From Gemmatimonadota bacterium (lineage in GTDB: Bacteria; Gemmatimonadota; Gemmatimonadetes; Longimicrobiales; Gaopeijiaceae), in assembly GCA_027623325.1 (NCBI GenBank), contig JAQBXY010000004.1, forward strand, positions 62,001 to 126,000: a stretch of 64,000 nucleotides of DNA, given 5' to 3'. A program made the position numbers and the translations under genes. Position 1 is the first letter of the stretch; every line of letters begins with the position of its first letter. The notes under the pieces are model-generated. The model did not search any database and had not been told where the DNA came from. It saw only the letters and a program-made list of their open reading frames with translations. Positions 1 to 64,000 of this stretch are shown one piece after another.

Positions 1-1101
1 GAGGTTCTTCCGCACGCCGCGATCGGACTTCAGAAGGCGCGCCGCAAGTACGAGCAGATCCTGAAAGTCGAGCTTCCCAATGCGAAGCCGGTGCGCGGCA
101 AACTCCTCGACCGCGTGCAGACCCAGGCGAATCGCGAGAGCGTATCGGTGGGCATACCAACGATTCACCAGTCCCTGAGCCGGTGTGTCGCCGACCCCAA
201 AGGTGTCCACTCTTGCCCGAAAGAGCTTCGCGAGGTCGGCCTGGCGCCAACGCTTCAAGACCGGATCGTGCCCCCGCGGGCCGGGCTTGCAGAGCAGAGC
301 GATGGCCTCGAAGAGATCGGCGTCCTCCGTCCACCCCGTCACGTCCTTTTGGAAGTGAAGTTGCCGAATCTTCTTCTGAAGAGAGTCCCATTCGTTCCCG
401 CTCGACGGTACATCGTCCATCAGTTCCCACCCGTGCTCCACGATCTGCTCGAGCTCCGAACGAACACTGGCCACGTCTTCTGCGGACGGGGGATCGATGG
501 CATCGGCCGGGAAATCCACATCGGGATTCTCGACGAGATAACAAAAGAGCCCGAACAGAGTCGAAGGCCGGAGACCCGCCCGGGCCAGGTCCTCGAGAAT
601 GGGGTCGCTCTCACGCGCCAGCCGCTCCAGATAGGACTCCCAGGCCCGCTTCCGCAGGAGCGCGCGTTCCTCGACAGGTAGCTCCTGAAAGTCAGGATCG
701 AGACCGATTTCGAGGGGGCGTTCCCGCAGCAACCGACCACAGAACGAGTGAATCGTGCCAATGAACGCACGATCGATTTCGTCGAGCGCCGATGTGAGTC
801 GATCGAGTACGAGTACGTCCGGCTCCGCGGCTCCGCGCTCGAGGCGGATGTGTTCCTCGACACCGGCCTGGAAGCGCTCGCGTAGCTCGCTCGCCGCCTT
901 CCGAGTGAACGTCACGGCGGCAATCTGATCGACCGTGGCTGACCCGGTGGTAACGAGCGCCACCATGCGCGCCACCAGCGCGGTGGTCTTGCCCGACCCC
1001 GCACCAGCCTCCACGAGGAGATTGACGTCGAGATCCGACTCGATGCGTCGGCGAGCGGTCGCGTCAGGAAAGGGTAGGGCATGCACGTTGGGATCAGTCA
1101 C
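1..1101 (-). CDS. AddA-like UvrD-family helicase-nuclease, 5' part only
   Basis: N-terminal 367 codons of a superfamily 1 (UvrD/AddA) helicase; the rest lies beyond the left edge. From the chosen GTG the Walker A motif AGAGSGKT falls at residues 32-39, preceded by the family's LLVE strand. It is followed by the TFTRKAASELRERF motif (Ia region) and, just before the window edge, by KLDFQDLLVLAARLL, the conserved motif upstream of the DEFQ box in AddA proteins. The frame is open to about 1214, and a GTG at 1146 is an alternative start. AddA works with AddB in double-strand break end resection. A matching AddB-like gene on the same strand lies at 10035-13178, so this is probably the helicase-nuclease partner rather than a generic UvrD. 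Nuclease domain not visible. Confidence 0.85.
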   Translation of the reverse strand, partial: MTDPNVHALPFPDATARRRIESDLDVNLLVEAGAGSGKTTALVARMVALVTTGSATVDQIAAVTFTRKAASELRERFQAGVEEHIRLERGAAEPDVLVLDRLTSALDEIDRAFIGTIHSFCGRLLRERPLEIGLDPDFQELPVEERALLRKRAWESYLERLARESDPILEDLARAGLRPSTLFGLFCYLVENPDVDFPADAIDPPSAEDVASVRSELEQIVEHGWELMDDVPSSGNEWDSLQKKIRQLHFQKDVTGWTEDADLFEAIALLCKPGPRGHDPVLKRWRQADLAKLFRARVDTFGVGDTPAQGLVNRWYAHRYALAIRLGLHAVEEFAAHRLRIGKLDFQDLLVLAARLLKSDRGVRKNL

Positions 1102-1409
1102 CCGGCCAATCTGTCTCTCGGGTGGGAGCGGGGGAAGGCGTCCCACCGACGCACCGGAGCGTCCCGTAACCGGACGGCGGCCCACTCGGGCGGCGCCCCG
1201 GCAAGATCGGCCCTAACACCATGAGGTACAGCGATTTACATCAGCGATCCCGAGTTGGCACGACCCCTGCCTCTGTTGGCTCCGGGACGGAGACCGACGG
1301 CGGTGGCCCCGGTGGGACGACGACGACGTGGGGAACGGCCACCGCCTCGGGCCGCGGACAGGGAGTGTGGATGACCAAGACCATGGGAAGCGGCGAGTTC
1401 CACGGAGCG

Positions 1410-1562
1410 CGGCGAGAGACTCTTCGTCTCGCGAACGACGCGGTGCCGATTTCTGCGATCGCGCTCAGCACCGGCTTCAGCGACCAAGCACACTTCACCC
1501 GGCGATTCAAGGAAGCCACGGGCTTCTCACCCGGGGCGTACCGAAGAGTCACGCGCGGTTGA
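1410..1562 (+). pseudogene. Remnant of an AraC-family regulator (second HTH only)
   Basis: About 50 codons match the end of AraC/XylS DNA-binding domains: a short helix, then AIALSTGFSDQAHFTRRFKE and GFSPGAYRR, which form the second helix-turn-helix and the family signature. The first HTH and any sensory domain are missing. Upstream codons in the same frame (1221-1409) are low-complexity Gly/Thr-rich and do not look like protein. It ends 14 bp inside the oppositely oriented aldo/keto reductase gene. Best read as a truncated, non-functional relic of a once larger regulator gene. Confidence 0.7.
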
Positions 1563-2589
1563 GGTCGTACTTCATGATCCGTCCGTGTGGGCCGTCGCGG
1601 TCACGTTCGAGTTCGAAGACGTCCCCCTCCGGACCGCACGCTGCATCGAGGTGAGCACGAATACGCGCGTGCTCTGAGGCCGAGAGCGTGCACGAGAACG
1701 CCCTCGCGTTCTCGTTCATCTGCCCTATACGGGTCGCCCCGACGATCACACTCGCTACCCGAGGCTGATCCAGTACGAACCGAAGCGCCATCGTCGAGAG
1801 CGCGACCTCCTGCGACGCAGCGATGTCGGACAACTCCTGCAGGAGCGCCTGGTACGGCTCCCACCCCCCAAACTCGTCGATCATGAGTCGGTACTTCACC
1901 AACGACCGGTTGGAGTGGTGGTTTGGCTCGGCCGCACCGAGCCATCGTTCCGACAGAAACCCTCCCGCGATGGCACCGAAGGCCAGAAGCCAGGTGTCGT
2001 TATCGGCGCACGCGGCAGCCAGACCGTGCTCCGGGCGTCGATCGAGCACCGAATACTGCACCTGATTCGCCACGAGGCGCACCCCGGAGTCGCTGACCCT
2101 CCTGAGGCGGGCCATATCCAGGTTCGTCCCTGCAACGTGTCGAATTTTTCCGGCCGCTTGGAGATCGGTGAGCCATAGCGCCGTCTGTTCAAAGCCGGGC
2201 ACGTCGTCACGCCACCAGTAGTACTGGACCAGATCCAGTCGCTCTACCCCGAGGCGCGTCAGGGATCGGTCGATGATTCGTTCGACGTACTGTCGATCCA
2301 CGCTCGGCAGGTCCGCGTAGTCAGGTACGAACTTCGTGTGGATCTGAATCGGGGCCGCGCCAGATGTGGTTCTCCAGCGGCGCAGGAATCGACCGTACAG
2401 TTCCTCCACACCAGTGTAGATGTCCGCGCAATCGAAGGTCGTAACACCCAGGTCGGCCGAAGCGACCAGGACCTCGATCGCGTCGTCGAGATCCGATCCC
2501 CCCAGGCGATGGCCCGCCGAAAACTGCCAGCCCCCGTGAATGAGACGGGAGACCGAGTACCCCTCGCTGAGCTCGCGTCGATCGATCAC
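1549..2589 (-). CDS. Aldo/keto reductase
   Basis: 346-aa (alpha/beta)8-barrel oxidoreductase of the aldo/keto reductase superfamily, which uses NADPH to reduce or oxidise carbonyl substrates. Family features seen: TTFDCADIYTGVEELYGRFL (active-site Asp and Tyr region), the HTKF strand with the catalytic Lys, GKIRHVAGTN, and a C-terminal ASVIVGATRIGQMNENARAF cofactor-binding segment. The strand that normally carries the catalytic His (usually LVQFHWW) reads LVQYYWWRDD, so the His is replaced by Tyr. The GTG start overlaps the stop of the TIGR04076-like gene by 4 nt (GTGA), implying translational coupling. A longer open frame to 2856 is only the shadow of that neighbour. Substrate unknown. Confidence 0.88.
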   Translation of the reverse strand: MIDRRELSEGYSVSRLIHGGWQFSAGHRLGGSDLDDAIEVLVASADLGVTTFDCADIYTGVEELYGRFLRRWRTTSGAAPIQIHTKFVPDYADLPSVDRQYVERIIDRSLTRLGVERLDLVQYYWWRDDVPGFEQTALWLTDLQAAGKIRHVAGTNLDMARLRRVSDSGVRLVANQVQYSVLDRRPEHGLAAACADNDTWLLAFGAIAGGFLSERWLGAAEPNHHSNRSLVKYRLMIDEFGGWEPYQALLQELSDIAASQEVALSTMALRFVLDQPRVASVIVGATRIGQMNENARAFSCTLSASEHARIRAHLDAACGPEGDVFELERDRDGPHGRIMKYDLNRA

Positions 2590-2927
2590 GCGCCTTCCAG
2601 AGGTACGAGCGTGACTTCGGAGTGACGAAACGTGGTCGTCCCCGTGCGTGTGATCCGGAAGCGCGCGCCGCACAACGGATCCGGGCAAGCCACTTCCATA
2701 TCGGTCGTCATCCAGTCGGTGGGTACCGTGTGCCTCTGCTTGGCCGGGAGCAGCGGGAGGATGGCCGCCAACGGATAGATCGGAAACGTCTGACCCGCTG
2801 GCAGCATCAACTCTTCGCCACGGACCTCGAAGTAGTCGCCGGCCGCATGCTTGCACACCATCGGCCGATCTCCCTGTACCACCTCGACTCGGAGATCGAA
2901 GAGAGTGAACTCGTCGGATTGGGGCAC
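2586..2927 (-). CDS. TIGR04076-like small protein
   Basis: 113-aa protein resembling the TIGR04076 family of unknown function. It has an N-terminal strand pair (DLRVEVVQGDRPMVCKH), then GDYFEVRGEELMLP, an FPIYPLAAILPLLPAKQR segment and a C-terminal CPDPLCGARFRITRTG. The two C-terminal cysteines plus the one at MVCKH could bind a metal, but this is inference. GTG start chosen because GAGGAG lies six bases upstream; earlier in-frame codons run into the divergent promoter region. It is the first gene of a two-gene unit and overlaps the aldo/keto reductase by 4 nt, which suggests the two proteins work together. The family assignment is from memory of the pattern. Confidence 0.65.
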   Translation of the reverse strand: MPQSDEFTLFDLRVEVVQGDRPMVCKHAAGDYFEVRGEELMLPAGQTFPIYPLAAILPLLPAKQRHTVPTDWMTTDMEVACPDPLCGARFRITRTGTTTFRHSEVTLVPLEGA

Positions 2928-3032
2928 GCGGGACTCCTCGTTAGAAAGCCAGTCGATGTCATGTCGTGCGACTGCGACGATGCGAACGTAGGATTCCACC
3001 GGCCATCGCACGACCCTCCGACCCCCAAAAAC

Positions 3033-4433
3033 GTGAACGATCCGAATAGCGCAGCCCCTCTCGCCTCCCACGGAGGGTGGTTCGGGTCGCTCGCACCCTT
3101 CGCGCTCTTCTTGGGAGGTGTCTCATGGCTGGGGTTGTCGGGGGCGCCTGACGAGACCGGATTCTGGCCGGTACTGATCGCCGCACTCGGCCTCGGAATC
3201 ACCCTGGCGAAGGATCGATCCAGGTACGCAGAAGCCGTGATCGACGGAATGAGTCACCGCCTCGTCATGCTCCTGATTCTGGCGTGGCTGCTTGCCGGCA
3301 TTCTCGGCTCGTTGCTCAGCGCGAGCGGTCTGATTCAATCGCTTGTCTGGTCGGCTGGTGAGGTCGGTGTCTCGGGCGGCGGATTCGTAGTGGCTGCCTT
3401 TCTCATCTGCGCCGTCTTCTCGACCGCGACCGGGACGAGTCTCGGAACCATCCTCGTCTGCACGCCACTGCTCTATCCGGCAGCGGGTTCATTGGGCGCA
3501 GATCCGGTGTTCGCAGTCGGCGCCATCCTTGCAGGAGCAACGTTCGGCGATAACATCTCGCCGATCTCCGACACCACGATCGCCTCGGCGACCACACAGG
3601 GTGCCGACCTGGGTGGGGTGGTTCGTTCCCGCGCGCGTTACGCGCTTCCGGCAGCGGGAATGGCGCTCCTCGTCTTTGCGCTGCTCGGTGCCGGGACGGA
3701 CGGGGTGCAGCAGGTCATGACGACGATCGACGCCGACCCGGCCGGGCTCGTCATGTTGATCGCCCCCGCCTGGGTGCTCTTCCTTCTCATCCGGAGTCGG
3801 CATCTCATCGAGGGACTCTTCGCGGGAATCGCGGTCGCGATCGTGCTCGGACTCCTGCTCGCACGATTCGCCGCCTCAGAATTGTTCTTCCTCGACCGCG
3901 ACAACTTCATCGCTTCGGGACTCCTTCTAGACGGCATGCGACGAGCCGTGGGCGTTTCCGTCTTCACGATCCTGCTCATGGGACTCGTGGGTGGCGTCGA
4001 GGCATCGGGATTGATGGCTCGGTTGATCGAGTGGGTTCGGGCTCGCGCGACGAGCGCGCGGGACGCCGAATGGTGGATCTTCGGCACCATCTCTGCCGCG
4101 ACCATTCTGACCACACATTCGGCCGTGGCCATCCTGACCGTGGGAGCCCTCTCCCGAGACGTCGGGGAATCGGCGGCGGTTGGGGCGTACCGCCGCGCGA
4201 ACATCCTCGACGTAGCGGTGTGCACTTACCCGTTCCTGCTCCCCTTCTTCATCCCGACGATCCTGGTGGCCTCGATGACCGCAGGCGTGCCGGGCATGCC
4301 TCGCGTGTCACCCTGGGAGGCCGGCCTACACAACGCGCACTCCTGGGGACTCCTGGCCGTCCTACTGATCGCGATCGCGACGGGCTGGGGGCGCTCGGAA
4401 GGGTCCGTCGACGGACCCGGTGAACGAGGCTGA
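3033..4433 (+). CDS. Na+/H+ antiporter NhaC family protein
   Basis: About 466-aa integral membrane protein with roughly ten hydrophobic segments. The patterns CAVFSTATGTSLGTILVCTP, GATFGDNISPISDTTIASAT and TTHSAVAILTVGALSRDVGE are typical of the NhaC (IT superfamily) antiporters, which exchange Na+ or amino acids for protons across the inner membrane. The GDNISPISDTT motif is the family hallmark. Start codon uncertain: GTG at 3033 gives a short hydrophilic N-terminus, and an in-frame ATG at 2961 adds a Cys/Asp-rich stretch; neither has a good ribosome binding site. The open frame back to 2622 is the antisense of the divergent gene and is not coding. Transcribed alone. Confidence 0.88.
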   Translation: MNDPNSAAPLASHGGWFGSLAPFALFLGGVSWLGLSGAPDETGFWPVLIAALGLGITLAKDRSRYAEAVIDGMSHRLVMLLILAWLLAGILGSLLSASGLIQSLVWSAGEVGVSGGGFVVAAFLICAVFSTATGTSLGTILVCTPLLYPAAGSLGADPVFAVGAILAGATFGDNISPISDTTIASATTQGADLGGVVRSRARYALPAAGMALLVFALLGAGTDGVQQVMTTIDADPAGLVMLIAPAWVLFLLIRSRHLIEGLFAGIAVAIVLGLLLARFAASELFFLDRDNFIASGLLLDGMRRAVGVSVFTILLMGLVGGVEASGLMARLIEWVRARATSARDAEWWIFGTISAATILTTHSAVAILTVGALSRDVGESAAVGAYRRANILDVAVCTYPFLLPFFIPTILVASMTAGVPGMPRVSPWEAGLHNAHSWGLLAVLLIAIATGWGRSEGSVDGPGERG

Positions 4434-4452
4434 ACCGCGCAGGCCGAAACTG

Positions 4453-4878
4453 CTACTCCGGTCCTACGCGCTCGAAGACCCTTCCTTCGGCATCGACTTC
4501 GATCACGGCGCCGTCCCGAAACGACGCCAGGTCGCTCGGGGAGACTTCCACCACGGGGATCGTCGCATAGCCGAGTTCCCGCCCGACGACCACACCGAGC
4601 GCGAGAATCGCATCGGGCTTCCCCATCAAGATCGCCGCAGGTGCGCTACCCTCACGGAGTAATTCGAGCATGATGGCGCTCGACGAACTCGAGCCGACGG
4701 CGGAAGGAACCGCGAGCACGGTGCCCCCGATCGACGCTCCGAACTGCGGGTGTCGGGGATCGACGATTCGGCCCGTCACCGGGTCGACGCCACCCCAGAA
4801 GCTGATGGGATGAGTCAGCCGCAGGAGCGGCCCCACCGCTGCCCCAGCAATCAACGTTCGCCCGTTCACCACGTCCAC
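4453..4878 (-). CDS. Aconitase X swivel domain subunit (DUF126)
   Basis: 141-aa small subunit of a two-subunit aconitase X (AcnX). The sequence NGRTLIAGAAVGPLLRLTHP, ISFWGGVDPVTGRIVDPRHP, GTVLAVPSAVGSSSSSAIML and PAAILMGKPDAILALGVVVG matches the DUF126 swivel domain with its Ser-rich substrate-binding loop. It overlaps the large-subunit gene by 13 bp, so the two are cotranslated and form one enzyme. Bacterial AcnX enzymes studied so far include cis-3-hydroxy-L-proline dehydratases; archaeal ones dehydrate mevalonate 5-phosphate. No proline or hydroxyproline genes flank it here, so the substrate cannot be fixed from context. Confidence 0.88.
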   Translation of the reverse strand: MDVVNGRTLIAGAAVGPLLRLTHPISFWGGVDPVTGRIVDPRHPQFGASIGGTVLAVPSAVGSSSSSAIMLELLREGSAPAAILMGKPDAILALGVVVGRELGYATIPVVEVSPSDLASFRDGAVIEVDAEGRVFERVGPE

Positions 4879-6128
4879 ACCGCTTCGTTCCGGACGGCTC
4901 GTCCCGCGATCGCGGAGTCAACACAATCTTCCAGGCTCCCGTACAACACTTCGTACCCCGTGTTGCTCGGGCCGTAGTGGGCGAACTTGCCGGAGTTCGT
5001 CATCAGGACCCCACCGCGGGCGGGCAGAATCGGAGTGACGACCACGCAGGTATCGACCACGATATCGACACCCGCCTCGATCAGGGGCGTCGCATGGCCC
5101 TTCTGCTCAAGCTCCCGAAACGTCTCTCGGGCTGTGCAAACGTAGAAGGGAATACCGACCCGTCGGTCCCCAAGCACGCGCCGGAGTTCTTCGAATTCCG
5201 CGATCGAAAAGTGCGGGCTTCCGACCGCCACCGCGTCCACGCGATCGGAGTCGGCCGCTGTACTCAGTCGGCGTAGCGCACCCTCGAGATCGGCCGCGGT
5301 GAGCACGATACGGCGGTCCGCCTCGATCCCACCCGTCGCCGCCTCCAGCGTCGGGGCTTCCGGGGTGACCCCCACGACGTGGAACAGGGCCACTGCACCG
5401 GTGGAAGCCGCGGCGGCCCCCATGGCCTTCATCTGATCACGGGTAACTCCGGGAGGCAGCCCCTCGATAGCGGCGATCTCCTGCCCGACCGCGAGACCCA
5501 GCCAGGTGCCGAGGACGGGGTAGAACACGTCGCGGCTCGCGAGCCCGGCCGGGACGGCACGCGCATCGACGACGACCGTCGCACGACGGTTCTCCGTCCT
5601 GTGCAGCCCATAGAGTGGCGCCCGCGCGGTCAGGGCACAGCACGCGTCGAGAAAGTCGCCGTAGCGCTCGGTCCGTGCCCCGAGGACCGAATTCACGAAG
5701 GCGATCGCATTCGATTCGCCCCACGCGACTTGCTCGCCAACGCCGGGTTCATGCCCGACCTGGTAGGGCGCGCACGTGAAGGTCGGGCTCGCTCCCATCG
5801 CCACATAGGCATCCATCTGACGGCGGGCCATGTCTCGTTTGTGTTCATTAGCCCGGATCTTATCGGGATGCAGTAGGTCGAGCGCCCCCACATTGAGCGT
5901 GGTCGGAACGGCCACACGACCGCCACCCGCCACCAGACGTTCAGCGAATTCGACACCACCGTCGCCGTGGTGAAGGCAGCCGTCGATGTGCGCGGACACG
6001 ATCTCGACCATCCGAGGCGCGCCCAGCAATTCAGCTGCGGACACGACGATGCGCATCGCCATAGCAGACGCGGCTCCTGAGGATCCATCCAGGAGAGATC
6101 GTTCGTACGGCGTCAGATCGAGGGGCAT
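4866..6128 (-). CDS. Aconitase X catalytic subunit (DUF521)
   Basis: 420-aa large subunit of aconitase X, an iron-sulfur hydro-lyase. Characteristic segments are VSAHIDGCLHHGDGGVEFAE, VPTTLNVGALDLL, FTCAPYQVGHEPGVGEQVAW, GESNAIAFVNSVLGARTERY, and near the C-terminus FAHYGPSNTGYEVLYGSLED. Cysteines in FTCAPYQ, HIDGCLHH and VDTCVVV are candidates for the cluster ligands. Length and the separate DUF126 subunit downstream mark it as the split (type II) architecture. ATG start at the first residue of a typical MPLDLTPYERSLLDG N-terminus. It is divergent from the DUF457 gene, with about 105 bp between them. Confidence 0.9.
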   Translation of the reverse strand: MPLDLTPYERSLLDGSSGAASAMAMRIVVSAAELLGAPRMVEIVSAHIDGCLHHGDGGVEFAERLVAGGGRVAVPTTLNVGALDLLHPDKIRANEHKRDMARRQMDAYVAMGASPTFTCAPYQVGHEPGVGEQVAWGESNAIAFVNSVLGARTERYGDFLDACCALTARAPLYGLHRTENRRATVVVDARAVPAGLASRDVFYPVLGTWLGLAVGQEIAAIEGLPPGVTRDQMKAMGAAAASTGAVALFHVVGVTPEAPTLEAATGGIEADRRIVLTAADLEGALRRLSTAADSDRVDAVAVGSPHFSIAEFEELRRVLGDRRVGIPFYVCTARETFRELEQKGHATPLIEAGVDIVVDTCVVVTPILPARGGVLMTNSGKFAHYGPSNTGYEVLYGSLEDCVDSAIAGRAVRNEAVWTW

Positions 6129-6233
6129 CGCGAGCGCTGGAGCGGGGAATGTCGATTGAGGCTACACTTGAAGCCTACCTTGGGCCACTCCCGCGCGAGG
6201 GCCACCGTCCTCCCCGTCGTGACTGAGTGCACT

Positions 6234-7361
6234 GTGGACAACCTCACCCATGCCTTGGTCGGGGCCGCCATCGCAAAGGCGGGTGCGGAGCGTTCGACCC
6301 CCCTGGCTACCGCGACGCTTGTGATCGCAGCCAACGCACCGGACATCGACGTGCTGAGTTACGCCCGAGGGGAGTACTTCGCATTAGCATTTAGGCGAGG
6401 AATCACCCACGGCTGGCCCGCCATCGTGCTGCTGCCCGTACTGATCACCGGAATGATACTCGGGTGGGACCGCCTGATACGTCGACGGCGCAACCCGACC
6501 GCACGGCCGGCCCGAGCCGGCCCCGTCTTTGCCCTTTCCTTCGTGGGCGTACTCACACATCCGACGCTCGACTGGATGAACACCTACGGAATGCGCTGGG
6601 CGCTGCCGTTCGATGGATCCTGGAGCTACGGCGACGCGCTCTTCATCGTCGACCCATGGATCTGGCTGGCCTTGGGTGGCGCGGTGTTCTTGGCGTCGAA
6701 CGTCAGTCGCGTTGGCCAAGCCGGGTGGGCCGCTCTGGCCGCCCTCACGAGCGTGGTGGTCCTCCTCGGAGTCGGCCCGTCCGCCGCGCTCCCCTGGCTC
6801 ATGGGGCTATCGGGAATCCTCGCGCTCCGCCTCCGGCTCGGGAGCGACACGAGTCAGGCGCGAACGCGGGGAGTCCGGATTACCGGCGTCGCCGTTCTCG
6901 TCTATGTCGCGGTCATGTTGGGCGCCGATACGCTCGCCAGCGCGGAGGTGCGTCGCGTCGCGGCCGATCTGGCGGTTGGCGTCGAAGACGTGATGGTCGC
7001 CCCGGTTCGGGGGAATCCCTTCTCCAGTGCGATCGAGATCCGCACGGCCACGGCGTATGTGCCGGGCACGCACAACTGGCTGAACACACCACGGGTTCGC
7101 CTGAATCTGGACTCGTCGATCCCACTCTTCGCGATCGCGGAGGACGTACCAGAGGAGGTGGGCCGCAGAGTCGCAGGCATCGCCCGGACAAGAACGTCCG
7201 TTCAGAACTACCTGACCTGGTCTCGGTATCCCCACGTTCGGGTCGCGGCGGACCCCGACGGCTGGACCGTGCGCTTCAGCGATGCACGGTACGACGACGA
7301 GCGGGGCGCCGGGGGCCTCGCCGGCGTCACGGTTCACATCTCACGCACGGATATCCAATGA
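6234..7361 (+). CDS. Membrane-bound metal-dependent hydrolase (DUF457/YdjM-like)
   Basis: 375-aa multi-pass membrane protein. The N-terminus DNLTHALVGAAIAKAG, then ANAPDIDVLSY, FRRGITHGWPA and GVLTHPTLDWMNTYGMR give the paired His/Asp residues (THAL, PDID, THG, THPTLDW) of the inner-membrane metal-dependent hydrolase family (DUF457/YdjM). About five to six membrane segments follow, and a soluble C-terminal domain of about 150 residues ends it. GTG at 6234 chosen because homology starts directly after it; the frame is open from 6156. The stop overlaps the next gene's ATG (ATGA), so it is cotranslated with the thioesterase. Substrate unknown. Confidence 0.82.
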   Translation: MDNLTHALVGAAIAKAGAERSTPLATATLVIAANAPDIDVLSYARGEYFALAFRRGITHGWPAIVLLPVLITGMILGWDRLIRRRRNPTARPARAGPVFALSFVGVLTHPTLDWMNTYGMRWALPFDGSWSYGDALFIVDPWIWLALGGAVFLASNVSRVGQAGWAALAALTSVVVLLGVGPSAALPWLMGLSGILALRLRLGSDTSQARTRGVRITGVAVLVYVAVMLGADTLASAEVRRVAADLAVGVEDVMVAPVRGNPFSSAIEIRTATAYVPGTHNWLNTPRVRLNLDSSIPLFAIAEDVPEEVGRRVAGIARTRTSVQNYLTWSRYPHVRVAADPDGWTVRFSDARYDDERGAGGLAGVTVHISRTDIQ

Positions 7362-7813
7362 CAGGAACACTCTTCACCGTCGACGAAAGGGTCCGGTGGT
7401 CGAACGTCGACAAGGCCGGGATCATCTTCTACGGGGCGTACGTCCGCTTCTTCGAACTCGCGGAAATGGAGCTGTTTCGAGTCGCCGGTGTTCCTTACGG
7501 TGAAGTGTTCGACCGATGGGACATGTGGCTTCCCCGAGTGCATCTCGAGTCCGATTTCCACTACCCGTCGCGACTCGACGATGAACTCCGTGTCGCGGCC
7601 TACTTCACGCACTTCGGAACCACATCGCTTCGCATCAACTTCGACGTGCTGCACCTGGGCGCGGGTCGTCTCGCGGTGACCGGGCACGAAGTGCTCGTGT
7701 GTACGACCCGCGATTCGCTTCAAAAGCGCCCGCTGCCGCCTGAACTCGTCGAGATCCTTAAGCCGTACTGCCGGACGGTAGAAGAAGCGCGCGCTGAACT
7801 GGCGCGGCTGTAA
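7358..7813 (+). CDS. Acyl-CoA thioesterase, hotdog fold
   Basis: 151-aa 4-hydroxybenzoyl-CoA thioesterase/YbgC-type hotdog protein that hydrolyses acyl-CoA thioesters in the cytoplasm. The N-terminal VRWSNVDKAGIIFYGAYVRFFELAEMELFR is the family signature, with Asp in the catalytic position (NVDKAGIIFYG), followed by LPRVHLESDFHYPSRLDDEL and the central strand pair. The ATG overlaps the upstream stop by 4 nt. Substrate cannot be told from sequence. Confidence 0.88.
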   Translation: MTGTLFTVDERVRWSNVDKAGIIFYGAYVRFFELAEMELFRVAGVPYGEVFDRWDMWLPRVHLESDFHYPSRLDDELRVAAYFTHFGTTSLRINFDVLHLGAGRLAVTGHEVLVCTTRDSLQKRPLPPELVEILKPYCRTVEEARAELARL

Positions 7814-7853
7814 GCCCGGTCGGACCGACCGCCGAGCATCTCGTGACGAGAAG

Positions 7854-9029
7854 TCAGGCGCCGAGCATTACCCGTACCGCGGCGGCGACCGCCAAGCCGA
7901 GATAGTTGCCGGCCGCGTATCCAAGAAGGCCCGCAGCAACTCCCGGCAGCAGCCGGTCGGTGTATCCTCGCGCAGTCGCCAGCGCCATCGCGGATGCAGG
8001 CCCACCCACCGCCGCCTGTGAAGCGACCGCAAGCGTCTTGAGGTCCAGTCCGACGAGCGGACCGATCCCAAAGATCACGAGTCCATGGACGGCCACCGTG
8101 ATGAACGCGAAGTACACGATCGGGGGCCCGATGATCACGATATTCGCGATCACGGACATCGCGCCGTTACCGGCAAGGAAGAGGAGCACGAGGTAGTTGC
8201 CGACGACCCCGGTCCCGTTCAGGGCCTGCACCCTCGGGAGCTGCGCCAGCAGCAGAGAGATCGTGGTGAGGAAAAGAACGGAAGGGATCGGAGCCAGGGC
8301 GGTGCCCAACCAATCCGATATCCACAGGGTCCCGAGAACCATCACGGACATCAGCGTGAGGTCCTGCAGGCTGATCGCCCCGACGCTCGAGTAAAGCATC
8401 CGATAAAGGCTAGGGCTTGAATCCGCCCCTGCGCCCCCAGGCGTCTCGGCAGGAGATCCTTGCATCGTCAGTGCTTGTGGAGTGGCCGTCCCCTTCTTCG
8501 CAAACAGGACCGGCACGAGAAGGCATGTCGCCATCCAGATCGCGGTCATCATCACATCAGCCGCGATGCCAGCCGCGAGTAGTTCGCCACTGGTGTCGAG
8601 CGCCGCCCCGACGGCCGCGAAATTCACGCCCCCGCCCGTGTAGGTCGCGGTATACTGCCCGGCGAGTTTCCATGCCTCGGGGCCGATGGCATCGGCGAGC
8701 AGGACCGCACTGATCGTGGCGCCCAAGGCCGAGCCCAGCACAGCCAGACCAAAGGCCGCAAGCATCGTGGGACCGGCCTGAATCACCGAACGGACGTCGA
8801 CCGTCAAGAGAATCAGGATGATACCGGCACTCACTGCGGGTCCGCCCAGGAACTCGTAGGCCGGTGAGGTGCCGGGAATCACGCCGGTGTTCGAGAGCAC
8901 CATCCCCAACAAGATTCCGACGAGCGCGGACCCGAGGGCACGAAAATATTTGTTGTGCATCTCGAGCGATACGGCGACCGCCACGACGGATGCCAGCACG
9001 AGAACTACGGCGATGGGATCGGTGATCAT
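7854..9029 (-). CDS. DUF819 family membrane protein
   Basis: 391-aa polytopic protein with about eleven hydrophobic helices, matching the DUF819 (YjcL-like) putative permease family. Recognisable parts are MITDPIAVVLVLASVVAVAV, GGPAVSAGIILILLTVDVRS, AGQYTATYTGGGVNFAAVGA, and near the end VASQAAVGGPASAMALATAR. The GGG(V/S)NFAA and GGPASA motifs lie in symmetric halves, as in inward-facing transporter repeats. ATG at 9029 places the first helix at the N-terminus; the open frame to 9152 is the antisense of the divergent gene's leader. Transport substrate not known. Confidence 0.82.
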   Translation of the reverse strand: MITDPIAVVLVLASVVAVAVSLEMHNKYFRALGSALVGILLGMVLSNTGVIPGTSPAYEFLGGPAVSAGIILILLTVDVRSVIQAGPTMLAAFGLAVLGSALGATISAVLLADAIGPEAWKLAGQYTATYTGGGVNFAAVGAALDTSGELLAAGIAADVMMTAIWMATCLLVPVLFAKKGTATPQALTMQGSPAETPGGAGADSSPSLYRMLYSSVGAISLQDLTLMSVMVLGTLWISDWLGTALAPIPSVLFLTTISLLLAQLPRVQALNGTGVVGNYLVLLFLAGNGAMSVIANIVIIGPPIVYFAFITVAVHGLVIFGIGPLVGLDLKTLAVASQAAVGGPASAMALATARGYTDRLLPGVAAGLLGYAAGNYLGLAVAAAVRVMLGA

Positions 9030-9075
9030 GCGCCCGAAGCTAGACGCCACTCCACTCGGCGGCCATCGTGGCAGC

Positions 9076-10038
9076 ATGAACCCGATCGCCCCTATTCCTC
9101 TTGCCTCCATCGAGGCCGCTCGCCGTCGGATCATCGGAGCCGCGATTCGCACTCCGCTGATTCCCCTCGACGTTGACCATCGCGCGCGGATCTGGTTGAA
9201 GCTCGAGTGCCTTCAGCCCATCGGGTCTTTCAAGATTCGGGGAGCCGCGAACGCGATGGCCCTCGCCGACCCCGAGGCTCTGGCCAACGGGGTCTACACC
9301 GCAAGCGCCGGAAACATGGCCCAAGGAGTGGCCTTCAACGCGCGACGGATGGGCATCGGCTGCCGGGTGATTCTTCCCGACTCGGCACCGCGGACGAAGC
9401 GCGAAGCCGTCGAACGCCTTGGCGCCGTCTGCGTGCCCCTGCCCTTCGACGAATGGTGGTCAGTCTTGATGGATCACGGGCATCCCGACGAAGGTGGCTT
9501 CTTCGTCCATCCGGTTGGTGACCCGGCTGTCATAGCCGGAAACGGCACCATCGGTCTCGAAATCCTCGAGGACCTTCCCGAGGTGGACTCGATCATCGTC
9601 CCCTTTGGTGGAGGGGGACTCTCGTGCGGGATCGCCTCGGCGGTCAAAGCGCTCAAGCCCGATGTCGTGGTACGAGCGGCCGAAGTAGAAACGGCCGCAC
9701 CGTTCGCCGCGTCGCTGCGGGCCGGCGCCCCGGTCGCGGTCGATCGCACCCCGAGCTTCGTCGACGGCATCGGTGGCAAGAGCGTGCTCCACGAGATGTG
9801 GCCGCTGGCGTCCTCGGTGCTCGACGGTTCGCTCGTCGTCTCTCTCCAAGAAATCTGCGCGGCGATCAGAACACTCGTCGGCACCGCGCACGTGATCGCG
9901 GAAGGCGCGGGCGGGGCTTCCGTGGCGGCGGCACTCAACCACGGGGCCCGCGGCGAACGTGTCGTCGCAGTCGTCTCGGGGGGCAATCTCGACGTCGAAG
10001 TGCTGCGAACGATTCTGGACGGGGGCACACCGGCCTAG
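9076..10038 (+). CDS. PLP-dependent threonine/serine dehydratase family enzyme
   Basis: 320-aa fold-type II PLP enzyme like catabolic threonine dehydratase and serine racemase; it deaminates a hydroxy-amino acid to a 2-oxo acid. The Schiff-base lysine is K53 in IGSFKIRGA, the substrate loop is TASAGNMAQGVA, and the phosphate-binding glycine loop is VPFGGGGLSCG. It lacks the C-terminal ACT regulatory domain of biosynthetic IlvA, so it is probably not under isoleucine feedback. The segment GDPAVIAGNGTIGLEILEDL is typical of this group. It ends 4 bp inside the convergent AddB-like gene. Confidence 0.88.
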   Translation: MNPIAPIPLASIEAARRRIIGAAIRTPLIPLDVDHRARIWLKLECLQPIGSFKIRGAANAMALADPEALANGVYTASAGNMAQGVAFNARRMGIGCRVILPDSAPRTKREAVERLGAVCVPLPFDEWWSVLMDHGHPDEGGFFVHPVGDPAVIAGNGTIGLEILEDLPEVDSIIVPFGGGGLSCGIASAVKALKPDVVVRAAEVETAAPFAASLRAGAPVAVDRTPSFVDGIGGKSVLHEMWPLASSVLDGSLVVSLQEICAAIRTLVGTAHVIAEGAGGASVAAALNHGARGERVVAVVSGGNLDVEVLRTILDGGTPA

Positions 10039-13000
10039 GGAGCCAACCCCTCTTCGTAGTTCCGCGTCTTCTTGAGATGCTCGAACGCCGGCCAGAGTCC
10101 CAGATTCGCCTGCTCTCGCGACCACTCGGCCAGCGGTGATGAGGTGTTGAAGAAGTCTCCTTTGCGCACCCGGCATATCTCCGAGAAGTCGCAGAACGAA
10201 CAGTCGGCCGGATCATTGGTCGGGACGAAGTGGCCCGCGGCGACGCCATCGAGCATGTGGCCCAACAAGCCACCCACGCCCTTCAGTGCCTCACGTTCGA
10301 AAACGAACGACTGATTCTGACCTCGGCGCGTCGGGAAATGGTATTGACCATCGACGACCTCTCCTCCGAGTCGTTGTTCGGCGACGTGAGCGTACACAGC
10401 GTGCTGGAGCCTGCGGCCGCCGTTAAACACGTCGGACCCGTAGCCGTGCGGAACGCCCGTCTTGTAGTCGACGACGTGGAAGCCGCCAAGATCCGCGTCG
10501 ACGCGATCGATGGCTCCACGCAGCCGTATGGTGCCGTCGGTCAGCTCAAGGAGGACCGGATCGTCGTCGCCGAGGCCGAACTTCAACTCCAGCGCGACGC
10601 ACTTGGGGCCCTGCTGGCGGATCATCCGGACGAATGATCGGACGTCTTCCCGAAGCGCGGCAACCTCGCGCGTGAGGGTACCCTCCCCAGGGATCGGGAC
10701 TTCGTCCTTCAGTCGTTCGACACCACTGGCGAGGGCTGCAAAAGCCGATGCTTCGAAGGCGACATCGTCGAACCTCATGCCCTGCTTGTGCGCTCCCCGG
10801 AGCACAGCATCAAAGACAGAATGAAGCAGACTCCCACGGACGCGGTGGTCAAGCCACACGTCCGGATCGAGTTCAGGATCATCGGGGGGATACAAGCGGA
10901 GGATCGAGCCGTGGAGGTAGCGCAGAGGGCACGCCCCCAAGGCCTCGAGGCGACTCACGGACACGACGACGGATTCGTTCCGACGTGGATCGAGCACGCT
11001 GCGCCGAGATTCGATCACTCCGTGGACCGCTCCGGGCACGCCGTCTTCCCGTTCCTTACGTGCCGTGAGACCTCGATCCAGTGGCGGGTAACTGCGCCGC
11101 ACAGCGCCAAGTCCACGCTGCATGACGTCGCCCGCGCCCAACGCCTTCATCCAGACATCGTCCGCGTCGAGGGACGGGCGACCAAGAGTCGGTACCGCAC
11201 TGACAACTCTTCCCATGACCTCGTGGAGGTCATCGAACGTCGGATGCGAACTTCCCCGCGACAATCTCAATCCCTGGAGGAGAACCGATGACGGCCCGAC
11301 CGTTCGGGCCTCGGACGCCTGCCAAGATCCGTAGCTCATCGTGACTCGTCCGCGAAGGCGAGCGAAGAGCGCAGCAAATTCGAAGATGTTATCCCGAAGT
11401 CTTTCTGCGGAAGTCGGAAGCATGGTGCCGAGGACGCGTCGGTCGCTGTCGAGCAGGACAGGGTCCTGGGCTCCGCCCCCCGGAATGCGCTCCGCGTCCA
11501 GGCCAACCAGGAAAACTGCATCTCGTCCCGTGAAACCTCCGTGCTGTATGTCGGCCAGGTGAAGTGACCCACCTTCCGACGACCAAGGCGCGCCCGCCTC
11601 GTCACGATCCGCTCCGGGCACCTCAGCGCGAATTCTCAGATCGAGATAGCCACGCAGAATTGCGATCGCTGCGCGAAACTCCGTGCGTCTCGTGAGGGTG
11701 GCTTCGACGCGCTCGAGAACGATAGCAACTTCGTCACGCGCGCTTCGATCCGGACCGCGCCCGCGCGGCACCCGCCGAAGGAACGCGCGCAGACCGCGGG
11801 CGATCTCGGCCGGCGACACGGAGTCACGGCCCTGGCCCATCCGATCGGGCACGGCAGGCGTGGCCTTGAGCGCTGGATAGAGAATGGACTTGAGGGCCTC
11901 GAGTTCACCCCGCGCGCGCTCCTGCCGTTTCGCAAACACTTCCGGAGACTCGCGCCCACCGGGGAGCGCCCGCTCGACACCTTCGAGGGCGCCCCGCAGT
12001 TGAACGCGATACCGCTTTCGACCCCAGCCGATTCTCAGCGTTCTAAACCTGCGCGCGAGCGAGGCCGCGGAAAACGCGGCCCGGGCGCCCGACGGTCGAA
12101 GGTCGCCCGCCTCGAGGAGACGTCGGATCGGACCGGCATGGAAGCCTTCCTCGATCCAGTCGAGATAGGCCTGTACGACCCGCCCCGTGCGGGTACGCGC
12201 AATGGGGAGTCCCACCGCATAGGTGACCGGGATCGACAAGCGCACAGAGAGCGCGTGCAAAGCAGATCCGTAGGCCTTGGGGTCGGACGCGATGATCTCG
12301 ACCTGATCCCACCTCAACCCCCGTTCGAGACACCGTCGGAACACTTCGCGCAACTCCGCCTCGATCGACGCGGCCCGGAAGAATTCGATGTCCATGGTGA
12401 TGGCATCCGACGTGCCCGCATCGGGCGCGTAAAGGTTGGACCCCGCGGTGGGTTCGCCGCGTCGGTTCCACAGCAACGAGTCGGGCACATCCAGGCCTAC
12501 CACAGAATCCGTCTCGAGAACCTTGGCTCCCCGAGCCGCGAGTGCTGCAACGAGTTGACCGGTGAGTCCTCGCGTCTCCAGCCCCGGAAGCAGCACCACG
12601 ATGTCGGCATCCAAAGAGCGCGGCATTCGACCACCGCCCTCCTCCAGGGCGGCGAGCGCCGATCTCAGGACAGCCGCAGGGTCCGCCTTGTGTCGCCCGG
12701 CAAGCAGTCGCTCATAGCGTTGAAGAACACGCAGCAGAAAAAGCTTCTTCTCCCACTGAGAGAAACGCGCTGCGTCCAACTCACGTGGGCCGATTCCCGC
12801 CCCGCGCAGTTCCCGGATCGCCCCATGCACCTTCGAGCGAAATCCGACCCCTTCGGAGAGCAGGCCCAGACCGGCCCTCTCCGCGATGAGCGCCGAGTCC
12901 AACGCATGATCGAGGAGCGCCTGCTCGTCGAACTTGTCGAGAACGCTGGTTCCCAATTGGGCGAGCCCGCTCCGAGCCAGCCGATGCGCGAGGCGGGCGG

Positions 13001-13178
13001 GGGTCGTGATCTCGAACCCGATCCACCCTTCCCCCTCCAGCGAAAGCCGTCGGAGAAGTTCTCGGCCGACTCCGAAATTGGGAGCCACGACAAGCTTCCG
13101 AGCGACCCGATATTTCCGACCGACTCGTGCCAACGAATCGACGAGTTGGGGCGCTGCGCCGGTTGGATCGGGAGTCAT
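10035..13178 (-). CDS. AddB-like PD-(D/E)XK nuclease subunit
   Basis: 1047-aa protein resembling the AddB subunit of helicase-nucleases for double-strand break processing. The N-terminal half is a helicase-like scaffold without a visible GxGKT Walker A motif, so it probably does not hydrolyse ATP. The C-terminal third holds a RecB-type nuclease domain: a helix-forming LRGAIDRVDAD, the active strand FHVVDYKTG (Asp and Lys of PD-(D/E)XK), then RRLQHAVYAHVAEQRL. Cysteines in LGACPLRY and in DCSFCDFSEIC (C-x2-C-x5-C) fit the four-Cys Fe-S staple known in AddB. Its likely partner, AddA, is at the left window edge on the same strand, about 9 kb away. Confidence 0.85.
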   Translation of the reverse strand: MTPDPTGAAPQLVDSLARVGRKYRVARKLVVAPNFGVGRELLRRLSLEGEGWIGFEITTPARLAHRLARSGLAQLGTSVLDKFDEQALLDHALDSALIAERAGLGLLSEGVGFRSKVHGAIRELRGAGIGPRELDAARFSQWEKKLFLLRVLQRYERLLAGRHKADPAAVLRSALAALEEGGGRMPRSLDADIVVLLPGLETRGLTGQLVAALAARGAKVLETDSVVGLDVPDSLLWNRRGEPTAGSNLYAPDAGTSDAITMDIEFFRAASIEAELREVFRRCLERGLRWDQVEIIASDPKAYGSALHALSVRLSIPVTYAVGLPIARTRTGRVVQAYLDWIEEGFHAGPIRRLLEAGDLRPSGARAAFSAASLARRFRTLRIGWGRKRYRVQLRGALEGVERALPGGRESPEVFAKRQERARGELEALKSILYPALKATPAVPDRMGQGRDSVSPAEIARGLRAFLRRVPRGRGPDRSARDEVAIVLERVEATLTRRTEFRAAIAILRGYLDLRIRAEVPGADRDEAGAPWSSEGGSLHLADIQHGGFTGRDAVFLVGLDAERIPGGGAQDPVLLDSDRRVLGTMLPTSAERLRDNIFEFAALFARLRGRVTMSYGSWQASEARTVGPSSVLLQGLRLSRGSSHPTFDDLHEVMGRVVSAVPTLGRPSLDADDVWMKALGAGDVMQRGLGAVRRSYPPLDRGLTARKEREDGVPGAVHGVIESRRSVLDPRRNESVVVSVSRLEALGACPLRYLHGSILRLYPPDDPELDPDVWLDHRVRGSLLHSVFDAVLRGAHKQGMRFDDVAFEASAFAALASGVERLKDEVPIPGEGTLTREVAALREDVRSFVRMIRQQGPKCVALELKFGLGDDDPVLLELTDGTIRLRGAIDRVDADLGGFHVVDYKTGVPHGYGSDVFNGGRRLQHAVYAHVAEQRLGGEVVDGQYHFPTRRGQNQSFVFEREALKGVGGLLGHMLDGVAAGHFVPTNDPADCSFCDFSEICRVRKGDFFNTSSPLAEWSREQANLGLWPAFEHLKKTRNYEEGLAP

Positions 13179-13342
13179 GCCCTCGGAGTCACAGGTATCA
13201 GTAGCGGCAAGATACCCCTCGGAGGGACGTCGTGGGAGGGCAGCCCCGTGCGCCCTCCTCGGCTTCACATGTCACGGTTTCGGGGGTTCGTTCGTCCCAT
13301 GATACGGGCACCACGCCCCAACATCCTTCTGTGGAGAGGTCC

Positions 13343-13714
13343 ATGAACATTCTGCACTCAGTCGCATTGGGGTCCGTAGCGATTCTGGCCGGGTGCGGAG
13401 TGATCGATCCCATCGCATGCACCGCGAACTTCGTGTACGGCATCACGGTAGAGGTCATCGATTCCGCCTCGCAACTTCCGCTCGCGGACGGCGCGACGAT
13501 GACGCTACGGGACGGTTCGTATGTCGAAAGCGTGACGGACACGTTCGATGGCTTGAGGCTCTCCGGAGCGGGAGAACGCCCAGGCACGTACGCGGTTACG
13601 GTCGCGCGACCCAACTACCACACGTGGAGCGCCGTGAGTCCTGTCGTGGTCACCGCCGACCAGTGCCATGTGATCCCGGTGGCCCTGCGAGCGCCGCTTC
13701 AGCTGATCCCGTAA
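13343..13714 (+). CDS. Small carboxypeptidase-regulatory-like lipoprotein
   Basis: 123-aa exported lipoprotein. A short hydrophobic signal ends in a lipobox (AILAGC, Cys at about residue 18), followed by one beta-sandwich domain: VYGITVEVIDSASQLPLADG, then GERPGTYAVTVARPNYHTW. This is the pattern of carboxypeptidase-regulatory-like (Ig-like) domains common in Bacteroidota and Gemmatimonadota envelope proteins. The ATG follows GGAGAGG at good distance. It is monocistronic and followed by a strong terminator. Function unknown; probably periplasmic or outer-membrane anchored. Confidence 0.72.
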   Translation: MNILHSVALGSVAILAGCGVIDPIACTANFVYGITVEVIDSASQLPLADGATMTLRDGSYVESVTDTFDGLRLSGAGERPGTYAVTVARPNYHTWSAVSPVVVTADQCHVIPVALRAPLQLIP

Positions 13715-13729
13715 CCCGCTGATCGCTAC

Positions 13730-13770
13730 AAAAGGGGCCGGCGGACGAGTCCGCACGGCCCCTTCGTGTT
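13730..13770. terminator. Bidirectional hairpin terminator
   Basis: Between two convergent genes. AAGGGGCCG pairs with CGGCCCCTT, and an inner GCGGA/TCCGC stem extends it; an A tract precedes it and CGTGTTTC follows. The long GC stem with A/T flanks suits termination from both sides. Confidence 0.75.
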
Positions 13771-13799
13771 TCAAGGAGCGGCCCACGGGCCGCCGCCAT

Positions 13800-15983
13800 T
13801 CACTTCACGAACAGCATGTCCCGGTACGTCGGGATCGGCCAAATGTCGTCCGGGACCACACGCTCGAGCCGATCGACTACGTCGCGTACCGCCGTCATCG
13901 CTGGCACGATATTCGAACGCATGTGGTCGGCCTTCGACATCACGTCGTCCCCACCCAGCTCCTGGTTCAGCTTCGCAAGAACGTCGATCGACGCAGCCAA
14001 TCGATCGACCAGCTCGTTGACCGAGTTGGCCGTCTTCATCACCCCTTCGGTCTTGAGCCCCAGCTCATCGGCACGCTCCGCCGTGGCCAAGAGGTCGCTC
14101 AGATAGCGGACCGCCGCAGGAAAGATCATGGTCTGCGCAATGTGCTGGGCGGTCTCTCCTTCGATGTTGATCGTCTTGAAGTACTGCTCGACGAAGATCT
14201 CGAAGCGCGATTCCAGCTCTCTGTGTGACAGTACGCCATACTTCGAAAAGAGCGCCGTATTCTTCTCATCCACCAGCTTGGGAAGCGCATCCATCGTGCC
14301 GCGAAGATTCAACAGTCCACGGCTCGCCGCCTCTTCGACCCACTCGGCCGAATAGTTGTCGCCGTTGAAGATGATGTGCTTGAACTCGTGGATCTCTGAC
14401 GCCAACAACTCACGAAGTGCGTCGTCGAACGACGTCCCCTTCTCGAGGTCCGCCTCCAGCTTCGTGCAGAGATCATCGATCGCCTCGGCAACGATGGTGT
14501 TCAGAATCGTCGCCGGAAACGAAATGCTCTGCGATGATCCCAGGGCACGGAACTCCCACTTGTTGCCGGTGAAGGCGAACGGTGACGTTCGGTTCCGATC
14601 ACCTGCGTGCTTTGGCAACCGTGGAAGAACCTGGACTCCCAGTCCCAAGAGGCCCGTGGGCTTGCTGCTCGAAGCCGAGCCGACCTTCTCGATCTGCTCG
14701 AAGACGTCCTGGAGCTGATCGCCGCAGAACGCCGAGATGATCGCCGGCGGAGCCTCGTTGGCGCCGAGACGGTGGTCGTTCCCTGCATGGGCCACGGCTG
14801 CGCGGAGGAGGTCCTGGTGTCTTGCAACCGCCTTGAGCACCGCCGAGCAGAAGAAAAGGAACTGCATGTTGTCATGCGGAGTCTCGCCGGGCTCCAGGAG
14901 GTTCTGGTCATCGGTTCCCATTGACCAGTTCAGGTGTTTGCCGCTGCCGTTGATCCCCTGGAACGGCTTCTCGTGGAGCAAGCACACGAGTCCGTACTTG
15001 CGCGCCACTCGCCGCAGCGTAGACATGACCAACTGCTGATGATCGGCAGCCGCGTTTGCATCCTCATAGATGGGCGCCATCTCGAACTGGCCCGGCGCCA
15101 CTTCGTTGTGCCGCGTCGTGAGGGGGACCCCCAGGCGATACAACTCGACTTCGACCTCGTTCATGTACTCCAGGACGCGCCCCGGAATCGATCCGAAGTA
15201 GTGGTCATCCATCTCCTGACCCTTCGGCGGCTTCGTGCCGAAGAGGGTACGACCGCACGTCTGCAGGTCCGGACGACGGAAGTAGAACTCTTCATCGATC
15301 AGGAAGAACTCCTGCTCGGCCCCGCACGTGGCACGCACGGCCTTGGGAGGAGAGCCAAAGAGGCGCAACGCGCGCCGAGCCTGCTGATCGATCGCGTGCA
15401 TCGAGCGCAGGAGAGGTGTCTTCTTGTCCAACGCGTCGCCCGCCCACGATGCAAAGGCAGTGGGAATGCAGAGATATGCCCCGCCTGGTCCCTCCATGAG
15501 GAATGCAGGGGAGGTCGGATCCCATGCCGTGTAGCCACGCGCCTCGAATGTGGCGCGTAGACCTCCGGAGGGAAACGAAGATGCGTCCGGTTCACCTTGC
15601 ACGAGTTCCTTGCCTCGGAACTCGGTGATCGCCCGACCATCGCCGGTCGGCTTTAGAAAGGAGTCGTGCTTCTCGGCCGTGCTCCCCGTGAGAGGCTGAA
15701 ACCAGTGCGAGAAGTGCGTCGCACCTTTCTCGAGTGCCCACTCCTTCATGGAGGAGGCCACGGCATCGGCCACGGTTGGGTCGAGTTCCGTTCCGTTTTG
15801 GATCGTCGAGAGCAGTGCTTCGTACGGGGCGCTGGGCATGCGCGACTTCATCTGGTGCAAGCTGAAGACGTTCTCGCCGAAGACCTCTTCAAGGTCGATC
15901 CTACTCCGCTTGCCGCTATCGGAGGGGGTCGACTCGTACTTGGCGGCGGCCAGGGTATCAAACCGCGGAAGGACTCTGGTCAT
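13800..15983 (-). CDS. glnN: Glutamine synthetase type III
   Basis: 727-aa GSIII, which makes glutamine from glutamate, ammonia and ATP. The size is typical (about 700 residues against about 470 for type I). Family segments seen include [16 protein letters not shown] near the N-terminus, [51 protein letters not shown], the metal-binding [20 protein letters not shown], and [12 protein letters not shown]. The C-terminal helical part is also present. ATG at 15983 gives MTRVLPRFD; the frame extends to 16070 but homology does not. It is divergent from the ATPase gene with an AT-richer 145-bp spacer. Confidence 0.95.
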
Positions 15984-16128
15984 GACTGCTCTCCAATGGG
16001 GCGATGGTCGATCCAAGCAGGGAAACTCGGCGAACGTCGCATCATGTTCAAGATCGAACGTGGTCCACATTAGCTAAGTCTGCTTACGCTAATCTTTCCA
16101 GATTTCGTTATTGATTGTATCATTCTCG

Positions 16129-17541
16129 ATGCTTTTCGCCGGAAGAGTTAAGGAGCTAGGCCAACTTCGGGGGGTGCTCGACCAGGGCGCACCTCAAGTC
16201 GTGCGGGTGACCGGACTTCGAGGGGCCGGGAAGACCTCCCTCGTTCGGCGCACGCTCATCGACTACCCGGGGCTTCTTCACCGCTGCGCCCCGCTCCCCG
16301 CGCCCGCACAGTTCAAGCTCCTCAAAGACCGGATCGACGGGGCCCGTAGCGAGCGCGGCATGCCGCCCGCCATCCTGGATTCGGGAGTGGACTCGGGGGC
16401 CGACTGGGCCGGCCTCTTTCTCGCAGCCCGCAGCCTGGCAGAGGCCGGGGAGCGCCCCTTCGTCCTCGCCATCGACGACGCTCACCGACTGAGCGAAGCT
16501 CGAGCGCGGCACACCGACGCGATGCTCACCGCGCAGCACGCTCCGAGCGACGACCTGGGCACACTACATCTGGTTCTCATCGGCAGCGAGTCGGGCGTCT
16601 CGGCCGAAGCGGCGTTCGCACCCCACACGGTGCGCACGGTGCGAGTCGGTCCCCTCCCCTTTCGCACGGCGGCCACCTACCTGCCCGGAACTCGCCCCGA
16701 AGACCGGGTCCGAGCCTACGCTCTGTTCGGAGGGATCCCGAGAGTTCTCGCAGCGCTCGACCCTTCCGCCAGTGTGGAGACGAACGTTCGGCGCGTGTTA
16801 CTCGATCCTCACGGCACGCTCGCGGACGTCTCTGCAGCATGGCTCGAGCAGGACATCCAGAGCCCGGCTCGATACGTCGCCATCATGTCCGCTCTCGCGC
16901 TCGGAGAGGGTGACTGGGCGACAGTCCACGCCGGCGTGCCGGACCTTACCAAGAGCGGACAGGTCGCACCCTATCTGAATCGCCTCATGGAGCTCGGACT
17001 GATCTCATCGCGCCGCCCGCTCGACGCCACACCGCGGAGCCGCACGACCCGATACGCGGTCTCCGACCCGCTGTTGTCTTTCTGGTTCCGGTTCGTCCTA
17101 CCCTACCGATACGGCCACGGCCGGGACACCGAGAGCGAATACTATGCTCGCGTCGTTCGACCTGGGCTCGATGTCCACATCGAGGGCGTGTTCCCGATAA
17201 TCTGCCGACAGCACATGATCCACGACTCGATCGAGACCCTTGGAAGTGTGGCCCGGGAGCACGGAAGTCTCTGGGGCCGCGGCTGCGACCTGCCGGTGGC
17301 CGGTATCCTGACGTCCGGCGCTGCCTACTACGGCGTCTGCCACTGGGATGGGCCGAACCGGACGGAAGAGCCGCTAGGTCGGATCGAACGGAACATGCGC
17401 GAGACCCGCTACGGCTTCGGCCGCGAGCGCCGTCTCCGGTTGATCTTCACGGGCACGACCGCACCCCGTCGCCTTCAGCGGGAGGTAGCTCGCCGGCACG
17501 ACGCGCAGGTCATCGACGCCGACGCTCTCCTAGGGAACTGA
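16129..17541 (+). CDS. AAA+ ATPase with DUF234-like C-terminal domain
   Basis: 470-aa STAND-like/archaeal-type ATPase. The P-loop GLRGAGKTS lies at residues 29-37, the Walker B-like strand is FVLAIDDAH, and a sensor region VLIGSES follows. A winged-helix region (LMELGLISSRRPL) precedes a DUF234-type domain with SDPLLSFWFRFVLPYR. This architecture occurs widely in archaea and some bacteria; the role is unknown, and a link to defence or toxin-antitoxin systems has been suggested for some relatives. The C-terminal part has a restriction-endonuclease-like look (GRGCDLPVAGIL). ATG at 16129 chosen over an in-frame TTG at 16111. Probably monocistronic with its own AT-rich promoter at 16075-16128. 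Confidence 0.78.
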   Translation: MLFAGRVKELGQLRGVLDQGAPQVVRVTGLRGAGKTSLVRRTLIDYPGLLHRCAPLPAPAQFKLLKDRIDGARSERGMPPAILDSGVDSGADWAGLFLAARSLAEAGERPFVLAIDDAHRLSEARARHTDAMLTAQHAPSDDLGTLHLVLIGSESGVSAEAAFAPHTVRTVRVGPLPFRTAATYLPGTRPEDRVRAYALFGGIPRVLAALDPSASVETNVRRVLLDPHGTLADVSAAWLEQDIQSPARYVAIMSALALGEGDWATVHAGVPDLTKSGQVAPYLNRLMELGLISSRRPLDATPRSRTTRYAVSDPLLSFWFRFVLPYRYGHGRDTESEYYARVVRPGLDVHIEGVFPIICRQHMIHDSIETLGSVAREHGSLWGRGCDLPVAGILTSGAAYYGVCHWDGPNRTEEPLGRIERNMRETRYGFGRERRLRLIFTGTTAPRRLQREVARRHDAQVIDADALLGN

Positions 17542-17550
17542 CCCACCGAT

Positions 17551-19830
<2,280 letters not shown>

Positions 19831-19834
<4 letters not shown>

Positions 19835-20958
19835 GTGCTGATCTTCCCGGCCTCGATACGCCACCGAGGAAGCGCGTCCTTCCGGAGTCGCACGTCCCCC
19901 TCCTTCGGAGCCGTCAGAACGACCTGTCCGGTCTCCTCCGTTTCCATCAACTCAAGAATCCGCTCGCTGCGCCCGCCGTCCAGTTCCGCGAACACGTCGT
20001 CGAGCAAGATCATGGGCTTGAGGCTTCGACGTTCACGAATCGTCATCGCTTCGACGAGGCGCAAAGCGAGGGCCGCGGTTCGTCGCTGCCCCCCTGATCC
20101 GTAGTCGCGCAAGTCGAGACCATCTCTCTCGTCTTCCAGCTGCAGTAGCACATCGTCCCGGTGCGGGCCGACCACGGTCGCGCCCATACGCCGCTCCCGT
20201 TCACACGACTCCATCAACGCGTCACGGAACGCATCCTGTATTCCCTCGACCGATATGGCGTCGGAGAGGAAGACGTTGGGCCGATACGACATCAACGCCC
20301 TCCGCCCATCGCTCACTCGGCGGTAGTACTCCCCGAACGCTTCATGTCGAGAGGCCACCCACGCCTGTCGACCACGCATCACCTCTGCCCCCGAACGGAT
20401 CAGGCCAGGGTTCCATGCGGCGATGACCGTCGCGGCATGCCCCGCCTTCAAGGAGGCGTTCCTGCGAAGCAGAGTCCTCTTGTAGTCCTGTAGCGCGGCG
20501 ATGTAGCCCGGCTCATTCAGTGAAAGAAGAATGTCGAGAAATCTTCGTCGCTCCACCGGACCGCCACTGATCAACTCGATGTCGGACGGCGAGAAGATCA
20601 CCGCGGACAGCCGGCCGAGTGCTTCACTCATCTTCTCAGGCTCGGCACCGTCGACCGACACCTTCTTGCGCTTGCCCCTTCGTTGAAAGGCCGCCGCAAC
20701 CTCTCCCGCTTCTGCCCCGCTCGCGGCGTCAGCCGTGGTCCTTCCTACCACCCTGAACACATCCTGGCCAAAGGAAACCATCTGCTCATCCCGGGCCCCA
20801 CGGAAGGAACGAAGAGACTCGAGGTAATAGATCGCCTCAAGGAAATTCGACTTGCCCTGAGCGTTGTCGCCGATCAACGCCACGCCCTCCGGGGGAAGCT
20901 CCAAATCCTGATTCTGGAGGTTCCGGAAGTGCCGCAGAGCGAGTCCGCTCAGACGCAC
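19831..20958 (-). CDS. recF: DNA replication and repair protein RecF
   Basis: 375-aa SMC-like ATPase that helps load RecA at single-strand gaps. Walker A is in ALIGDNAQGKSNFLEAIYYL near residue 30, the ABC signature is GSGGQRRTAALALRL, and Walker B is PMILLDDVFAELD. Start at MRLSGLALRHFRNL is canonical. The gene precedes dciA and gyrB with coupled translation. dnaA and dnaN, often next to recF, are not found here; the next gene upstream on this strand is an enoyl-CoA hydratase. Confidence 0.96.
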
Positions 20959-21053
20959 GGCTCACCGGTTGGGAGGGTCCCTGAAGACATGGGAAAATCT
21001 AATGATTTCCCCCCTTCCCGACTACCGCTTGAAGGGTGGTCCTCCTGCGCTCC

Positions 21054-21839
21054 TCATTGGCCCTTGAAGTCGGGCTTCCTCTTCTCGAGAAAAGCCTCCA
21101 TACCCTCCCGCATATCGTCGGTAGACGCGAGCAGTCCGAACAGGGAGGATTCGAAGTCGAGCGCCTCAGCTGTTGCCGTGTCGAGACCCCGGTAGATCGA
21201 TTCGAGCGCCATTCGAATGGCCAGGGGCCCGTTCTTGGTGACCTTCCTGAGTAAGACCTTGGCCTCATCCATAAGGGCATCGGGAGCCACGACGGAAGAT
21301 ACGAGACCCAGAGCGTACGCCCGCGACGCGTCGATCATGTCACCGGTAAGCGTCAGCTCGATGGCGCGGCCTAGCCCGATGAGGCGAGCCAGCCGAATGG
21401 TGCCGCCGTAGCCCGGGATGATGCCGAGGCCGACTTCGGGAAGGCCGAAGCGTGCCTTGTCACTCGCGATCCGCATGTGGCACGCGAGTGCGAGCTCACA
21501 CCCACCACCCAGCGCGTACCCTCCCACGGCCGCCAAGACCGGTTTGGGGAATCGTTCGATCGCCCGAAACACGTCCTGCCCGTCGCGACTAACGCGGACG
21601 CCGGTCACGGAGTTCATCGTCGCCAACTCGCCAATGTCAGCGCCGGCGACGAAGGCCTTTTGTCCGGCTCCCGTCAGAATCACGCCACGAACCGTGTCGT
21701 CGTCGCGGAGGCTGGTGAAGACCTCGCCAATCTCGCGGACCACCTCAGCGTTCAGCGCATTGAGCTTCTCCTGACGATCGACGGTAACGATCGCAAGGTC
21801 GACGTCCCACTCCACTCGGATGTTCGCTAGATCAGCCAT
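21054..21839 (-). CDS. Enoyl-CoA hydratase
   Basis: 261-aa crotonase-fold enzyme that hydrates trans-2-enoyl-CoA in fatty acid or related acyl-CoA breakdown. Both catalytic glutamates are in place: GGYALGGGCELALACHMRIA and FGLPEVGLGIIPGYGGTIRL. The oxyanion-hole strand is AFVAGADIGELA, and the C-terminus ends MEAFLEKRKPDF as in short-chain hydratases. ATG at 21839 used; the GTG immediately upstream is also possible. It lies just upstream of recF on the same strand, with a 95-bp gap and no functional link to replication. Confidence 0.92.
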   Translation of the reverse strand: MADLANIRVEWDVDLAIVTVDRQEKLNALNAEVVREIGEVFTSLRDDDTVRGVILTGAGQKAFVAGADIGELATMNSVTGVRVSRDGQDVFRAIERFPKPVLAAVGGYALGGGCELALACHMRIASDKARFGLPEVGLGIIPGYGGTIRLARLIGLGRAIELTLTGDMIDASRAYALGLVSSVVAPDALMDEAKVLLRKVTKNGPLAIRMALESIYRGLDTATAEALDFESSLFGLLASTDDMREGMEAFLEKRKPDFKGQ

Positions 21840-22033
21840 CACGGAGCCTGCCCCGGAATTGTGTTCACGAATGACTTCGCGGCAACATAGCGGCCCCAGC
21901 TACGATGGAAAAACCTCGTCGCCGGGCTTAACTTCCAGACATTCGCGCCGTGAGTTGGGCCATGCGAGGCCACCTCGCGTCACCGCTGTCCTCATCATGC
22001 GGCTTAGTCCAAGCCCACAGGAGCTGTCGAGAC

Positions 22034-22516
22034 ATGAGTCGGTCTCTGAACAAGGTCATGCTGATCGGAAACGTCGGAAACGATCCCGAGATTCGGGCGA
22101 CCGGATCGGGCGCACGGGTGGCGAAAATCTCGCTTGCGACGAATCGCTCCTGGACCGACCGGAACTCCGGCCAGAAGAACGAGAAGACCGAGTGGCACCA
22201 CCTCACCTTCTTTGGACGGCTGGTCGACGTAGTGGAGCAGTGGGTGAAAAAGGGTGATCGACTCTATGTAGAGGGTCGGGTGGAATACTCCCAGACCGAG
22301 GGCGATGGCGGACCGAAGTATTGGACCGACATCGTCGTCAACGAAATGGTCATGCTCGGCTCCACCGGAGGCGGCGGCGGGAGCTACGGAGGGGGGGGCG
22401 GCCAGGGCGGCGACGATGGAGACTTTGGAGACCGAGGGTCCCACGGCGGCGGTGGCGGTGGCGGTGGCGGCGGCGGTTCGTCCATGTCGGAGCCGGACGA
22501 CGACCTACCGTTCTAG
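22034..22516 (+). CDS. ssb: Single-stranded DNA-binding protein
   Basis: 160-aa SSB. An OB-fold of about 110 residues (SLNKVMLIGNVGNDPEIR, TEWHHLTFFGRLVDVVEQWV, GDRLYVEGRVEYSQ) is followed by a linker made almost only of glycine with a few Asp/Gln and an acidic tail MSEPDDDLPF that recruits partner proteins. The tail matches the canonical DDDIPF. The ATG gives a standard MSRSLNKV N-terminus. The protein coats ssDNA in replication and repair. The upstream 190 bp (21840-22033) holds no gene and presumably its promoter. Confidence 0.96.
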   Translation: MSRSLNKVMLIGNVGNDPEIRATGSGARVAKISLATNRSWTDRNSGQKNEKTEWHHLTFFGRLVDVVEQWVKKGDRLYVEGRVEYSQTEGDGGPKYWTDIVVNEMVMLGSTGGGGGSYGGGGGQGGDDGDFGDRGSHGGGGGGGGGGGSSMSEPDDDLPF

Positions 22517-22535
22517 TGGGGGCTGGCGGTAGCCG

Positions 22536-22868
22536 TCAGGATGCTCCTTCGGCTTCCGACTCGGACTCCCAGAGTCCCATGAAGTACTCCTCGTACCTCT
22601 GCGGGTGTAGTCGGTAGTCCTCGACCCAGACTTCGTATGGCGGAAGCGCCATGTGGCGTGACAACCAGTCGGTCGCCACACGCACCATCTCGACGTACGA
22701 AAGGTCACCGTCACCGCCTTCTTCTCGGTAGGCGCGGTGGGCAAGCAAGTAGACTTCGTCCGGACTCATGTACACAAGAAGGTCCGCGACCTGCGCCGAA
22801 CAGTAGTCGTGGTACTTGGCGCGCAGGACGTTGGGTGGCTCTTCCGGGACCTCCTTGCCTTCGTCCAA
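22536..22868 (-). CDS. Unknown protein, domain A of a local three-member family
   Basis: 110-aa cytoplasmic protein, not recognised. It consists of one mostly helical domain (called A here) shared with two neighbours: a start like YHDYCSAQVADLLVYMSPDE and an ending ALPPYEVWVEDYRLHPQRY. The common pattern is LP-x-[YF]-[ED]-x-W-x2-D-x3-[NH]-P. The TTG start is weak but necessary, because domain homology begins at about residue 19; the next ATG (near 22769) would cut the domain. Convergent with ssb, 19 bp away. Function unknown. Confidence 0.6.
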   Translation of the reverse strand: MDEGKEVPEEPPNVLRAKYHDYCSAQVADLLVYMSPDEVYLLAHRAYREEGGDGDLSYVEMVRVATDWLSRHMALPPYEVWVEDYRLHPQRYEEYFMGLWESESEAEGAS

Positions 22869-22983
22869 ACGCGGCCCCCCGGCCGGACGTGAAGAAGCCC
22901 TCCGGCCTCACGGAGCGCGAAGAGGACCCGAAGGTTCGATCGCGCTTACATTTGGGCGGGAGGGCCTAACAACGCAACCCTTT

Positions 22984-23190
22984 TCAGGGTTGGGGCTGTA
23001 TCGCCTCACTGACCTGATCGCCGGCGTCCTCGTCGTTCTGACGGAGGTGCTGATAGATGGATCGGCGCGTCAGCCCATACAGCACCACACGACTGAGGAA
23101 CTCAGGATCGGACGCCTGAACCTCTTCAGCCTGCGCTGCGATGTCGCGTGGCAACTGCACAGACAGTTGCACGGAACGCGTCTCCCACAT
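22984..23190 (-). CDS. Small ribbon-helix-helix-like protein
   Basis: 68-aa protein with the size and layout of CopG/Arc-type DNA-binding proteins: an N-terminal strand with alternating residues (RSVQLSVQLP), then two helices (RDIAAQAEEVQASDPEFLSR and VVLYGLTRRSIYQHLRQ) and an acidic tail. Such proteins bind DNA as dimers and often autoregulate or act as antitoxins; no toxin gene is adjacent. ATG at 23190 follows GAGGTG at five bases; an in-frame GTG sits two codons earlier. The 115 bp downstream contain a small CAACCCT/AGGGTTG hairpin overlapping its stop. Confidence 0.6.
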   Translation of the reverse strand: MWETRSVQLSVQLPRDIAAQAEEVQASDPEFLSRVVLYGLTRRSIYQHLRQNDEDAGDQVSEAIQPQP

Positions 23191-23563
23191 AGACACACCT
23201 CACCCACATTGGATTGTGGAAAAGACAAACTTTTTCACGGACGTCAGGACTCGGAGTCGGTACGCGACCTGAGAACGGCGGGAGGCGCTAACAACCTCGA
23301 AGCGGAGTCTAGACTAAGAGAGGACTCCGGCCGGCGCAACCCCCGAAACCGTCGGATCACAACTTTTTTTCGGATTCTTAAGTCGTTGTTACACAACGTG
23401 TTACGTTTTGTCCAAAAACACGAATCCAACTGTTCCCGGAAGCGGTCGCAGCTTATTCTCGGTAACACCACTTTCACGGAAGTGCAGGAATCACAGCGAG
23501 TTTGGTGAGTCAACGGCGTCGGTCACCAGGCAACAGCTCGCGGACATTTTTTGTAAAAAGTGT
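23191..23563. other. AT-richer gene-free stretch
   Basis: About 370 bp with no convincing coding sequence, noticeably richer in A/T than its surroundings. It contains poly-T runs near 23366, a TGTGGAAAA at 23215-23223 (a DnaA-box-like sequence on the minus strand) and an AT hairpin at 23543-23564 (GACATTTTTT / AAAAAGTGTC) directly after the stop of the 23564-24127 gene, perhaps its terminator. It presumably also holds the promoter of the small ribbon-helix-helix gene. Confidence 0.5.
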
Positions 23564-24127
23564 CTACGGCAGCGCGGACCTCAAGAAAGCTCCGAGAGAG
23601 ATCGATTCGAAGGCGAGAAATCTCTCTCGGAGGTCCGTCGGGTCCGCCTCATGGAAGATCAACGCAGTCCGATGGACCCGACCGGTCCGACGCTCCTCGA
23701 ACGCGATGTAGCCACGCCACCCTTCCCGATCACGGAACGATCTCAGGTGCGCCGACCAGGGCTGGTTCAGCCATTCGAACGTGCGGACCTCCAACGTCGC
23801 CGGAGCGGCGGCCGTGGGGGCGTGGGCCGAGTCATCCACGTCGCGGAGATGGTCGGAAGGATTGCGACGCACGTCCTCCTTCCAGACATCGAACGGCGGA
23901 AGCGGAAGCAGCTCTTCACAGTATTCGAGCAACACCGCGAGCGGGTCGGTGGGACGCGAAGCGGTGGGGGGTCTCCGTCCAAGCGCCCGACGGTACATCG
24001 GACGAATTCCTTCCGGAGGAAGAAGCTGGACGAGGGCTCGCGCCTGCCGGGCCCGATAGGCCTCATACTCCGCTCGCGCTCCATCCACTGTCAGGCCGAG
24101 ATCGGCCTCAGCCGAGGTCCAAATCAA
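23564..24127 (-). CDS. Unknown two-domain protein, order A-B
   Basis: 187-aa protein, not recognised. Residues about 15-90 are domain A (EYEAYRARQARALVQLLPPE ... LPLPPFDVWKEDVRRNP); residues about 108-187 are domain B (WSAHLRSFRDREGWRGYIAF ... RTALIFHEADPTDLRERFLA ... GAFLRSAL). Domain B also forms the N-terminal half of the protein at 25274-25951, where the order is reversed. A loop rich in Ala/Pro/Thr joins the domains. The TTG start overlaps the upstream stop (TTGA), so it is translationally coupled to the 24124-25011 gene; a GTG at 24088 is an alternative. No signal peptide or membrane segment. Confidence 0.68.
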   Translation of the reverse strand: MIWTSAEADLGLTVDGARAEYEAYRARQARALVQLLPPEGIRPMYRRALGRRPPTASRPTDPLAVLLEYCEELLPLPPFDVWKEDVRRNPSDHLRDVDDSAHAPTAAAPATLEVRTFEWLNQPWSAHLRSFRDREGWRGYIAFEERRTGRVHRTALIFHEADPTDLRERFLAFESISLGAFLRSALP

Positions 24128-25011
24128 TGGATGACGTGCGATCCGGCGATCGGAGGCAACACCTGCACGACGTGGGCAAGCGGCTCATGAATATTGAGAC
24201 CAGCGAGCGTCTCGCGGGCCCCGAACGTCTCAAGGACCTGCTCCAGAGGGGCGAAGCGGTCGGGCTCGAATCGCGCCATCAAAGCGGCCAAGCCCCGCCG
24301 CATGCCCCCGAGCGCGTGGCGCGCTTCCGCGAGCGTCGTGGGAAGCGGAAAGCGCACGTGGTACGAAATCGAGTCCGCTGCTGTGACCGGCTCCTGGCGG
24401 CGAAGATCCGCACTCGGAAACGCCTCCGATAAGGCGTGCTCGAGCTGAGGGTCAGATTCGCGGAACGCGGTCCGGAAGATGACCGCGCACGCATCGTAGT
24501 CGAGATACGCCCGCGTGAGTCGACCCGGGCCGAGCACGAATCGGATGGAGGTGCCTTCGTGAAGATCCAGGTCCCGACAGATATCCCGATAGCCCACCCT
24601 GAGGAAGGTCGGGCGAGTCAATGGTCCGAATCCCACTCGCTCCAGTACGCGAAGCCCCAGGCGCATGCTGTACAGCCGAAGCCCCTCGTCCTCGCGCATC
24701 GACGCAGCCGCTGTGATCAGCTCGGAAACGTGATCGGCGGTAGGCCCGTACGCCCAGTCGAGCACGACGAGTTCCGTGCTGAGATCGAGAACCTTAACGG
24801 ACCCGCTGCCCAAATCGACGACTTCAGAGGTCGCCGCATACCGTCCCTCGACGACGAGTGCGAGACCGATGTCTTCGATGCGGCCGCCCGGGGCATCCAT
24901 CTCATGGACGTCGCGGTATTGTACGATCGCCCGTGTGAGAGGGAGTTCGCAGATACCTGGGACGTCCCCCATCGCCTCGGGGCGGGCGTCGGCTGTGGTG
25001 TTCAAGTGCAT
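24124..25011 (-). CDS. Unknown 295-aa protein coupled to the A-B protein
   Basis: Soluble alpha/beta protein that I do not recognise. The N-terminal half has strand-rich segments (IGLALVVEGRYAATSEVVDL, VKVLDLSTELVVLDWAYG) and the C-terminal half is charged and helical (TLAEARHALGGMRRGLAALM). No P-loop, HTH or metal motif is evident. ATG at 25011 is preferred, because the longer reading frame would run into a hairpin at 25036-25053. Its stop overlaps the start of the A-B family gene, so the two products are likely made together. Function unknown. Confidence 0.62.
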   Translation of the reverse strand: MHLNTTADARPEAMGDVPGICELPLTRAIVQYRDVHEMDAPGGRIEDIGLALVVEGRYAATSEVVDLGSGSVKVLDLSTELVVLDWAYGPTADHVSELITAAASMREDEGLRLYSMRLGLRVLERVGFGPLTRPTFLRVGYRDICRDLDLHEGTSIRFVLGPGRLTRAYLDYDACAVIFRTAFRESDPQLEHALSEAFPSADLRRQEPVTAADSISYHVRFPLPTTLAEARHALGGMRRGLAALMARFEPDRFAPLEQVLETFGARETLAGLNIHEPLAHVVQVLPPIAGSHVIH

Positions 25012-25021
25012 GGTCGAGGGT

Positions 25022-25053
25022 ATGGCAGAAAACAAACCCGGCCAGAGCCGGGT
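25022..25053 (-). terminator. Terminator-like hairpin in the leader of the 24124-25011 gene
   Basis: On the minus strand ACCCGGC and GCCGGGT form a perfect 7-bp stem with a 4-nt loop, followed by TTTGTTTT. It sits only about 25 nt before the ATG at 25011, so it could act as an attenuator rather than end an upstream gene; no convincing upstream gene exists on this strand. Confidence 0.45.
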
Positions 25054-25273
25054 GGAGTCGAAGACGGTCGTGTCGGGTGAAAGAATGGTCCCCGGCCTCC
25101 GTCATGCAGATCAGTTCCAACGATAACTATCTGTTTACATCGATTGCAAGAAGATTTCGTGGCTACGAGAACGGCTTTTCCTTGCAGCCGGTGGGGGGGG
25201 CCGTCATCTTCACCGAACCGTCTCAACCCCGTAGGTATCCGCTCACAGTCGAAGGGAGCAAGAACCCGCCTGC

Positions 25274-25951
25274 ATGACAATCCCGAGTGAACGTCGGCGG
25301 TCCGTGGCTTTCGTGAAACACGGCGACGATACATGGGCTTGTTTTCTTGTCACCTTCCCAGCGACTGCGCGCACGTGGCACGGCTACTTCTCGTTCCGGC
25401 CGAGTCATAGTGAATTGCCGGAAGATGAAGTGAGGACGACGGACATCTTCGTCGAGGCTTCAGAAGGCGAGATTCACGAGAAGGCTCGTGGCCTCGGACG
25501 ACCCCTCCTGCTCGGCCTCTTGGACTCCGCCATTCATGCGAACGGGGGGCGTGGAGGAAATACTCACCTTCGCGGTCGCTTCCGCTCACTATTGACTGCG
25601 AATTCAGTCGAGATCGCGGGGGACTGGCCGGGTGACGTGCCCCCTCGCACACAGGGGGAAGTAGACCGCCTACGCTCGCTGTATGAGTCGTATCGTCTCG
25701 ACCAGGTGTCTCACTTCATCTGCCTGATCGACCCCGTAGACTTCGAATGCGCGGTCGACGAGATCCTGGCCGGCGAAAGCATCGACTTCTTGACCAAGGA
25801 TCGAGTCCAGTTCGCCATGATGGTTGTCGATCACATCGAACGCCTGCTGCCCCTTCCCGACTTCGAGAGTTGGGCGAGCGACTTCCTGGCGCATCCCGAA
25901 GCGTATCGGACCTATACGCATACGCTCCACCGCGAGGGGCGTCTGCCTTAG
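25274..25951 (+). CDS. Unknown two-domain protein, order B-A
   Basis: 225-aa protein, third member of the local family. Residues about 8-95 are domain B (TWHGYFSFRP ... RTTDIFVEASEGEIHEKARG ... LLLGLLDSA); residues about 135-220 are domain A (LYESYRLDQVSHFICLIDPV ... RLLPLPDFESWASDFLAHP). This reverses the A-B order of the protein at 23564-24127. An intervening segment of about 40 residues (LRGRFRSLLTANSVEIAGDW) has no counterpart. The ATG follows GAAGGGA at some distance. It is transcribed alone, divergent from the 24124 gene across a 260-bp spacer. Confidence 0.68.
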   Translation: MTIPSERRRSVAFVKHGDDTWACFLVTFPATARTWHGYFSFRPSHSELPEDEVRTTDIFVEASEGEIHEKARGLGRPLLLGLLDSAIHANGGRGGNTHLRGRFRSLLTANSVEIAGDWPGDVPPRTQGEVDRLRSLYESYRLDQVSHFICLIDPVDFECAVDEILAGESIDFLTKDRVQFAMMVVDHIERLLPLPDFESWASDFLAHPEAYRTYTHTLHREGRLP

Positions 25952-26042
25952 CAGCCCGCGGTTGGTGTGGCGGACGCCTCGGGCGCCTCCGGATCGACCA
26001 GCCGTTGCCCAGCCTCTGAGACCCCTATAGCTTCTTACGCTC

Positions 26043-26048
26043 TATAAT
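26043..26048 (+). promoter_or_regulatory. Probable -10 box of rpsU
   Basis: A perfect TATAAT lies about 20 bp upstream of the S21 start codon in otherwise GC-rich DNA. No good -35 box is seen 16-18 bp further upstream. Confidence 0.5.
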
Positions 26049-26066
26049 TGGCTCAGTCCAAAGGGT

Positions 26067-26270
26067 GTGATTGTTTTGGAAATCGTCGTTCAGGATAATG
26101 AGAGTCTCGACCGCGCTCTGCGTCGATTCAAGCGCAAAGTGCAGCGTTCGGGTCTCTACTCCGAGCTACGTAAGCGTCGGTACTACGAGAAGCCCAGCGC
26201 GCAGCGGAAGCGGAAGAAGGAAGCCGCGATTCGTCGTGAACGCAGACGTCAGCGTCGCAAGAGCGTTTGA
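26067..26270 (+). CDS. rpsU: 30S ribosomal protein S21
   Basis: 67-aa basic ribosomal protein bound near the 3' end of 16S r[23 protein letters not shown] is the family signature, followed by [20 protein letters not shown] and a very basic tail. GTG at 26067 chosen; it lies very close to the AAAGGG motif, so TTG at 26076 (giving [11 protein letters not shown]) is possible. It has its own promoter and terminator. S21 is absent from several phyla, so its presence is mildly informative. Confidence 0.95.
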
Positions 26271-26291
26271 GTGAACTCGAACGACTCGTTT

Positions 26292-26326
26292 AAAACGGCC
26301 CTCCCGATTCGGGGGGGCCGTTTTTC
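26292..26326 (+). terminator. Rho-independent terminator of rpsU
   Basis: AAAACGGCC pairs with GGCCGTTTT, extended inward by CCC/GGG pairs, and is followed by TTTTT. It begins 21 bp after the S21 stop. Confidence 0.9.
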
Positions 26327-26329
26327 GTT

Positions 26330-26539
26330 CTGGGGTGTGCGCCTCCCGACGCCGAACGGAACACGCCGCCGACGATAATGATCCTCGCTCCCGCGGCTGA
26401 TGTCGCGGGGCTTGAGGAGTCGGAGCCAATCGAGTTGTCGGCCCTCGCCGCAGACCTCGAGAACGGGGACATCTCGGCGGCGATCACCTGGTCCTCATCA
26501 GTGGATGGGCCACTCGGGACGGGCCCCTCCACCCGATGA
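26330..26539 (+). pseudogene. Fragment of an extracellular Ig-like domain protein
   Basis: A 69-codon open stretch without a good start reads LGCAPPD, RNTPPTIMILAPA, then LAADLENGDISAAITWSSSV and DGPLGTGPS before a stop. This is the typical pattern of surface Ig-like/cadherin-like repeats (NTPPTVTI-x-P ... DGD-[IL]-[ST]-x-x-[IL]-x-W-x-S). The domain stops about 25 residues short of complete, and no other domain precedes or follows. LGC might be a lipobox remnant. It starts right behind the rpsU terminator and is best read as a gene relic. Confidence 0.55.
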
Positions 26540-26592
26540 CGAGACTCCCAGAAAGACCCGCAAAATGAAGGAGGCTACGGTGCGGTGTCCCG

Positions 26593-27375
26593 CTAGGCGA
26601 CTCGACGCGCGAAGAGGTCATCCAAGGACGCCCACCCCTCCAGATGCCCCGGCGGCAAGTGTGTCCAGGCGAAGCCGATCAGGAGTCGATTCCAGCCTCG
26701 TAGCGTCCTCGCCTCCGTAGGCGTCATACCGGTCACGTTCGCCATCATTCGGCACAGATTCCCGTCCGACGTGAAGCCCATTCGTTGTGCCGCTACCGCG
26801 ACCGTGATCGATCGGTCGGACAGGAGGTTGGCCACCGCCATGATCCGAAACCATCGGAGATAGGTATACGGCGACGAAAGGCCCCGTCGGCGGAACCTGG
26901 CCTTCAGTGCCCCGCGACTCGTTCCGCTGGCCTCAGCCACCGCATGGAGCGTCGTGTAGTGAACCGGGAATTCCAGGATCCTGCGCGCAAACGATCGCAG
27001 CGGAAGCGGAAGCTGAGGTCCGGCCGACTTCGCGAGATCAGCGAGCGCTCGGTCGACCCAGGTTCGTTCGGCGCTCGAACGATCCATCGTCCCCGCGAGA
27101 CGTCTCGTCATGTAGTCCAACCGGGTCATGGGCAACTCGGCCGAACGTCGCTCGACCTCCCATCGCCGGAGCATCAACTCATCAATCTCAAGAAGAGTTA
27201 CACGGGCAGGCGGTGCTGGGCGGTCGTCGCTCGCCATGCGGACCACTAGGCGAGGAAATCCCGACTCGATCGCGGACGCGGCCAAGCGCGCGTCGATGAT
27301 GACGTCCTCCTCAGCATGCGCGGCTCGGCACAATGCCCTTCTGAGGTTCGTGTCGTTGACTTGGACGACGATCAT
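26593..27375 (-). CDS. AraC-type helix-turn-helix regulator
   Basis: 260-aa regulator. Residues 1-110 form an unrecognised N-terminal domain (MIVVQVNDTNLRRALCRAAH, RLVVRMASDD). The C-terminal part carries both AraC helix-turn-helices: LHAVAEASGTSRGALKARFR (HTH1) and ITVAVAAQRMGFTSDGNLCR (HTH2), then TGMTPTEARTLRG. The classic P-[SE]-x-F-R-R core is modified, as in the divergent AraC proteins of Gemmatimonadota. ATG at 27375; longer frames to 27477 read into the inverted-repeat element. Target genes unknown; downstream on this strand there is only non-coding DNA and then the rpsU region in the opposite direction. Confidence 0.75.
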   Translation of the reverse strand: MIVVQVNDTNLRRALCRAAHAEEDVIIDARLAASAIESGFPRLVVRMASDDRPAPPARVTLLEIDELMLRRWEVERRSAELPMTRLDYMTRRLAGTMDRSSAERTWVDRALADLAKSAGPQLPLPLRSFARRILEFPVHYTTLHAVAEASGTSRGALKARFRRRGLSSPYTYLRWFRIMAVANLLSDRSITVAVAAQRMGFTSDGNLCRMMANVTGMTPTEARTLRGWNRLLIGFAWTHLPPGHLEGWASLDDLFARRVA

Positions 27376-27458
27376 CGGGTGACCCACTCGCGGCGTGACT
27401 TGAGGACACTTCCAATCTGTGCGGCCGCGGCAGATGGCGCCAACGAATCCGGAAGTCC

Positions 27459-27572
27459 CTAGGGAACCTCTGCACAAATAGGGCGCCCCGCATTCAGGGG
27501 TCTCGCGATGTGGGAAATGTCATCGTACGGGTTCTAGGGTGACGGTGCCCTACTTGTGCAGAGCTTCCCTAG
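27459..27572. mobile_element. MITE-like element with 25-bp inverted repeats and CTAG duplications
   Basis: Two imperfect 25-bp inverted repeats at 27463-27487 and 27544-27568 match at 22 of 25 positions (core GCTCTGCACAAGTAGGGC in the right copy's complement). They enclose 56 bp without coding capacity and are flanked on both sides by CTAG (27459-27462 and 27569-27572), a likely target-site duplication. The size (106 bp) and structure fit a non-autonomous miniature element mobilised by an IS5/IS1182-type transposase; the family is inferred. The right CTAG is also the TAG stop of the 3-hydroxyacyl-CoA dehydrogenase gene. Confidence 0.8.
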
Positions 27573-28447
27573 ATGGGCATGGGCACCGGTTTGTCGCCCG
27601 ACCAATCATAGAAGCCCTGCCCGGACTTCCGGCCAAATCGACCCATCGCGACGATACGCTTGAGAAGTGGTGGCGGAGCATAGCGCTCTTCGCGGTACTC
27701 GTCGTACATGATCTCGCTGATCTTGTAGAGCGTGTCGATCCCGACGAAGTCGCAGAGGGTGAACGGGCCCATTGGATAACCGCATCCGAGCATCATGCCT
27801 GTGTCGATGTCGCTCACACTCGCGACACCACGTTCCAGCTGCCGAATCGCATCGAGCATGTAGGGCACGAGAAGCAGGTTGACGACGAAACCCGAATTGT
27901 CCTTCGCGGCGATCGGAACCTTGCCCAACGAATGGGCAAACGCGAAGGCTCGATCGAAGGTCGTCTGGCTGGTCGCGATCGTGCGGACGACCTCGACGAG
28001 CTTCATGACGGGCACCGGATTGAAGAAGTGCAGTCCGACGAATCGGTCGGCCCGCGAAGTCGCGGCAGCCATGTCCGTAATGGTCAGCGAACTCGTATTC
28101 GACGCGAATATCGTCCCCTCACCACACAGGACGTCGAGCGCACCGAAGAGTTCGTTCTTCGATTCGAGGTTCTCGACGATGGCTTCGATCACGATATCAC
28201 GGTCGTCGAGATCCTCGACCACAGTCGTGAAACTGAGTCGCTTCCACGCCGCATCACGGTCGTCGGCAGAGAGCTTCTCTTTTTCGACGGCTCGATCCAT
28301 CGACTTTCGAATCCGTTTCTGACCGGCCTCGAGAAAGTCGTCCGTCATCTCGCGCACCTTGACGTCGAACCCACTGGTGGCCGCGATCTCAGCGATCCCG
28401 CTGCCCATGAGGCCGCATCCGACTACTCCGACTTTGCTGATCTCCAA
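27569..28447 (-). CDS. 3-hydroxybutyryl-CoA dehydrogenase
   Basis: 292-aa NAD-dependent 3-hydroxyacyl-CoA dehydrogenase, acting between enoyl-CoA hydratase and thiolase. Rossmann loop GVVGCGLMGSGIAEIA, strand VIEAIVENLESK, TIFASNTSSLTITDMA, catalytic His in RFVGLHFFNPVPVMKLVEVV, and the C-terminal KDNSGFVVNLLLVPYMLDAI with GCGYPMGPFTLCDFVGIDTL. The TTG start is supported by GGAGG five bases upstream. Thiolase lies two genes upstream on the same strand. The stop codon lies in the CTAG duplication of the adjacent miniature element. Confidence 0.94.
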   Translation of the reverse strand: MEISKVGVVGCGLMGSGIAEIAATSGFDVKVREMTDDFLEAGQKRIRKSMDRAVEKEKLSADDRDAAWKRLSFTTVVEDLDDRDIVIEAIVENLESKNELFGALDVLCGEGTIFASNTSSLTITDMAAATSRADRFVGLHFFNPVPVMKLVEVVRTIATSQTTFDRAFAFAHSLGKVPIAAKDNSGFVVNLLLVPYMLDAIRQLERGVASVSDIDTGMMLGCGYPMGPFTLCDFVGIDTLYKISEIMYDEYREERYAPPPLLKRIVAMGRFGRKSGQGFYDWSGDKPVPMPI

Positions 28448-28480
28448 CGTCGCCTCCGTTCCAGTTATTGCTGAATAGAT

Positions 28481-29329
28481 CTAGTCCTGATCCGTGCCCA
28501 TCAAATCCCTCGCAACGCCGTGGAAATGGCGCTTGACCCAGCGTCTCCATGAGGCGGGTGGTGGCTCCAACGACACACCGGTTTCAAGCGCGTCGAGAAC
28601 ACCCTCCACCTCAGTCCGAACCTCGTCCACCTTCCTCTTGTGGGTCCGACCGACGGCGAAACTGACTCCTGTGAATACCGCCGCGCCAACCGCGACCCCG
28701 ACGCCCACCGCCAACCCCATCGGAGTCACCGCGGCCAAACCCGCTACGGTCAGGGTCCCGGATCCCCCCCCGAGGATGCCACCCCCAACCACCGCCCCGG
28801 CCACGTCGTCATTTCGGGTGCCGGGATCCACCAGAAACTCGATCAATGTCCGCTCCTCGTCGACCCGTTCCAATCTCACTTCGACGGAACGAGCTGACGC
28901 GATGTAGTACTTCCGAGAGGAAAAACTCGCCGCTCTCGCCAACTGCGACGCCCAGTCGAGCGCGGGTCGATACTGGAGGATCCCTACGCCACGTCGGACC
29001 GGCTGCAAGAGATGAGAAGCGACGAGGAAATCGTCGATCTGGTCGGATAGCTCCTGTGGGTCTCCCACAACCACCCGGGATGAACGGATGGCCGAGGGTC
29101 CGAAGACGCGATCCAACACGCCGCCACCCTCGGCGCCACTCCGCACGTCCGCGAGCGCATGACGAACGTGCGCCTCGGACAGCCCAACTTCCCCTGCGAT
29201 TCGGAAGAGCTCGCCTTCGGTGAGCCCCCCCTCCGCGCCATCGGGGTCGGAGGTCGCGAGTTCGGCGGCACGTCGGATGACGGCGTCGAACTCTCGTCGG
29301 GTCAGGCTCCGACTCTCGCCCTCACCCAT
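28481..29329 (-). CDS. Unknown membrane-associated protein
   Basis: 282-aa protein without recognised family. The N-terminal 60 residues are helical and charged (LTRREFDAVIRRAAELATSD, LTEGELFRIAGEVGLSEAHV), resembling SHOCT- or HTH-like segments. A central soluble part follows, then two adjacent Gly/Ala/Val-rich membrane helices at about residues 180-228 (GAVVGGGILGGG, MGLAVGVGVAVGAAVFTGVS), and a basic tail. It sits between thiolase and 3-hydroxyacyl-CoA dehydrogenase with gaps of 19 and 33 bp, so it is probably cotranscribed. Role unknown; I infer an inner-membrane location. Confidence 0.62.
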   Translation of the reverse strand: MGEGESRSLTRREFDAVIRRAAELATSDPDGAEGGLTEGELFRIAGEVGLSEAHVRHALADVRSGAEGGGVLDRVFGPSAIRSSRVVVGDPQELSDQIDDFLVASHLLQPVRRGVGILQYRPALDWASQLARAASFSSRKYYIASARSVEVRLERVDEERTLIEFLVDPGTRNDDVAGAVVGGGILGGGSGTLTVAGLAAVTPMGLAVGVGVAVGAAVFTGVSFAVGRTHKRKVDEVRTEVEGVLDALETGVSLEPPPASWRRWVKRHFHGVARDLMGTDQD

Positions 29330-29348
29330 CTTGATCGCCCACGTCGCG

Positions 29349-30557
29349 TTAGAGGGCCTCTACGACCACAGCACCGCCCTGGCCACCACCTATGCACGCC
29401 GACCCCAAGCCATACTTGAGGCCCCGGCGGCGCAGCTCGTGGAGCACATGCAGGGTGATTCTCGCTCCGGATGCGGCGAGTGGATGCGTAATCGCGATCG
29501 CTCCGCCGTTCACGTTCGTCTTCTCCGGATCGAGCCCCAGTTCCTTCTCAACGGACTTGTATTGCCCGGCAAACGCCTCGTTGACCTCCACCAGGTCCAT
29601 ATCCACAAGCGAGAGGCTCGCCTTCTCCAGGGCCAGCCGTGCAGCCGGTGCCGGGCCAATCCCCATGACCTGCGGCTCGACGCCCACGAAACCCCACGAG
29701 ACGATGCGACCGATCGGCGCAACGCCATTGGCTGCGGCCCACTCGGCGCTGGCCAGCACGAGACACGCGGCCCCGTCCCCGATTCCGCTGGCGTTCCCTG
29801 CGGTCACGAGGCCGTCCTTCTTGAAGTACGGCCTGAGCCCGGCGAGTGCCTCCATCGTCGTTTCGGGTCGCATGTGTTCATCAGAAGCGTAGACCGTATC
29901 TCCCTTACGTCCCGAGATCACGACCTCGGCTATCTCAGCATCGAAGTGCCCCGCGGCCCACGCGGCGCTCGCTCGCTGCTGGGACACGTACGCTACCTGG
30001 TCCGCCTCCTCCCTCGTCACGTGGTAGCGCTCGGCCAGTTCCTCAGCGGTCTGCGCCATCGTCAAATCACAATTCGTATCGAGCAGGGCTTCCCAGAGGA
30101 GATCCTCAAAGTTCTTTCCAGCCGGTCCGAGGCGCATCGCACTGCCCCACCTCGCTCCTCGAACCACATGTGGAGCCTGACTCATGGACTCGGCACCGCC
30201 GGTAAGGCACACGTTCGCTTCGCCGAGAATGATCTCTTTGGCACCTTGCACCACCGCCTCGAAGCCGGAGCCGCACAGCCGGTTCACCGTAAGAGCCGGA
30301 CTCTCCTGGGGCACGCCAGCCCGAAGCGCAACGTGGCGGGCCAGGTAGATCGAGTCGGACGACGTCTGCAGCGCGTTGCCAATGAAGGTGTGTTCCACAT
30401 GCTCGGGCGTGATGCCCGCTGCCTCGATCGCCGCCTTACTGGCGAAGACCCCGAGGTCAGTCGCAGTAAAGTCCTTGAGCGATCCACCGAACGTGCCGAA
30501 TCCAGTTCGTTTGCCTGACAGGACGACAACGTCCCGCGGATGTCCCTGCGTTGCCAT
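29349..30557 (-). CDS. Acetyl-CoA acyltransferase (thiolase)
   Basis: 402-aa thiolase that condenses or cleaves 3-oxoacyl-CoA. The nucleophilic cysteine is C95 in VNRLCGSGFEAV; the histidine motifs are VNEAFAGQ and ITHPLAASGARITLHVLHEL; the second cysteine is in GSACIGGGQGGAVVVE. Length and motifs fit the acetoacetyl-CoA thiolase/FadA group. Its neighbours (dehydrogenase downstream, hydratases elsewhere) suggest fatty-acid or poly-hydroxybutyrate-type metabolism. ATG start with the canonical MATQGHPRDVVVLSGKRT. Confidence 0.93.
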   Translation of the reverse strand: MATQGHPRDVVVLSGKRTGFGTFGGSLKDFTATDLGVFASKAAIEAAGITPEHVEHTFIGNALQTSSDSIYLARHVALRAGVPQESPALTVNRLCGSGFEAVVQGAKEIILGEANVCLTGGAESMSQAPHVVRGARWGSAMRLGPAGKNFEDLLWEALLDTNCDLTMAQTAEELAERYHVTREEADQVAYVSQQRASAAWAAGHFDAEIAEVVISGRKGDTVYASDEHMRPETTMEALAGLRPYFKKDGLVTAGNASGIGDGAACLVLASAEWAAANGVAPIGRIVSWGFVGVEPQVMGIGPAPAARLALEKASLSLVDMDLVEVNEAFAGQYKSVEKELGLDPEKTNVNGGAIAITHPLAASGARITLHVLHELRRRGLKYGLGSACIGGGQGGAVVVEAL

Positions 30558-30627
30558 GAAACCTCGGTCGAGAAGATGACTTTGGGGGTACGGCCCTCAG
30601 CTACCCCCCGAGTGGATGCCGGTTCAC

Positions 30628-31218
30628 TCAGCCGCCCGTAGACGGTCCGCCGGGAAAGCCATCCCAGGCGATCACTTCGCGCATGAGCCAGACATGCCGT
30701 CGGTTGTGGGCGAGCAGGACCGCGAAACCCGTGCCGAGGGACAGCAGTAGCGGTCGAAAAAGGGGAGACCGGAAACGGATCCTGCCCAGGTCGAGTCCGC
30801 GAGCGTCGCCAATCAACAAGGCCAGCGTCTTCTGATGCCCCTCGAACACGTTCACGACGTCTCCCGTTTGCAGCTCGGGATCGGGCACCATCGACTTCAA
30901 GGTAGGAAGGCGACGTCTCGGCGGCGGCTCCATCGACCGAGCGAACCAACGCGCGATCCAGGGATGGCGATACGGACCGATGGCTTCGGAAGCCCCCTGT
31001 CTCTTCGCATCGTGAATGGTCGCCTCGAGAACACCTAGATATGCGCCGTTCACTAGTGACAAGTGCGCGACATGACCGAGCAGCGACCATTTGTTCGGCT
31101 CGGGTCGCCAACGCAGATGTCCCGCCGAGTGCGCGTCTACGATCTCGGCTACTTCCCGACCCTGTCGACGGACCTCGACGACCATCTCGTCGATGTCTCC
31201 GATCGTGCGAGGGATCAT
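30628..31218 (-). CDS. DinB superfamily protein
   Basis: 196-aa four-helix-bundle protein of the DinB/DUF664 superfamily, a group of putative metal-dependent enzymes that includes thiol transferases. The helix start RWRPEPNKWSLLGHVAHLSL has the first His of the metal triad, and LLAHNRRHVWLMREV holds the other(s). The stop of this gene is 70 bp from the thiolase start and its own ATG lies 9 bp after pilT, so it is in the same transcription run. Substrate unknown. Confidence 0.78.
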   Translation of the reverse strand: MIPRTIGDIDEMVVEVRRQGREVAEIVDAHSAGHLRWRPEPNKWSLLGHVAHLSLVNGAYLGVLEATIHDAKRQGASEAIGPYRHPWIARWFARSMEPPPRRRLPTLKSMVPDPELQTGDVVNVFEGHQKTLALLIGDARGLDLGRIRFRSPLFRPLLLSLGTGFAVLLAHNRRHVWLMREVIAWDGFPGGPSTGG

Positions 31219-31227
31219 CGCGTCCTC

Positions 31228-32307
31228 CTAGGCGAAGTCCGTCTCGGGCGGCGCCTCCAGGTGCTGTAAGAAGGCTTGCTTGTTGTTCGCCTTCATGTAG
31301 GCCTCTTCTGCCGAGATTTTGCCTGACATCAGGAACTCGAGGATGTGCTGATCGAGGAGTTGCATGCCGTCCTTCTTCCCCGTCTGGATGATCGACGGAA
31401 TCTGATGAATCTTGTTCTCCCGAATCAGATTTCCGATCGCCGATGTGCCAACCATGATTTCCCATGCGGCCATCCGGCTCTTGCCGTCCTTGGCCCGTAA
31501 CAAGACCTGAGCGATGACTCCCTTCAGCGACTCGGCGAGCATGGACCGAATCTGTTCCTGCTCGTCGGCAGGGAAAACGTCGATAATTCGGTCGACCGTT
31601 TTCGGGGCCGAGCTGGTGTGTAGCGTACCGAATACCAGGTGACCCGTTTCCGCCGCCGTGATCCCGAGTTCGATCGTCTCCTGATCGCGCATCTCACCGA
31701 CCATGATGACGTCGGGGTCCTCTCGAAGCGCGGCACGCAGTGCATTGGCGAAGCTCTTCGTATTCGTCCGGATTTCGCGCTGGTTCACCAACGCCTTTTT
31801 GTTCGCGTGCACAAACTCGATGGGGTCTTCGATCGTGAGCACGTGCTCCGATCGGGTGGAATTGATCAAGTCCACCATGGCCGCCAGGGTCGTGCTCTTT
31901 CCTGACCCGGTCGGCCCCGTGACGAGCACGAGACCTTTGGTCAGCATGCACATCTTCCGAACGGCCTCCGGCAGCTTCAGGTCGTCGGCCGTGAGGATCC
32001 TGGAGGGGATCGTGCGAAGAACACACCCCATGCCTTTTCGTTGCCAGAAGACGTTCGCGCGGAAGCGAGCTAGGCCTTCGATCTCGTACGCGAAATCGTA
32101 GTCCTGACGCTCGACGAACGTGATGCGCCACTCCTCTTCCATGATTTCATAGACCAGCGCCTCCAAGTCGGTGTTCGAGAGTTCACGGAACTTGATCCGC
32201 TGGAGGTGGCCATGCACGCGCATGACGGGAGGTGACCCCACCGTGAGATGGAGATCGGATCCCCCTTGCTCGACGAGGACTTTGAGAAACTGATCGATTT
32301 GGGCCAT
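31228..32307 (-). CDS. pilT: Type IV pilus retraction ATPase PilT/PilU
   Basis: 359-aa hexameric ATPase that powers pilus retraction and twitching. Walker A VTGPTGSGKSTTLAAM, Asp box TIEDPIEFVH, Walker B DPDVIMVGEMRDQETI, His box HLVFGTLHTSSAPKTVDRII, and the PilT-type C-terminal SAIGNLIRENKIHQIPSII (the AIRNLIRE-like motif) are present. The N-terminal PAS-like domain DLHLTVGSPPVMRVHGHL is complete. It lies directly downstream of a GspE/PilB-like gene carrying an internal stop. No pilin genes are in the window. Confidence 0.95.
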   Translation of the reverse strand: MAQIDQFLKVLVEQGGSDLHLTVGSPPVMRVHGHLQRIKFRELSNTDLEALVYEIMEEEWRITFVERQDYDFAYEIEGLARFRANVFWQRKGMGCVLRTIPSRILTADDLKLPEAVRKMCMLTKGLVLVTGPTGSGKSTTLAAMVDLINSTRSEHVLTIEDPIEFVHANKKALVNQREIRTNTKSFANALRAALREDPDVIMVGEMRDQETIELGITAAETGHLVFGTLHTSSAPKTVDRIIDVFPADEQEQIRSMLAESLKGVIAQVLLRAKDGKSRMAAWEIMVGTSAIGNLIRENKIHQIPSIIQTGKKDGMQLLDQHILEFLMSGKISAEEAYMKANNKQAFLQHLEAPPETDFA

Positions 32308-32346
32308 GCCGCTCTCTGTTTACCTCCGTTTTCTCTACGGGTACAC

Positions 32347-33603
32347 CTAGGGATGCAGCGGCTCGAGCGACCACTCGAGTTCGTCACCGGCCTGTCGAAT
32401 CCGAAGCTTCCACCGGATCCCGGCTTGATGAGCTGGTGCTACGTCGTCCTCGGTCGGCCAAAGCAGGAACGCGACCGACGCGATATCCAAAGCACTCCCC
32501 GCCCAAGCCTTGTCGCCACCCGAAAGATCGACCGTCACGACATCGAAATGGAATGCCCTGAGCGACTCGAGTTCTTTGGCCCAACTGTTGGGATCATCGG
32601 GCATCTTGAGACTGAACGCCTCGGTCGCAGCGTCTTGATCTCGGGCATTGATATAGATGCCCCTCCAGGTCGGATCGAGCAGGAGGGTGGGAAGGTGCGG
32701 TAGGATCTCGTGGCCGAGCGCCGGCGGGTCGACAAGCACGATGAAACGCGCAGTACCCGATCGCGCCAGCAGCCTGATCTCGGACAGAACACCCGACGAA
32801 GGGGGTGGGAACCGCGCTTCGATCGAAGCTTCTCCGGCCCTGCGGCTGAAGAGGTACTCGCGGCCGGACTCATCCGCGAGATAGCTCACATCGACCGGAG
32901 TCACCGAGCCGGGCCCCAACAGTTCCGCCTGCCACTCCGAACGACTCTCTACAGGGGTCGCCGCTCCCAACCCCGGCATCATCACCCGATCGAGCTCCCC
33001 CCGCCAATCACCGGACAGGGCTCTTCTCCGAATCGTACCCCGATCGTCCCACCACGCCGTGGTGCGGAGGCCGCGTACGGAAATGCCGAAGCGCGGAGAG
33101 TCGACCTCGAGAATCGCCTCCAGTGCCGTCGAGATCGAGACCGGGTCTCGACGCTCCTCGTCTGCTGCGGCACCTCGCGCATAGACCTGACGCACGAGTT
33201 CGCGAATCGTCGTAGCCGACGCGAGCGCGAGCTCGACGGTAAGACCGGTCTTGGCTTCTAATTCTTCCACGACCCCCGGCTTCATCGGCGAGTCGACGAT
33301 GACCTTGAGGGTCTTACCCATCTTCAGAATGGGCAGGGTAAGATTCGTGAGAGCCCACTCCGGCGAAACCAACGCCGCCGCCTCAGGAGCGATCGCATCC
33401 GCCTCCGGGAATACATAGGGAAGGTCGAATTGGGACGCGAGCCCCCACTCCAGCTCCTCGGCGGTGGCGAGCCCGCACGCGAGAAGCGCGGACCCAAGTT
33501 AGCCTCCGTTGACCCTCTGATGCTCCAGGGCCTTCGCGACGTCGTCTTCGGAAATGCGTCCGACGCTGATCAGGATCTGGCCAATCGAGCGTCGCTCAGT
33601 CAT
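32347..33603 (-). pseudogene. GspE/PilB-like protein with internal TAA and no P-loop
   Basis: 418 codons read as one protein except for an in-frame TAA at 33499-33501 (codon 35). The N-terminal part is a clear MshEN/GspE-N domain: RRSIGQILISVGRISEDDVA, KALEHQRVNGG, stop, LGSALLACGLATAEELEWGL, SQFDLPYVF, then LPILKMGKTLKVIVDSP. The rest aligns loosely with a GspE ATPase, but where a Walker A should be it reads ARFIVLVDPPALGHEI, so ATP binding is unlikely. The ATG overlaps the upstream dehydrogenase by 8 bp, while internal ATG at 33372 could start a shortened protein. Either a nonsense-mutated gene or a base error; position next to pilT suggests pilus function. Confidence 0.7.
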
Positions 33604-34690
33604 TCCGGTCACTCGCCTCTTGGTTCGTCGTTCGCGGCAGAGCCGTATCGAAGTGCCTCAACAACCAGTCCCCGACCTCCTGAGTCGAAAGCTGGCCCCC
33701 CAGATCGGGTGTCGTGCTGCCGACCTCGATCGAGGCGATCACTGCAGACTCGATTCGCTCCGCAACGTCCCGATATCCGAAGTGGTCGAAAAGTAGACCC
33801 ACACAACGGATCGCCCCAATCGGGTTGGCGCGACCGGTCCCTGCAATGTCGGGCGCCGACCCGTGCACGGGTTCGAAGAGCGCGTTTCGACCGGGGTGAA
33901 TGTTCGCCGACGGTGCCAAGCCGAGACCTCCGGTAACTTCAGCCGCAAGATCGCTCACGATGTCACCAAACAGATTCGACGCAACGATCACCTCGTAGCG
34001 CTCGGGGCGGCGGACCAGGTCCATCGCCATCGCATCTACATACATGGCATCCTGCTCGATGTCGGGGTACTCCTGGCCAACCTCGGAGAAGACACGACGC
34101 CACAATCCACCCACATGCCTCATGACGTTCGACTTATCGACAAGCGTCACGCGACCGCGACCGCGTGTGTCGGCGTAATCGAATGCCGCCCGAATGATCC
34201 TCTCGACACCCTTTCGAGTCGCGATGTTCTCCTCGAGCGCGATCTCGTCCGGAGTGCCGTCCTTGAAAACACCACCGATGCCTGTGTATTCGCCCTCGGT
34301 GTTTTCGCGGAAGATGTCGAGCCGAAGTGGGCCCTTCACGTCTTTCAGCGGAGTGAGCGCTGGAGAGAGAAGAACACACGGACGGAAGTTCACATAGAGG
34401 TCCAGCTTGAACCGCATGCCCAGGAGGATGTCCTTGGCGTGCTGGTTTCCCGGAACGCGAGGGTCTCCGAGAGCTCCCAGCAGTACCGCATCATGATCCT
34501 CGTCGAGCGACCGGAATTCTTCGTCCGTGATCGTGATGCCGTCCCTGAGGAATCGATCGGCACCGAGGTCCCAGTCGGTGAGCTCGATGTCGAACCCCTC
34601 GGACGAAGCCACGTGTTCGAGCACCCGCCGTGCCTCTCTCACGACCTCGAGGCCGATACCGTCGCCAGGAATGAGTGCGATGCGGGGCAT
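33596..34690 (-). CDS. Isocitrate/isopropylmalate dehydrogenase family enzyme (LeuB-like)
   Basis: 364-aa NAD(P)-dependent beta-decarboxylating dehydrogenase. Seen: MPRIALIPGDGIGLEVV, LLGALGDPRVP, LDLYVNFRPCVLLSPALTPL, FRENTEGEYTGIGG, TLVDKSNVMRHVGGLWRRVF, SNLFGDIVSDLAAEVTGGLG, and FEPVHGSAPDIAGTGRANPI. The family includes 3-isopropylmalate, isocitrate, homoisocitrate and tartrate dehydrogenases; the loop after LYVNFRP is not decisive. No other leucine genes are nearby, so isopropylmalate as substrate is uncertain. ATG at 34690 gives the normal N-terminus. Confidence 0.88.
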   Translation of the reverse strand: MPRIALIPGDGIGLEVVREARRVLEHVASSEGFDIELTDWDLGADRFLRDGITITDEEFRSLDEDHDAVLLGALGDPRVPGNQHAKDILLGMRFKLDLYVNFRPCVLLSPALTPLKDVKGPLRLDIFRENTEGEYTGIGGVFKDGTPDEIALEENIATRKGVERIIRAAFDYADTRGRGRVTLVDKSNVMRHVGGLWRRVFSEVGQEYPDIEQDAMYVDAMAMDLVRRPERYEVIVASNLFGDIVSDLAAEVTGGLGLAPSANIHPGRNALFEPVHGSAPDIAGTGRANPIGAIRCVGLLFDHFGYRDVAERIESAVIASIEVGSTTPDLGGQLSTQEVGDWLLRHFDTALPRTTNQEASDRND

Positions 34691-34787
34691 GGTGCTTCGT
34701 TGAAGGGATCGGAGGCGCGCGAGCGGTGGAAAATCGCTCGGCAGATTAAGGGGTCCGATAGGGTAGCGCCATCGTGAGAACCGACGC

Positions 34788-35228
34788 CTATCGCCCCTCC
34801 GGCTCGCGGACAACGATCACGCCATGGCCAGGCGCGCCATTGCCGCGGAGGGCAAAGGGATACGCGCCGGGCGGAGCTCCAGCCAATGACAGCACGAAAC
34901 GACTCCCCATCTGCAGCAGCGGTGGAGACGCAGCCTGACCGGTCCGCGACAGGAAGCCTCCGCGGTCGCCCGACGCATCGCCGACGGCAAATTCGACCTC
35001 GTGAACGAGCCAGTCCGCCGACACGAACTGAATGAAGTCCCCCTGCAGCACGGACAACGAGTCGGGGTCGGCCCGCTCACTCAGTCCACCGACCAGGGAA
35101 ATCGTATGCACCCGATCGGCGGCGGTGAGACCCAGCTCCGACTGGAGAACCTCGTCGGGGATCAGCCTCGGATCGGCTGCGTCACATCCGGCGAGCACGA
35201 GCGTTGTGGCCAGTATCCACCGGCTCAA
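34788..35228 (-). CDS. Cupredoxin-like lipoprotein
   Basis: 146-aa exported protein. A lipoprotein signal (SRWILATTLVLAGCDA, lipobox LAGC) is followed by a beta-sandwich reminiscent of plastocyanin/cupredoxin: VLQGDFIQFVSADWLVHEVE, then a Gly-rich loop and APPGAYPFALRGNGAPGHGV. The copper-ligand cysteine of true cupredoxins is not seen (only one His at HEVE and one at GHGV), so metal binding is doubtful. The TTG start overlaps the stop of the zinc-ribbon gene (TTGA). Probably periplasmic and lipid-anchored; function unknown. Confidence 0.62.
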   Translation of the reverse strand: MSRWILATTLVLAGCDAADPRLIPDEVLQSELGLTAADRVHTISLVGGLSERADPDSLSVLQGDFIQFVSADWLVHEVEFAVGDASGDRGGFLSRTGQAASPPLLQMGSRFVLSLAGAPPGAYPFALRGNGAPGHGVIVVREPEGR

Positions 35229-36010
35229 GCATCGGCCTCGGTGCCACACGCCGCGCAAAACCTCCACGTCGGCTCGACCTCTTCCCCACACGCAGCGCAG
35301 GGAACGAGCGCCAGATCGGTACCACAGAATGGACAGAAGTTGAGATTCGACCGCGTGGGAAGATCCGCCCTGCACCACGCGCACGACCCGGCCCCCACTG
35401 CAGACTCATCGAGGAGCGATCCATCGGGCGCAGATGCATCAACGAACTCGGGCGCCAAGGGTGGCCTATGGGTCGTCGTCTTGGACTCGCGAATAGCGGC
35501 TGGCTCGGGCGCGGCGTCCATCGGCTGATCCGAAAAGATGTCCACCCCCGGAGGTACGATCTTCATGTCGCCGGAGGTGCCCTCTGTTGGGGCGAGTTCG
35601 GCCATCGCCACGGGATCGTCGATTTCCATCTCCTCGGCGAAGTCCGAAAGGTCGTCGGTCGCGAAGGACGCCAGATCGAGGAATGCCTGATTCAGGCGCA
35701 CATCAACCGCGGCGAACTCCCGATAGAGGCCGGTGTTGGGGTTCGCCGTCTCGAGTTCAGCCCGCAGGTTGCGCAAGGCGGGCTCGGAATCGAGAACCAG
35801 GAAGCTGCCCTCACCGGCGAGGAGACGTATGAGCGCGTCCTCATAGTCTCCGTTCATTTCCACCCCGATCCGATCACGGTGTGACCCGTACGGAACGAGG
35901 TTTTGATAGATTTCGGCGACGGTAAAGGGCCCCGTCAGGTACTCCGGTCGTTGCGTCTGGATTTCTTCGATGAGAGCGCGATGGAAACGCTCGAGAACCG
36001 GATCGGACAT
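35225..36010 (-). CDS. Double zinc-ribbon protein
   Basis: 261-aa cytoplasmic protein. The N-terminal 130 residues are helical and unrecognised (VLERFHRALIEEIQTQRPEY, FTVAEIYQNLVPYGSHRDRI). A flexible Pro/Asp-rich middle follows. The C-terminus has two zinc ribbons: CAWC with CPFC, and CAAC with CAAC, each with CxxC pairs about 16-20 residues apart. ATG 5 bp after the TPR gene's stop suggests the two are cotranscribed. It may be a scaffold; no enzymatic motif is present. Confidence 0.75.
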   Translation of the reverse strand: MSDPVLERFHRALIEEIQTQRPEYLTGPFTVAEIYQNLVPYGSHRDRIGVEMNGDYEDALIRLLAGEGSFLVLDSEPALRNLRAELETANPNTGLYREFAAVDVRLNQAFLDLASFATDDLSDFAEEMEIDDPVAMAELAPTEGTSGDMKIVPPGVDIFSDQPMDAAPEPAAIRESKTTTHRPPLAPEFVDASAPDGSLLDESAVGAGSCAWCRADLPTRSNLNFCPFCGTDLALVPCAACGEEVEPTWRFCAACGTEADA

Positions 36011-36015
36011 GACGG

Positions 36016-37122
36016 CTACTCCTCCACTTCCAGACGAATGAGTCCAGCCTCGACAGCGCCCTTCAAGAACGACTCGGGATCTGTGGAAGGGATTTCCACC
36101 CCGCTCTGCTCATGCCACCGCTCGGCCAACCGCCTCATGTATTGCGAAAGGGTCTCGTGGCCGAACCCCGCGTGATCGCGCATCTGCCGGACCAACTCAT
36201 ACCAGCTACCCCTGAATTGGTGACCGTCGTGTAGACGAACGATATGAGACTCATCGCTTCCCGCCGATTGTGCCCGCTCGAACAACTCCAGCTGGCTCGG
36301 ATCATAATAGTGGCGGGGATCGCCCGATCCCATACGAGACTCGACCTCGGCCAAGAGGCGATCGATCGGATCGTCCAGGTCCTCCAGCTCCCGTAGCCTC
36401 TGCTCCCAAGGTGCGAGACGCGGGTCACCCGACTCGAGGTGCCACAACGTCCTCTTCAACTCCATGAGGCGCCACACGGCAAGCGCGTCCCAATGCTCCA
36501 ACGGTGGGACACGCTCCAGCTCACGAAGCGCCCCCTCCCAGTCGCCACGGTCGTACAAGAGGTGACCCAGGTAGATCCGTGCCTCGTGAAGATCCGCGTC
36601 GAGCCTCAGGGCCCTCCGAATTTGTCGTCCCGCGCCGACTTCATCTCCCAGGCGGTGGAGCGCGTATCCAAGCGAGGCAGCGGCCTCTGCACTGTCCGGG
36701 CGCCCAGCCGCGGCCTTGGCGAAGATGTCGCGGCACTCGCCGTACATGGCCGCGCGGTACAGGGCGCGTCCCATCGTAAGCATGAGTTCGATATCGTCAT
36801 CGAAGCCCATCGACGCGACTTGATCGAAAAGCCTCATGGCTTCGGCTCTCTCACCGAACCGTAGCAGAGCCTCTCCCAACCCCACCAGGGCGTCCTCGTG
36901 GCCCGGGTCCAGGACCACGGCACTTTCGAAGGCGTGTCGGGCCCAGGCGAACTCTTCCCGGGCGAGACGTGCGTATCCTAGCCCGACGTAGAGCTCGACG
37001 GCGTTCGGATAGAGCGCCAAACCCTCTTTGAGCATCTCGAGGGCCCCGTCATAGTCACCGTCATTGTAGAGCTTGTGTGCCTGCTCGTCGTATTCCTCTG
37101 AACTGAGGAACCCTTCGGGCAT
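36016..37122 (-). CDS. Tetratricopeptide repeat protein
   Basis: 368-aa protein with about six TPR units in residues 6-230: YDGALEMLKEGLALYPNAVE, FAWARHAFESAVVLDPGHED, AEAMRLFDQVASMG, YGECRDIFAKAAAGRPDSAE, VGAGRQIRRALRLDADLHEA and WEGALRELERVPP. The last 130 residues are a separate charged helical domain (VRQMRDHAGFGHETLSQYMR). TPRs mediate protein contacts. It is the first gene of the minus-strand run that continues with the zinc-ribbon protein. No signal peptide. Confidence 0.85.
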   Translation of the reverse strand: MPEGFLSSEEYDEQAHKLYNDGDYDGALEMLKEGLALYPNAVELYVGLGYARLAREEFAWARHAFESAVVLDPGHEDALVGLGEALLRFGERAEAMRLFDQVASMGFDDDIELMLTMGRALYRAAMYGECRDIFAKAAAGRPDSAEAAASLGYALHRLGDEVGAGRQIRRALRLDADLHEARIYLGHLLYDRGDWEGALRELERVPPLEHWDALAVWRLMELKRTLWHLESGDPRLAPWEQRLRELEDLDDPIDRLLAEVESRMGSGDPRHYYDPSQLELFERAQSAGSDESHIVRLHDGHQFRGSWYELVRQMRDHAGFGHETLSQYMRRLAERWHEQSGVEIPSTDPESFLKGAVEAGLIRLEVEE

Positions 37123-37267
37123 GTAGTAAGCTCCTCTGCGACCCTAGGTCGGGTCGGACGAGTGGGGGTAGATGTCACAACCTAATGCCCGCCATCGGGC
37201 CGTATCACCCTGAAATGGGCCAAAACACAGGCACGATGGGCCTACCCCGCGCTCCGGCCGCCGAGAC

Positions 37268-37606
37268 CTACGCCTTCCCGTACGCGATACCGCAGCTGCC
37301 GCAGACGAGGTCTTTGCCGGCCCGCACCAGCCGGTGGGTATATCCGTGCCGCGGGCACTCCGGCTCCTCACCTTCGTCGACAGCTTCCTTCACCTTCTTG
37401 CGTTCGGCCCTCGTGGCCTTCGGAATCGCAATCTCGTACCGCAACGAGGACACGCTGCACTCGAAAATGCCTACCGAGCCTCCGTCGGCGCCCGAGCGCA
37501 CACCCAAGAGCATGAGATAGCCTCCGTTGGGAGATTCCATCTGCTGCCCAGCGTAATATCGTTTCAACAGCTGTTTATCGCCGTCCAGCTGAAGTACGTA
37601 GCCCAA
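37268..37606 (-). CDS. Small protein with a C-terminal zinc ribbon
   Basis: 112-aa protein, not recognised. A beta-rich N-terminal domain (YYAGQQMESPNGGYLMLLGV, SVGIFECSVSSLRYEIAIPK) precedes a basic linker and CPRHG ... CGSCG, likely a zinc site. TTG start with GGGGG upstream; weak evidence. Codon pattern and the tidy C-terminus support a real gene. It lies downstream of a small convergent-free region and is separated from the TPR gene by 145 bp holding nothing recognisable. Confidence 0.55.
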   Translation of the reverse strand: MGYVLQLDGDKQLLKRYYAGQQMESPNGGYLMLLGVRSGADGGSVGIFECSVSSLRYEIAIPKATRAERKKVKEAVDEGEEPECPRHGYTHRLVRAGKDLVCGSCGIAYGKA

Positions 37607-37751
37607 GTCCCTGCCCCCTATGACGTCGCCTCACTCCCCATCCAGCGAGCGCCCGTCGGCCGAACGCTGGGAGAGCCAGAAAAAAGTGGGCGCAATTATA
37701 TCGGGGACCGGGCGATTCCGCTACCCGGTGCCGACGCTGGCCCGGTTACCC

Positions 37752-37790
37752 AAAAAGAACGGAGCGGAAACCCGTGGTTCCCGCTCCGTC
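37752..37790 (-). terminator. Rho-independent terminator of the 37820-38080 gene
   Basis: On the minus strand a 13-of-14-bp stem (ACGGAGCGGGAACC with GGTTTCCGCTCCGT) with a short loop is followed by TCTTTTT. It lies 30 bp after the stop. Confidence 0.8.
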
Positions 37791-37819
37791 GCGACTGCTC
37801 GGACGACCGCCGGTTCGCC

Positions 37820-38080
37820 TCAGGCGACCGGGGCATCCTCCAGAGTCTTGGCCGAACTTTGCGCTCCGTGCGCGATGGCCGGCTTGCAAAAACGGATGCC
37901 GATTTGGTGAAGGCCCTGCAGGTCCAGATCCGTCAAATCGGGAAAACGCTCCCCGATGTAGTCAATCGTTTCATCCATCCATTGGCGCTGATCTTCCACC
38001 GCTGCCTTAAGGACCCCGCAGCGGTGGACATGACTGAACAGTTCGTCACGGGCTCGATCAAGGAGTTTCTCTTTGGACAA
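37820..38080 (-). CDS. Small helical protein of unknown function
   Basis: 86-aa protein with a charged helical start (SKEKLLDRARDELFSHVHRC) and a motif GERFPDLTDLDLQGLHQIGIRF that I do not recognise. TTG start supported by GGAGGG four bases upstream, and a good terminator follows, so it is a complete small transcription unit. Two Cys and three His could bind metal, but no pattern is convincing. Confidence 0.6.
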   Translation of the reverse strand: MSKEKLLDRARDELFSHVHRCGVLKAAVEDQRQWMDETIDYIGERFPDLTDLDLQGLHQIGIRFCKPAIAHGAQSSAKTLEDAPVA

Positions 38081-38103
38081 ATCACCCTCCGTTCACGTAT
38101 TGG

Positions 38104-38121
38104 CTGAAGGCGCGCCTTCAG
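38104..38121. repeat. Perfect 18-bp palindrome
   Basis: CTGAAGGCGCGCCTTCAG, followed by CGCGCC, which can compete for pairing with GGCGCG. It lies between the divergent small gene and the hydantoinase B gene; could be an operator or a terminator-like hairpin. Confidence 0.5.
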
Positions 38122-38194
38122 CGCGCCGTGTCGTGATCTTAGCTTCAGCCGTATAAGCTAACGGCATTTCATGTACAGATGAACTGGAGCGTCC

Positions 38195-39802
38195 GTGACG
38201 CCGACCAAGGGTCCGAACGCGGTAGAGCTGGAGATTTTCCGCCATCTCTTCACCGCGCTGGCGGAGGAAATGGGAGCGGCGCTGAAGCGGGCGTCGTTCT
38301 CACCCAACATCAAGGAGCGCCGGGACTACTCGTGCGCGCTCTTCAACCCCAGCGGTGCGGCGGTGTCCCTCGGCGACCACATGCCGGTCCACCTCGGCGC
38401 CATGCCGATGAGTGTGGAGGCAGCCCTGGACGAGCTCGGGGTCCTTGCCCCAGGGGACGTTGCCTGCCTCAACGACCCCTTTCGGGGCGGCACCCACCTT
38501 CCGGACATCACCTTGATTTCGGCGGTCTATGACCCTGCCGGCCTACTCCTAGGCTTCGTTGCTTCGCGCGCCCATCACAGCGACGTCGGCGGGTCGACTC
38601 CTGGCTCCATGCCTCTGGCCAGGGAGATCTTCGAAGAGGGCATCCGCATTCCTCCGGTTCGCTTATTCAATGCCGGAGTGCGCAACGACGATCTGTGGCG
38701 GTTGGTCCTGGCCAACGTACGGACACCGATCGAACGCGCCGGTGATTTGGACGCCCAGCTGGCAGCTCTCCACACAGGTGCCACCCGGATCCTGGAGATC
38801 GCTGAGCGACGAGGTACGGAGCAGACTCTCGCTGCCATGGACGAGCTGATCGCTTATGCCGATCGGCTCGTCGCGGCCGGACTGGCGCTGATTCCGGACG
38901 GAGTCTATGTCGGGGAAGACTTCATCGAAGATGACGGATTCGGATCGGATCAGATCCCGATTCGGGCTACGATGATCCTCAAAGGCTCCGACCTCATGAT
39001 CGACTTCGAAGGTACGTCGCCTCAGGTCCCGGGCGGGGTCAACGCCGTCGCCGCGATTACCTCTTCCGCGACTCGTTATGTGGTCCGCTGTGTGGTCGAA
39101 GCCCTGTTGGGCGAGCCCCTTCCCGCGGGTGGAGGCTCGATGTCCTCGGTCAAGCTGCAGTTGCCGCCGCGTAGCGTCGTCAACGCCTCCCCTCCCGCGT
39201 CGGTCGCAGCCGGCAACGTCGAGACGAGCCAGCGGATCACCGACGTCCTCTTCAGGGCCTTCGGTCGCGCGCTCCCCGATCTAATGCCAGCGCTTTCCCA
39301 GGGCACGATGAACAACACGACCGTGGGAGGTATCGACCCGCGAAGCGAAGAAGCGTTCGCCTACTACGAAACGGTGGGCGGAGGGATGGGGGCGGGGCCG
39401 ACCGGAGATGGCCTCAGTGGAGTCCACGTACACATGTCCAACTCCCTCAACACGCCGATCGAAGCGCTTGAGCACGCGTATCCGTTTCGGATCACAGCGT
39501 ATGGGATCCGGCGGGGATCGGGCGGCGCGGGACAGTTCCGCGGAGGTGACGGCCTCAGGCGAGATCTCCAGATTCTGGTGCCAGCACGTGTGGCCCTCCT
39601 GAGCGAGCGACGCACCGTCGGACCCTCCGGAGCGCGAGGCGGCGAGGATGGTGCTCGAGGAGAGAACGTCCTCATCCGAGACGGGGTAGAGTCGCCCCTC
39701 GCCGGGAAAGCGACCTTTTCTGTCCTGGCCGGTGACATCGTCAGCATCCGGTCGCCCGGTGGCGGCGGATGGGGACATCCCGCGCAACACGACGAATCAT
39801 GA
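38195..39802 (+). CDS. hyuB: Hydantoinase B/oxoprolinase family protein
   Basis: 535-aa HyuB-type subunit of N-methylhydantoinase/5-oxoprolinase enzymes, which open cyclic amides in an ATP-dependent way together with HyuA. Family features: ELEIFRHLFTALAEEMGAAL, KRASFSPNIKERRDYSCALF, GAAVSLGDHMPVHLGAMPMS, PGDVACLNDPFRGGTHLPDI, GFVASRAHHSDVGG, MNNTTVGG and the C-terminal RSPGGGGWGHP. GTG start. The usual partner hyuA is not adjacent and not in the window, so the protein either pairs with a distant subunit or works alone (acetophenone carboxylase-like role cannot be excluded). Confidence 0.9.
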   Translation: MTPTKGPNAVELEIFRHLFTALAEEMGAALKRASFSPNIKERRDYSCALFNPSGAAVSLGDHMPVHLGAMPMSVEAALDELGVLAPGDVACLNDPFRGGTHLPDITLISAVYDPAGLLLGFVASRAHHSDVGGSTPGSMPLAREIFEEGIRIPPVRLFNAGVRNDDLWRLVLANVRTPIERAGDLDAQLAALHTGATRILEIAERRGTEQTLAAMDELIAYADRLVAAGLALIPDGVYVGEDFIEDDGFGSDQIPIRATMILKGSDLMIDFEGTSPQVPGGVNAVAAITSSATRYVVRCVVEALLGEPLPAGGGSMSSVKLQLPPRSVVNASPPASVAAGNVETSQRITDVLFRAFGRALPDLMPALSQGTMNNTTVGGIDPRSEEAFAYYETVGGGMGAGPTGDGLSGVHVHMSNSLNTPIEALEHAYPFRITAYGIRRGSGGAGQFRGGDGLRRDLQILVPARVALLSERRTVGPSGARGGEDGARGENVLIRDGVESPLAGKATFSVLAGDIVSIRSPGGGGWGHPAQHDES

Positions 39803-39835
39803 ACCTCCGTACTTCTGACTGATAGAAGGGAACGA

Positions 39836-40267
39836 ATGCATCTCCGATTCTCCGCAGTTTGCGACGACGCCCGCCCAACACGCGACGGGAAGGTCGATAT
39901 TCACGGCGTCTACCACGATCTGTCCGCGCCGGGATTTCCCGCGAAGCAGGATCGACTCGTTCTGGTGTTGGTCCTCGAGTGGGAGCGGTCCGATCACGGT
40001 CGTTACATCTTCAAGGCCGACCTCGAAGACCAGGCGGGTGACATCTCCCTCACCGTGGAGGGAGAGACCGAGGTCCACCGGCCGGCGCCGGATCAGCCGC
40101 CGGCGCGAAGTCAGCTCATCATGCCCATGGACGGCGTGATCTTCCCGCATCCTGGCCAGTACTCGTTCCGCATCAAGGTAAAGGGAACGACGCTCGAGGG
40201 GCCGGGCATCTTCCTGATGGAGGTCCCGGAAGTCTCGGAGGCCCCGGAGGGCCTGGCCAAGGCCTGA
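39836..40267 (+). CDS. DUF6941-like protein
   Basis: 143-aa beta-rich protein resembling the DUF6941 family: an N-terminal LRFSAVCDDARPTRDGKVDI, then HGVYHDLSAPGFPAKQDRLV and a sandwich ending in PGQYSFRIKVKGTTLEGPGI. The family is of unknown function; assignment from memory of the CDDAR and DGK patterns. The stop overlaps the start of the Kdo-kinase gene (TGATG), placing it in the LPS operon. No signal peptide. Confidence 0.65.
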   Translation: MHLRFSAVCDDARPTRDGKVDIHGVYHDLSAPGFPAKQDRLVLVLVLEWERSDHGRYIFKADLEDQAGDISLTVEGETEVHRPAPDQPPARSQLIMPMDGVIFPHPGQYSFRIKVKGTTLEGPGIFLMEVPEVSEAPEGLAKA

Positions 40268-41070
40268 TGCCCCCGCGCCTCCAGCTCGCGCCTTTTTCCC
40301 CGGGGAGAGTCCCGTCGGGGTTCGAGTCGTTCGGTCGAGGCTCTAGGAGAGGTCGGGTATGGGCAGGAGCACGCGGCTGGCTCGAGTCCGTGTTCGGGGA
40401 GGACAAGACGCTCTACGAATGGGCTGCTTCCGTAGAGACCCGGTCGGAGTTCCGCGGCCGGGGCCGAGTGTACTCGGTTCCGGCTCCTGTGCTCGGACCC
40501 TCCGGCGCAAAGCACTGGGCCGTGCGCCACTACTTCCGCGGCGGCGCGATGGCCATGCACATGGTCGACCGATATCTGCGTCTGGGGCACCCGCGCCCCT
40601 GGCGTGAACTGGCCGCCTCCGAGGCGGCACGATCGAGAGGCGTTCGGACTCCGGCGGTGGTCGCGGCAGCGGTCTACCTCGACGGCGCATGTTATCGAGC
40701 CGATCTCGTGACGGAGGTCGTGTCCAACGCTCGCACCCTCGCCACGACACTGTTCGAGCAGGACGGCACACGAGGCTGGGCAGTCGCCATGTCGCGGGCC
40801 GGCGCCCTCATTCGAACACTCTCCGATTCCGGTGTGTTTCACATCGATCTCAACGCTCACAACATTCTGCTGCCCGACGACCCCAACGAGGATGCGCTCG
40901 TCGTCGATCTCGATCGAGCGCGCATCTTGAGGAGGTCGTCGGACTCGGCGAGTGAGAGGATGCGAGCCCGCCTCACCCGCTCGATCGTCAAGGTCGGAAC
41001 ACCGACAGGAGAGCACCTGAGGGACTCCGAGATTCGAACGGCGTTGGCGCGACGCGTGTCGGGCTCATGA
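40267..41070 (+). CDS. 3-deoxy-D-manno-octulosonate kinase (KdkA-like)
   Basis: 267-aa kinase of the lipopolysaccharide kinase (Kdo/WaaP) family, which phosphorylates Kdo in the LPS inner core on the cytoplasmic side. Motifs: WAVRHYFRGGAMAMHMVDRY, LGHPRPWRELAASEAARSRG, a hinge region ADLVTEVVSNART, catalytic loop VFHIDLNAHNILL (HxDLxxxN), and metal-binding VVDLDRARI. The overlap with heptosyltransferase is 4 bp. An N-terminal Arg/Pro-rich stretch of about 40 residues may be overextended, but no better start codon is seen. Confidence 0.85.
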   Translation: MPPRLQLAPFSPGRVPSGFESFGRGSRRGRVWAGARGWLESVFGEDKTLYEWAASVETRSEFRGRGRVYSVPAPVLGPSGAKHWAVRHYFRGGAMAMHMVDRYLRLGHPRPWRELAASEAARSRGVRTPAVVAAAVYLDGACYRADLVTEVVSNARTLATTLFEQDGTRGWAVAMSRAGALIRTLSDSGVFHIDLNAHNILLPDDPNEDALVVDLDRARILRRSSDSASERMRARLTRSIVKVGTPTGEHLRDSEIRTALARRVSGS

Positions 41071-42119
41071 CGCGCCGTTGGGATGGAGCACCCCCTCGTG
41101 AGATCTGCATCGTCATGTTGTCGGCGATCGGCGACGCGGTGCACGTGCTTCCCGTCGCGAACGCTCTGAAACGCGCCTGGCCGGAGTGCAGGATCACGTG
41201 GGTAATTCAGCCCGTTCCCCACGAGATGGTCCGGAACCACTCGGCGATCGACGAATTCGTGGTCTTTCACCGACATCGCGGACTGGATGGCTGGCGCGGC
41301 ATTCACGACCTCATGCACGAGATCAAAGGCAGGCGTTTCGACATCGTTCTCGGCCTGCAGGTCTACTTCAAGGCCGGCCTGATCACCGCGCTATTGTCCG
41401 CGCCGATGAAGTTGGGCTTCGATCGGGCCAGGGCCCGCGACGCTCAGTGGTTGTTTACGACCCATCGAATTCCGGCCGGTGGGCAACGTCACGTCCAGGA
41501 CCAGTATTTCGAGTTCCTCGACTACCTCGGGGTCGACGCCGAGCCGGTGAGTTGGGACCTCCATTTTTCGGCGGAGGAACGAGCGGCCCAACGTGGCTTT
41601 TTCGGGAGCCTTGATCGACAGGCCTGCGCCGTCGTAGTGGGTACGAGCAAGCGCGAAAAGAACTGGAGCGTCGCAGGCTACGTGCATGTACTCGATCACG
41701 TGATCCGCGTGCACGGGCTTCAGCCGGTGATCGTCGGGGGTCCGTCCGACACGGAGCGCCAAATGGCCGAGGAGATCATCCGTCGCTGCCCCGGGAAGGT
41801 CATCGACATGCTGGGCGATGACCTGCGAAGACTCATGTGGCTTGTCGACGGGAGCGCGCTCCTGATTTCACCGGATACGGGCCCTCTGCACATCGGTCGT
41901 GCACTCGGCACCCCCGTGGTCGGTCTGTACGGGCACACGAATCCGAAGCGTGCCGGTCCGTATCGAGCGTTCGAGGATCTCGTGGTCGATGGCTACGCCG
42001 AATATCCCGGAGAGCCGTACCCGATTTCGCCGACCTATCGAGATGGCATGGAACGGGTTCGGGTGGACGACGTGTTGGCAAAGGTATCCCTGGCCATGGA
42101 GCGTTATGTCACCCTCTGA
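41067..42119 (+). CDS. Heptosyltransferase (glycosyltransferase family 9)
   Basis: 350-aa GT-B glycosyltransferase that adds heptose to the LPS inner core. ICIVMLSAIGDAVHVLPVAN is the N-terminal GT9 signature, VVVGTSKREKNWSVAGYVHV the second-domain nucleotide-binding start, VIVGGPSDTERQMAEEII follows, and LISPDTGPLHIGRALGTPVV is the ADP-heptose site. Position after the Kdo kinase supports inner-core synthesis. ATG overlaps the upstream stop. Confidence 0.93.
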   Translation: MTRRWDGAPPREICIVMLSAIGDAVHVLPVANALKRAWPECRITWVIQPVPHEMVRNHSAIDEFVVFHRHRGLDGWRGIHDLMHEIKGRRFDIVLGLQVYFKAGLITALLSAPMKLGFDRARARDAQWLFTTHRIPAGGQRHVQDQYFEFLDYLGVDAEPVSWDLHFSAEERAAQRGFFGSLDRQACAVVVGTSKREKNWSVAGYVHVLDHVIRVHGLQPVIVGGPSDTERQMAEEIIRRCPGKVIDMLGDDLRRLMWLVDGSALLISPDTGPLHIGRALGTPVVGLYGHTNPKRAGPYRAFEDLVVDGYAEYPGEPYPISPTYRDGMERVRVDDVLAKVSLAMERYVTL

Positions 42120-42939
42120 TCTCATCGAAGCCTCCCTCGAGTTGCATTGGGCGGCTCAGCTTCTCGCCTCGGCGGGCCACACGTTCGCCGAGCCCAGCGC
42201 CGACGACAGCCACCGAGCCATGACGTGGGACCAGGACCGACGGGCCTTCGTGAGCGCTCCCTTTGCGGGACCATATCCCTTCAGGGTCGGCCTTCGCCCC
42301 GACGATCTGACGCTCCTCCTCATCGACCGCACGCCAGACCCTCTGGGTTCGCTCCCTCTCTTCGGCACCAAGCTCAGTGAAGGATACGAGTGGCTGAGCC
42401 TGGGTCTGGCCTCCTACATGGGAGGAGCACCACCCCAACTCGTGCGACCCGAGTACGACATGCCCGAACACGCCGCCGGGCGGGGCTCGCGATTCTCGGG
42501 CGAGCGACTAGCGGACTTTCGTGCCCTCGCCTCTCTCTACGCGGGGGCCGCCCGGATTCTCGAGCAGCACGTGACTCCACTTCACAGCGCCTCACACGTT
42601 CGGTGTTGGCCGCACCACTTCGACATCGCGACGCTCATCACACTCGACTCCGGTGGAAGCCCGCCCCCGACGATCGGTGTCGGGATGGCGCCCATGGGCG
42701 GTGGTTACGCGAGTTGGTATTGGTATGTGACTCCGTGGCCGTACCCGGATTCGGCGGTGCTCCCGGCGCTAACCGGGCCGGGGGCATGGCACACGGAAGG
42801 CTGGACGGGGGCCGTCCTGACGGGCGAGGAACTCCACCGACTGGAGGAGTCCACGCGAGAGTCCGCGATCAAGCAGTTCCTCGCCGACTCCATCGCGGCT
42901 GCCACCCTGGCGTTGTCGCGGACGAGCCCGGGATCCTAG
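42106..42939 (+). CDS. Unknown protein in the LPS operon
   Basis: 277-aa soluble protein, not recognised with confidence. Helical N-terminus (SDLIEASLELHWAAQLLASA), then a mixed region and a conserved-looking CWPHHFDIATLITLD with GVGMAPMGGGYASWYWYVTP, which resembles DUF5996-type proteins only loosely. It overlaps the heptosyltransferase by 14 bp and so is translated from the same message. ATG at 42106 is used. Aromatic and His residues suggest a binding pocket; function unknown. Confidence 0.65.
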   Translation: MSPSDLIEASLELHWAAQLLASAGHTFAEPSADDSHRAMTWDQDRRAFVSAPFAGPYPFRVGLRPDDLTLLLIDRTPDPLGSLPLFGTKLSEGYEWLSLGLASYMGGAPPQLVRPEYDMPEHAAGRGSRFSGERLADFRALASLYAGAARILEQHVTPLHSASHVRCWPHHFDIATLITLDSGGSPPPTIGVGMAPMGGGYASWYWYVTPWPYPDSAVLPALTGPGAWHTEGWTGAVLTGEELHRLEESTRESAIKQFLADSIAAATLALSRTSPGS

Positions 42940-42946
42940 CGCCGAA

Positions 42947-43483
42947 CTAGAGCCAGACGACCTTCGCCGCGAGTAGACCGAACACGGCGAGCGCACCGAG
43001 GGAAGCTTCCCATTCACGATTCCGTCGGAACTGGCTCCATCGGAAGCCGGCTGGACCCGCCGCGACTTCCGAACTCCGGTAGGGTGTCAGCCTGGGGATG
43101 AAGCCTGGGACCGCACGTGCGTACACCGCGTAGTGATGGGGAAATAGCTGCGACAGGCGCTGCGCTTCGGCAAGCATGGCGGAAGGATAGACCGCCCCAT
43201 AGAAGGACAAGAAGGCCAGGGGCCAGATCCATTGTCCGCCAGCGATCGCCACGCCCATGCCGATCAGGAAGCTCCCGACATAGAGCGGATTGCGCGTGAA
43301 CGAATAGGGCCCCGATGTGGCCAGCTCTTCGTCTTTCCGGATCGTACCGGCGGACCACCCACGGACGACGAGGCCGCAGGCAACGAACACGACACCCACG
43401 AACACGACCACCGCCGAAGGGGTCGACCACAACAGAAACGGGATGACGATCAGCCAGCCCGCTCTCAGGCGGAGCCGTTTCAC
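42947..43483 (-). CDS. Isoprenylcysteine carboxyl methyltransferase-family protein
   Basis: 178-aa membrane methyltransferase of the ICMT/PEMT family. Four to five hydrophobic helices surround the SAM motif TSGPYSFTRNPLYVGSFLIG, followed by AEAQRLSQLFPHHYAVYARA. Bacterial members methylate lipids or small molecules; the substrate is unknown. GTG overlaps the stop of the DUF3108 gene. It is the last gene of the minus-strand envelope operon and convergent with the unknown gene at 42106-42939. Confidence 0.85.
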   Translation of the reverse strand: MKRLRLRAGWLIVIPFLLWSTPSAVVVFVGVVFVACGLVVRGWSAGTIRKDEELATSGPYSFTRNPLYVGSFLIGMGVAIAGGQWIWPLAFLSFYGAVYPSAMLAEAQRLSQLFPHHYAVYARAVPGFIPRLTPYRSSEVAAGPAGFRWSQFRRNREWEASLGALAVFGLLAAKVVWL

Positions 43484-44385
43484 CGACCCGGTGGGGCTGC
43501 TTCCTCTCGCGCGATCCGAGCTTCCAGCGCCCTCGTTCGCGAATCCGCGTTCAACGGAAATCCCTCCTCAACGGAACGGAGGTGAAGCGTAAGGGATCCC
43601 GGAAAGTTCGGAATGTCCGACTTCACATACACGGGGAGTCGGCGTTCGTCGTCCGAAAAATGGATCTCGGCCTTTCCGCCCTTCGAGAAAAGCCCGCGGG
43701 TTTGGATCTCGGGGGACACGACGATCGTGTTGTACACAACGCCCTCCGTCTCACGCTGATCCTTCCGCAGAACATGGACTACGACCGGATTACCGGTGCC
43801 CTTGAAGTAGCGACTGAACGTGTAAGACTTCCCCACTTCGAGGGGCAGCGTTCGAATGAAGTAGATGAAGGCGATGTCGTCGAGCGGCAAAGCCGACCCG
43901 AGATCACCGGCCTCGTCGTTGTCCTGGCGCTCCCATCTCATGCGCTCGGGAAAGAACTCGAAGTGCCGGTAGCTCTGATAGCCGACGTCGTCAATATCCT
44001 GGATGAACCGCCAGCTCTGCAGCGTCGAGACGTCGAACCAGGTCTGGTACGTATCGTCCACCGTGGCAGGACCCCAACCCCCGTGGATTCCCATCTCGAC
44101 GCGATACGCGGGATTCCCTCGGACATCCTCGACCCCGACCACGCTCATGTAGCCCTCGCCGACTCCGAACACCCCAACCTTGACCTTGTACACGAGGTGC
44201 TCCCCTGGCCCGAATGGCGCTCTCGCCGCAAACGGGTCCACCGGAACCGACTCCGCCGTGTAGAGGACGGGCACCGCAACCGGCGCGAGTGGATCCTGCA
44301 ACTCGGGTTCGGGGCCTTGTTGGGCACTCAACGGAACGGATGCCGCGAGCACCGCGAGCAAGACGAACGGCGACGCGGGTCTCAC
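43480..44385 (-). CDS. DUF3108 family periplasmic protein
   Basis: 301-aa exported protein with a signal peptide (SPFVLLAVLAASVPLSAQQ). The mature region shows the DUF3108 pattern: GEHLVYKVKVGVFGVGEGYM, VEMGIHGGWGPATVDDTYQT, the FSRYFKGTGNPVVVHVLRKD strand pair and a C-terminal FSDDERRLPVYVKSDIPNFP. The family has a LolA/LolB-like beta barrel and is often found near envelope genes. GTG start follows GGAGG and overlaps the upstream glycosyltransferase stop (GTGA). Confidence 0.85.
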   Translation of the reverse strand: MRPASPFVLLAVLAASVPLSAQQGPEPELQDPLAPVAVPVLYTAESVPVDPFAARAPFGPGEHLVYKVKVGVFGVGEGYMSVVGVEDVRGNPAYRVEMGIHGGWGPATVDDTYQTWFDVSTLQSWRFIQDIDDVGYQSYRHFEFFPERMRWERQDNDEAGDLGSALPLDDIAFIYFIRTLPLEVGKSYTFSRYFKGTGNPVVVHVLRKDQRETEGVVYNTIVVSPEIQTRGLFSKGGKAEIHFSDDERRLPVYVKSDIPNFPGSLTLHLRSVEEGFPLNADSRTRALEARIAREEAAPPGR

Positions 44386-45137
44386 GCGGCCTCCGGTCCA
44401 GCTGGCGACGACCAGAGTGAGCCGGGCAGTCGAGCCAGGGCCATCAACGTGGTCCACGGACGGAACCGGGACGGGCGCGTCTGGAGATCCCGGCGCGGAG
44501 TATGGGGCGCCTCGGCGATCCGCCGTGCGTGCGGAGCGAGTCGAGCGAGCAACTCGACGTTCGCGGCCCAACCATCGGAGTGGATGAGTCGATCCTCCTC
44601 ATTGCGGTCGCGTAGCGCTTTCTTGAGGACGATCACGCGGTAAGCGCGAAGACCTGCCAACGGATCCGAGACCGGTGCGCCGGCGATCACGCGGCGCAGA
44701 AACGTACCTGCGGCCCATCGTACCATCCTGACCCCCCGGGGCGACTCCGGACCTTCGTCCGACCGCTCACACGCGACGATGTCCGCCCCACCTTCGAATA
44801 TTCGCACGAGTTGCACGACATCATCGGGCGACTCGCTGAAATCACCCTGCATCACGACCGCACAATCGCGCTTCGGATAGGAAGCCTCGTCCTTCACGTG
44901 CCGCAGTAGCTTCTCGACGGAGCGGCCGTAGCCGATACGCTTCTCGGAACGGAGAATCGTCAACGGAAGTGACCGACGGTACCGCTGGAGCACCTCGGCC
45001 GTGTCGTCGTCCGAGGCATCGTCATAGACGACCAGGCGGTAGTCACACCCGAATTCGCCCAAGACGTTCCGCGTCTTCCAAAGAAGGACGCCGATCGTCG
45101 AGGCCTCGTTATGGGTCGGAATGCAGACGTAGATCAC
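44382..45137 (-). CDS. Glycosyltransferase family 2
   Basis: 251-aa GT-A enzyme of the polyprenol-phosphate mannosyl/glucosyltransferase type. N-terminal YVCIPTHNEASTIGVLLWKT, LVVYDDASDDDTAEVLQRYR, the metal site VVMQGDFSESPDDVVQLVRI (DxD replaced by GDFSE), then a segment around FLRRVIAGAPVSDPLAGLRA. No C-terminal membrane helices. It is cotranscribed with acyltransferase, exporter and DUF3108 genes, so a role in envelope glycolipid synthesis is likely. Acceptor unknown. Confidence 0.88.
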   Translation of the reverse strand: MIYVCIPTHNEASTIGVLLWKTRNVLGEFGCDYRLVVYDDASDDDTAEVLQRYRRSLPLTILRSEKRIGYGRSVEKLLRHVKDEASYPKRDCAVVMQGDFSESPDDVVQLVRIFEGGADIVACERSDEGPESPRGVRMVRWAAGTFLRRVIAGAPVSDPLAGLRAYRVIVLKKALRDRNEEDRLIHSDGWAANVELLARLAPHARRIAEAPHTPRRDLQTRPSRFRPWTTLMALARLPGSLWSSPAGPEAA

Positions 45138-45209
45138 GGCTCATTTCGGTTTGAGCGAACGTACGGAGGTCGGTGCGCGTCGCCACGTCACCGACCGAGG
45201 GGTAGTAAC

Positions 45210-46133
45210 CTAGCGGAGCGGAGCCTGTTCCTCTGGAGGCCGCGTCTTCCACCGCCGATGCTGCCAAAAATACTGCTCGGGAGCCTGACGAATCGCCTCT
45301 TCGAGCCTCCGGTTGTAGGCGAGCATGAGGCTCTGGACGTCACGATCGAGGTCATCCGTTACTTCGTAGTCGAGTCGTTCCGCCTCGAGCACGTAGTGGT
45401 GCACCTCACCCGGCGCGCGAACGTTGAAGCCGACGAACACCGGGGCGCCGGTCCGGACCGCGAACAGTGCGGGGCCTCGGGCCGTCGCCGCCGGCCGGCC
45501 GAAGAAGGGTAGAAAGATCCCGTGGCGATGAGCGTTCTGATCACCCAGTAGCGCTACGACCCGCCCTCGTCCGAGTGCACGGAGCACACCCGTCGGCGCG
45601 TCGTCGAAGGAGATGACTCGCATGCCAAGTCGCTCGCGCATCGCGATGAGATCTCGTTCGAACCGTCGATTCGCCATGCCCTTGCCCACGACGTCGAGCT
45701 CGAAACCCATCGCGGCGATCCCCGCGCCGGCCATCTCCCAGTTGCCGAGATGCCCCGTCAGCAGCACCACCCCCGTCTCCTGTTCGGCGCAGGCCCGAAC
45801 CTCCTCGAACCCGGCGAAACTCACGCGCTCCAGAACCTCTTCTCTCGACCACCCTCCCATGCGAAAGAACAGGGCCGCCTCCCGGCCGAGGTGGTGGTAG
45901 CTGCGCCGAGCGACCGAACGTCGCCAGGCCACCGACTGCTCTGGAAAGGCGAGCGAGAGATGTCGGTCGACCTCCCGACGGCGGATTCGCAGAACACTCC
46001 CGGCGAACCGCCCTAGGAGGCCGCCAAGGTATAGGGCGGATCGCTCCGGCAGCACCGACCACTTCGCCCTCGTGGCCCGATACGCCCAATACTCCAGCCA
46101 ATGCCTCCACGAAGAAGCCGCCTCGCCGCTCAT
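45210..46133 (-). CDS. Lipid A biosynthesis acyltransferase (LpxL-like)
   Basis: 307-aa lysophospholipid acyltransferase-fold enzyme (HtrB/LpxL family) that adds a secondary acyl chain to lipid A on the inner face of the cytoplasmic membrane. Catalytic motif GHLGNWEMAG (HxxxxE/NWE), then VISFDDAPTGVLRALG, ALLGDQNAHRHGIFLPFFGR and YFWQHRRWKTRP (the typical C-terminal WxHRRWKxRP). It overlaps the MsbA-like gene by 4 bp, the natural partner for flipping the finished lipid. Confidence 0.93.
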   Translation of the reverse strand: MSGEAASSWRHWLEYWAYRATRAKWSVLPERSALYLGGLLGRFAGSVLRIRRREVDRHLSLAFPEQSVAWRRSVARRSYHHLGREAALFFRMGGWSREEVLERVSFAGFEEVRACAEQETGVVLLTGHLGNWEMAGAGIAAMGFELDVVGKGMANRRFERDLIAMRERLGMRVISFDDAPTGVLRALGRGRVVALLGDQNAHRHGIFLPFFGRPAATARGPALFAVRTGAPVFVGFNVRAPGEVHHYVLEAERLDYEVTDDLDRDVQSLMLAYNRRLEEAIRQAPEQYFWQHRRWKTRPPEEQAPLR

Positions 46134-47950
46134 GGGTGGCTCGAGGCAGCGTCAATCTGTACCGCGTGGAGACGCGCGTACCGGCCTCCCTTTTCCAGTA
46201 GCGCTTTGTGATCGCCTCTCTCGACGACACGACCATCATCCAGGACGATGATCTCATGCGCGTGTTGGATCGTCGAAAGCCGGTGCGCGACAACCAGAAC
46301 GGTCCGGCCCTCGAGGGCCTTCTCAACTGCCTCTTGAATCAACCGCTCCGACTCGGTGTCGAGTGCACTCGTGGCCTCGTCGAATACGAGAATCGGCGGG
46401 TCGCGCAAGAGCACTCGGGCAATGGCGATCCGCTGACGCTGCCCCCCCGAGAGTTCGACCCCTCGCTCGCCGACGACGGTATCGTAGCCCTGCGGCATTC
46501 GTGAGATGAAGTCGTCCGCATTAGCAGCCCGTGCCGCCGCTTCGATCTCCGGGAGACCGGCGTCCGGACGTCCGTAGGCGATGTTGGCCCGGACCGTATC
46601 GTGGAAGAGCACGGTCTCCTGCGAGACGATGCCCAGGTGGCGCCGGAGGTCTCCGACCCTCACCTCCCGAATATCCCGACCATCGATGCGGATGGCTCCG
46701 GAATAGGCGTCGAAGAAGCGACTCAAGAGGTCGACTACGGTGCTCTTGCCCGCGCCGCTCGGGCCCACGATGGCCAGAACCTTGCCTTTCGGCACGACGA
46801 ACGAGACGTCCTGGAGAACAGGGTGATCGTCCTCGTACGCGAAGGACACTCGGTCGAATGCGATGTCGGTGAGGAAGTGCTCCATCGGCGCCGCATCGGG
46901 TCGATCCTCCACCTCCACCGGCGCGTCGAGGAACTCGAAGACCCGCTCCGCCGCGACGAGCCCTGGCTGTGCCGTCGCGGGGAACTTCGCGAGGCTCTTC
47001 ACCGGCTGATACATCTTGAGCGACAGGCCGAGGAAGCCAACGAACTGAGCCCCGGTGATCTCACCACCTACGACAAGGCGGGCACCGTACCAGAGAAGGA
47101 TCGCTGTCCCCGCCGCCGCGAGCATTTCGGTCATCGGAGCGGCCAATCCCCGCGCCAACTCGGTCCGGAGAAATTGCTGGAGATAGGCACCCGTCAGCTC
47201 GCTAAACCGTTGACGCTCGCGGTCCTCGGCCGACTCCGACTTCACGAGCCGCATTCCCGTGACCGTTTCGAGAAGGTGCGCATTGACCTCTCCACCGAGG
47301 TGAAGCACTCGTCGGTCGCCGCGACGCAGCATCCTCACGAACGGCCCCCACAGACCCATCGCGGAAGGGACCACAACCAATGCGGCCACCGTCAGCTTCC
47401 AAGAGATGAGCAACATGGCGCCCAGTGCGACCATGAACTCCAGTGAGGCCGACACGAGGCGCGACAGTTCGCGCGTAACGAAGAGTCGGACTTGATCGAC
47501 CTCGGTGGTGAGCCGACTCACGATCTGGCCGGTGCGAACGCGCCCGAAGAAAGCGAGGTCCAGTCCGAGGAGATGATCATACACCGCCTGGCGCAGGTCT
47601 CGGCTGACGCCCTGTTCGGCACGCGCGAGAAGGTAGGCGCGGGCAAAGGCGAACATGTTCTTGAGGAGCAGAACCATCATCAGCATTGCAATGACGATGC
47701 CGATCGCCGCCAGGGGGTCACTGGAGGGGTCGGCCCACCGGTAGACGGTCCAGTCCAGCAGCCTCGCCATGGCGGTACCGCTCGCCTGCGAAGCGGCACC
47801 CCCACTCACGAACAAAGTCTCCACAAATGGTATCAGCAGAATATACGCCGAGGCATCGAGCACGGCGTATGCCGCGGCGGCGGCGACCGCGAGGAGGACC
47901 GACGAGTTGTAGGGCCTCAGGTATCGAAGGACCCGCGTGTAGGGAGCCAC
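46130..47950 (-). CDS. ABC exporter, MsbA-like
   Basis: 606-aa half-transporter with six N-terminal membrane helices and a C-terminal nucleotide-binding domain. Walker A is AIVGPSGAGKSTVVDLLSRF, signature LSGGQRQRIAIARVLL, Walker B ILVFDEATSALDTES, and H-loop VVAHRLSTIQ. The domain order and neighbourhood (lipid A acyltransferase, Kdo kinase) fit lipid A-core flipping by MsbA. GTG start 6 bp after the PorX-like gene. Confidence 0.92.
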   Translation of the reverse strand: MAPYTRVLRYLRPYNSSVLLAVAAAAAYAVLDASAYILLIPFVETLFVSGGAASQASGTAMARLLDWTVYRWADPSSDPLAAIGIVIAMLMMVLLLKNMFAFARAYLLARAEQGVSRDLRQAVYDHLLGLDLAFFGRVRTGQIVSRLTTEVDQVRLFVTRELSRLVSASLEFMVALGAMLLISWKLTVAALVVVPSAMGLWGPFVRMLRRGDRRVLHLGGEVNAHLLETVTGMRLVKSESAEDRERQRFSELTGAYLQQFLRTELARGLAAPMTEMLAAAGTAILLWYGARLVVGGEITGAQFVGFLGLSLKMYQPVKSLAKFPATAQPGLVAAERVFEFLDAPVEVEDRPDAAPMEHFLTDIAFDRVSFAYEDDHPVLQDVSFVVPKGKVLAIVGPSGAGKSTVVDLLSRFFDAYSGAIRIDGRDIREVRVGDLRRHLGIVSQETVLFHDTVRANIAYGRPDAGLPEIEAAARAANADDFISRMPQGYDTVVGERGVELSGGQRQRIAIARVLLRDPPILVFDEATSALDTESERLIQEAVEKALEGRTVLVVAHRLSTIQHAHEIIVLDDGRVVERGDHKALLEKGGRYARLHAVQIDAASSHP

Positions 47951-47956
47951 CCGCTG

Positions 47957-49531
47957 CTAGCCCCTCGGCGTCAGACTCGCCACGGGAACGATCATCTCTT
48001 CGGGACTGATCCCTCCGTGCAGAAAGGAGTTCCGATACCGCGCCTGATACTCTCGCAACTTCGTCGGGTAGACGAAGAAGAAGTCGTCCAGCGCAATGAG
48101 GTACGACATGCCGAGACGCCCCGACGGCAGCCGCAGATCTGCCTCATCGCGAGTAGCGAAAGCCGTGGATACGACCTCAGCCCTCAAGTCTTGGCCGAAC
48201 TTGTAGCGGAGATTGCTCGTCGCGTCGCGTCGCGCGAAGACCGTCGACGGATGTTGGCACAGAATCGATCCATGGTCGGTCGTCAGGATCACCTTGTGAC
48301 CCTGTCGGGCCGCTGCCCGCAGAACATCGAATGCCGTTGATCGCTCGAACCAGGCGAGCGTGAGATCGCGCAACGCGGCCTCATCGCGAGCGACCTCCAT
48401 GAGGATGGGGGACTCGGAGCGTCCGTGCGTCATCAGATCCACGAAATTGAAGACCATCGCGATGACCGCGCCCGGCGTCTTCAATGCGGAATTCACACGT
48501 CCTCGAACCTTCTCCCCCTGCCGGTCGGAGAAGATCTTCTCGTAGTGGACGGGCACGTCGCGCCCGGTGAGCCGCTTCAGCTGCTCGGCGAGGAGTTCGT
48601 CCTCGAACGCGTTCAAACTCCCCTCGTCGTCCGACGCGTCCCACCACTCTGGCCGCGCGCGGGCGATTTCGTCCGGGTATTGCCCGCTGAAGATCGCGTT
48701 GCGCGCGTAGGGGGTCGCGGTCGGAAGAATGGAGTAGTGGTACGTCTCCTCGATCTCGAAGAACTCGGCGAGGAGCGGGGTCATCGCCCGCCACTGGTCG
48801 AGTCTCATACAGTCGAGCACTACGAAGTACACGGGATCCGTGCCGAGGCGCGGAACCAGGAAGTCCCGAACGAGATCCACCGAGAGGCGGGGCCGGTCCT
48901 CCGAGTCCCTCATCCATTTCGGATACTCTCGGACCACGAAGACTCCGAAGAGTCGTCGGAGGTCGACGACCATGGCATTCACCGTGTCCAGGAGCCCATC
49001 CTCACCGGCCTGGCGAAGAAGGAGCTGCCAGTCGACGAGTTCCGTGTAGACCACCGCGAACTCGTCTGCCGTCGATGCATCGCTCGCGAGGCGCGACAGC
49101 TCACTGAAACGGGCGGCAAAGTCCTGGGCGGCTCGTTGCTGGCGAATTGACGACCCCTCGAGGATCCGCGTCACGACGGAAAGGACCTGCCTCGGGCTCG
49201 TTGGCTTCACGAGGTAGTCCTGAACTCGGCGCCCGATCGCTTCGGTCATGGTGTGATCCTCCTCCGACTTCGTCACCATGACGACCCGTTGATGAGGATC
49301 GGCGCGCCGCATGACCTCGAGGACCTCGAGTCCTCGTCGGCCTGGCATCTGCTCGTCGAGGAGCACGAGATCGTAGGGCGCCCGCCGCATGAGCTCGAGA
49401 GCGTCATCGCCGTTGGAGATGGCGTCGACGTGATATCCCCTGGCCTGCAGGAAGAGGAGGTGAGGCCTCAGTAGGTCGATCTCGTCGTCGACCCACAGAA
49501 TGCGCTTCATGGGGCGGGCGGGCTGCGTCAT
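47957..49531 (-). CDS. porX: PorX-like response regulator with PglZ domain
   Basis: 524-aa two-component regulator. Residues 8-125 are a receiver domain (ILWVDDEIDLLRPHLLFLQA, phosphoacceptor D59 in LVLLDEQMPGRRG, Lys in YLVKPTSPRQ). Residues about 190-524 are an alkaline-phosphatase-like PglZ domain, with likely metal and active-site residues in VLDCMRLDQWRAM, SILPTATPYARNAIFSGQYP and LTTDHGSILCQHPSTVF. Receiver plus PglZ is the layout of PorX, which hydrolyses oligonucleotides and regulates type IX secretion in Bacteroidota. ATG at 49531 used; the ATG at 49510 is also plausible. The partner kinase PorY is not in the window. Confidence 0.9.
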   Translation of the reverse strand: MTQPARPMKRILWVDDEIDLLRPHLLFLQARGYHVDAISNGDDALELMRRAPYDLVLLDEQMPGRRGLEVLEVMRRADPHQRVVMVTKSEEDHTMTEAIGRRVQDYLVKPTSPRQVLSVVTRILEGSSIRQQRAAQDFAARFSELSRLASDASTADEFAVVYTELVDWQLLLRQAGEDGLLDTVNAMVVDLRRLFGVFVVREYPKWMRDSEDRPRLSVDLVRDFLVPRLGTDPVYFVVLDCMRLDQWRAMTPLLAEFFEIEETYHYSILPTATPYARNAIFSGQYPDEIARARPEWWDASDDEGSLNAFEDELLAEQLKRLTGRDVPVHYEKIFSDRQGEKVRGRVNSALKTPGAVIAMVFNFVDLMTHGRSESPILMEVARDEAALRDLTLAWFERSTAFDVLRAAARQGHKVILTTDHGSILCQHPSTVFARRDATSNLRYKFGQDLRAEVVSTAFATRDEADLRLPSGRLGMSYLIALDDFFFVYPTKLREYQARYRNSFLHGGISPEEMIVPVASLTPRG

Positions 49532-49576
49532 GGGAAGGAAGCTACAGGAGGAGTGGGTTCAATCCCAACCAACCAC

Positions 49577-50212
49577 TCACCTGCCAGGCTGGTCTCCGAG
49601 GAGGACGCCGAGCCGCATCAGCAGTTCTTCTCGCACCGTACGGAACGCTTCCAACTGCTCGTTCTCGGATCCCTCGACCGCAGCGGGGTCAGGGAGGCCC
49701 CAGTGCAGCCGCCACGCGGAATGGAGCCAAACCGGGCAGACTTCCTCCGCACAGAGCGTGATCACGGCGTCAACGGTCCCGTGCACGTCATCGAGACCCA
49801 TCGACGTCTGACCGGAGATATCCAGACCGATCTCACCCATGACGGTCACCGCCTGAGGTCGAACCGACGTCGGGGCCGACCCTGCGGACGAGATCTCCAC
49901 CGTTCCTTGGGCAAGATGCCGCGCGATCCCTTCGGCGAGCTGGCTTCGCGCGGAGTTCGCGACGCAAAGAAAGAGGATGTGCCGGGGCCGAAGAGCGCGG
50001 AGCGTCAACGCCTCGATGGCCCATTCGGGAGCGTCGGGCGCCACCGCTATCCCGTCGATCGTCGTCACGGGCGCGTCGGATGAACCCCAGTCGACCTGGA
50101 CCCCAAGGCGCGCGGCTACGGGTTCGATGCGCTCGGCACCCCCGACGTCCCGCCCCAATCGCACCTCGATCACCGAGTCGTCTTCCGGCCGAGAGGCAAC
50201 GATTCCGTGCAC
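49577..50212 (-). CDS. Low-molecular-weight phosphatase/arsenate reductase with N-terminal extension
   Basis: 211-aa protein. The C-terminal 130 residues are a low-molecular-weight tyrosine phosphatase-type arsenate reductase: P-loop CVANSARS at residues 83-90 (Cx5RS), then EISSAGSAPTSVRPQAV and a pair of cysteines in LCAEEVCPVW typical of thioredoxin-coupled ArsC. The first 75 residues are an unrecognised domain with a hydrophobic strand-helix pattern. No other arsenic genes are adjacent. GTG start; divergent from the PadR gene by 50 bp. Confidence 0.8.
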   Translation of the reverse strand: MHGIVASRPEDDSVIEVRLGRDVGGAERIEPVAARLGVQVDWGSSDAPVTTIDGIAVAPDAPEWAIEALTLRALRPRHILFLCVANSARSQLAEGIARHLAQGTVEISSAGSAPTSVRPQAVTVMGEIGLDISGQTSMGLDDVHGTVDAVITLCAEEVCPVWLHSAWRLHWGLPDPAAVEGSENEQLEAFRTVREELLMRLGVLLGDQPGR

Positions 50213-50261
50213 ATGTTCATCATACTATCGTACCCTACCTAGGATTCTATATGGAGGCCTC

Positions 50262-50576
50262 ATGGGGCGACTCTTCAGCCTGACGTATCCGACCGGGGCG
50301 GTCCTTCTGGCCATCGGCAATGGGCACAAATATGGCTTCGACATCATGGATGCAACCGGGCTTCCGGACGGAACGGTATATCCGATTCTCCGTCGACTCG
50401 AGCGGCACGGGGTGCTCGACGGGCACTGGGAAGACGAATCGATCGCGAAAGGGGAGCAGCGCCCGCAGCGCCGATACTACGCCCTGACGGTGGTCGGAGA
50501 GGAGTCGCTCAAGGAAGTCGAAGCGCGCTTTCCTGCTCTGCCACGTCTCTTCCCGGCGCGACCGGAAGTCGCCTGA
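50262..50576 (+). CDS. PadR-family transcriptional regulator
   Basis: 104-aa winged-helix regulator. [40 protein letters not shown] and [19 protein letters not shown] are the PadR signature with the wing and C-terminal helix. The ATG follows GGAGG. It precedes an ADOP-type permease by one base, the usual regulator-permease pairing in Acidobacteriota and Gemmatimonadota; it probably represses its own operon in response to a ligand. Confidence 0.92.
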
Positions 50577-50577
50577 A

Positions 50578-53245
50578 GTGACTCCGGGCACCCGATGGAT
50601 CGTGTGGGCGTCGACGCTCGTCCCGATCGAACGCCGCAAAGGGTGGCGGAGTGAGTGGGAAGGGGAGGTTGCCTACGCCTGGAAGCGGATGAGCGCCTCT
50701 GGGTCCCCCTCTGCGTTCCCGATACTTCGCCTCCATGCAAGGATCTTCACCTGTGTAATCGACGCCCTTTGGGAGAGGAAGCAGACGATGACGATGACGG
50801 GGCTCTTCAACGACCTGCGCTTCGCGGTGCGAGGCCTGATGCGGTATCCGACCTTCACGGCCATCACGGTTCTGACACTGGCGCTCGGCATCGGGGCGAA
50901 CACGGCCGTGTTCACGCTCGTGGACGGCGTGCTGCTATCACCGCTTCCCTTCGAAGAGGCCGACCAATTGGTCTCGCTCGAACACCGGGGCCGCGACGGA
51001 CAAGACGAACTCCCGATGTCGCTGGGCCTGTACGTGCTGTACCGCCAACAGGCGACATCGCTGGCAGAAATCGCGATGCACACATCGGCCAGCGTGAACC
51101 TGATGTCGAACGGCGAACCCGAGAGGATTCCCGTTCAGGCCGTTACGCCGGGCTTCTTCAGACTATTGCGGGTGGAGCCGGCGGTGGGGCGCGGGTTCAC
51201 GGTGGACGAGGGCGCCCCCGAAGCGGAGCAGGTGGTGATTCTCAGTGACGGACTCTGGCAGAGCGCCTTCGGGCGCGATCCCTCCGCGGTAGGCACCTCG
51301 CTGGACATCAACGGCACCCTTCGGCGCATCGTCGGCGTGATGCCTCCCGACTTCGGGTACCCCACGCGCGACGCACGGCTTTGGCTACCCCTGCCCGTCG
51401 ACCCTGCCCGAGCACCGCTCGCATCGTTCGGAGCAGGGGGTATCGCGAGACTCGAGACGGGCTCGAGCGTGCAGAGTGTCGACACCGAGCTGAGAGGGTT
51501 GATCGCGCGCCTCGGAGAGACGTTCCCCGAGTCCGGGGAGGTGGGATTTCTCAGGGAAGTCGGACTCACGCCATTTGTGCGACCGCTCAAGGAAGCAGTC
51601 GTCGGCGATGTCCAGGCGACACTTTGGATCCTGCTGGGGACGGTCGGATTCGTGCTGCTGATCGCATGTGCGAATGTCGCCAACCTCCTCCTCGTGCGCG
51701 CAGAGGGTCGCCAGCGCGAGCTTGCGCTGCGGATCGCGGTGGGCGCGCGTCGGGCGCACGTGCTCCGGTCATTCATGAGTGAGAGTGTGGCTTTGGTGGC
51801 CGCTGGCACGGCGCTCGGTATCGGGATCGCAGCGGCAGCGGTGCGTGCCTCGCTCAACATGGTTCCCGCGGATCTCCCTCGCGTCGCGGAGATCGGACTC
51901 GACCTCAGAGTCATGGGCTTCACGTTCGCGCTCGCAGCGGGGTGTGCCCTCTTCTTCGGTTTCTTTCCACTGCTGCGCTACGGAGCCCGTGATTTGGCCG
52001 GTCAGCTCCGAGAGGGAACGTCGCGGGGGTCGACGGGGAGCCACCGGCACCATCGATTGAGGAACACTCTCGTCATCGTCCAGATGGCGCTCGCGTTGGT
52101 GCTTCTCGTGGGATCGGGACTCATGTTCCGCAGCTTCCAGGCGTTGCGCGCGGTGGACCCTGGATTCGATGCTGCGCAGGTCATGACGGCGCAGATCACG
52201 GTCCCGACGGGGGAGATCTCGGGCTGGGAAGAGACCGCCGGTTTCTATCGCCAACTTCAGGACAGGCTGTCCCAGCTCAGCGGGGTTCAGTCGGTCGGCT
52301 TCGCGCAGGGGTTACCGCTCACGAACGGTCTTGGATTCTTCAACGTCGAGGTCGAGGACCACCCTCGTGGCCCTGAGGAACTACCCGTCTTCGCGAGCCA
52401 CAATCAGGTCGAGGCAGGATACTTCGAGGCGATGGGCATCGACCTGCGGGAAGGACGCACCTTCCAGAGGGGCGACGGAGCCGAGGGGGCGCGCTCGACC
52501 GTCGTATCCGAATCGTTCGCGAACCACTGGTGGCCCGAACAGAGTGCGCTCGGGCGCCGCATGCGGCTCGGCGACGGGGACGAAGGTTGGTATGAGATCG
52601 TAGGCGTGATCGCCGACGTTCACTATTCGAGCCTCGAGCAGGCCGCCGACGAGGTCGTCTACTGGCCGGCGACCGTGGGGCCGGCCGAAGCTCCGCAGCC
52701 GACACGCAGCATGGTGGCGGTTCTGAAGATCGAGGGCGATCCGTTGTCCTTTGTGTCGGTTCTGAGAAGGGAAGTTCAGGCGCTGCATCCCCGCATTCCC
52801 GTCTCGAACCCACGCACGATGGAACAGGTCGTGGGTGACGCGACGTCTCGCGTCTCGTTCACGATGGTCTTGCTGGGAACGGCGTCCGGAATTGCGTTGT
52901 TGCTCGGTCTCGTCGGCATCTACGGGGTCATTTCCTACCTGGTCTCGCAACGTACTCGTGAGATCGGCGTACGGATGGCGCTCGGGGGCCACTGCACCCT
53001 CCGTCCGGACCATGATCGTGCGACAGGGTCTGGTCCTCTCCACAGCAGGCGTCGGCATCGGACTCGTCGCCGCGTGGGCAACGAGCTCCTTCATGTCGTC
53101 GCTCCTCTACGGCGTCAGTGCGACCGACCCCCTGACGTACGCGAGTGTCGCGGTGTCATTAGTTGCTGTATCGACAGTCGCCGGATGGATTCCCGCCCGC
53201 CGCGCCGCGAGCGTCGATCCGTCTCGCGCGCTACGATCGGAGTGA
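50578..53245 (+). CDS. ADOP-type ABC permease, frameshifted near the C-terminus
   Basis: About 889 residues after repair. An N-terminal cytoplasmic prefix (residues 1-70) precedes two MacB/FtsX-like units: [40 protein letters not shown], a periplasmic MacB_PCD-type domain, then three helices ([20 protein letters not shown]), and again. A single extra G in the G5 run at 52984-52988 moves the frame: before it the reading is [11 protein letters not shown]; after removing one G it continues [18 protein letters not shown] to [23 protein letters not shown] (acidobacterial duplicated orphan permease) proteins lack their own ATPase. A real frameshift would remove the last membrane helices. Confidence 0.85.
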
Positions 53246-53252
53246 CCGCGCG

Positions 53253-53921
53253 CTACATGCTGAGCTTGTAGGCGAACCAGGAAGCGATCGCCTTGCCGTC
53301 TTGGGTCGCAGGGCGAAAGACCCACTCCGAGGCCTCACGAATGAGCCGGCGGTTGTAGCCTCCGTCGCGGGTCGGCGGCGCGAGTCGCGTGGAGTCCGAA
53401 ACCACGCGACCGCGCTCATCCACGAAGACCCACACCTGAACCTCTGTGTTTCGCAGGCTGCTGTTGCTGGGCGGGATGATTAGCCCATGCGGTGAGGCCG
53501 GCTCAAGACGGAAGAGGCCCTCAGCCGCGTTCCCTCCGTCCCCCTCACCGGGGCCGTCTGCCAGTCCTGGCCCCTCCAGCAAGCCCGGTTCCTCACCGAG
53601 AACCGAGGCAGGGTCGTATTCGACCTCCTGCTCGAAGTCGACAGGCTCCACGGCGACCTCTACGGCGATGGGTACCGGGGGCGGCACGATCGGCACCGGC
53701 GGCGGGGTGCGGACGTTCAAGGCCTGCAGCGATCCGGCGGCCGCCCGGTTGTCACCGGCCTGCGGCCCCGCAGCGGCAAAGGGAGACAAGGGGATGACAT
53801 TACCCCGCCAGGCGAAGAAGAGAAGCAGATGAATGATCGCAGATATGAGGAGCCCGTTGCGCCATATCCGTCGTTCGCGGTGGCGCCGGTCGGTCGTGTT
53901 GAAATCGTGATCTGGAATCAT
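53253..53921 (-). CDS. TonB-like energy-transducer protein
   Basis: 222-aa protein with a single N-terminal membrane helix ([20 protein letters not shown]), a Pro/Val-rich periplasmic spacer ([20 protein letters not shown]) and a C-terminal TonB fold: [40 protein letters not shown] and [13 protein letters not shown]. It couples the proton-motive force to outer-membrane receptors; ExbB/ExbD are not adjacent. It is convergent with the frameshifted permease and separated from it by 7 bp. Confidence 0.85.
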
Positions 53922-53996
53922 CCTCGCCTCGCGTACTCATACTACTGGTTCGTGCCGCAGGGTGTTTCCGATTGGGTTGCGTACTGTGTGAATCCT

Positions 53997-54002
53997 TATA
54001 AT
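53997..54002 (+). promoter_or_regulatory. Probable -10 box of the second PadR operon
   Basis: TATAAT in an AT-rich 137-bp spacer, about 57 bp before the PadR start. TTGGGT or TTGCGT some 14-19 bp upstream could be the -35 element. Confidence 0.45.
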
Positions 54003-54058
54003 TACCTACACCGTATGTATTATCTGATCATCACACCCGGACTCTGAGAATCCCCATC

Positions 54059-54385
54059 ATGGCACCCGGAATACCCAGCGACTTCGAGCAGCAGGTTCTC
54101 CTGGCAGTGTGGCGGCTCGGCGATGCCGCGTATGGGGCTTCGGTCCGCGACGAACTCGAGGCTCGCTCGGGGAGACCGGTCGCACAGGGAGCGGTCTACA
54201 TCACCTTGGTGCGGCTCGAGAAGAAAGGCCTACTCCGCTCACGCATCGCGAGTCCAACGCCGATTCGTGGCGGCAAGGCCAAGCGCTTCTTCGAGATTCT
54301 GCCTGCGGGCACTGCCGGCGTGCTCGCCGCCCGCGAGACGATGGAGCGCCTGTGGGAAGGGCTTCCGGAACCGGCGAAACGTTGA
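54059..54385 (+). CDS. PadR-family transcriptional regulator
   Basis: 108-aa PadR winged-helix protein: SDFEQQVLLAVWRLGDAAYG, VAQGAVYITLVRLEKKGLLR and KRFFEILPAGTAGVLAARET. It precedes a second ADOP-type permease, whose TTG start overlaps this stop (TTGA), so both are translated from one message. Same regulator-permease arrangement as at 50262, but the two PadR proteins are only distantly similar. Confidence 0.9.
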   Translation: MAPGIPSDFEQQVLLAVWRLGDAAYGASVRDELEARSGRPVAQGAVYITLVRLEKKGLLRSRIASPTPIRGGKAKRFFEILPAGTAGVLAARETMERLWEGLPEPAKR

Positions 54386-57096
54386 GCCATCCTTCCCGCC
54401 GCCCCCCGCTTCTTGCCCGTGCCCTGCTCCACGTTCGGTTGCCCGGAAACCTGTACGACGTGTTCGCCGGCGACCTCGAAGAGCGCTTCCAACGTGATGT
54501 CGGAAGCGACGCAGCGGGGGCGCGGCGCGCGTATTGGAAAGACGTCCTGTCACCCAGCATCTCGCGACTCGTTCGGGAGTCGCGCGGAATGCACCTACCC
54601 CCCGGAGCGTCACCGCGCGCGGGAAGAGGAGATGGAGCTGTGAGTGCTATTCTCGCCGATCTGAAGTTCGCCGTCCGGACGTTGTCGAAGGCTCCCGCGT
54701 TCACCGCGGTCGCGGTCCTCTCCCTCGGTCTCGGCATCGGTCCGAACACCGCGATTTTTTCGCTGGTGGACGCGATTCTGTTTCAGGATTGGGGCGTCGA
54801 TGATCCCGAGCGCATCGTCGACATCTACACACTGACGCGTGCGGGCGAGTATTTCTACAGCGGGTACCGGACCTTCGAGATTGTCGAAGATGGCACCGGC
54901 GACGTCTTCGAGAGCGTGGCGCAACACAGCCTGATCACGGCGCGGGTCGAGGCTCCATCCGGGGATGCGGAACTCGTGCTCGGAGAGATGGTCTCCGGCA
55001 ACTACTTCGACGTGATGGGTGTGCGAACGTCCATCGGCCGCACCTTCCTTCCCGAAGAAGACGCGACGGAAGGCACACATCCGGTTTTGGTGCTCGGCAA
55101 CCATTACTGGCAGACTCGATACGGGGCCGATCCGTCGATCGTCGGAAGTGAGATCCGCATGAACGGCCGCCCCTACACCGTCATCGGCATCGCGCCGGAG
55201 ACCTTCAAGGGGCGACTGGCGCCTGGCATCGGAACCGATTTCTGGGTGCCCTTCCAGATGTTCCCGCACCTGAGCCCGTCAAAAATGGGCAATGGTGACC
55301 TCACGATCACAGGCCGCCTGCGCGCCGGGGTCGAGCCCGGCCAGGCGATCGCAGCGGTGGAGACCATCGCGACTCGCGAAGCCGAGCGGCGACGGACCGA
55401 GATCGAGAACTACCGAGGCTACTTCGCTCTGGTCGCGGTGTCGCTCGCCGATGTGAAGCTCCACCCGACCTTCGACGGGATCCTCACACAAATGGCCCTC
55501 CTGCTCTTCGCGGCGGTTGGGCTGGTGCTCCTAGTCGCGTGCGTCAATCTGGCGGGCTTTCTTCTCAGTCGCGCTTCGGACCGCAGAAAGGAGATGGCGG
55601 TCCGTGTCGCCATGGGCGCGGGCAGAACAGCGATCGTCCGCCAACTGCTTGTGGAGTCGCTCGTCCTCTCTGGACTCGGCGCGATGCTCGGCCTGGTGCT
55701 CGGGCAGCTGGCCATGAGGGCGATCGTTTCCATCGAGCTGCCCGTCCCGATTCCATTGGAACTGGAGGTGGGACTGAGCCTGCCGCTCCTCCTGTTCACC
55801 GCTGGATCGGCAATCGTGGCTGCGGTTCTGTTCGGACTCACACCGGCGCTCGAGGCGACCCGCGCACCGGTGGCTGCGACGCTTCGGGACGAGGCAGGGT
55901 CCAGCGGGGGCAAGAGAAAGGTCGGGGCGCGGGGCCTACTCGTCGCGGGACAGATGGCGTTGTCCACGGTCCTCTTGTTCGGGGCCGTGATCTTCGTGCG
56001 CTCCCTCCAGGCAGCCTCCGACATGGACGTCGGCTTCGCGACGCGCGAGGCGGCGGTCGTAAAGATCGAGACGGAAGCGAACGAGTATTCGCTCGATCAA
56101 CGCATCGCCTTCGTCGAGGAGCTCGGCAGGCGCCTGGAGAGTCACTCGACCGTCACTGACTTCGGCATCACCGCTCGCATGCCCCTCGACCTGGGCGTCA
56201 TCAACACCGCCTTCGACATTCCGGGCGTGGAGCCCCCCGCCGATCAGAGTCGTCATGTGCTCGAGATGGCGACGATCACTCCTGGCTACTTCGAGACGAT
56301 GGGCATTCCGATCCTCGAGGGGCGAGCCTTCACGGATACCGACCGGGACGGCTCCGCGCCCGTGGCCATCCTGAGCAAGGCCGCGGCGGACCTGTACTGG
56401 CCGGGCGAGAGCGCTATCGGCAGAACACTGCTCCGAGAGCCCGACGGTTCCGACGCGCTCACGGTAGTGGGCGTTGCCGGTAACGTGAACATCTGGAGCC
56501 TCGGCGAGAGCCCGAGACCGTATATGTATCGTCCGTACTTCCAGGGGCTCTCATTCGCGGCGTTTTTCGTGACCGCGCGGGGCAACGCCCCGCCGGGTGA
56601 GCTCGCGGCTCTCATTCGCAACGAGGCCCGTGCGATCGATCCGGAGGTCTTCCTCACCGAAGTGGGGACGATGGACGATCACCTCGGCTACATCTACTTC
56701 TTGCCGCGGATGGCGGCCGCGATGCTCTCCATAGTCGGAGTTCTCGCGCTGCTCCTCGCATGCATGGGGCTCTACGGAATGGTCAGCTATGGTGTCTCTC
56801 GGCGGACCCGTGAGATGGGGATCCGCCTCGCGCTCGGAGCGGAGCGGCAGGAGGTGGTCAACATGGTGCTGAAGAGCGGATTGGTGATCGTCGGCGTCGG
56901 AGCGGCCGTAGGGATCGTGGCATCGCTCGGGCTCGGGCAGGTCGTACAGCGGTTCCTTTTCGGCGCCGGAGCCCTCGACCCGCTGGCGATTCTGACCGCA
57001 CCCCTACTGCTGGGAGTCGTCGCCGCAGTGGCGACCTATCTACCGGCTCGGCGCGCCTCCCGAGTCGACCCCGTTCGGGCGTTGCGGAGCGAGTAG
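54382..57096 (+). CDS. ADOP-type ABC permease
   Basis: 904-aa intact counterpart of the frameshifted permease. The N-terminal prefix contains LARALLHVRLPGNLYDVFAG and DLEERFQRD, typical of ADOP proteins. Two permease units follow: LKFAVRTLSKAPAFTAVAVL, LGLGIGPNTAIFSLVDAILF, FSRQD-like periplasmic parts, and a C-terminal unit with GLYGMVSYGVSRRTREMGIR, LALGAERQEVVNMV and YLPARRASRVDPVRALRSE. No ATP-binding domain. A lone permease of this kind probably exports or senses antimicrobials or lipids. The frame extends upstream to 54109 out of homology. Confidence 0.92.
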   Translation: MSHPSRRPPLLARALLHVRLPGNLYDVFAGDLEERFQRDVGSDAAGARRAYWKDVLSPSISRLVRESRGMHLPPGASPRAGRGDGAVSAILADLKFAVRTLSKAPAFTAVAVLSLGLGIGPNTAIFSLVDAILFQDWGVDDPERIVDIYTLTRAGEYFYSGYRTFEIVEDGTGDVFESVAQHSLITARVEAPSGDAELVLGEMVSGNYFDVMGVRTSIGRTFLPEEDATEGTHPVLVLGNHYWQTRYGADPSIVGSEIRMNGRPYTVIGIAPETFKGRLAPGIGTDFWVPFQMFPHLSPSKMGNGDLTITGRLRAGVEPGQAIAAVETIATREAERRRTEIENYRGYFALVAVSLADVKLHPTFDGILTQMALLLFAAVGLVLLVACVNLAGFLLSRASDRRKEMAVRVAMGAGRTAIVRQLLVESLVLSGLGAMLGLVLGQLAMRAIVSIELPVPIPLELEVGLSLPLLLFTAGSAIVAAVLFGLTPALEATRAPVAATLRDEAGSSGGKRKVGARGLLVAGQMALSTVLLFGAVIFVRSLQAASDMDVGFATREAAVVKIETEANEYSLDQRIAFVEELGRRLESHSTVTDFGITARMPLDLGVINTAFDIPGVEPPADQSRHVLEMATITPGYFETMGIPILEGRAFTDTDRDGSAPVAILSKAAADLYWPGESAIGRTLLREPDGSDALTVVGVAGNVNIWSLGESPRPYMYRPYFQGLSFAAFFVTARGNAPPGELAALIRNEARAIDPEVFLTEVGTMDDHLGYIYFLPRMAAAMLSIVGVLALLLACMGLYGMVSYGVSRRTREMGIRLALGAERQEVVNMVLKSGLVIVGVGAAVGIVASLGLGQVVQRFLFGAGALDPLAILTAPLLLGVVAAVATYLPARRASRVDPVRALRSE

Positions 57097-57120
57097 GCGT
57101 CGGTACCTTTCGGTGTTCTT

Positions 57121-57160
57121 GAGCGCCGGCGGCCGCTTCCTGGCCGCCGGCGCTTCTATC
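57121..57160 (+). terminator. Hairpin terminator after the second permease
   Basis: A perfect 12-bp GC stem (GCGCCGGCGGCC with GGCCGCCGGCGC) and a 7-nt loop, followed by TTCTATCC. It starts 25 bp after the permease stop; the T-run is weak. Confidence 0.7.
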
Positions 57161-57182
57161 CTCAAGGTGGCCGCCTAGCCGC

Positions 57183-58070
57183 ATGGAAGACGACGTCCAG
57201 ACCGACGGCCCGGACCGCTCGCGGGCGCGCGCCTACTATGAGCTGACCAAACCGGGAATCGCCGGCTATGTCATGGTGACGGCCGGCGTCAGCGCCTTCG
57301 TCGGGGCCCGAGGCGACCTGGCACTCGCCCTCGCGCTGAACACCATGGTGGGCACGGGACTCGCCACGGCGGGCGCCCTCACGCTCAACCAATACGTCGA
57401 GCGCGAGGCCGACGCGATCATGCACCGGACGCGCGGCCGGCCGATCCCGACCGAGCGCGTGACGCCAATGGAGGCGCTCGCATTCGGCAGTGCGCTCCTC
57501 ATGAGCGGGCTCTTGTACGTGGCGCTCGCCGTGGGCGCGCTACCCGCGCTGATCACGGCTGCAAGCGCGCTCATGTACCACGCGGTCTACACACCGCTCA
57601 AGAGCCGTTCGTACGTGGCCACGCTGGCGGGCGCGGTGCCCGGCGCCCTGCCCATGCTCATTGGCTGGACGGCCGCGACGGGCACCATTGATCGAGGTGG
57701 GCTGGCCATGTTTGCGATCGGCTACCTGTGGCAACTCCCCCATGTGCTCGGGCTCGCGTGGATGCTTCGTGAGGACTACGCCCGGGTCGGCTTCAAGCTG
57801 ATCCCGAGCGGCGGTGCTCGGTCGATCGGGCTCCAGATGATGGCCGCGACCGGGCTTCTCCTCCCCATCAGTTGGGCTCCGTTCGGGCTGGGGCTGACCG
57901 GTGTCACGTATCTGATCGGGGCCAGCGTACTCGGGCTCGGTTTCCTGTCGACCGCGATCGCCGCAGCACGAGAGATGACGGAGGCCAGTGCCCGTCGGGT
58001 CTTCTTCGCCTCCCTCCTCTATCATCCGTTCCTGCTGGCCCTCATGCTATTCGACACCATTCGTTTGTGA
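57183..58070 (+). CDS. ctaB: Heme O synthase (protoheme IX farnesyltransferase)
   Basis: 295-aa UbiA-family prenyltransferase that farnesylates heme B to heme O for cytochrome oxidases. The first prenyl-diphosphate site is LNQYVEREADAIMHRTRGRP (E replaces the usual first D of the NxxxD pattern), the second is YHAVYTPLKSRSYVATLAGA, with PGALPMLIGWTA and GYLWQLPHVLGLAWMLREDY. About nine membrane helices. ATG start. No oxidase subunits are nearby. Confidence 0.93.
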   Translation: MEDDVQTDGPDRSRARAYYELTKPGIAGYVMVTAGVSAFVGARGDLALALALNTMVGTGLATAGALTLNQYVEREADAIMHRTRGRPIPTERVTPMEALAFGSALLMSGLLYVALAVGALPALITAASALMYHAVYTPLKSRSYVATLAGAVPGALPMLIGWTAATGTIDRGGLAMFAIGYLWQLPHVLGLAWMLREDYARVGFKLIPSGGARSIGLQMMAATGLLLPISWAPFGLGLTGVTYLIGASVLGLGFLSTAIAAAREMTEASARRVFFASLLYHPFLLALMLFDTIRL

Positions 58071-58085
58071 TGTAGGAGGTACGCC

Positions 58086-59246
58086 GTGTTTCGCTTCTTG
58101 CTGTTCACGATGGCCCTGGCCCTTCCCGTCACGGCGACCACTCAACAACCCGATCGACCACGCGCACGTGACCTCGGCGTGTTCGTCGGCGTGTTCGAGC
58201 CGGGACCGCACAACGCGATCACGGATGTCGCCGGTGTGCGCGTGGGGCATGCCACCGTCATCCAGGCCCCGAACATTCGCACTGGAGTGACTGCGATCCT
58301 GCCGCACGGTGGCAATCCGTACCTGTCTCGTGTACCCGCCGCGATCCACGTGGCCAACGGATTCGGCAAACTGCTCGGCATGACCCAGGTCCAGGAGCTT
58401 GGCGAACTGGAGACCCCCATCCTCCTGACGTGCACCCTGTGCGTATGGAAGGCGGCGGACGCGATGGCCGAGTGGATGCTCGACCGCGACGGTATGGAGG
58501 AGGTCCGATCCCTCAACGCGGTCGTGGGGGAAACGAACGACGGCGGACTCAACGATATCCGAGCCCGGCCGATCGAAGCGGCTCACGTGGTAGCGGCGCT
58601 CGAAAGCGCAACGACGGGTCCCGTCGCGGAGGGTGCGATCGGCGCCGGCGCTGGTACGGTGGCGTTCGGCTGGAAAGGCGGGATCGGCACGAGCAGTCGT
58701 GTCCTGCCGACGAGCCTCGGAGGCTATTCTGTGGGCGTCCTCGTGCAGTCGAATTTCGGGGGCATCCTTCAGATGAACGGGGCCCCGGTAGGGATCGAGC
58801 TCGGCCAGTACGCGTTCTCAGATCAGGTAAATCGCGACGAGAGTTACGAACCCGAATCGGATGTGCAGGAGTGGGGGTCCATCATGATGGTGGTAGCCAC
58901 CGACGCCCCGCTCTCGGAACGAAACCTGGAACGTGTGGCCCGCCGTGCGATCATGGGGCTGGCTCGAACCGGTTCCTATGCGAGCAACGGATCAGGTGAC
59001 TACGTGATCGCATTCTCCACCGCCAACGGGGTTCGCCGCTCCACGACGGGCGGCGTGCACAGCGTCGATGATCTGTCCAACAACAGCGTGAGCGCACTCT
59101 TCGAAGCGACGGTCGAAGCGACAGAAGAGGCCATCTACAACTCTCTCCTGAAGGCGGAGACCGTCACGAGCAACGGCCGCACGATCGAGGCCCTCCCCAT
59201 CGCCGAGGTTCTCGAGATTCTTCGGCGCTACGGAGCGGCCCGATGA
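58086..59246 (+). CDS. P1-family peptidase (DmpA/BapA-like aminopeptidase)
   Basis: 386-aa N-terminal-nucleophile-type aminopeptidase with a cleavable signal peptide (FRFLLFTMALALPVTATTQQ), so it acts outside the cytoplasm. Family segments: ITDVAGVRVGHATVI, SLNAVVGETNDGGLNDIRAR, VAEGAIGAGAGTVAFGWKGG, IGTSSRVLP, and TGSYASNGSGDYVIAFST, where the Gly-Ser bond is the expected self-cleavage site and Ser the nucleophile. GTG start after TAGGAGG. The stop overlaps the start of the MerB-like gene (ATGA), indicating cotranslation. Confidence 0.92.
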   Translation: MFRFLLFTMALALPVTATTQQPDRPRARDLGVFVGVFEPGPHNAITDVAGVRVGHATVIQAPNIRTGVTAILPHGGNPYLSRVPAAIHVANGFGKLLGMTQVQELGELETPILLTCTLCVWKAADAMAEWMLDRDGMEEVRSLNAVVGETNDGGLNDIRARPIEAAHVVAALESATTGPVAEGAIGAGAGTVAFGWKGGIGTSSRVLPTSLGGYSVGVLVQSNFGGILQMNGAPVGIELGQYAFSDQVNRDESYEPESDVQEWGSIMMVVATDAPLSERNLERVARRAIMGLARTGSYASNGSGDYVIAFSTANGVRRSTTGGVHSVDDLSNNSVSALFEATVEATEEAIYNSLLKAETVTSNGRTIEALPIAEVLEILRRYGAAR

Positions 59247-59956
59247 GGGACGACGACACGACCGACGTCCACACCCAAGGTGAGGACGCTCCGACGGATT
59301 TCGACTGGGCCGTCCGGACTCGTATCTATCGGACGTTCGGCGAAACAGGTGGCGCTCCGGTGGTCGCCGAAATCGCCGCTGCGGTCGGTGGGACCGAGTT
59401 TCAGGTCCGCGAATCGTTGCGACGCCTTTTCGCCGCACACGAAATAGCTCCCCTCCCCGGCGGGAACGGCGTTTGGATGGCCAATCCGTTCTCGGGCGTG
59501 CCTACGGCATATTCGGTCGAGACCGAGGACATGACGTGCTACGCAAACTGCGCCTGGGACGCTCTGGGCGTGGCCGCGATTCTCGACACGGATGCCTGGA
59601 CAAGCACTCGATGCGCGGAGAGCGGCACCCCACTCGAGTTCGGCGTCGTCGACGGTGAGGTTCAGAGCGAATCAGGAGTGATTCATCTCGTCACACCGAT
59701 CCGGGATGCCTGGGTCGACATCGGGTTTACGTGAGCGAATTACCTCGCCTTCCGGTCGGAAGGGGACGTCGCTGCCTGGCTCGAACGCACCGGCCGGGCC
59801 CGCGGAGCCTTGGTGACTTTCGAGCAGATGTGGGACCTGGTTCAGCCCTGGTACGCCGGCAGGCTGTCGCCCGCCTGGCGCGGGCGTAGCGCCGACGACG
59901 CGCAAGCCATTATCGACAGCGTGGGCCTCGTCGGCGACTTCTGGCGACTGGTCTGA
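59243..59956 (+). CDS. merB: MerB-like alkylmercury lyase, probable selenoprotein
   Basis: 237 residues when the TGA at 59732-59734 is read as selenocysteine (residue 164). MerB cleaves the carbon-mercury bond of organomercurials. An N-terminal winged-helix region (residues 20-75) precedes the catalytic domain: YANCAWDAL gives C103 and D106 (C96 and D99 of E. coli MerB), STRCAESG gives C124 (C117), and WVDIGFT-U-ANYLAFRSEGDV places U164 at the second active-site cysteine (C159 region). Homology continues beyond TGA: VTFEQMWDLVQPWYAGRL, SADDAQAIIDSVGL, GDFWRLV. The ATG overlaps the peptidase stop. If TGA were a true stop, the product would end at residue 163 without this residue. Substrate in this organism is unproven. 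Confidence 0.82.
59741..59769 (+). promoter_or_regulatory. Candidate bacterial SECIS element
   Basis: CCTTCC (59748-59753), loop GGTC (59754-59757) and GGAAGG (59758-59763) form a perfect 6-bp stem; after a G-G mismatch two further pairs and, past another mismatch, two more extend it. The loop begins 19 nt after the TGA with two Gs, as required for SelB binding. In E. coli fdhF the loop is also GGUC, one base nearer. The element lies within the coding sequence, as bacterial SECIS elements do. Confidence 0.78.
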
Positions 59957-59965
59957 TCGGGCAGT

Positions 59966-61177
59966 TCACGCCCCAGCTGCAAAGGCCGCCCCGGAAGAGA
60001 CCAGTTCATCGATCTCCGAAGATTCCAGTCCGGCCTCTTCCAAGAGCTGCCGTGTGTGCTCACCCAGCATCGGCGCCCCTCGCCGGCCCGTGGACCGGGG
60101 CGTGGCAGACATCTTCACTGGATTGCCGAGCGACCGGACGGCACCGAGTCGACTGTGCTGAACGTCGACGACCATGTCTCGTGCGAGTGTTTGGGGATGA
60201 TCGAGCATCTCTCCGATCGAGGCGATCGGACCCGCAGGTACACCCTCGGCGGCGAGACGCTCGAGCCACTGGTCCGACCCGGCCGTAGCGAAGACGCGAG
60301 CCAGTTCTTCGCTCAGTTGCTCGCGGTGTTCCATGCGGCCCGCGTTGCTCACAAACCGTTCGTCCGCAGCCAGCGTCTCCGAACCGACCACACGTGTGAG
60401 TCCCCGCCACGTCGACTCGTTGGACGCACCGACGTTGATCCAACCGTCCGCGGTCGCGAAGGCCTGGTACGGCGCCGCCAGGGGGTGAGCGGAACCCAGG
60501 GGCCCGGGCGACGCACCCGTCGCGAGCGTGATCGCGCTCTGCCAAAACGTTTGAGTGATGCCGGCCTCGAAGAGCGACGTGTCGACAAGCTGTCCGCGCC
60601 CCGTGCGTTCACGCTCCACGAGCGCGCTCGCGACACCGAACGCGGCCAAAATGCCTGCGGTGATGTCGGTAACGGGGGCTCCCACCTTGACCGGCGCACG
60701 CCCCTGGCCTTCCCCGGTCACGCTCATCAGGCCGGAGTAGCCCTGGGCGATCAGATCGAAGCCTCCCTGCTCAGCGAGCGGACCCGTTCGTCCGAAGCCC
60801 GTGATCTGGCAGTAGATGAGCCGCGGATTGGCCTCGGAAAGGGATTCCCAGCCCAGCCCCATCTTCTCCATCGTGCCGACCCGGAAATTCTCGATGACCA
60901 CGTCGGCCGAGAGAAGCAGTCGCCGAACGACCGCGATACCCGCAGCCGTGCGGAGGTCGAGCGCGAGTCCCTGCTTCCCCCGGTTGAGCATCATGAACGC
61001 AGCAGACTCGTCGCCGACGTTGGGAGGAACGAAACCGCGCGTCCCGTCACCTCCCGGCAATCGCTCGACCTTGACGACGTCGGCTCCCATGTCCGCCAAC
61101 AAGAGGCCACAGACCGGACCCGCCATGATGTGCGCCAGTTCTACGACGCGAACTCCCCCGAGGGCTCCGATACTCAC
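59966..61177 (-). CDS. CaiB/BaiF-type CoA-transferase (family III)
   Basis: 403-aa family III CoA-transferase that moves CoA between organic acids. Seen: LGGVRVVELAHIMAGPVCGL, DMGADVVKVERLPGGDGTR, FMMLNRGKQGLALDLRTAAG, ADVVIENFRVGTMEKMGLGW, and the catalytic aspartate in KVGAPVTDITAGILAAFGVA. The GTG at 61177 gives the usual N-terminus; the frame runs far upstream without homology. It is the last gene after the TRAP transporter and the hydratase; it may activate the imported acid as its CoA ester. Confidence 0.92.
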   Translation of the reverse strand: MSIGALGGVRVVELAHIMAGPVCGLLLADMGADVVKVERLPGGDGTRGFVPPNVGDESAAFMMLNRGKQGLALDLRTAAGIAVVRRLLLSADVVIENFRVGTMEKMGLGWESLSEANPRLIYCQITGFGRTGPLAEQGGFDLIAQGYSGLMSVTGEGQGRAPVKVGAPVTDITAGILAAFGVASALVERERTGRGQLVDTSLFEAGITQTFWQSAITLATGASPGPLGSAHPLAAPYQAFATADGWINVGASNESTWRGLTRVVGSETLAADERFVSNAGRMEHREQLSEELARVFATAGSDQWLERLAAEGVPAGPIASIGEMLDHPQTLARDMVVDVQHSRLGAVRSLGNPVKMSATPRSTGRRGAPMLGEHTRQLLEEAGLESSEIDELVSSGAAFAAGA

Positions 61178-61212
61178 GTGATGCGACTGGGGTAGCTCGG
61201 CACAGCGCTTCC

Positions 61213-61989
61213 CTAGTTCCCGCCGAAGTGCGGGTCCCTCTTCTCCAGGAACGCAGTGCGCCCTTCGCGGTAGTCGTGGGTCTGAAACGCCTCGTGGGCC
61301 TCCTCGCGCTCCGCCTCGGTCAGCGGCGTCCTCTCTTGCAGCCGTCGAATGAACTTCTTGTGCCAGCGATTCACGAGCGGCGCACCAGCGGCGATACGAG
61401 CGACGAGTCCATATCCCTGCTCGACCACTGCATTGTCGGGCCACACCCGGTTGACGAGTCCGACCACTTTGGCGCGCTGGGCATCGATGAGATCCCCGCT
61501 CAGGAGCATTTCCAGCACGGCACCGGGCCCGAGCAGTTGCAGCAGGGGCGTGAGTTCGTCGTGTGACATCGTCAAACCGAGTCGATTGATCGGAGCGCCG
61601 AATCGGCTCGTCTCCCCACAGACCCGCAGGTCGCAGCACGCAGCGATCTCGAGTCCACCACCGACACAGAGTCCTTCGATGATCGCCACTGTGGGGTGCC
61701 TGCACCCTTGCACCGCCGCCATGGCCCGGCTGATCGCCATGGAGTATTCACGGACATCCGCGGCGCTCGTCCGCTGTGTCGAGAAGGCTGCGATGTCGGA
61801 TCCTGCAGAGAACGCCCTTCCCCCTGTCCCGCGCACGGCGATGCACGTGACGTCGTCCCGCTCCGAGAGTGACCCGAAGGCGCCAGCGACCGCGGTCCAT
61901 CCGACCGAGTCCAAAACGTTGTGGCGATCAGGCCCGTCCAGGCGCACCGTCGCGATCGGGACGCTGACCTCTACGTGAACCTCGCTCAC
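61213..61989 (-). CDS. Enoyl-CoA hydratase/isomerase family protein
   Basis: 258-aa crotonase-fold protein. Oxyanion hole FSAGSDIAAFS and GGGLEIAACCDLRVCGETSR carry the first catalytic Glu, but the place of the second reads FGAPINRLGLTMSHDELTPL, with no Glu after FGxP. It may therefore be an isomerase, decarboxylase or lyase rather than a standard hydratase. The C-terminus has EAFQTHDYREGRTAFLEKRD. GTG overlaps the dctM stop (GTGA), linking it to uptake of the TRAP substrate. Confidence 0.88.
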   Translation of the reverse strand: MSEVHVEVSVPIATVRLDGPDRHNVLDSVGWTAVAGAFGSLSERDDVTCIAVRGTGGRAFSAGSDIAAFSTQRTSAADVREYSMAISRAMAAVQGCRHPTVAIIEGLCVGGGLEIAACCDLRVCGETSRFGAPINRLGLTMSHDELTPLLQLLGPGAVLEMLLSGDLIDAQRAKVVGLVNRVWPDNAVVEQGYGLVARIAAGAPLVNRWHKKFIRRLQERTPLTEAEREEAHEAFQTHDYREGRTAFLEKRDPHFGGN

Positions 61990-63272
61990 CGGTAGAACAA
62001 CTCGACGAGAGCCATCGGCACGATCGGCACATAGGTGACGAGGAGCAGCATCGCGACCAACACCGCGATGAAGTACACGTTCACTTTGCTCACCTCCCAG
62101 ATGTCGGCCTTGGCGACCGAACACGCCGTCACGAGCACGGAGGCCACGGGAGGGGTCTGTTGTCCGATGCCGAGATTGAGCGTCACGATCAGTCCGAAAT
62201 GCACGGGATCGATGCCGGCCGCCTGCACGAGCGGCATCACAATGGGTACTACCAGGATGATCGCTGCCGCCGAGTGAAGAAAGAGTCCTATGATCAGGAA
62301 GAAACCGTTCAGCAGCAGAAGGATGGCCCAGCGAGCCTCGGTCAGCTCCATAATTCCCGAGGCAACTCGTTGCGGCACACGGACTTCCGTTAGATAGTCT
62401 CCCAGCAGGGCCGACGCCGCGATGAGCAGCATGACCACTGCCGTCTGACGGCCACCCTCGAGCATCGCCTCGCGCAGCTGAGGCCCGTCCAGCTCACGGT
62501 AGATCACGCCTCCAATGAACATCGCTGCTACGACGGCAAGCCCCGCCCCTTCGGTCGCCGTGACCCATCCGGAGAAGATTCCCCCCAAGATGATCGCCGG
62601 TAACAAGAGCGCCCACCCGGCCTCCTTGAAGGTCTGCCAGACCCGTTCCAGTCGAAACGCCTGCTCTCGCGGAAAGTCATGACGGCGCGCGAGCAGATAG
62701 GCGACGAGCATCAGCAGTAATCCGCCCAGAACCCCAGGCACGATCCCGGCCACGAACAGTTCCACGATCGAAGATCCCGACATTACGCCGTAGATGATCA
62801 TCGGAATCGAAGGAGGAATGATCACCGCGAGCGTGGCAGACGACGAGGTCACGGCCGCAGCGAATGCGCGAGAATAGCCCTTCTCCTTCATGGCAGGGAT
62901 CAGAATCGAGCCCAGTGCTGCCACGTCGGCGACCGCAGACCCGCTGATTTCGGCAAAGAACAGCGAGGCACTGATCGTCACCATCGCCAACCCACCCCGA
63001 ATGAATCCCACCAGGGACGACGCAAAGGCGATGAGTCGCCGACTGATGCCCGACGCGTTCATGATGGCACCAGCCAGAATGAACAATGGAATCGCGATCA
63101 GTGGGAAGGACGTCGCCCCGGTGTACATGATCAGGCCAGCGTTGGGGAGCGACCCGGCTCCCCCCGGGCCCGTGACCATCGCCGCCATGGCGGTGAGCCC
63201 CAGCGCCACCGCGATCGGGATGCCGATCACGACGAGCGCCAGCAGGAGCACGCCGATCGCGAGGAGGCTCAT
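61986..63272 (-). CDS. dctM: TRAP transporter large permease DctM
   Basis: 428-aa membrane protein with about twelve helices, the ion-coupled channel of a TRAP transporter. Typical parts: GATSFPLIAIPLFILAGAIM, FFAEISGSAVADVAALGSIL, SSATLAVIIPPSIPMIIYGV, LNGFFLIIGLFLHSAAAIIL and LGIGQQTPPVASVLVTACSV. ATG overlaps the dctQ stop by 4 nt. Imports an organic acid with Na+; the adjacent CoA enzymes suggest a carboxylate. Confidence 0.95.
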   Translation of the reverse strand: MSLLAIGVLLLALVVIGIPIAVALGLTAMAAMVTGPGGAGSLPNAGLIMYTGATSFPLIAIPLFILAGAIMNASGISRRLIAFASSLVGFIRGGLAMVTISASLFFAEISGSAVADVAALGSILIPAMKEKGYSRAFAAAVTSSSATLAVIIPPSIPMIIYGVMSGSSIVELFVAGIVPGVLGGLLLMLVAYLLARRHDFPREQAFRLERVWQTFKEAGWALLLPAIILGGIFSGWVTATEGAGLAVVAAMFIGGVIYRELDGPQLREAMLEGGRQTAVVMLLIAASALLGDYLTEVRVPQRVASGIMELTEARWAILLLLNGFFLIIGLFLHSAAAIILVVPIVMPLVQAAGIDPVHFGLIVTLNLGIGQQTPPVASVLVTACSVAKADIWEVSKVNVYFIAVLVAMLLLVTYVPIVPMALVELFYR

Positions 63273-63766
63273 GAGCCGTCTTCCTCAGCGGGCGATGGGG
63301 GCCGTCGGAGCACCTCGGGGAGTGACAGCAGCTGGGCTGCGATGAACAGCACCGCCCCGATCGGAATCACCGACTGCGCCACCGACGCCGGCACGAACGG
63401 AAGGGACACGAGTGTGGTCCCACCGAGAACCGACAGCACGCGCACGCCGGCCCAGGTCAGCACCCCGAAGAAGGTGAGGACACCGACTTCCCCCACCACG
63501 ACCAGTACGAGGCGGGTACGGGTGGAAACGCGCTCCAGCAGTGTCGGCATGCCGATATGCGCTCGGTGTAGCGCCGCGAGCGCTGCTCCGTAGTAGGTCA
63601 ACCACGCGAGCAGGATGGAGGCCACCTCGTCGTACCACACGAGCGAAGCCCCGAACTTCCGGAATCCGACACCCACGACGACCACGACGGCGAGGCTCGC
63701 CATGAGCACGAGCACGGCGACTTCCAAGACTCCCCGGAGGCCGTCTCTGGCCCGACCGACGTTCAC
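63269..63766 (-). CDS. dctQ: TRAP transporter small permease DctQ
   Basis: 165-aa four-helix membrane subunit between the binding protein and DctM. FRKFGASLVWYDEVASILLA is the DctQ signature (W-x-[DE]-E), with ALAALHRAHIGMPTLLERVS and hydrophobic helices on both sides. GTG at 63766 chosen; the longer frame overlaps dctP. Confidence 0.85.
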   Translation of the reverse strand: MNVGRARDGLRGVLEVAVLVLMASLAVVVVVGVGFRKFGASLVWYDEVASILLAWLTYYGAALAALHRAHIGMPTLLERVSTRTRLVLVVVGEVGVLTFFGVLTWAGVRVLSVLGGTTLVSLPFVPASVAQSVIPIGAVLFIAAQLLSLPEVLRRPPSPAEEDGS

Positions 63767-63779
63767 TGGCTCATGTCGG

Positions 63780-64000
63780 TCAGCGGGACCCAACTCTAGA
63801 AGCCCGCTCCACCAGCTCAGATCCGCCTTCGACCACCTGACCGTACTCCGCATACATGGGAGCACTGGCCAGCACGAAGCCTTCCCGACTGGGCTCGTTC
63901 ACAGCCACGCCGGCTGCGCGAATCTGCTCAAGCAGGTCCGAGTCGAGTCGAGCGGCCGTCTCGTGCACGAACATCTGCGTCGCCCTCGCTTCCCCCTCGA
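63780..64000 (-). CDS. dctP: TRAP transporter substrate-binding protein DctP, 3' end only
   Basis: Last 73 codons of a gene running off the right edge. It reads ARATQMFVHETAARLDSDLL, EQIRAAGVAVNEPSREGF, then APMYAEYGQVVEGGSELVER. The helical tail with a late A-x2-P/YAEYG region fits the end of periplasmic DctP proteins, and the position before dctQ and dctM supports this. The ligand-binding part is not visible. Confidence 0.7.
   Translation of the reverse strand, partial: EGEARATQMFVHETAARLDSDLLEQIRAAGVAVNEPSREGFVLASAPMYAEYGQVVEGGSELVERASRVGSR

Follow-up and report, generated by a model that had tools for sequence, protein, structure and literature searches.

The window analysed here, a stretch of 64,000 nucleotides from a Gemmatimonadota genome, harbours on its forward strand a UbiA-family prenyltransferase gene (57183-58070), a peptidase family S58 gene (58086-59246; PF03576, 378.6 bits) and a MerB-family gene (59243-59956). 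The last two overlap by 4 nt, the ATG of the MerB-family gene overlapping the stop codon of the S58 gene (ATGA). A CoA-transferase family III gene, whose exact start is uncertain, lies convergently downstream on the reverse strand (59966-61195). The MerB-family gene is interrupted by an in-frame TGA (59732-59734), and it is referred to below as Sec-MerB. With this TGA translated as selenocysteine (U164), the frame is open and encodes 237 residues; the only TGAs in it are the one at residue 164 and the terminal one (59954-59956), and 73 sense codons follow U164. A first-pass annotation, made from the sequence alone, had described a complete MerB-like frame broken only by this TGA, with MerB homology and no further stop in the 73 codons beyond it. 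Both statements were borne out by the frame and by the match to Pfam MerB (PF03243; 87.5 bits against a gathering cut-off of 27, E 9.4e-25), which spans residues 83-204 and crosses the TGA.

C103 (TGC, 59549-59551), D106 (GAC, 59558-59560) and C124 (TGC, 59612-59614), all on the forward strand, aligned with C96, D99 and C117 of E. coli MerB, as had been proposed. C103 was invariant in 29 aligned homologues and D106 nearly invariant, the CxWC sister group described below having Cys in its place, while C124 proved not to be invariant in the family, a refinement of the original assignment. U164 had been placed at the second catalytic cysteine (the C159 region), and it aligned with the single active-site cysteine of MerB2 (5c17). 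E. coli MerB has two adjacent cysteines (C159-C160), and one profile alignment inserted a gap that set U164 opposite C160. The ungapped comparison of FTUANYLAFRS with RFCHFVHFFRS from a canonical Gemmatimonadota MerB with a single cysteine (L053) gave U164 = C159. The window protein thus has the equivalents of Cys96 and Asp99 expected of the MerB family, but at 159 the expected Cys is replaced by a Sec codon, a Cys/Sec exchange in the same position. An AlphaFold2 model of Sec-MerB (mean pLDDT 94.5) had mercury-bound MerB2 as its top match among solved structures (Z 19.4, 3.2 Å over 191 residues), followed by MerB (Z about 15.5).

Conservation of the TGA

A homologue with TGA at this residue was present in 38 of 196 related genomes (Gemmatimonadota), mostly at 69%-34% identity. 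Scanning GTDB genomes with a single protein as query gave no match; a profile query succeeded and returned 290 encoding loci, and the best 80 of these 290 were read, all of them with TGA at the column (80/80). The loci with TGA belong to Gemmatimonadota, Actinomycetota, Acidobacteriota, Chloroflexota (with Thermomicrobia), Marinimicrobia, KSB1 and Eremiobacterota. One locus titled Gammaproteobacteria (L142, VXNP01000090.1) is probably mislabelled and was left out of this tally. The TGA was also kept in 12 full-length Chloroflexota and 15 Acidobacteriota members of the family. Its recurrence at one column in the 38 relatives and in 80/80 GTDB loci excludes chance. The Sec form occurs in more than 100 mostly uncultured bacteria of at least six phyla, apparently unnamed until now.

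The codons after the TGA were open, usually 74-77 before the stop, and ended in a conserved W-Y and a G-L-x-G-x-F-W motif. Between relatives dN remained well under dS upstream of the TGA and likewise downstream of it from codon +17, the downstream range excluding the RNA hairpin described below. A conserved TGA followed by an open frame under purifying selection excludes a pseudogene or a sequencing error. Frameshifts and decay downstream of the TGA, which the first-pass annotation had named as evidence that would count against selenocysteine, were absent from nearly all relatives; one exception is L049 (genome G052), one of the 38, which looks decayed and has a second TGA off-site.

No phage carrying Sec-MerB was found in a phage search. 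The plasmid matches listed were Cys relatives (26-33% identity), apart from one broken copy on a Rubrobacter radiotolerans plasmid (L151). This Sec-MerB remnant is annotated as a 90-residue merB that ends near the TGA, and it is apparently frame-shifted afterwards.

Cysteine forms, SelB and phylogeny

The alternation of Cys and Sec at residue 164, put forward earlier as a check, was found: the column held U or C across the homologues, with a single exception. Cys was present in the CxWC sister group (L046, L047, Paraburkholderia and Sphingomonas plasmid copies, L214 and L215), in a Chloroflexota group (L174-L176, L193) and in canonical MerB. In the CxWC homologues L046, L047, L149, L150, L214 and L215 the Asp99 equivalent is replaced by Cys, and Cys117 is lost in those checked. 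The exception is the closely homologous L210 (G696, Acidobacteriota), in which Ser occupies the C96 column and Trp the Sec column; it is intact and apparently catalytically dead, and shows that the fold can lose both catalytic residues.

In the Chloroflexota Cys forms the RNA hairpin was absent. Three Chloroflexota genomes with Cys forms gave no SelB match above cut-off, and in the same search SelB was detected in 8/8 genomes with Sec forms. Among the relatives of the host, SelB was above cut-off in 35/38 Sec-MerB genomes versus 107/158 others (Fisher p 0.001, uncorrected for relatedness); the three Gemmatimonadota Sec genomes that lacked a full SelB match are MAGs of 81-83% completeness. In the wider GTDB scan, 33/37 carriers had SelB above cut-off. 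A tree built without the two catalytic Cys columns separated the Sec family and its two Cys groups from canonical MerB (96% SH-aLRT), and the Sec label required three changes on it; this was a quick search with long branches present.

The hairpin after the UGA

A search for a SECIS element just past the UGA had been suggested, and a hairpin with the core CCUUCC-GGUC-GGAAGG was found there (59748-59763, forward strand). It starts 13 nt past the UGA, inside the coding sequence, and its loop (59754-59757) lies 19 nt past the UGA. The segment 59746-59765 folds at -10.1 kcal/mol (z -2.1), and the whole 48 nt after the UGA of this gene reaches a z of only -1.3. The bSECIS model asks for an apical loop of 3-9 nt with G in the first two positions, 16-37 nt from the UGA, and an MFE of -7.5 or lower (PMC13188914); the hairpin agrees with these constraints (loop GGUC, 19 nt, -10.1 kcal/mol). 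Folding energy alone was rejected as evidence: in these G+C-rich genes, the mean over the 48 nt after the UGA was not clearly below that of control windows. As energy did not discriminate, codon choice and covariation were used instead.

A hairpin of up to 7 pairs followed the UGA in 95 distinct sequences, its loop, 19 nt past the UGA, being GGUC in nearly all of them. It falls in the codons for F-R-S-E. Conservation of the protein may explain these residues but not the choice of codons, and we take the following codon lock as evidence for the RNA. Arg was CGG in 90/95 sequences (30% elsewhere in the same genes; binomial p 9e-41), Ser was TCG in 87/87 (33% elsewhere; p 1e-42) and Glu was GAA in 73/94 (36% elsewhere; p 2e-16), all three p values being uncorrected for relatedness. 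The stem showed 52 double-sided changes versus 24 in shuffles, and its covariation score (0.219) was reached by 0/500 shuffles and by no slid version. A covariance model trained solely on loci outside Gemmatimonadota matched the window hairpin (59732-59779) with 40.7 bits (1.4e-9); every other match in the 64-kb window was at 0.39 or worse. Among very distant homologues, the same model also picked out the second UGA. L190 is one of them: its innermost pair is U-A in place of C-G, the GGUC loop is unaltered and the protein has F-W-S-E in place of F-R-S-E, indicating that conservation here lies in the RNA and not in the protein.

Selenocysteine machinery of the host genome

The first-pass annotation had asked for selA, selB, selC and selD in the same genome, and all four are present in the host (3.35 Mb, reported 100% complete): selA (459 bits), selB (323.7 bits against a cut-off of 242), a tRNA-Sec (selC) with UCA anticodon (70.8 bits against a gathering score of 47) and selD (381.8 bits; L064, G000:C8:257912-258832). 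Nothing required for Sec decoding is missing. The selD gene itself carries one in-frame TGA and is a selenoprotein gene with a different SECIS hairpin. The loop of the latter is not GGUC, which makes the GGUC loop a trait of the Sec-MerB family and not of the genome. TGA is also an ordinary stop codon in this host, terminating both the Sec-MerB gene and the upstream S58 gene.

Relatives with two in-frame TGAs

Three paralogues in the Chloroflexota genome G368 (L179, L194 and L195) each carry one in-frame TGA at the C96 position (QUGFE/D) and another at the C159 position. The second TGA of each is accompanied by a GGUC hairpin, and SelB is present in G368. Their sequences mark them as apparent doubly-Sec MerBs. 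L190 (G243, Chloroflexota) is a distant homologue with two TGAs (YAAUAIDAIAV and IDAFURNSVFF), closer to canonical MerB; the hairpin after its second UGA is UUCUUCU-GGUC-AGAAGAA, and G243 has SelB. Among intact family members, the positions at which Sec stands in for Cys are thus precisely the two catalytic ones that bind the metal, in support of the Sec reading and of an active site that handles metal.

Gene neighbourhood and mer genes

The UbiA and S58 peptidase genes were kept upstream of Sec-MerB only in close Gemmatimonadota relatives. In several Chloroflexota loci (e.g. L107, L110 and L125), Sec-MerB sits with tsf (EF-Ts) on one side and pyrH (UMP kinase) on the other, within the rpsB-tsf-pyrH region. 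A search for conserved neighbours revealed no partner gene common across phyla and no mer gene conserved alongside. MerA was above cut-off in 4/38 Sec-MerB genomes of the phylum, no more than expected (Fisher p 1.0), and the host genome is among these four. It harbours a merR-merT-merA cluster on another contig (G000:C38, L152, 7957-10585), with no merB recognised beside it.

Proposed activity and substrate

The TGA at 59732-59734 is almost certainly a selenocysteine codon, as judged from the sequence evidence. The candidate selenocysteine MerB-family protein is supported by the Sec machinery, the SECIS hairpin, the Cys/Sec alternation and the lack of decay in nearly all relatives. The best overall explanation, and a probable one, is a selenoprotein that acts as a MerB-type organometal lyase. 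In MerB the metal is held by Cys96 and Cys159, and proton transfer involving Asp99 releases the hydrocarbon; Hg(II) is afterwards handed to thiols, classically those of MerA (PMC4525700, PMC8261052). On the model of this biochemistry, organometal lyase-type chemistry is very likely for Sec-MerB, and the C/D/U arrangement suggests the same protonolysis with one selenolate ligand. SelB and tRNA-Sec would insert Sec at the UGA, directed there by the in-gene SECIS with its GGUC loop. The U164 selenolate and the C103 thiolate would then grip the metal of the organometal, most likely methylmercury (R-Hg+), D106 would donate the proton that frees the hydrocarbon, and the metal ion would depart to cellular thiols or selenols. 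Selenium would plausibly speed up both the attack on the metal and its exchange where the metal is scarce and MerA is absent.

Mercury itself, to which homology alone points, is a reasonably likely substrate. The same Sec-MerB may instead have a physiological substrate other than mercury (organotin, organolead, organoarsenic, organoselenium or tellurium) or serve in metal transfer, a reading that we consider less likely. It would fit a solo gene outside any mer context, the lack of MerA in 34/38 Sec-MerB genomes and surroundings that vary by phylum, with the S58 peptidase in Gemmatimonadota and rpsB-tsf-pyrH in Chloroflexota. However, the protein retains the C/D and U/C triad of mercury-cleaving MerB and its closest solved structure is mercury-bound; MerB without MerA is, moreover, also common for Cys-MerB (PMC8261052).

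The readings that deny selenocysteine can be dismissed. A true stop, nonsense mutation or sequencing error, leaving a pseudogene or a truncated protein of 163 residues, is how annotation pipelines read such a TGA and would suit the broken Rubrobacter copy, but it has a negligible probability given that more than 100 genomes from several phyla share the TGA at one column, that selection beyond it is purifying, that the SECIS shows codon lock and covariation, and that SelB co-occurs. Equally negligible is a genome-wide reassignment of TGA, or its readthrough as Trp, Gly or another residue, for which the Trp of L210 could be cited: TGA terminates this gene and the S58 gene, the column is otherwise Cys in homologues, and Sec machinery and SECIS are present, the latter missing from the Chloroflexota Cys forms.

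Gene surveys for MerB, the enzyme responsible for methylmercury destruction, seek intact Cys proteins. As ordinary annotation cuts the Sec frame before the second catalytic residue, this family is likely to be overlooked or mis-scored. Hardly any mer genes were listed for Gemmatimonadetes in a 2021 survey (PMC8261052); in contrast, 38/196 genomes related to the window carry Sec-MerB. More tentatively, a large and mostly uncultured branch of the MerB superfamily may use Sec by default, in some members at both C96 and C159, and comprise selenium-dependent organometal lyases that work without MerA and outside mer operons on ambient methylmercury or another organometal. How MerB works without MerA, and what a metal-carbon lyase gains from selenium, become testable questions, with natural Cys, Sec and Sec/Sec versions at hand for comparison.

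Comparison with known MerB-type proteins

Sec-MerB shares with E. coli-type MerB (NF033555, NF009710) the fold, the Cys96 and Asp99 equivalents and the second catalytic position, but it differs in having Sec for Cys159, an identity of about 21%, a C-terminal extension and no mer operon. It scored well below the NCBIfam MerB equivalog cut-offs (34.9 of 200 bits for NF033555 and 43.8 of 193 bits for NF009710). MerB2 (5c17), the closest solved structure, has a single cysteine at the Sec position; this is Cys and not Sec, and the identity is 22%.

The first-pass annotation knew of no characterised Sec-containing MerB. Predictions had in fact already been catalogued. No dedicated NCBIfam model (June 2026) covers the window family. 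SaoL, the MerB-like organometallic lyase of the SAO system (NF040728), is related to MerB and is a listed selenoprotein with a 'CU' motif (PMC13188914). The window protein reached 32.6 bits with this model (cut-off 140); seven other homologues, some of them divergent, scored 29-52 bits and an eighth (L118) gave no match. SaoL is described with the CU motif, which the window protein lacks (it reads GFTUA). No SAO neighbours were recognised around the window gene, which lies among the UbiA, S58 peptidase and CoA-transferase genes and not in an SAO operon. 'Organic mercuric lyase MerB2' is a further entry, in a list of prokaryotic selenoproteins (PMC7435645, Table 4), where this Sec-containing MerB-family member appears by name in the table only, without sequence or Sec position. 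Sec-containing MerB-like proteins are thus already known as predictions (SaoL and 'MerB2'), and the window family, set apart from SaoL by model score and description, is best regarded as a new Sec-MerB family within MerB and not as a new kind of protein.
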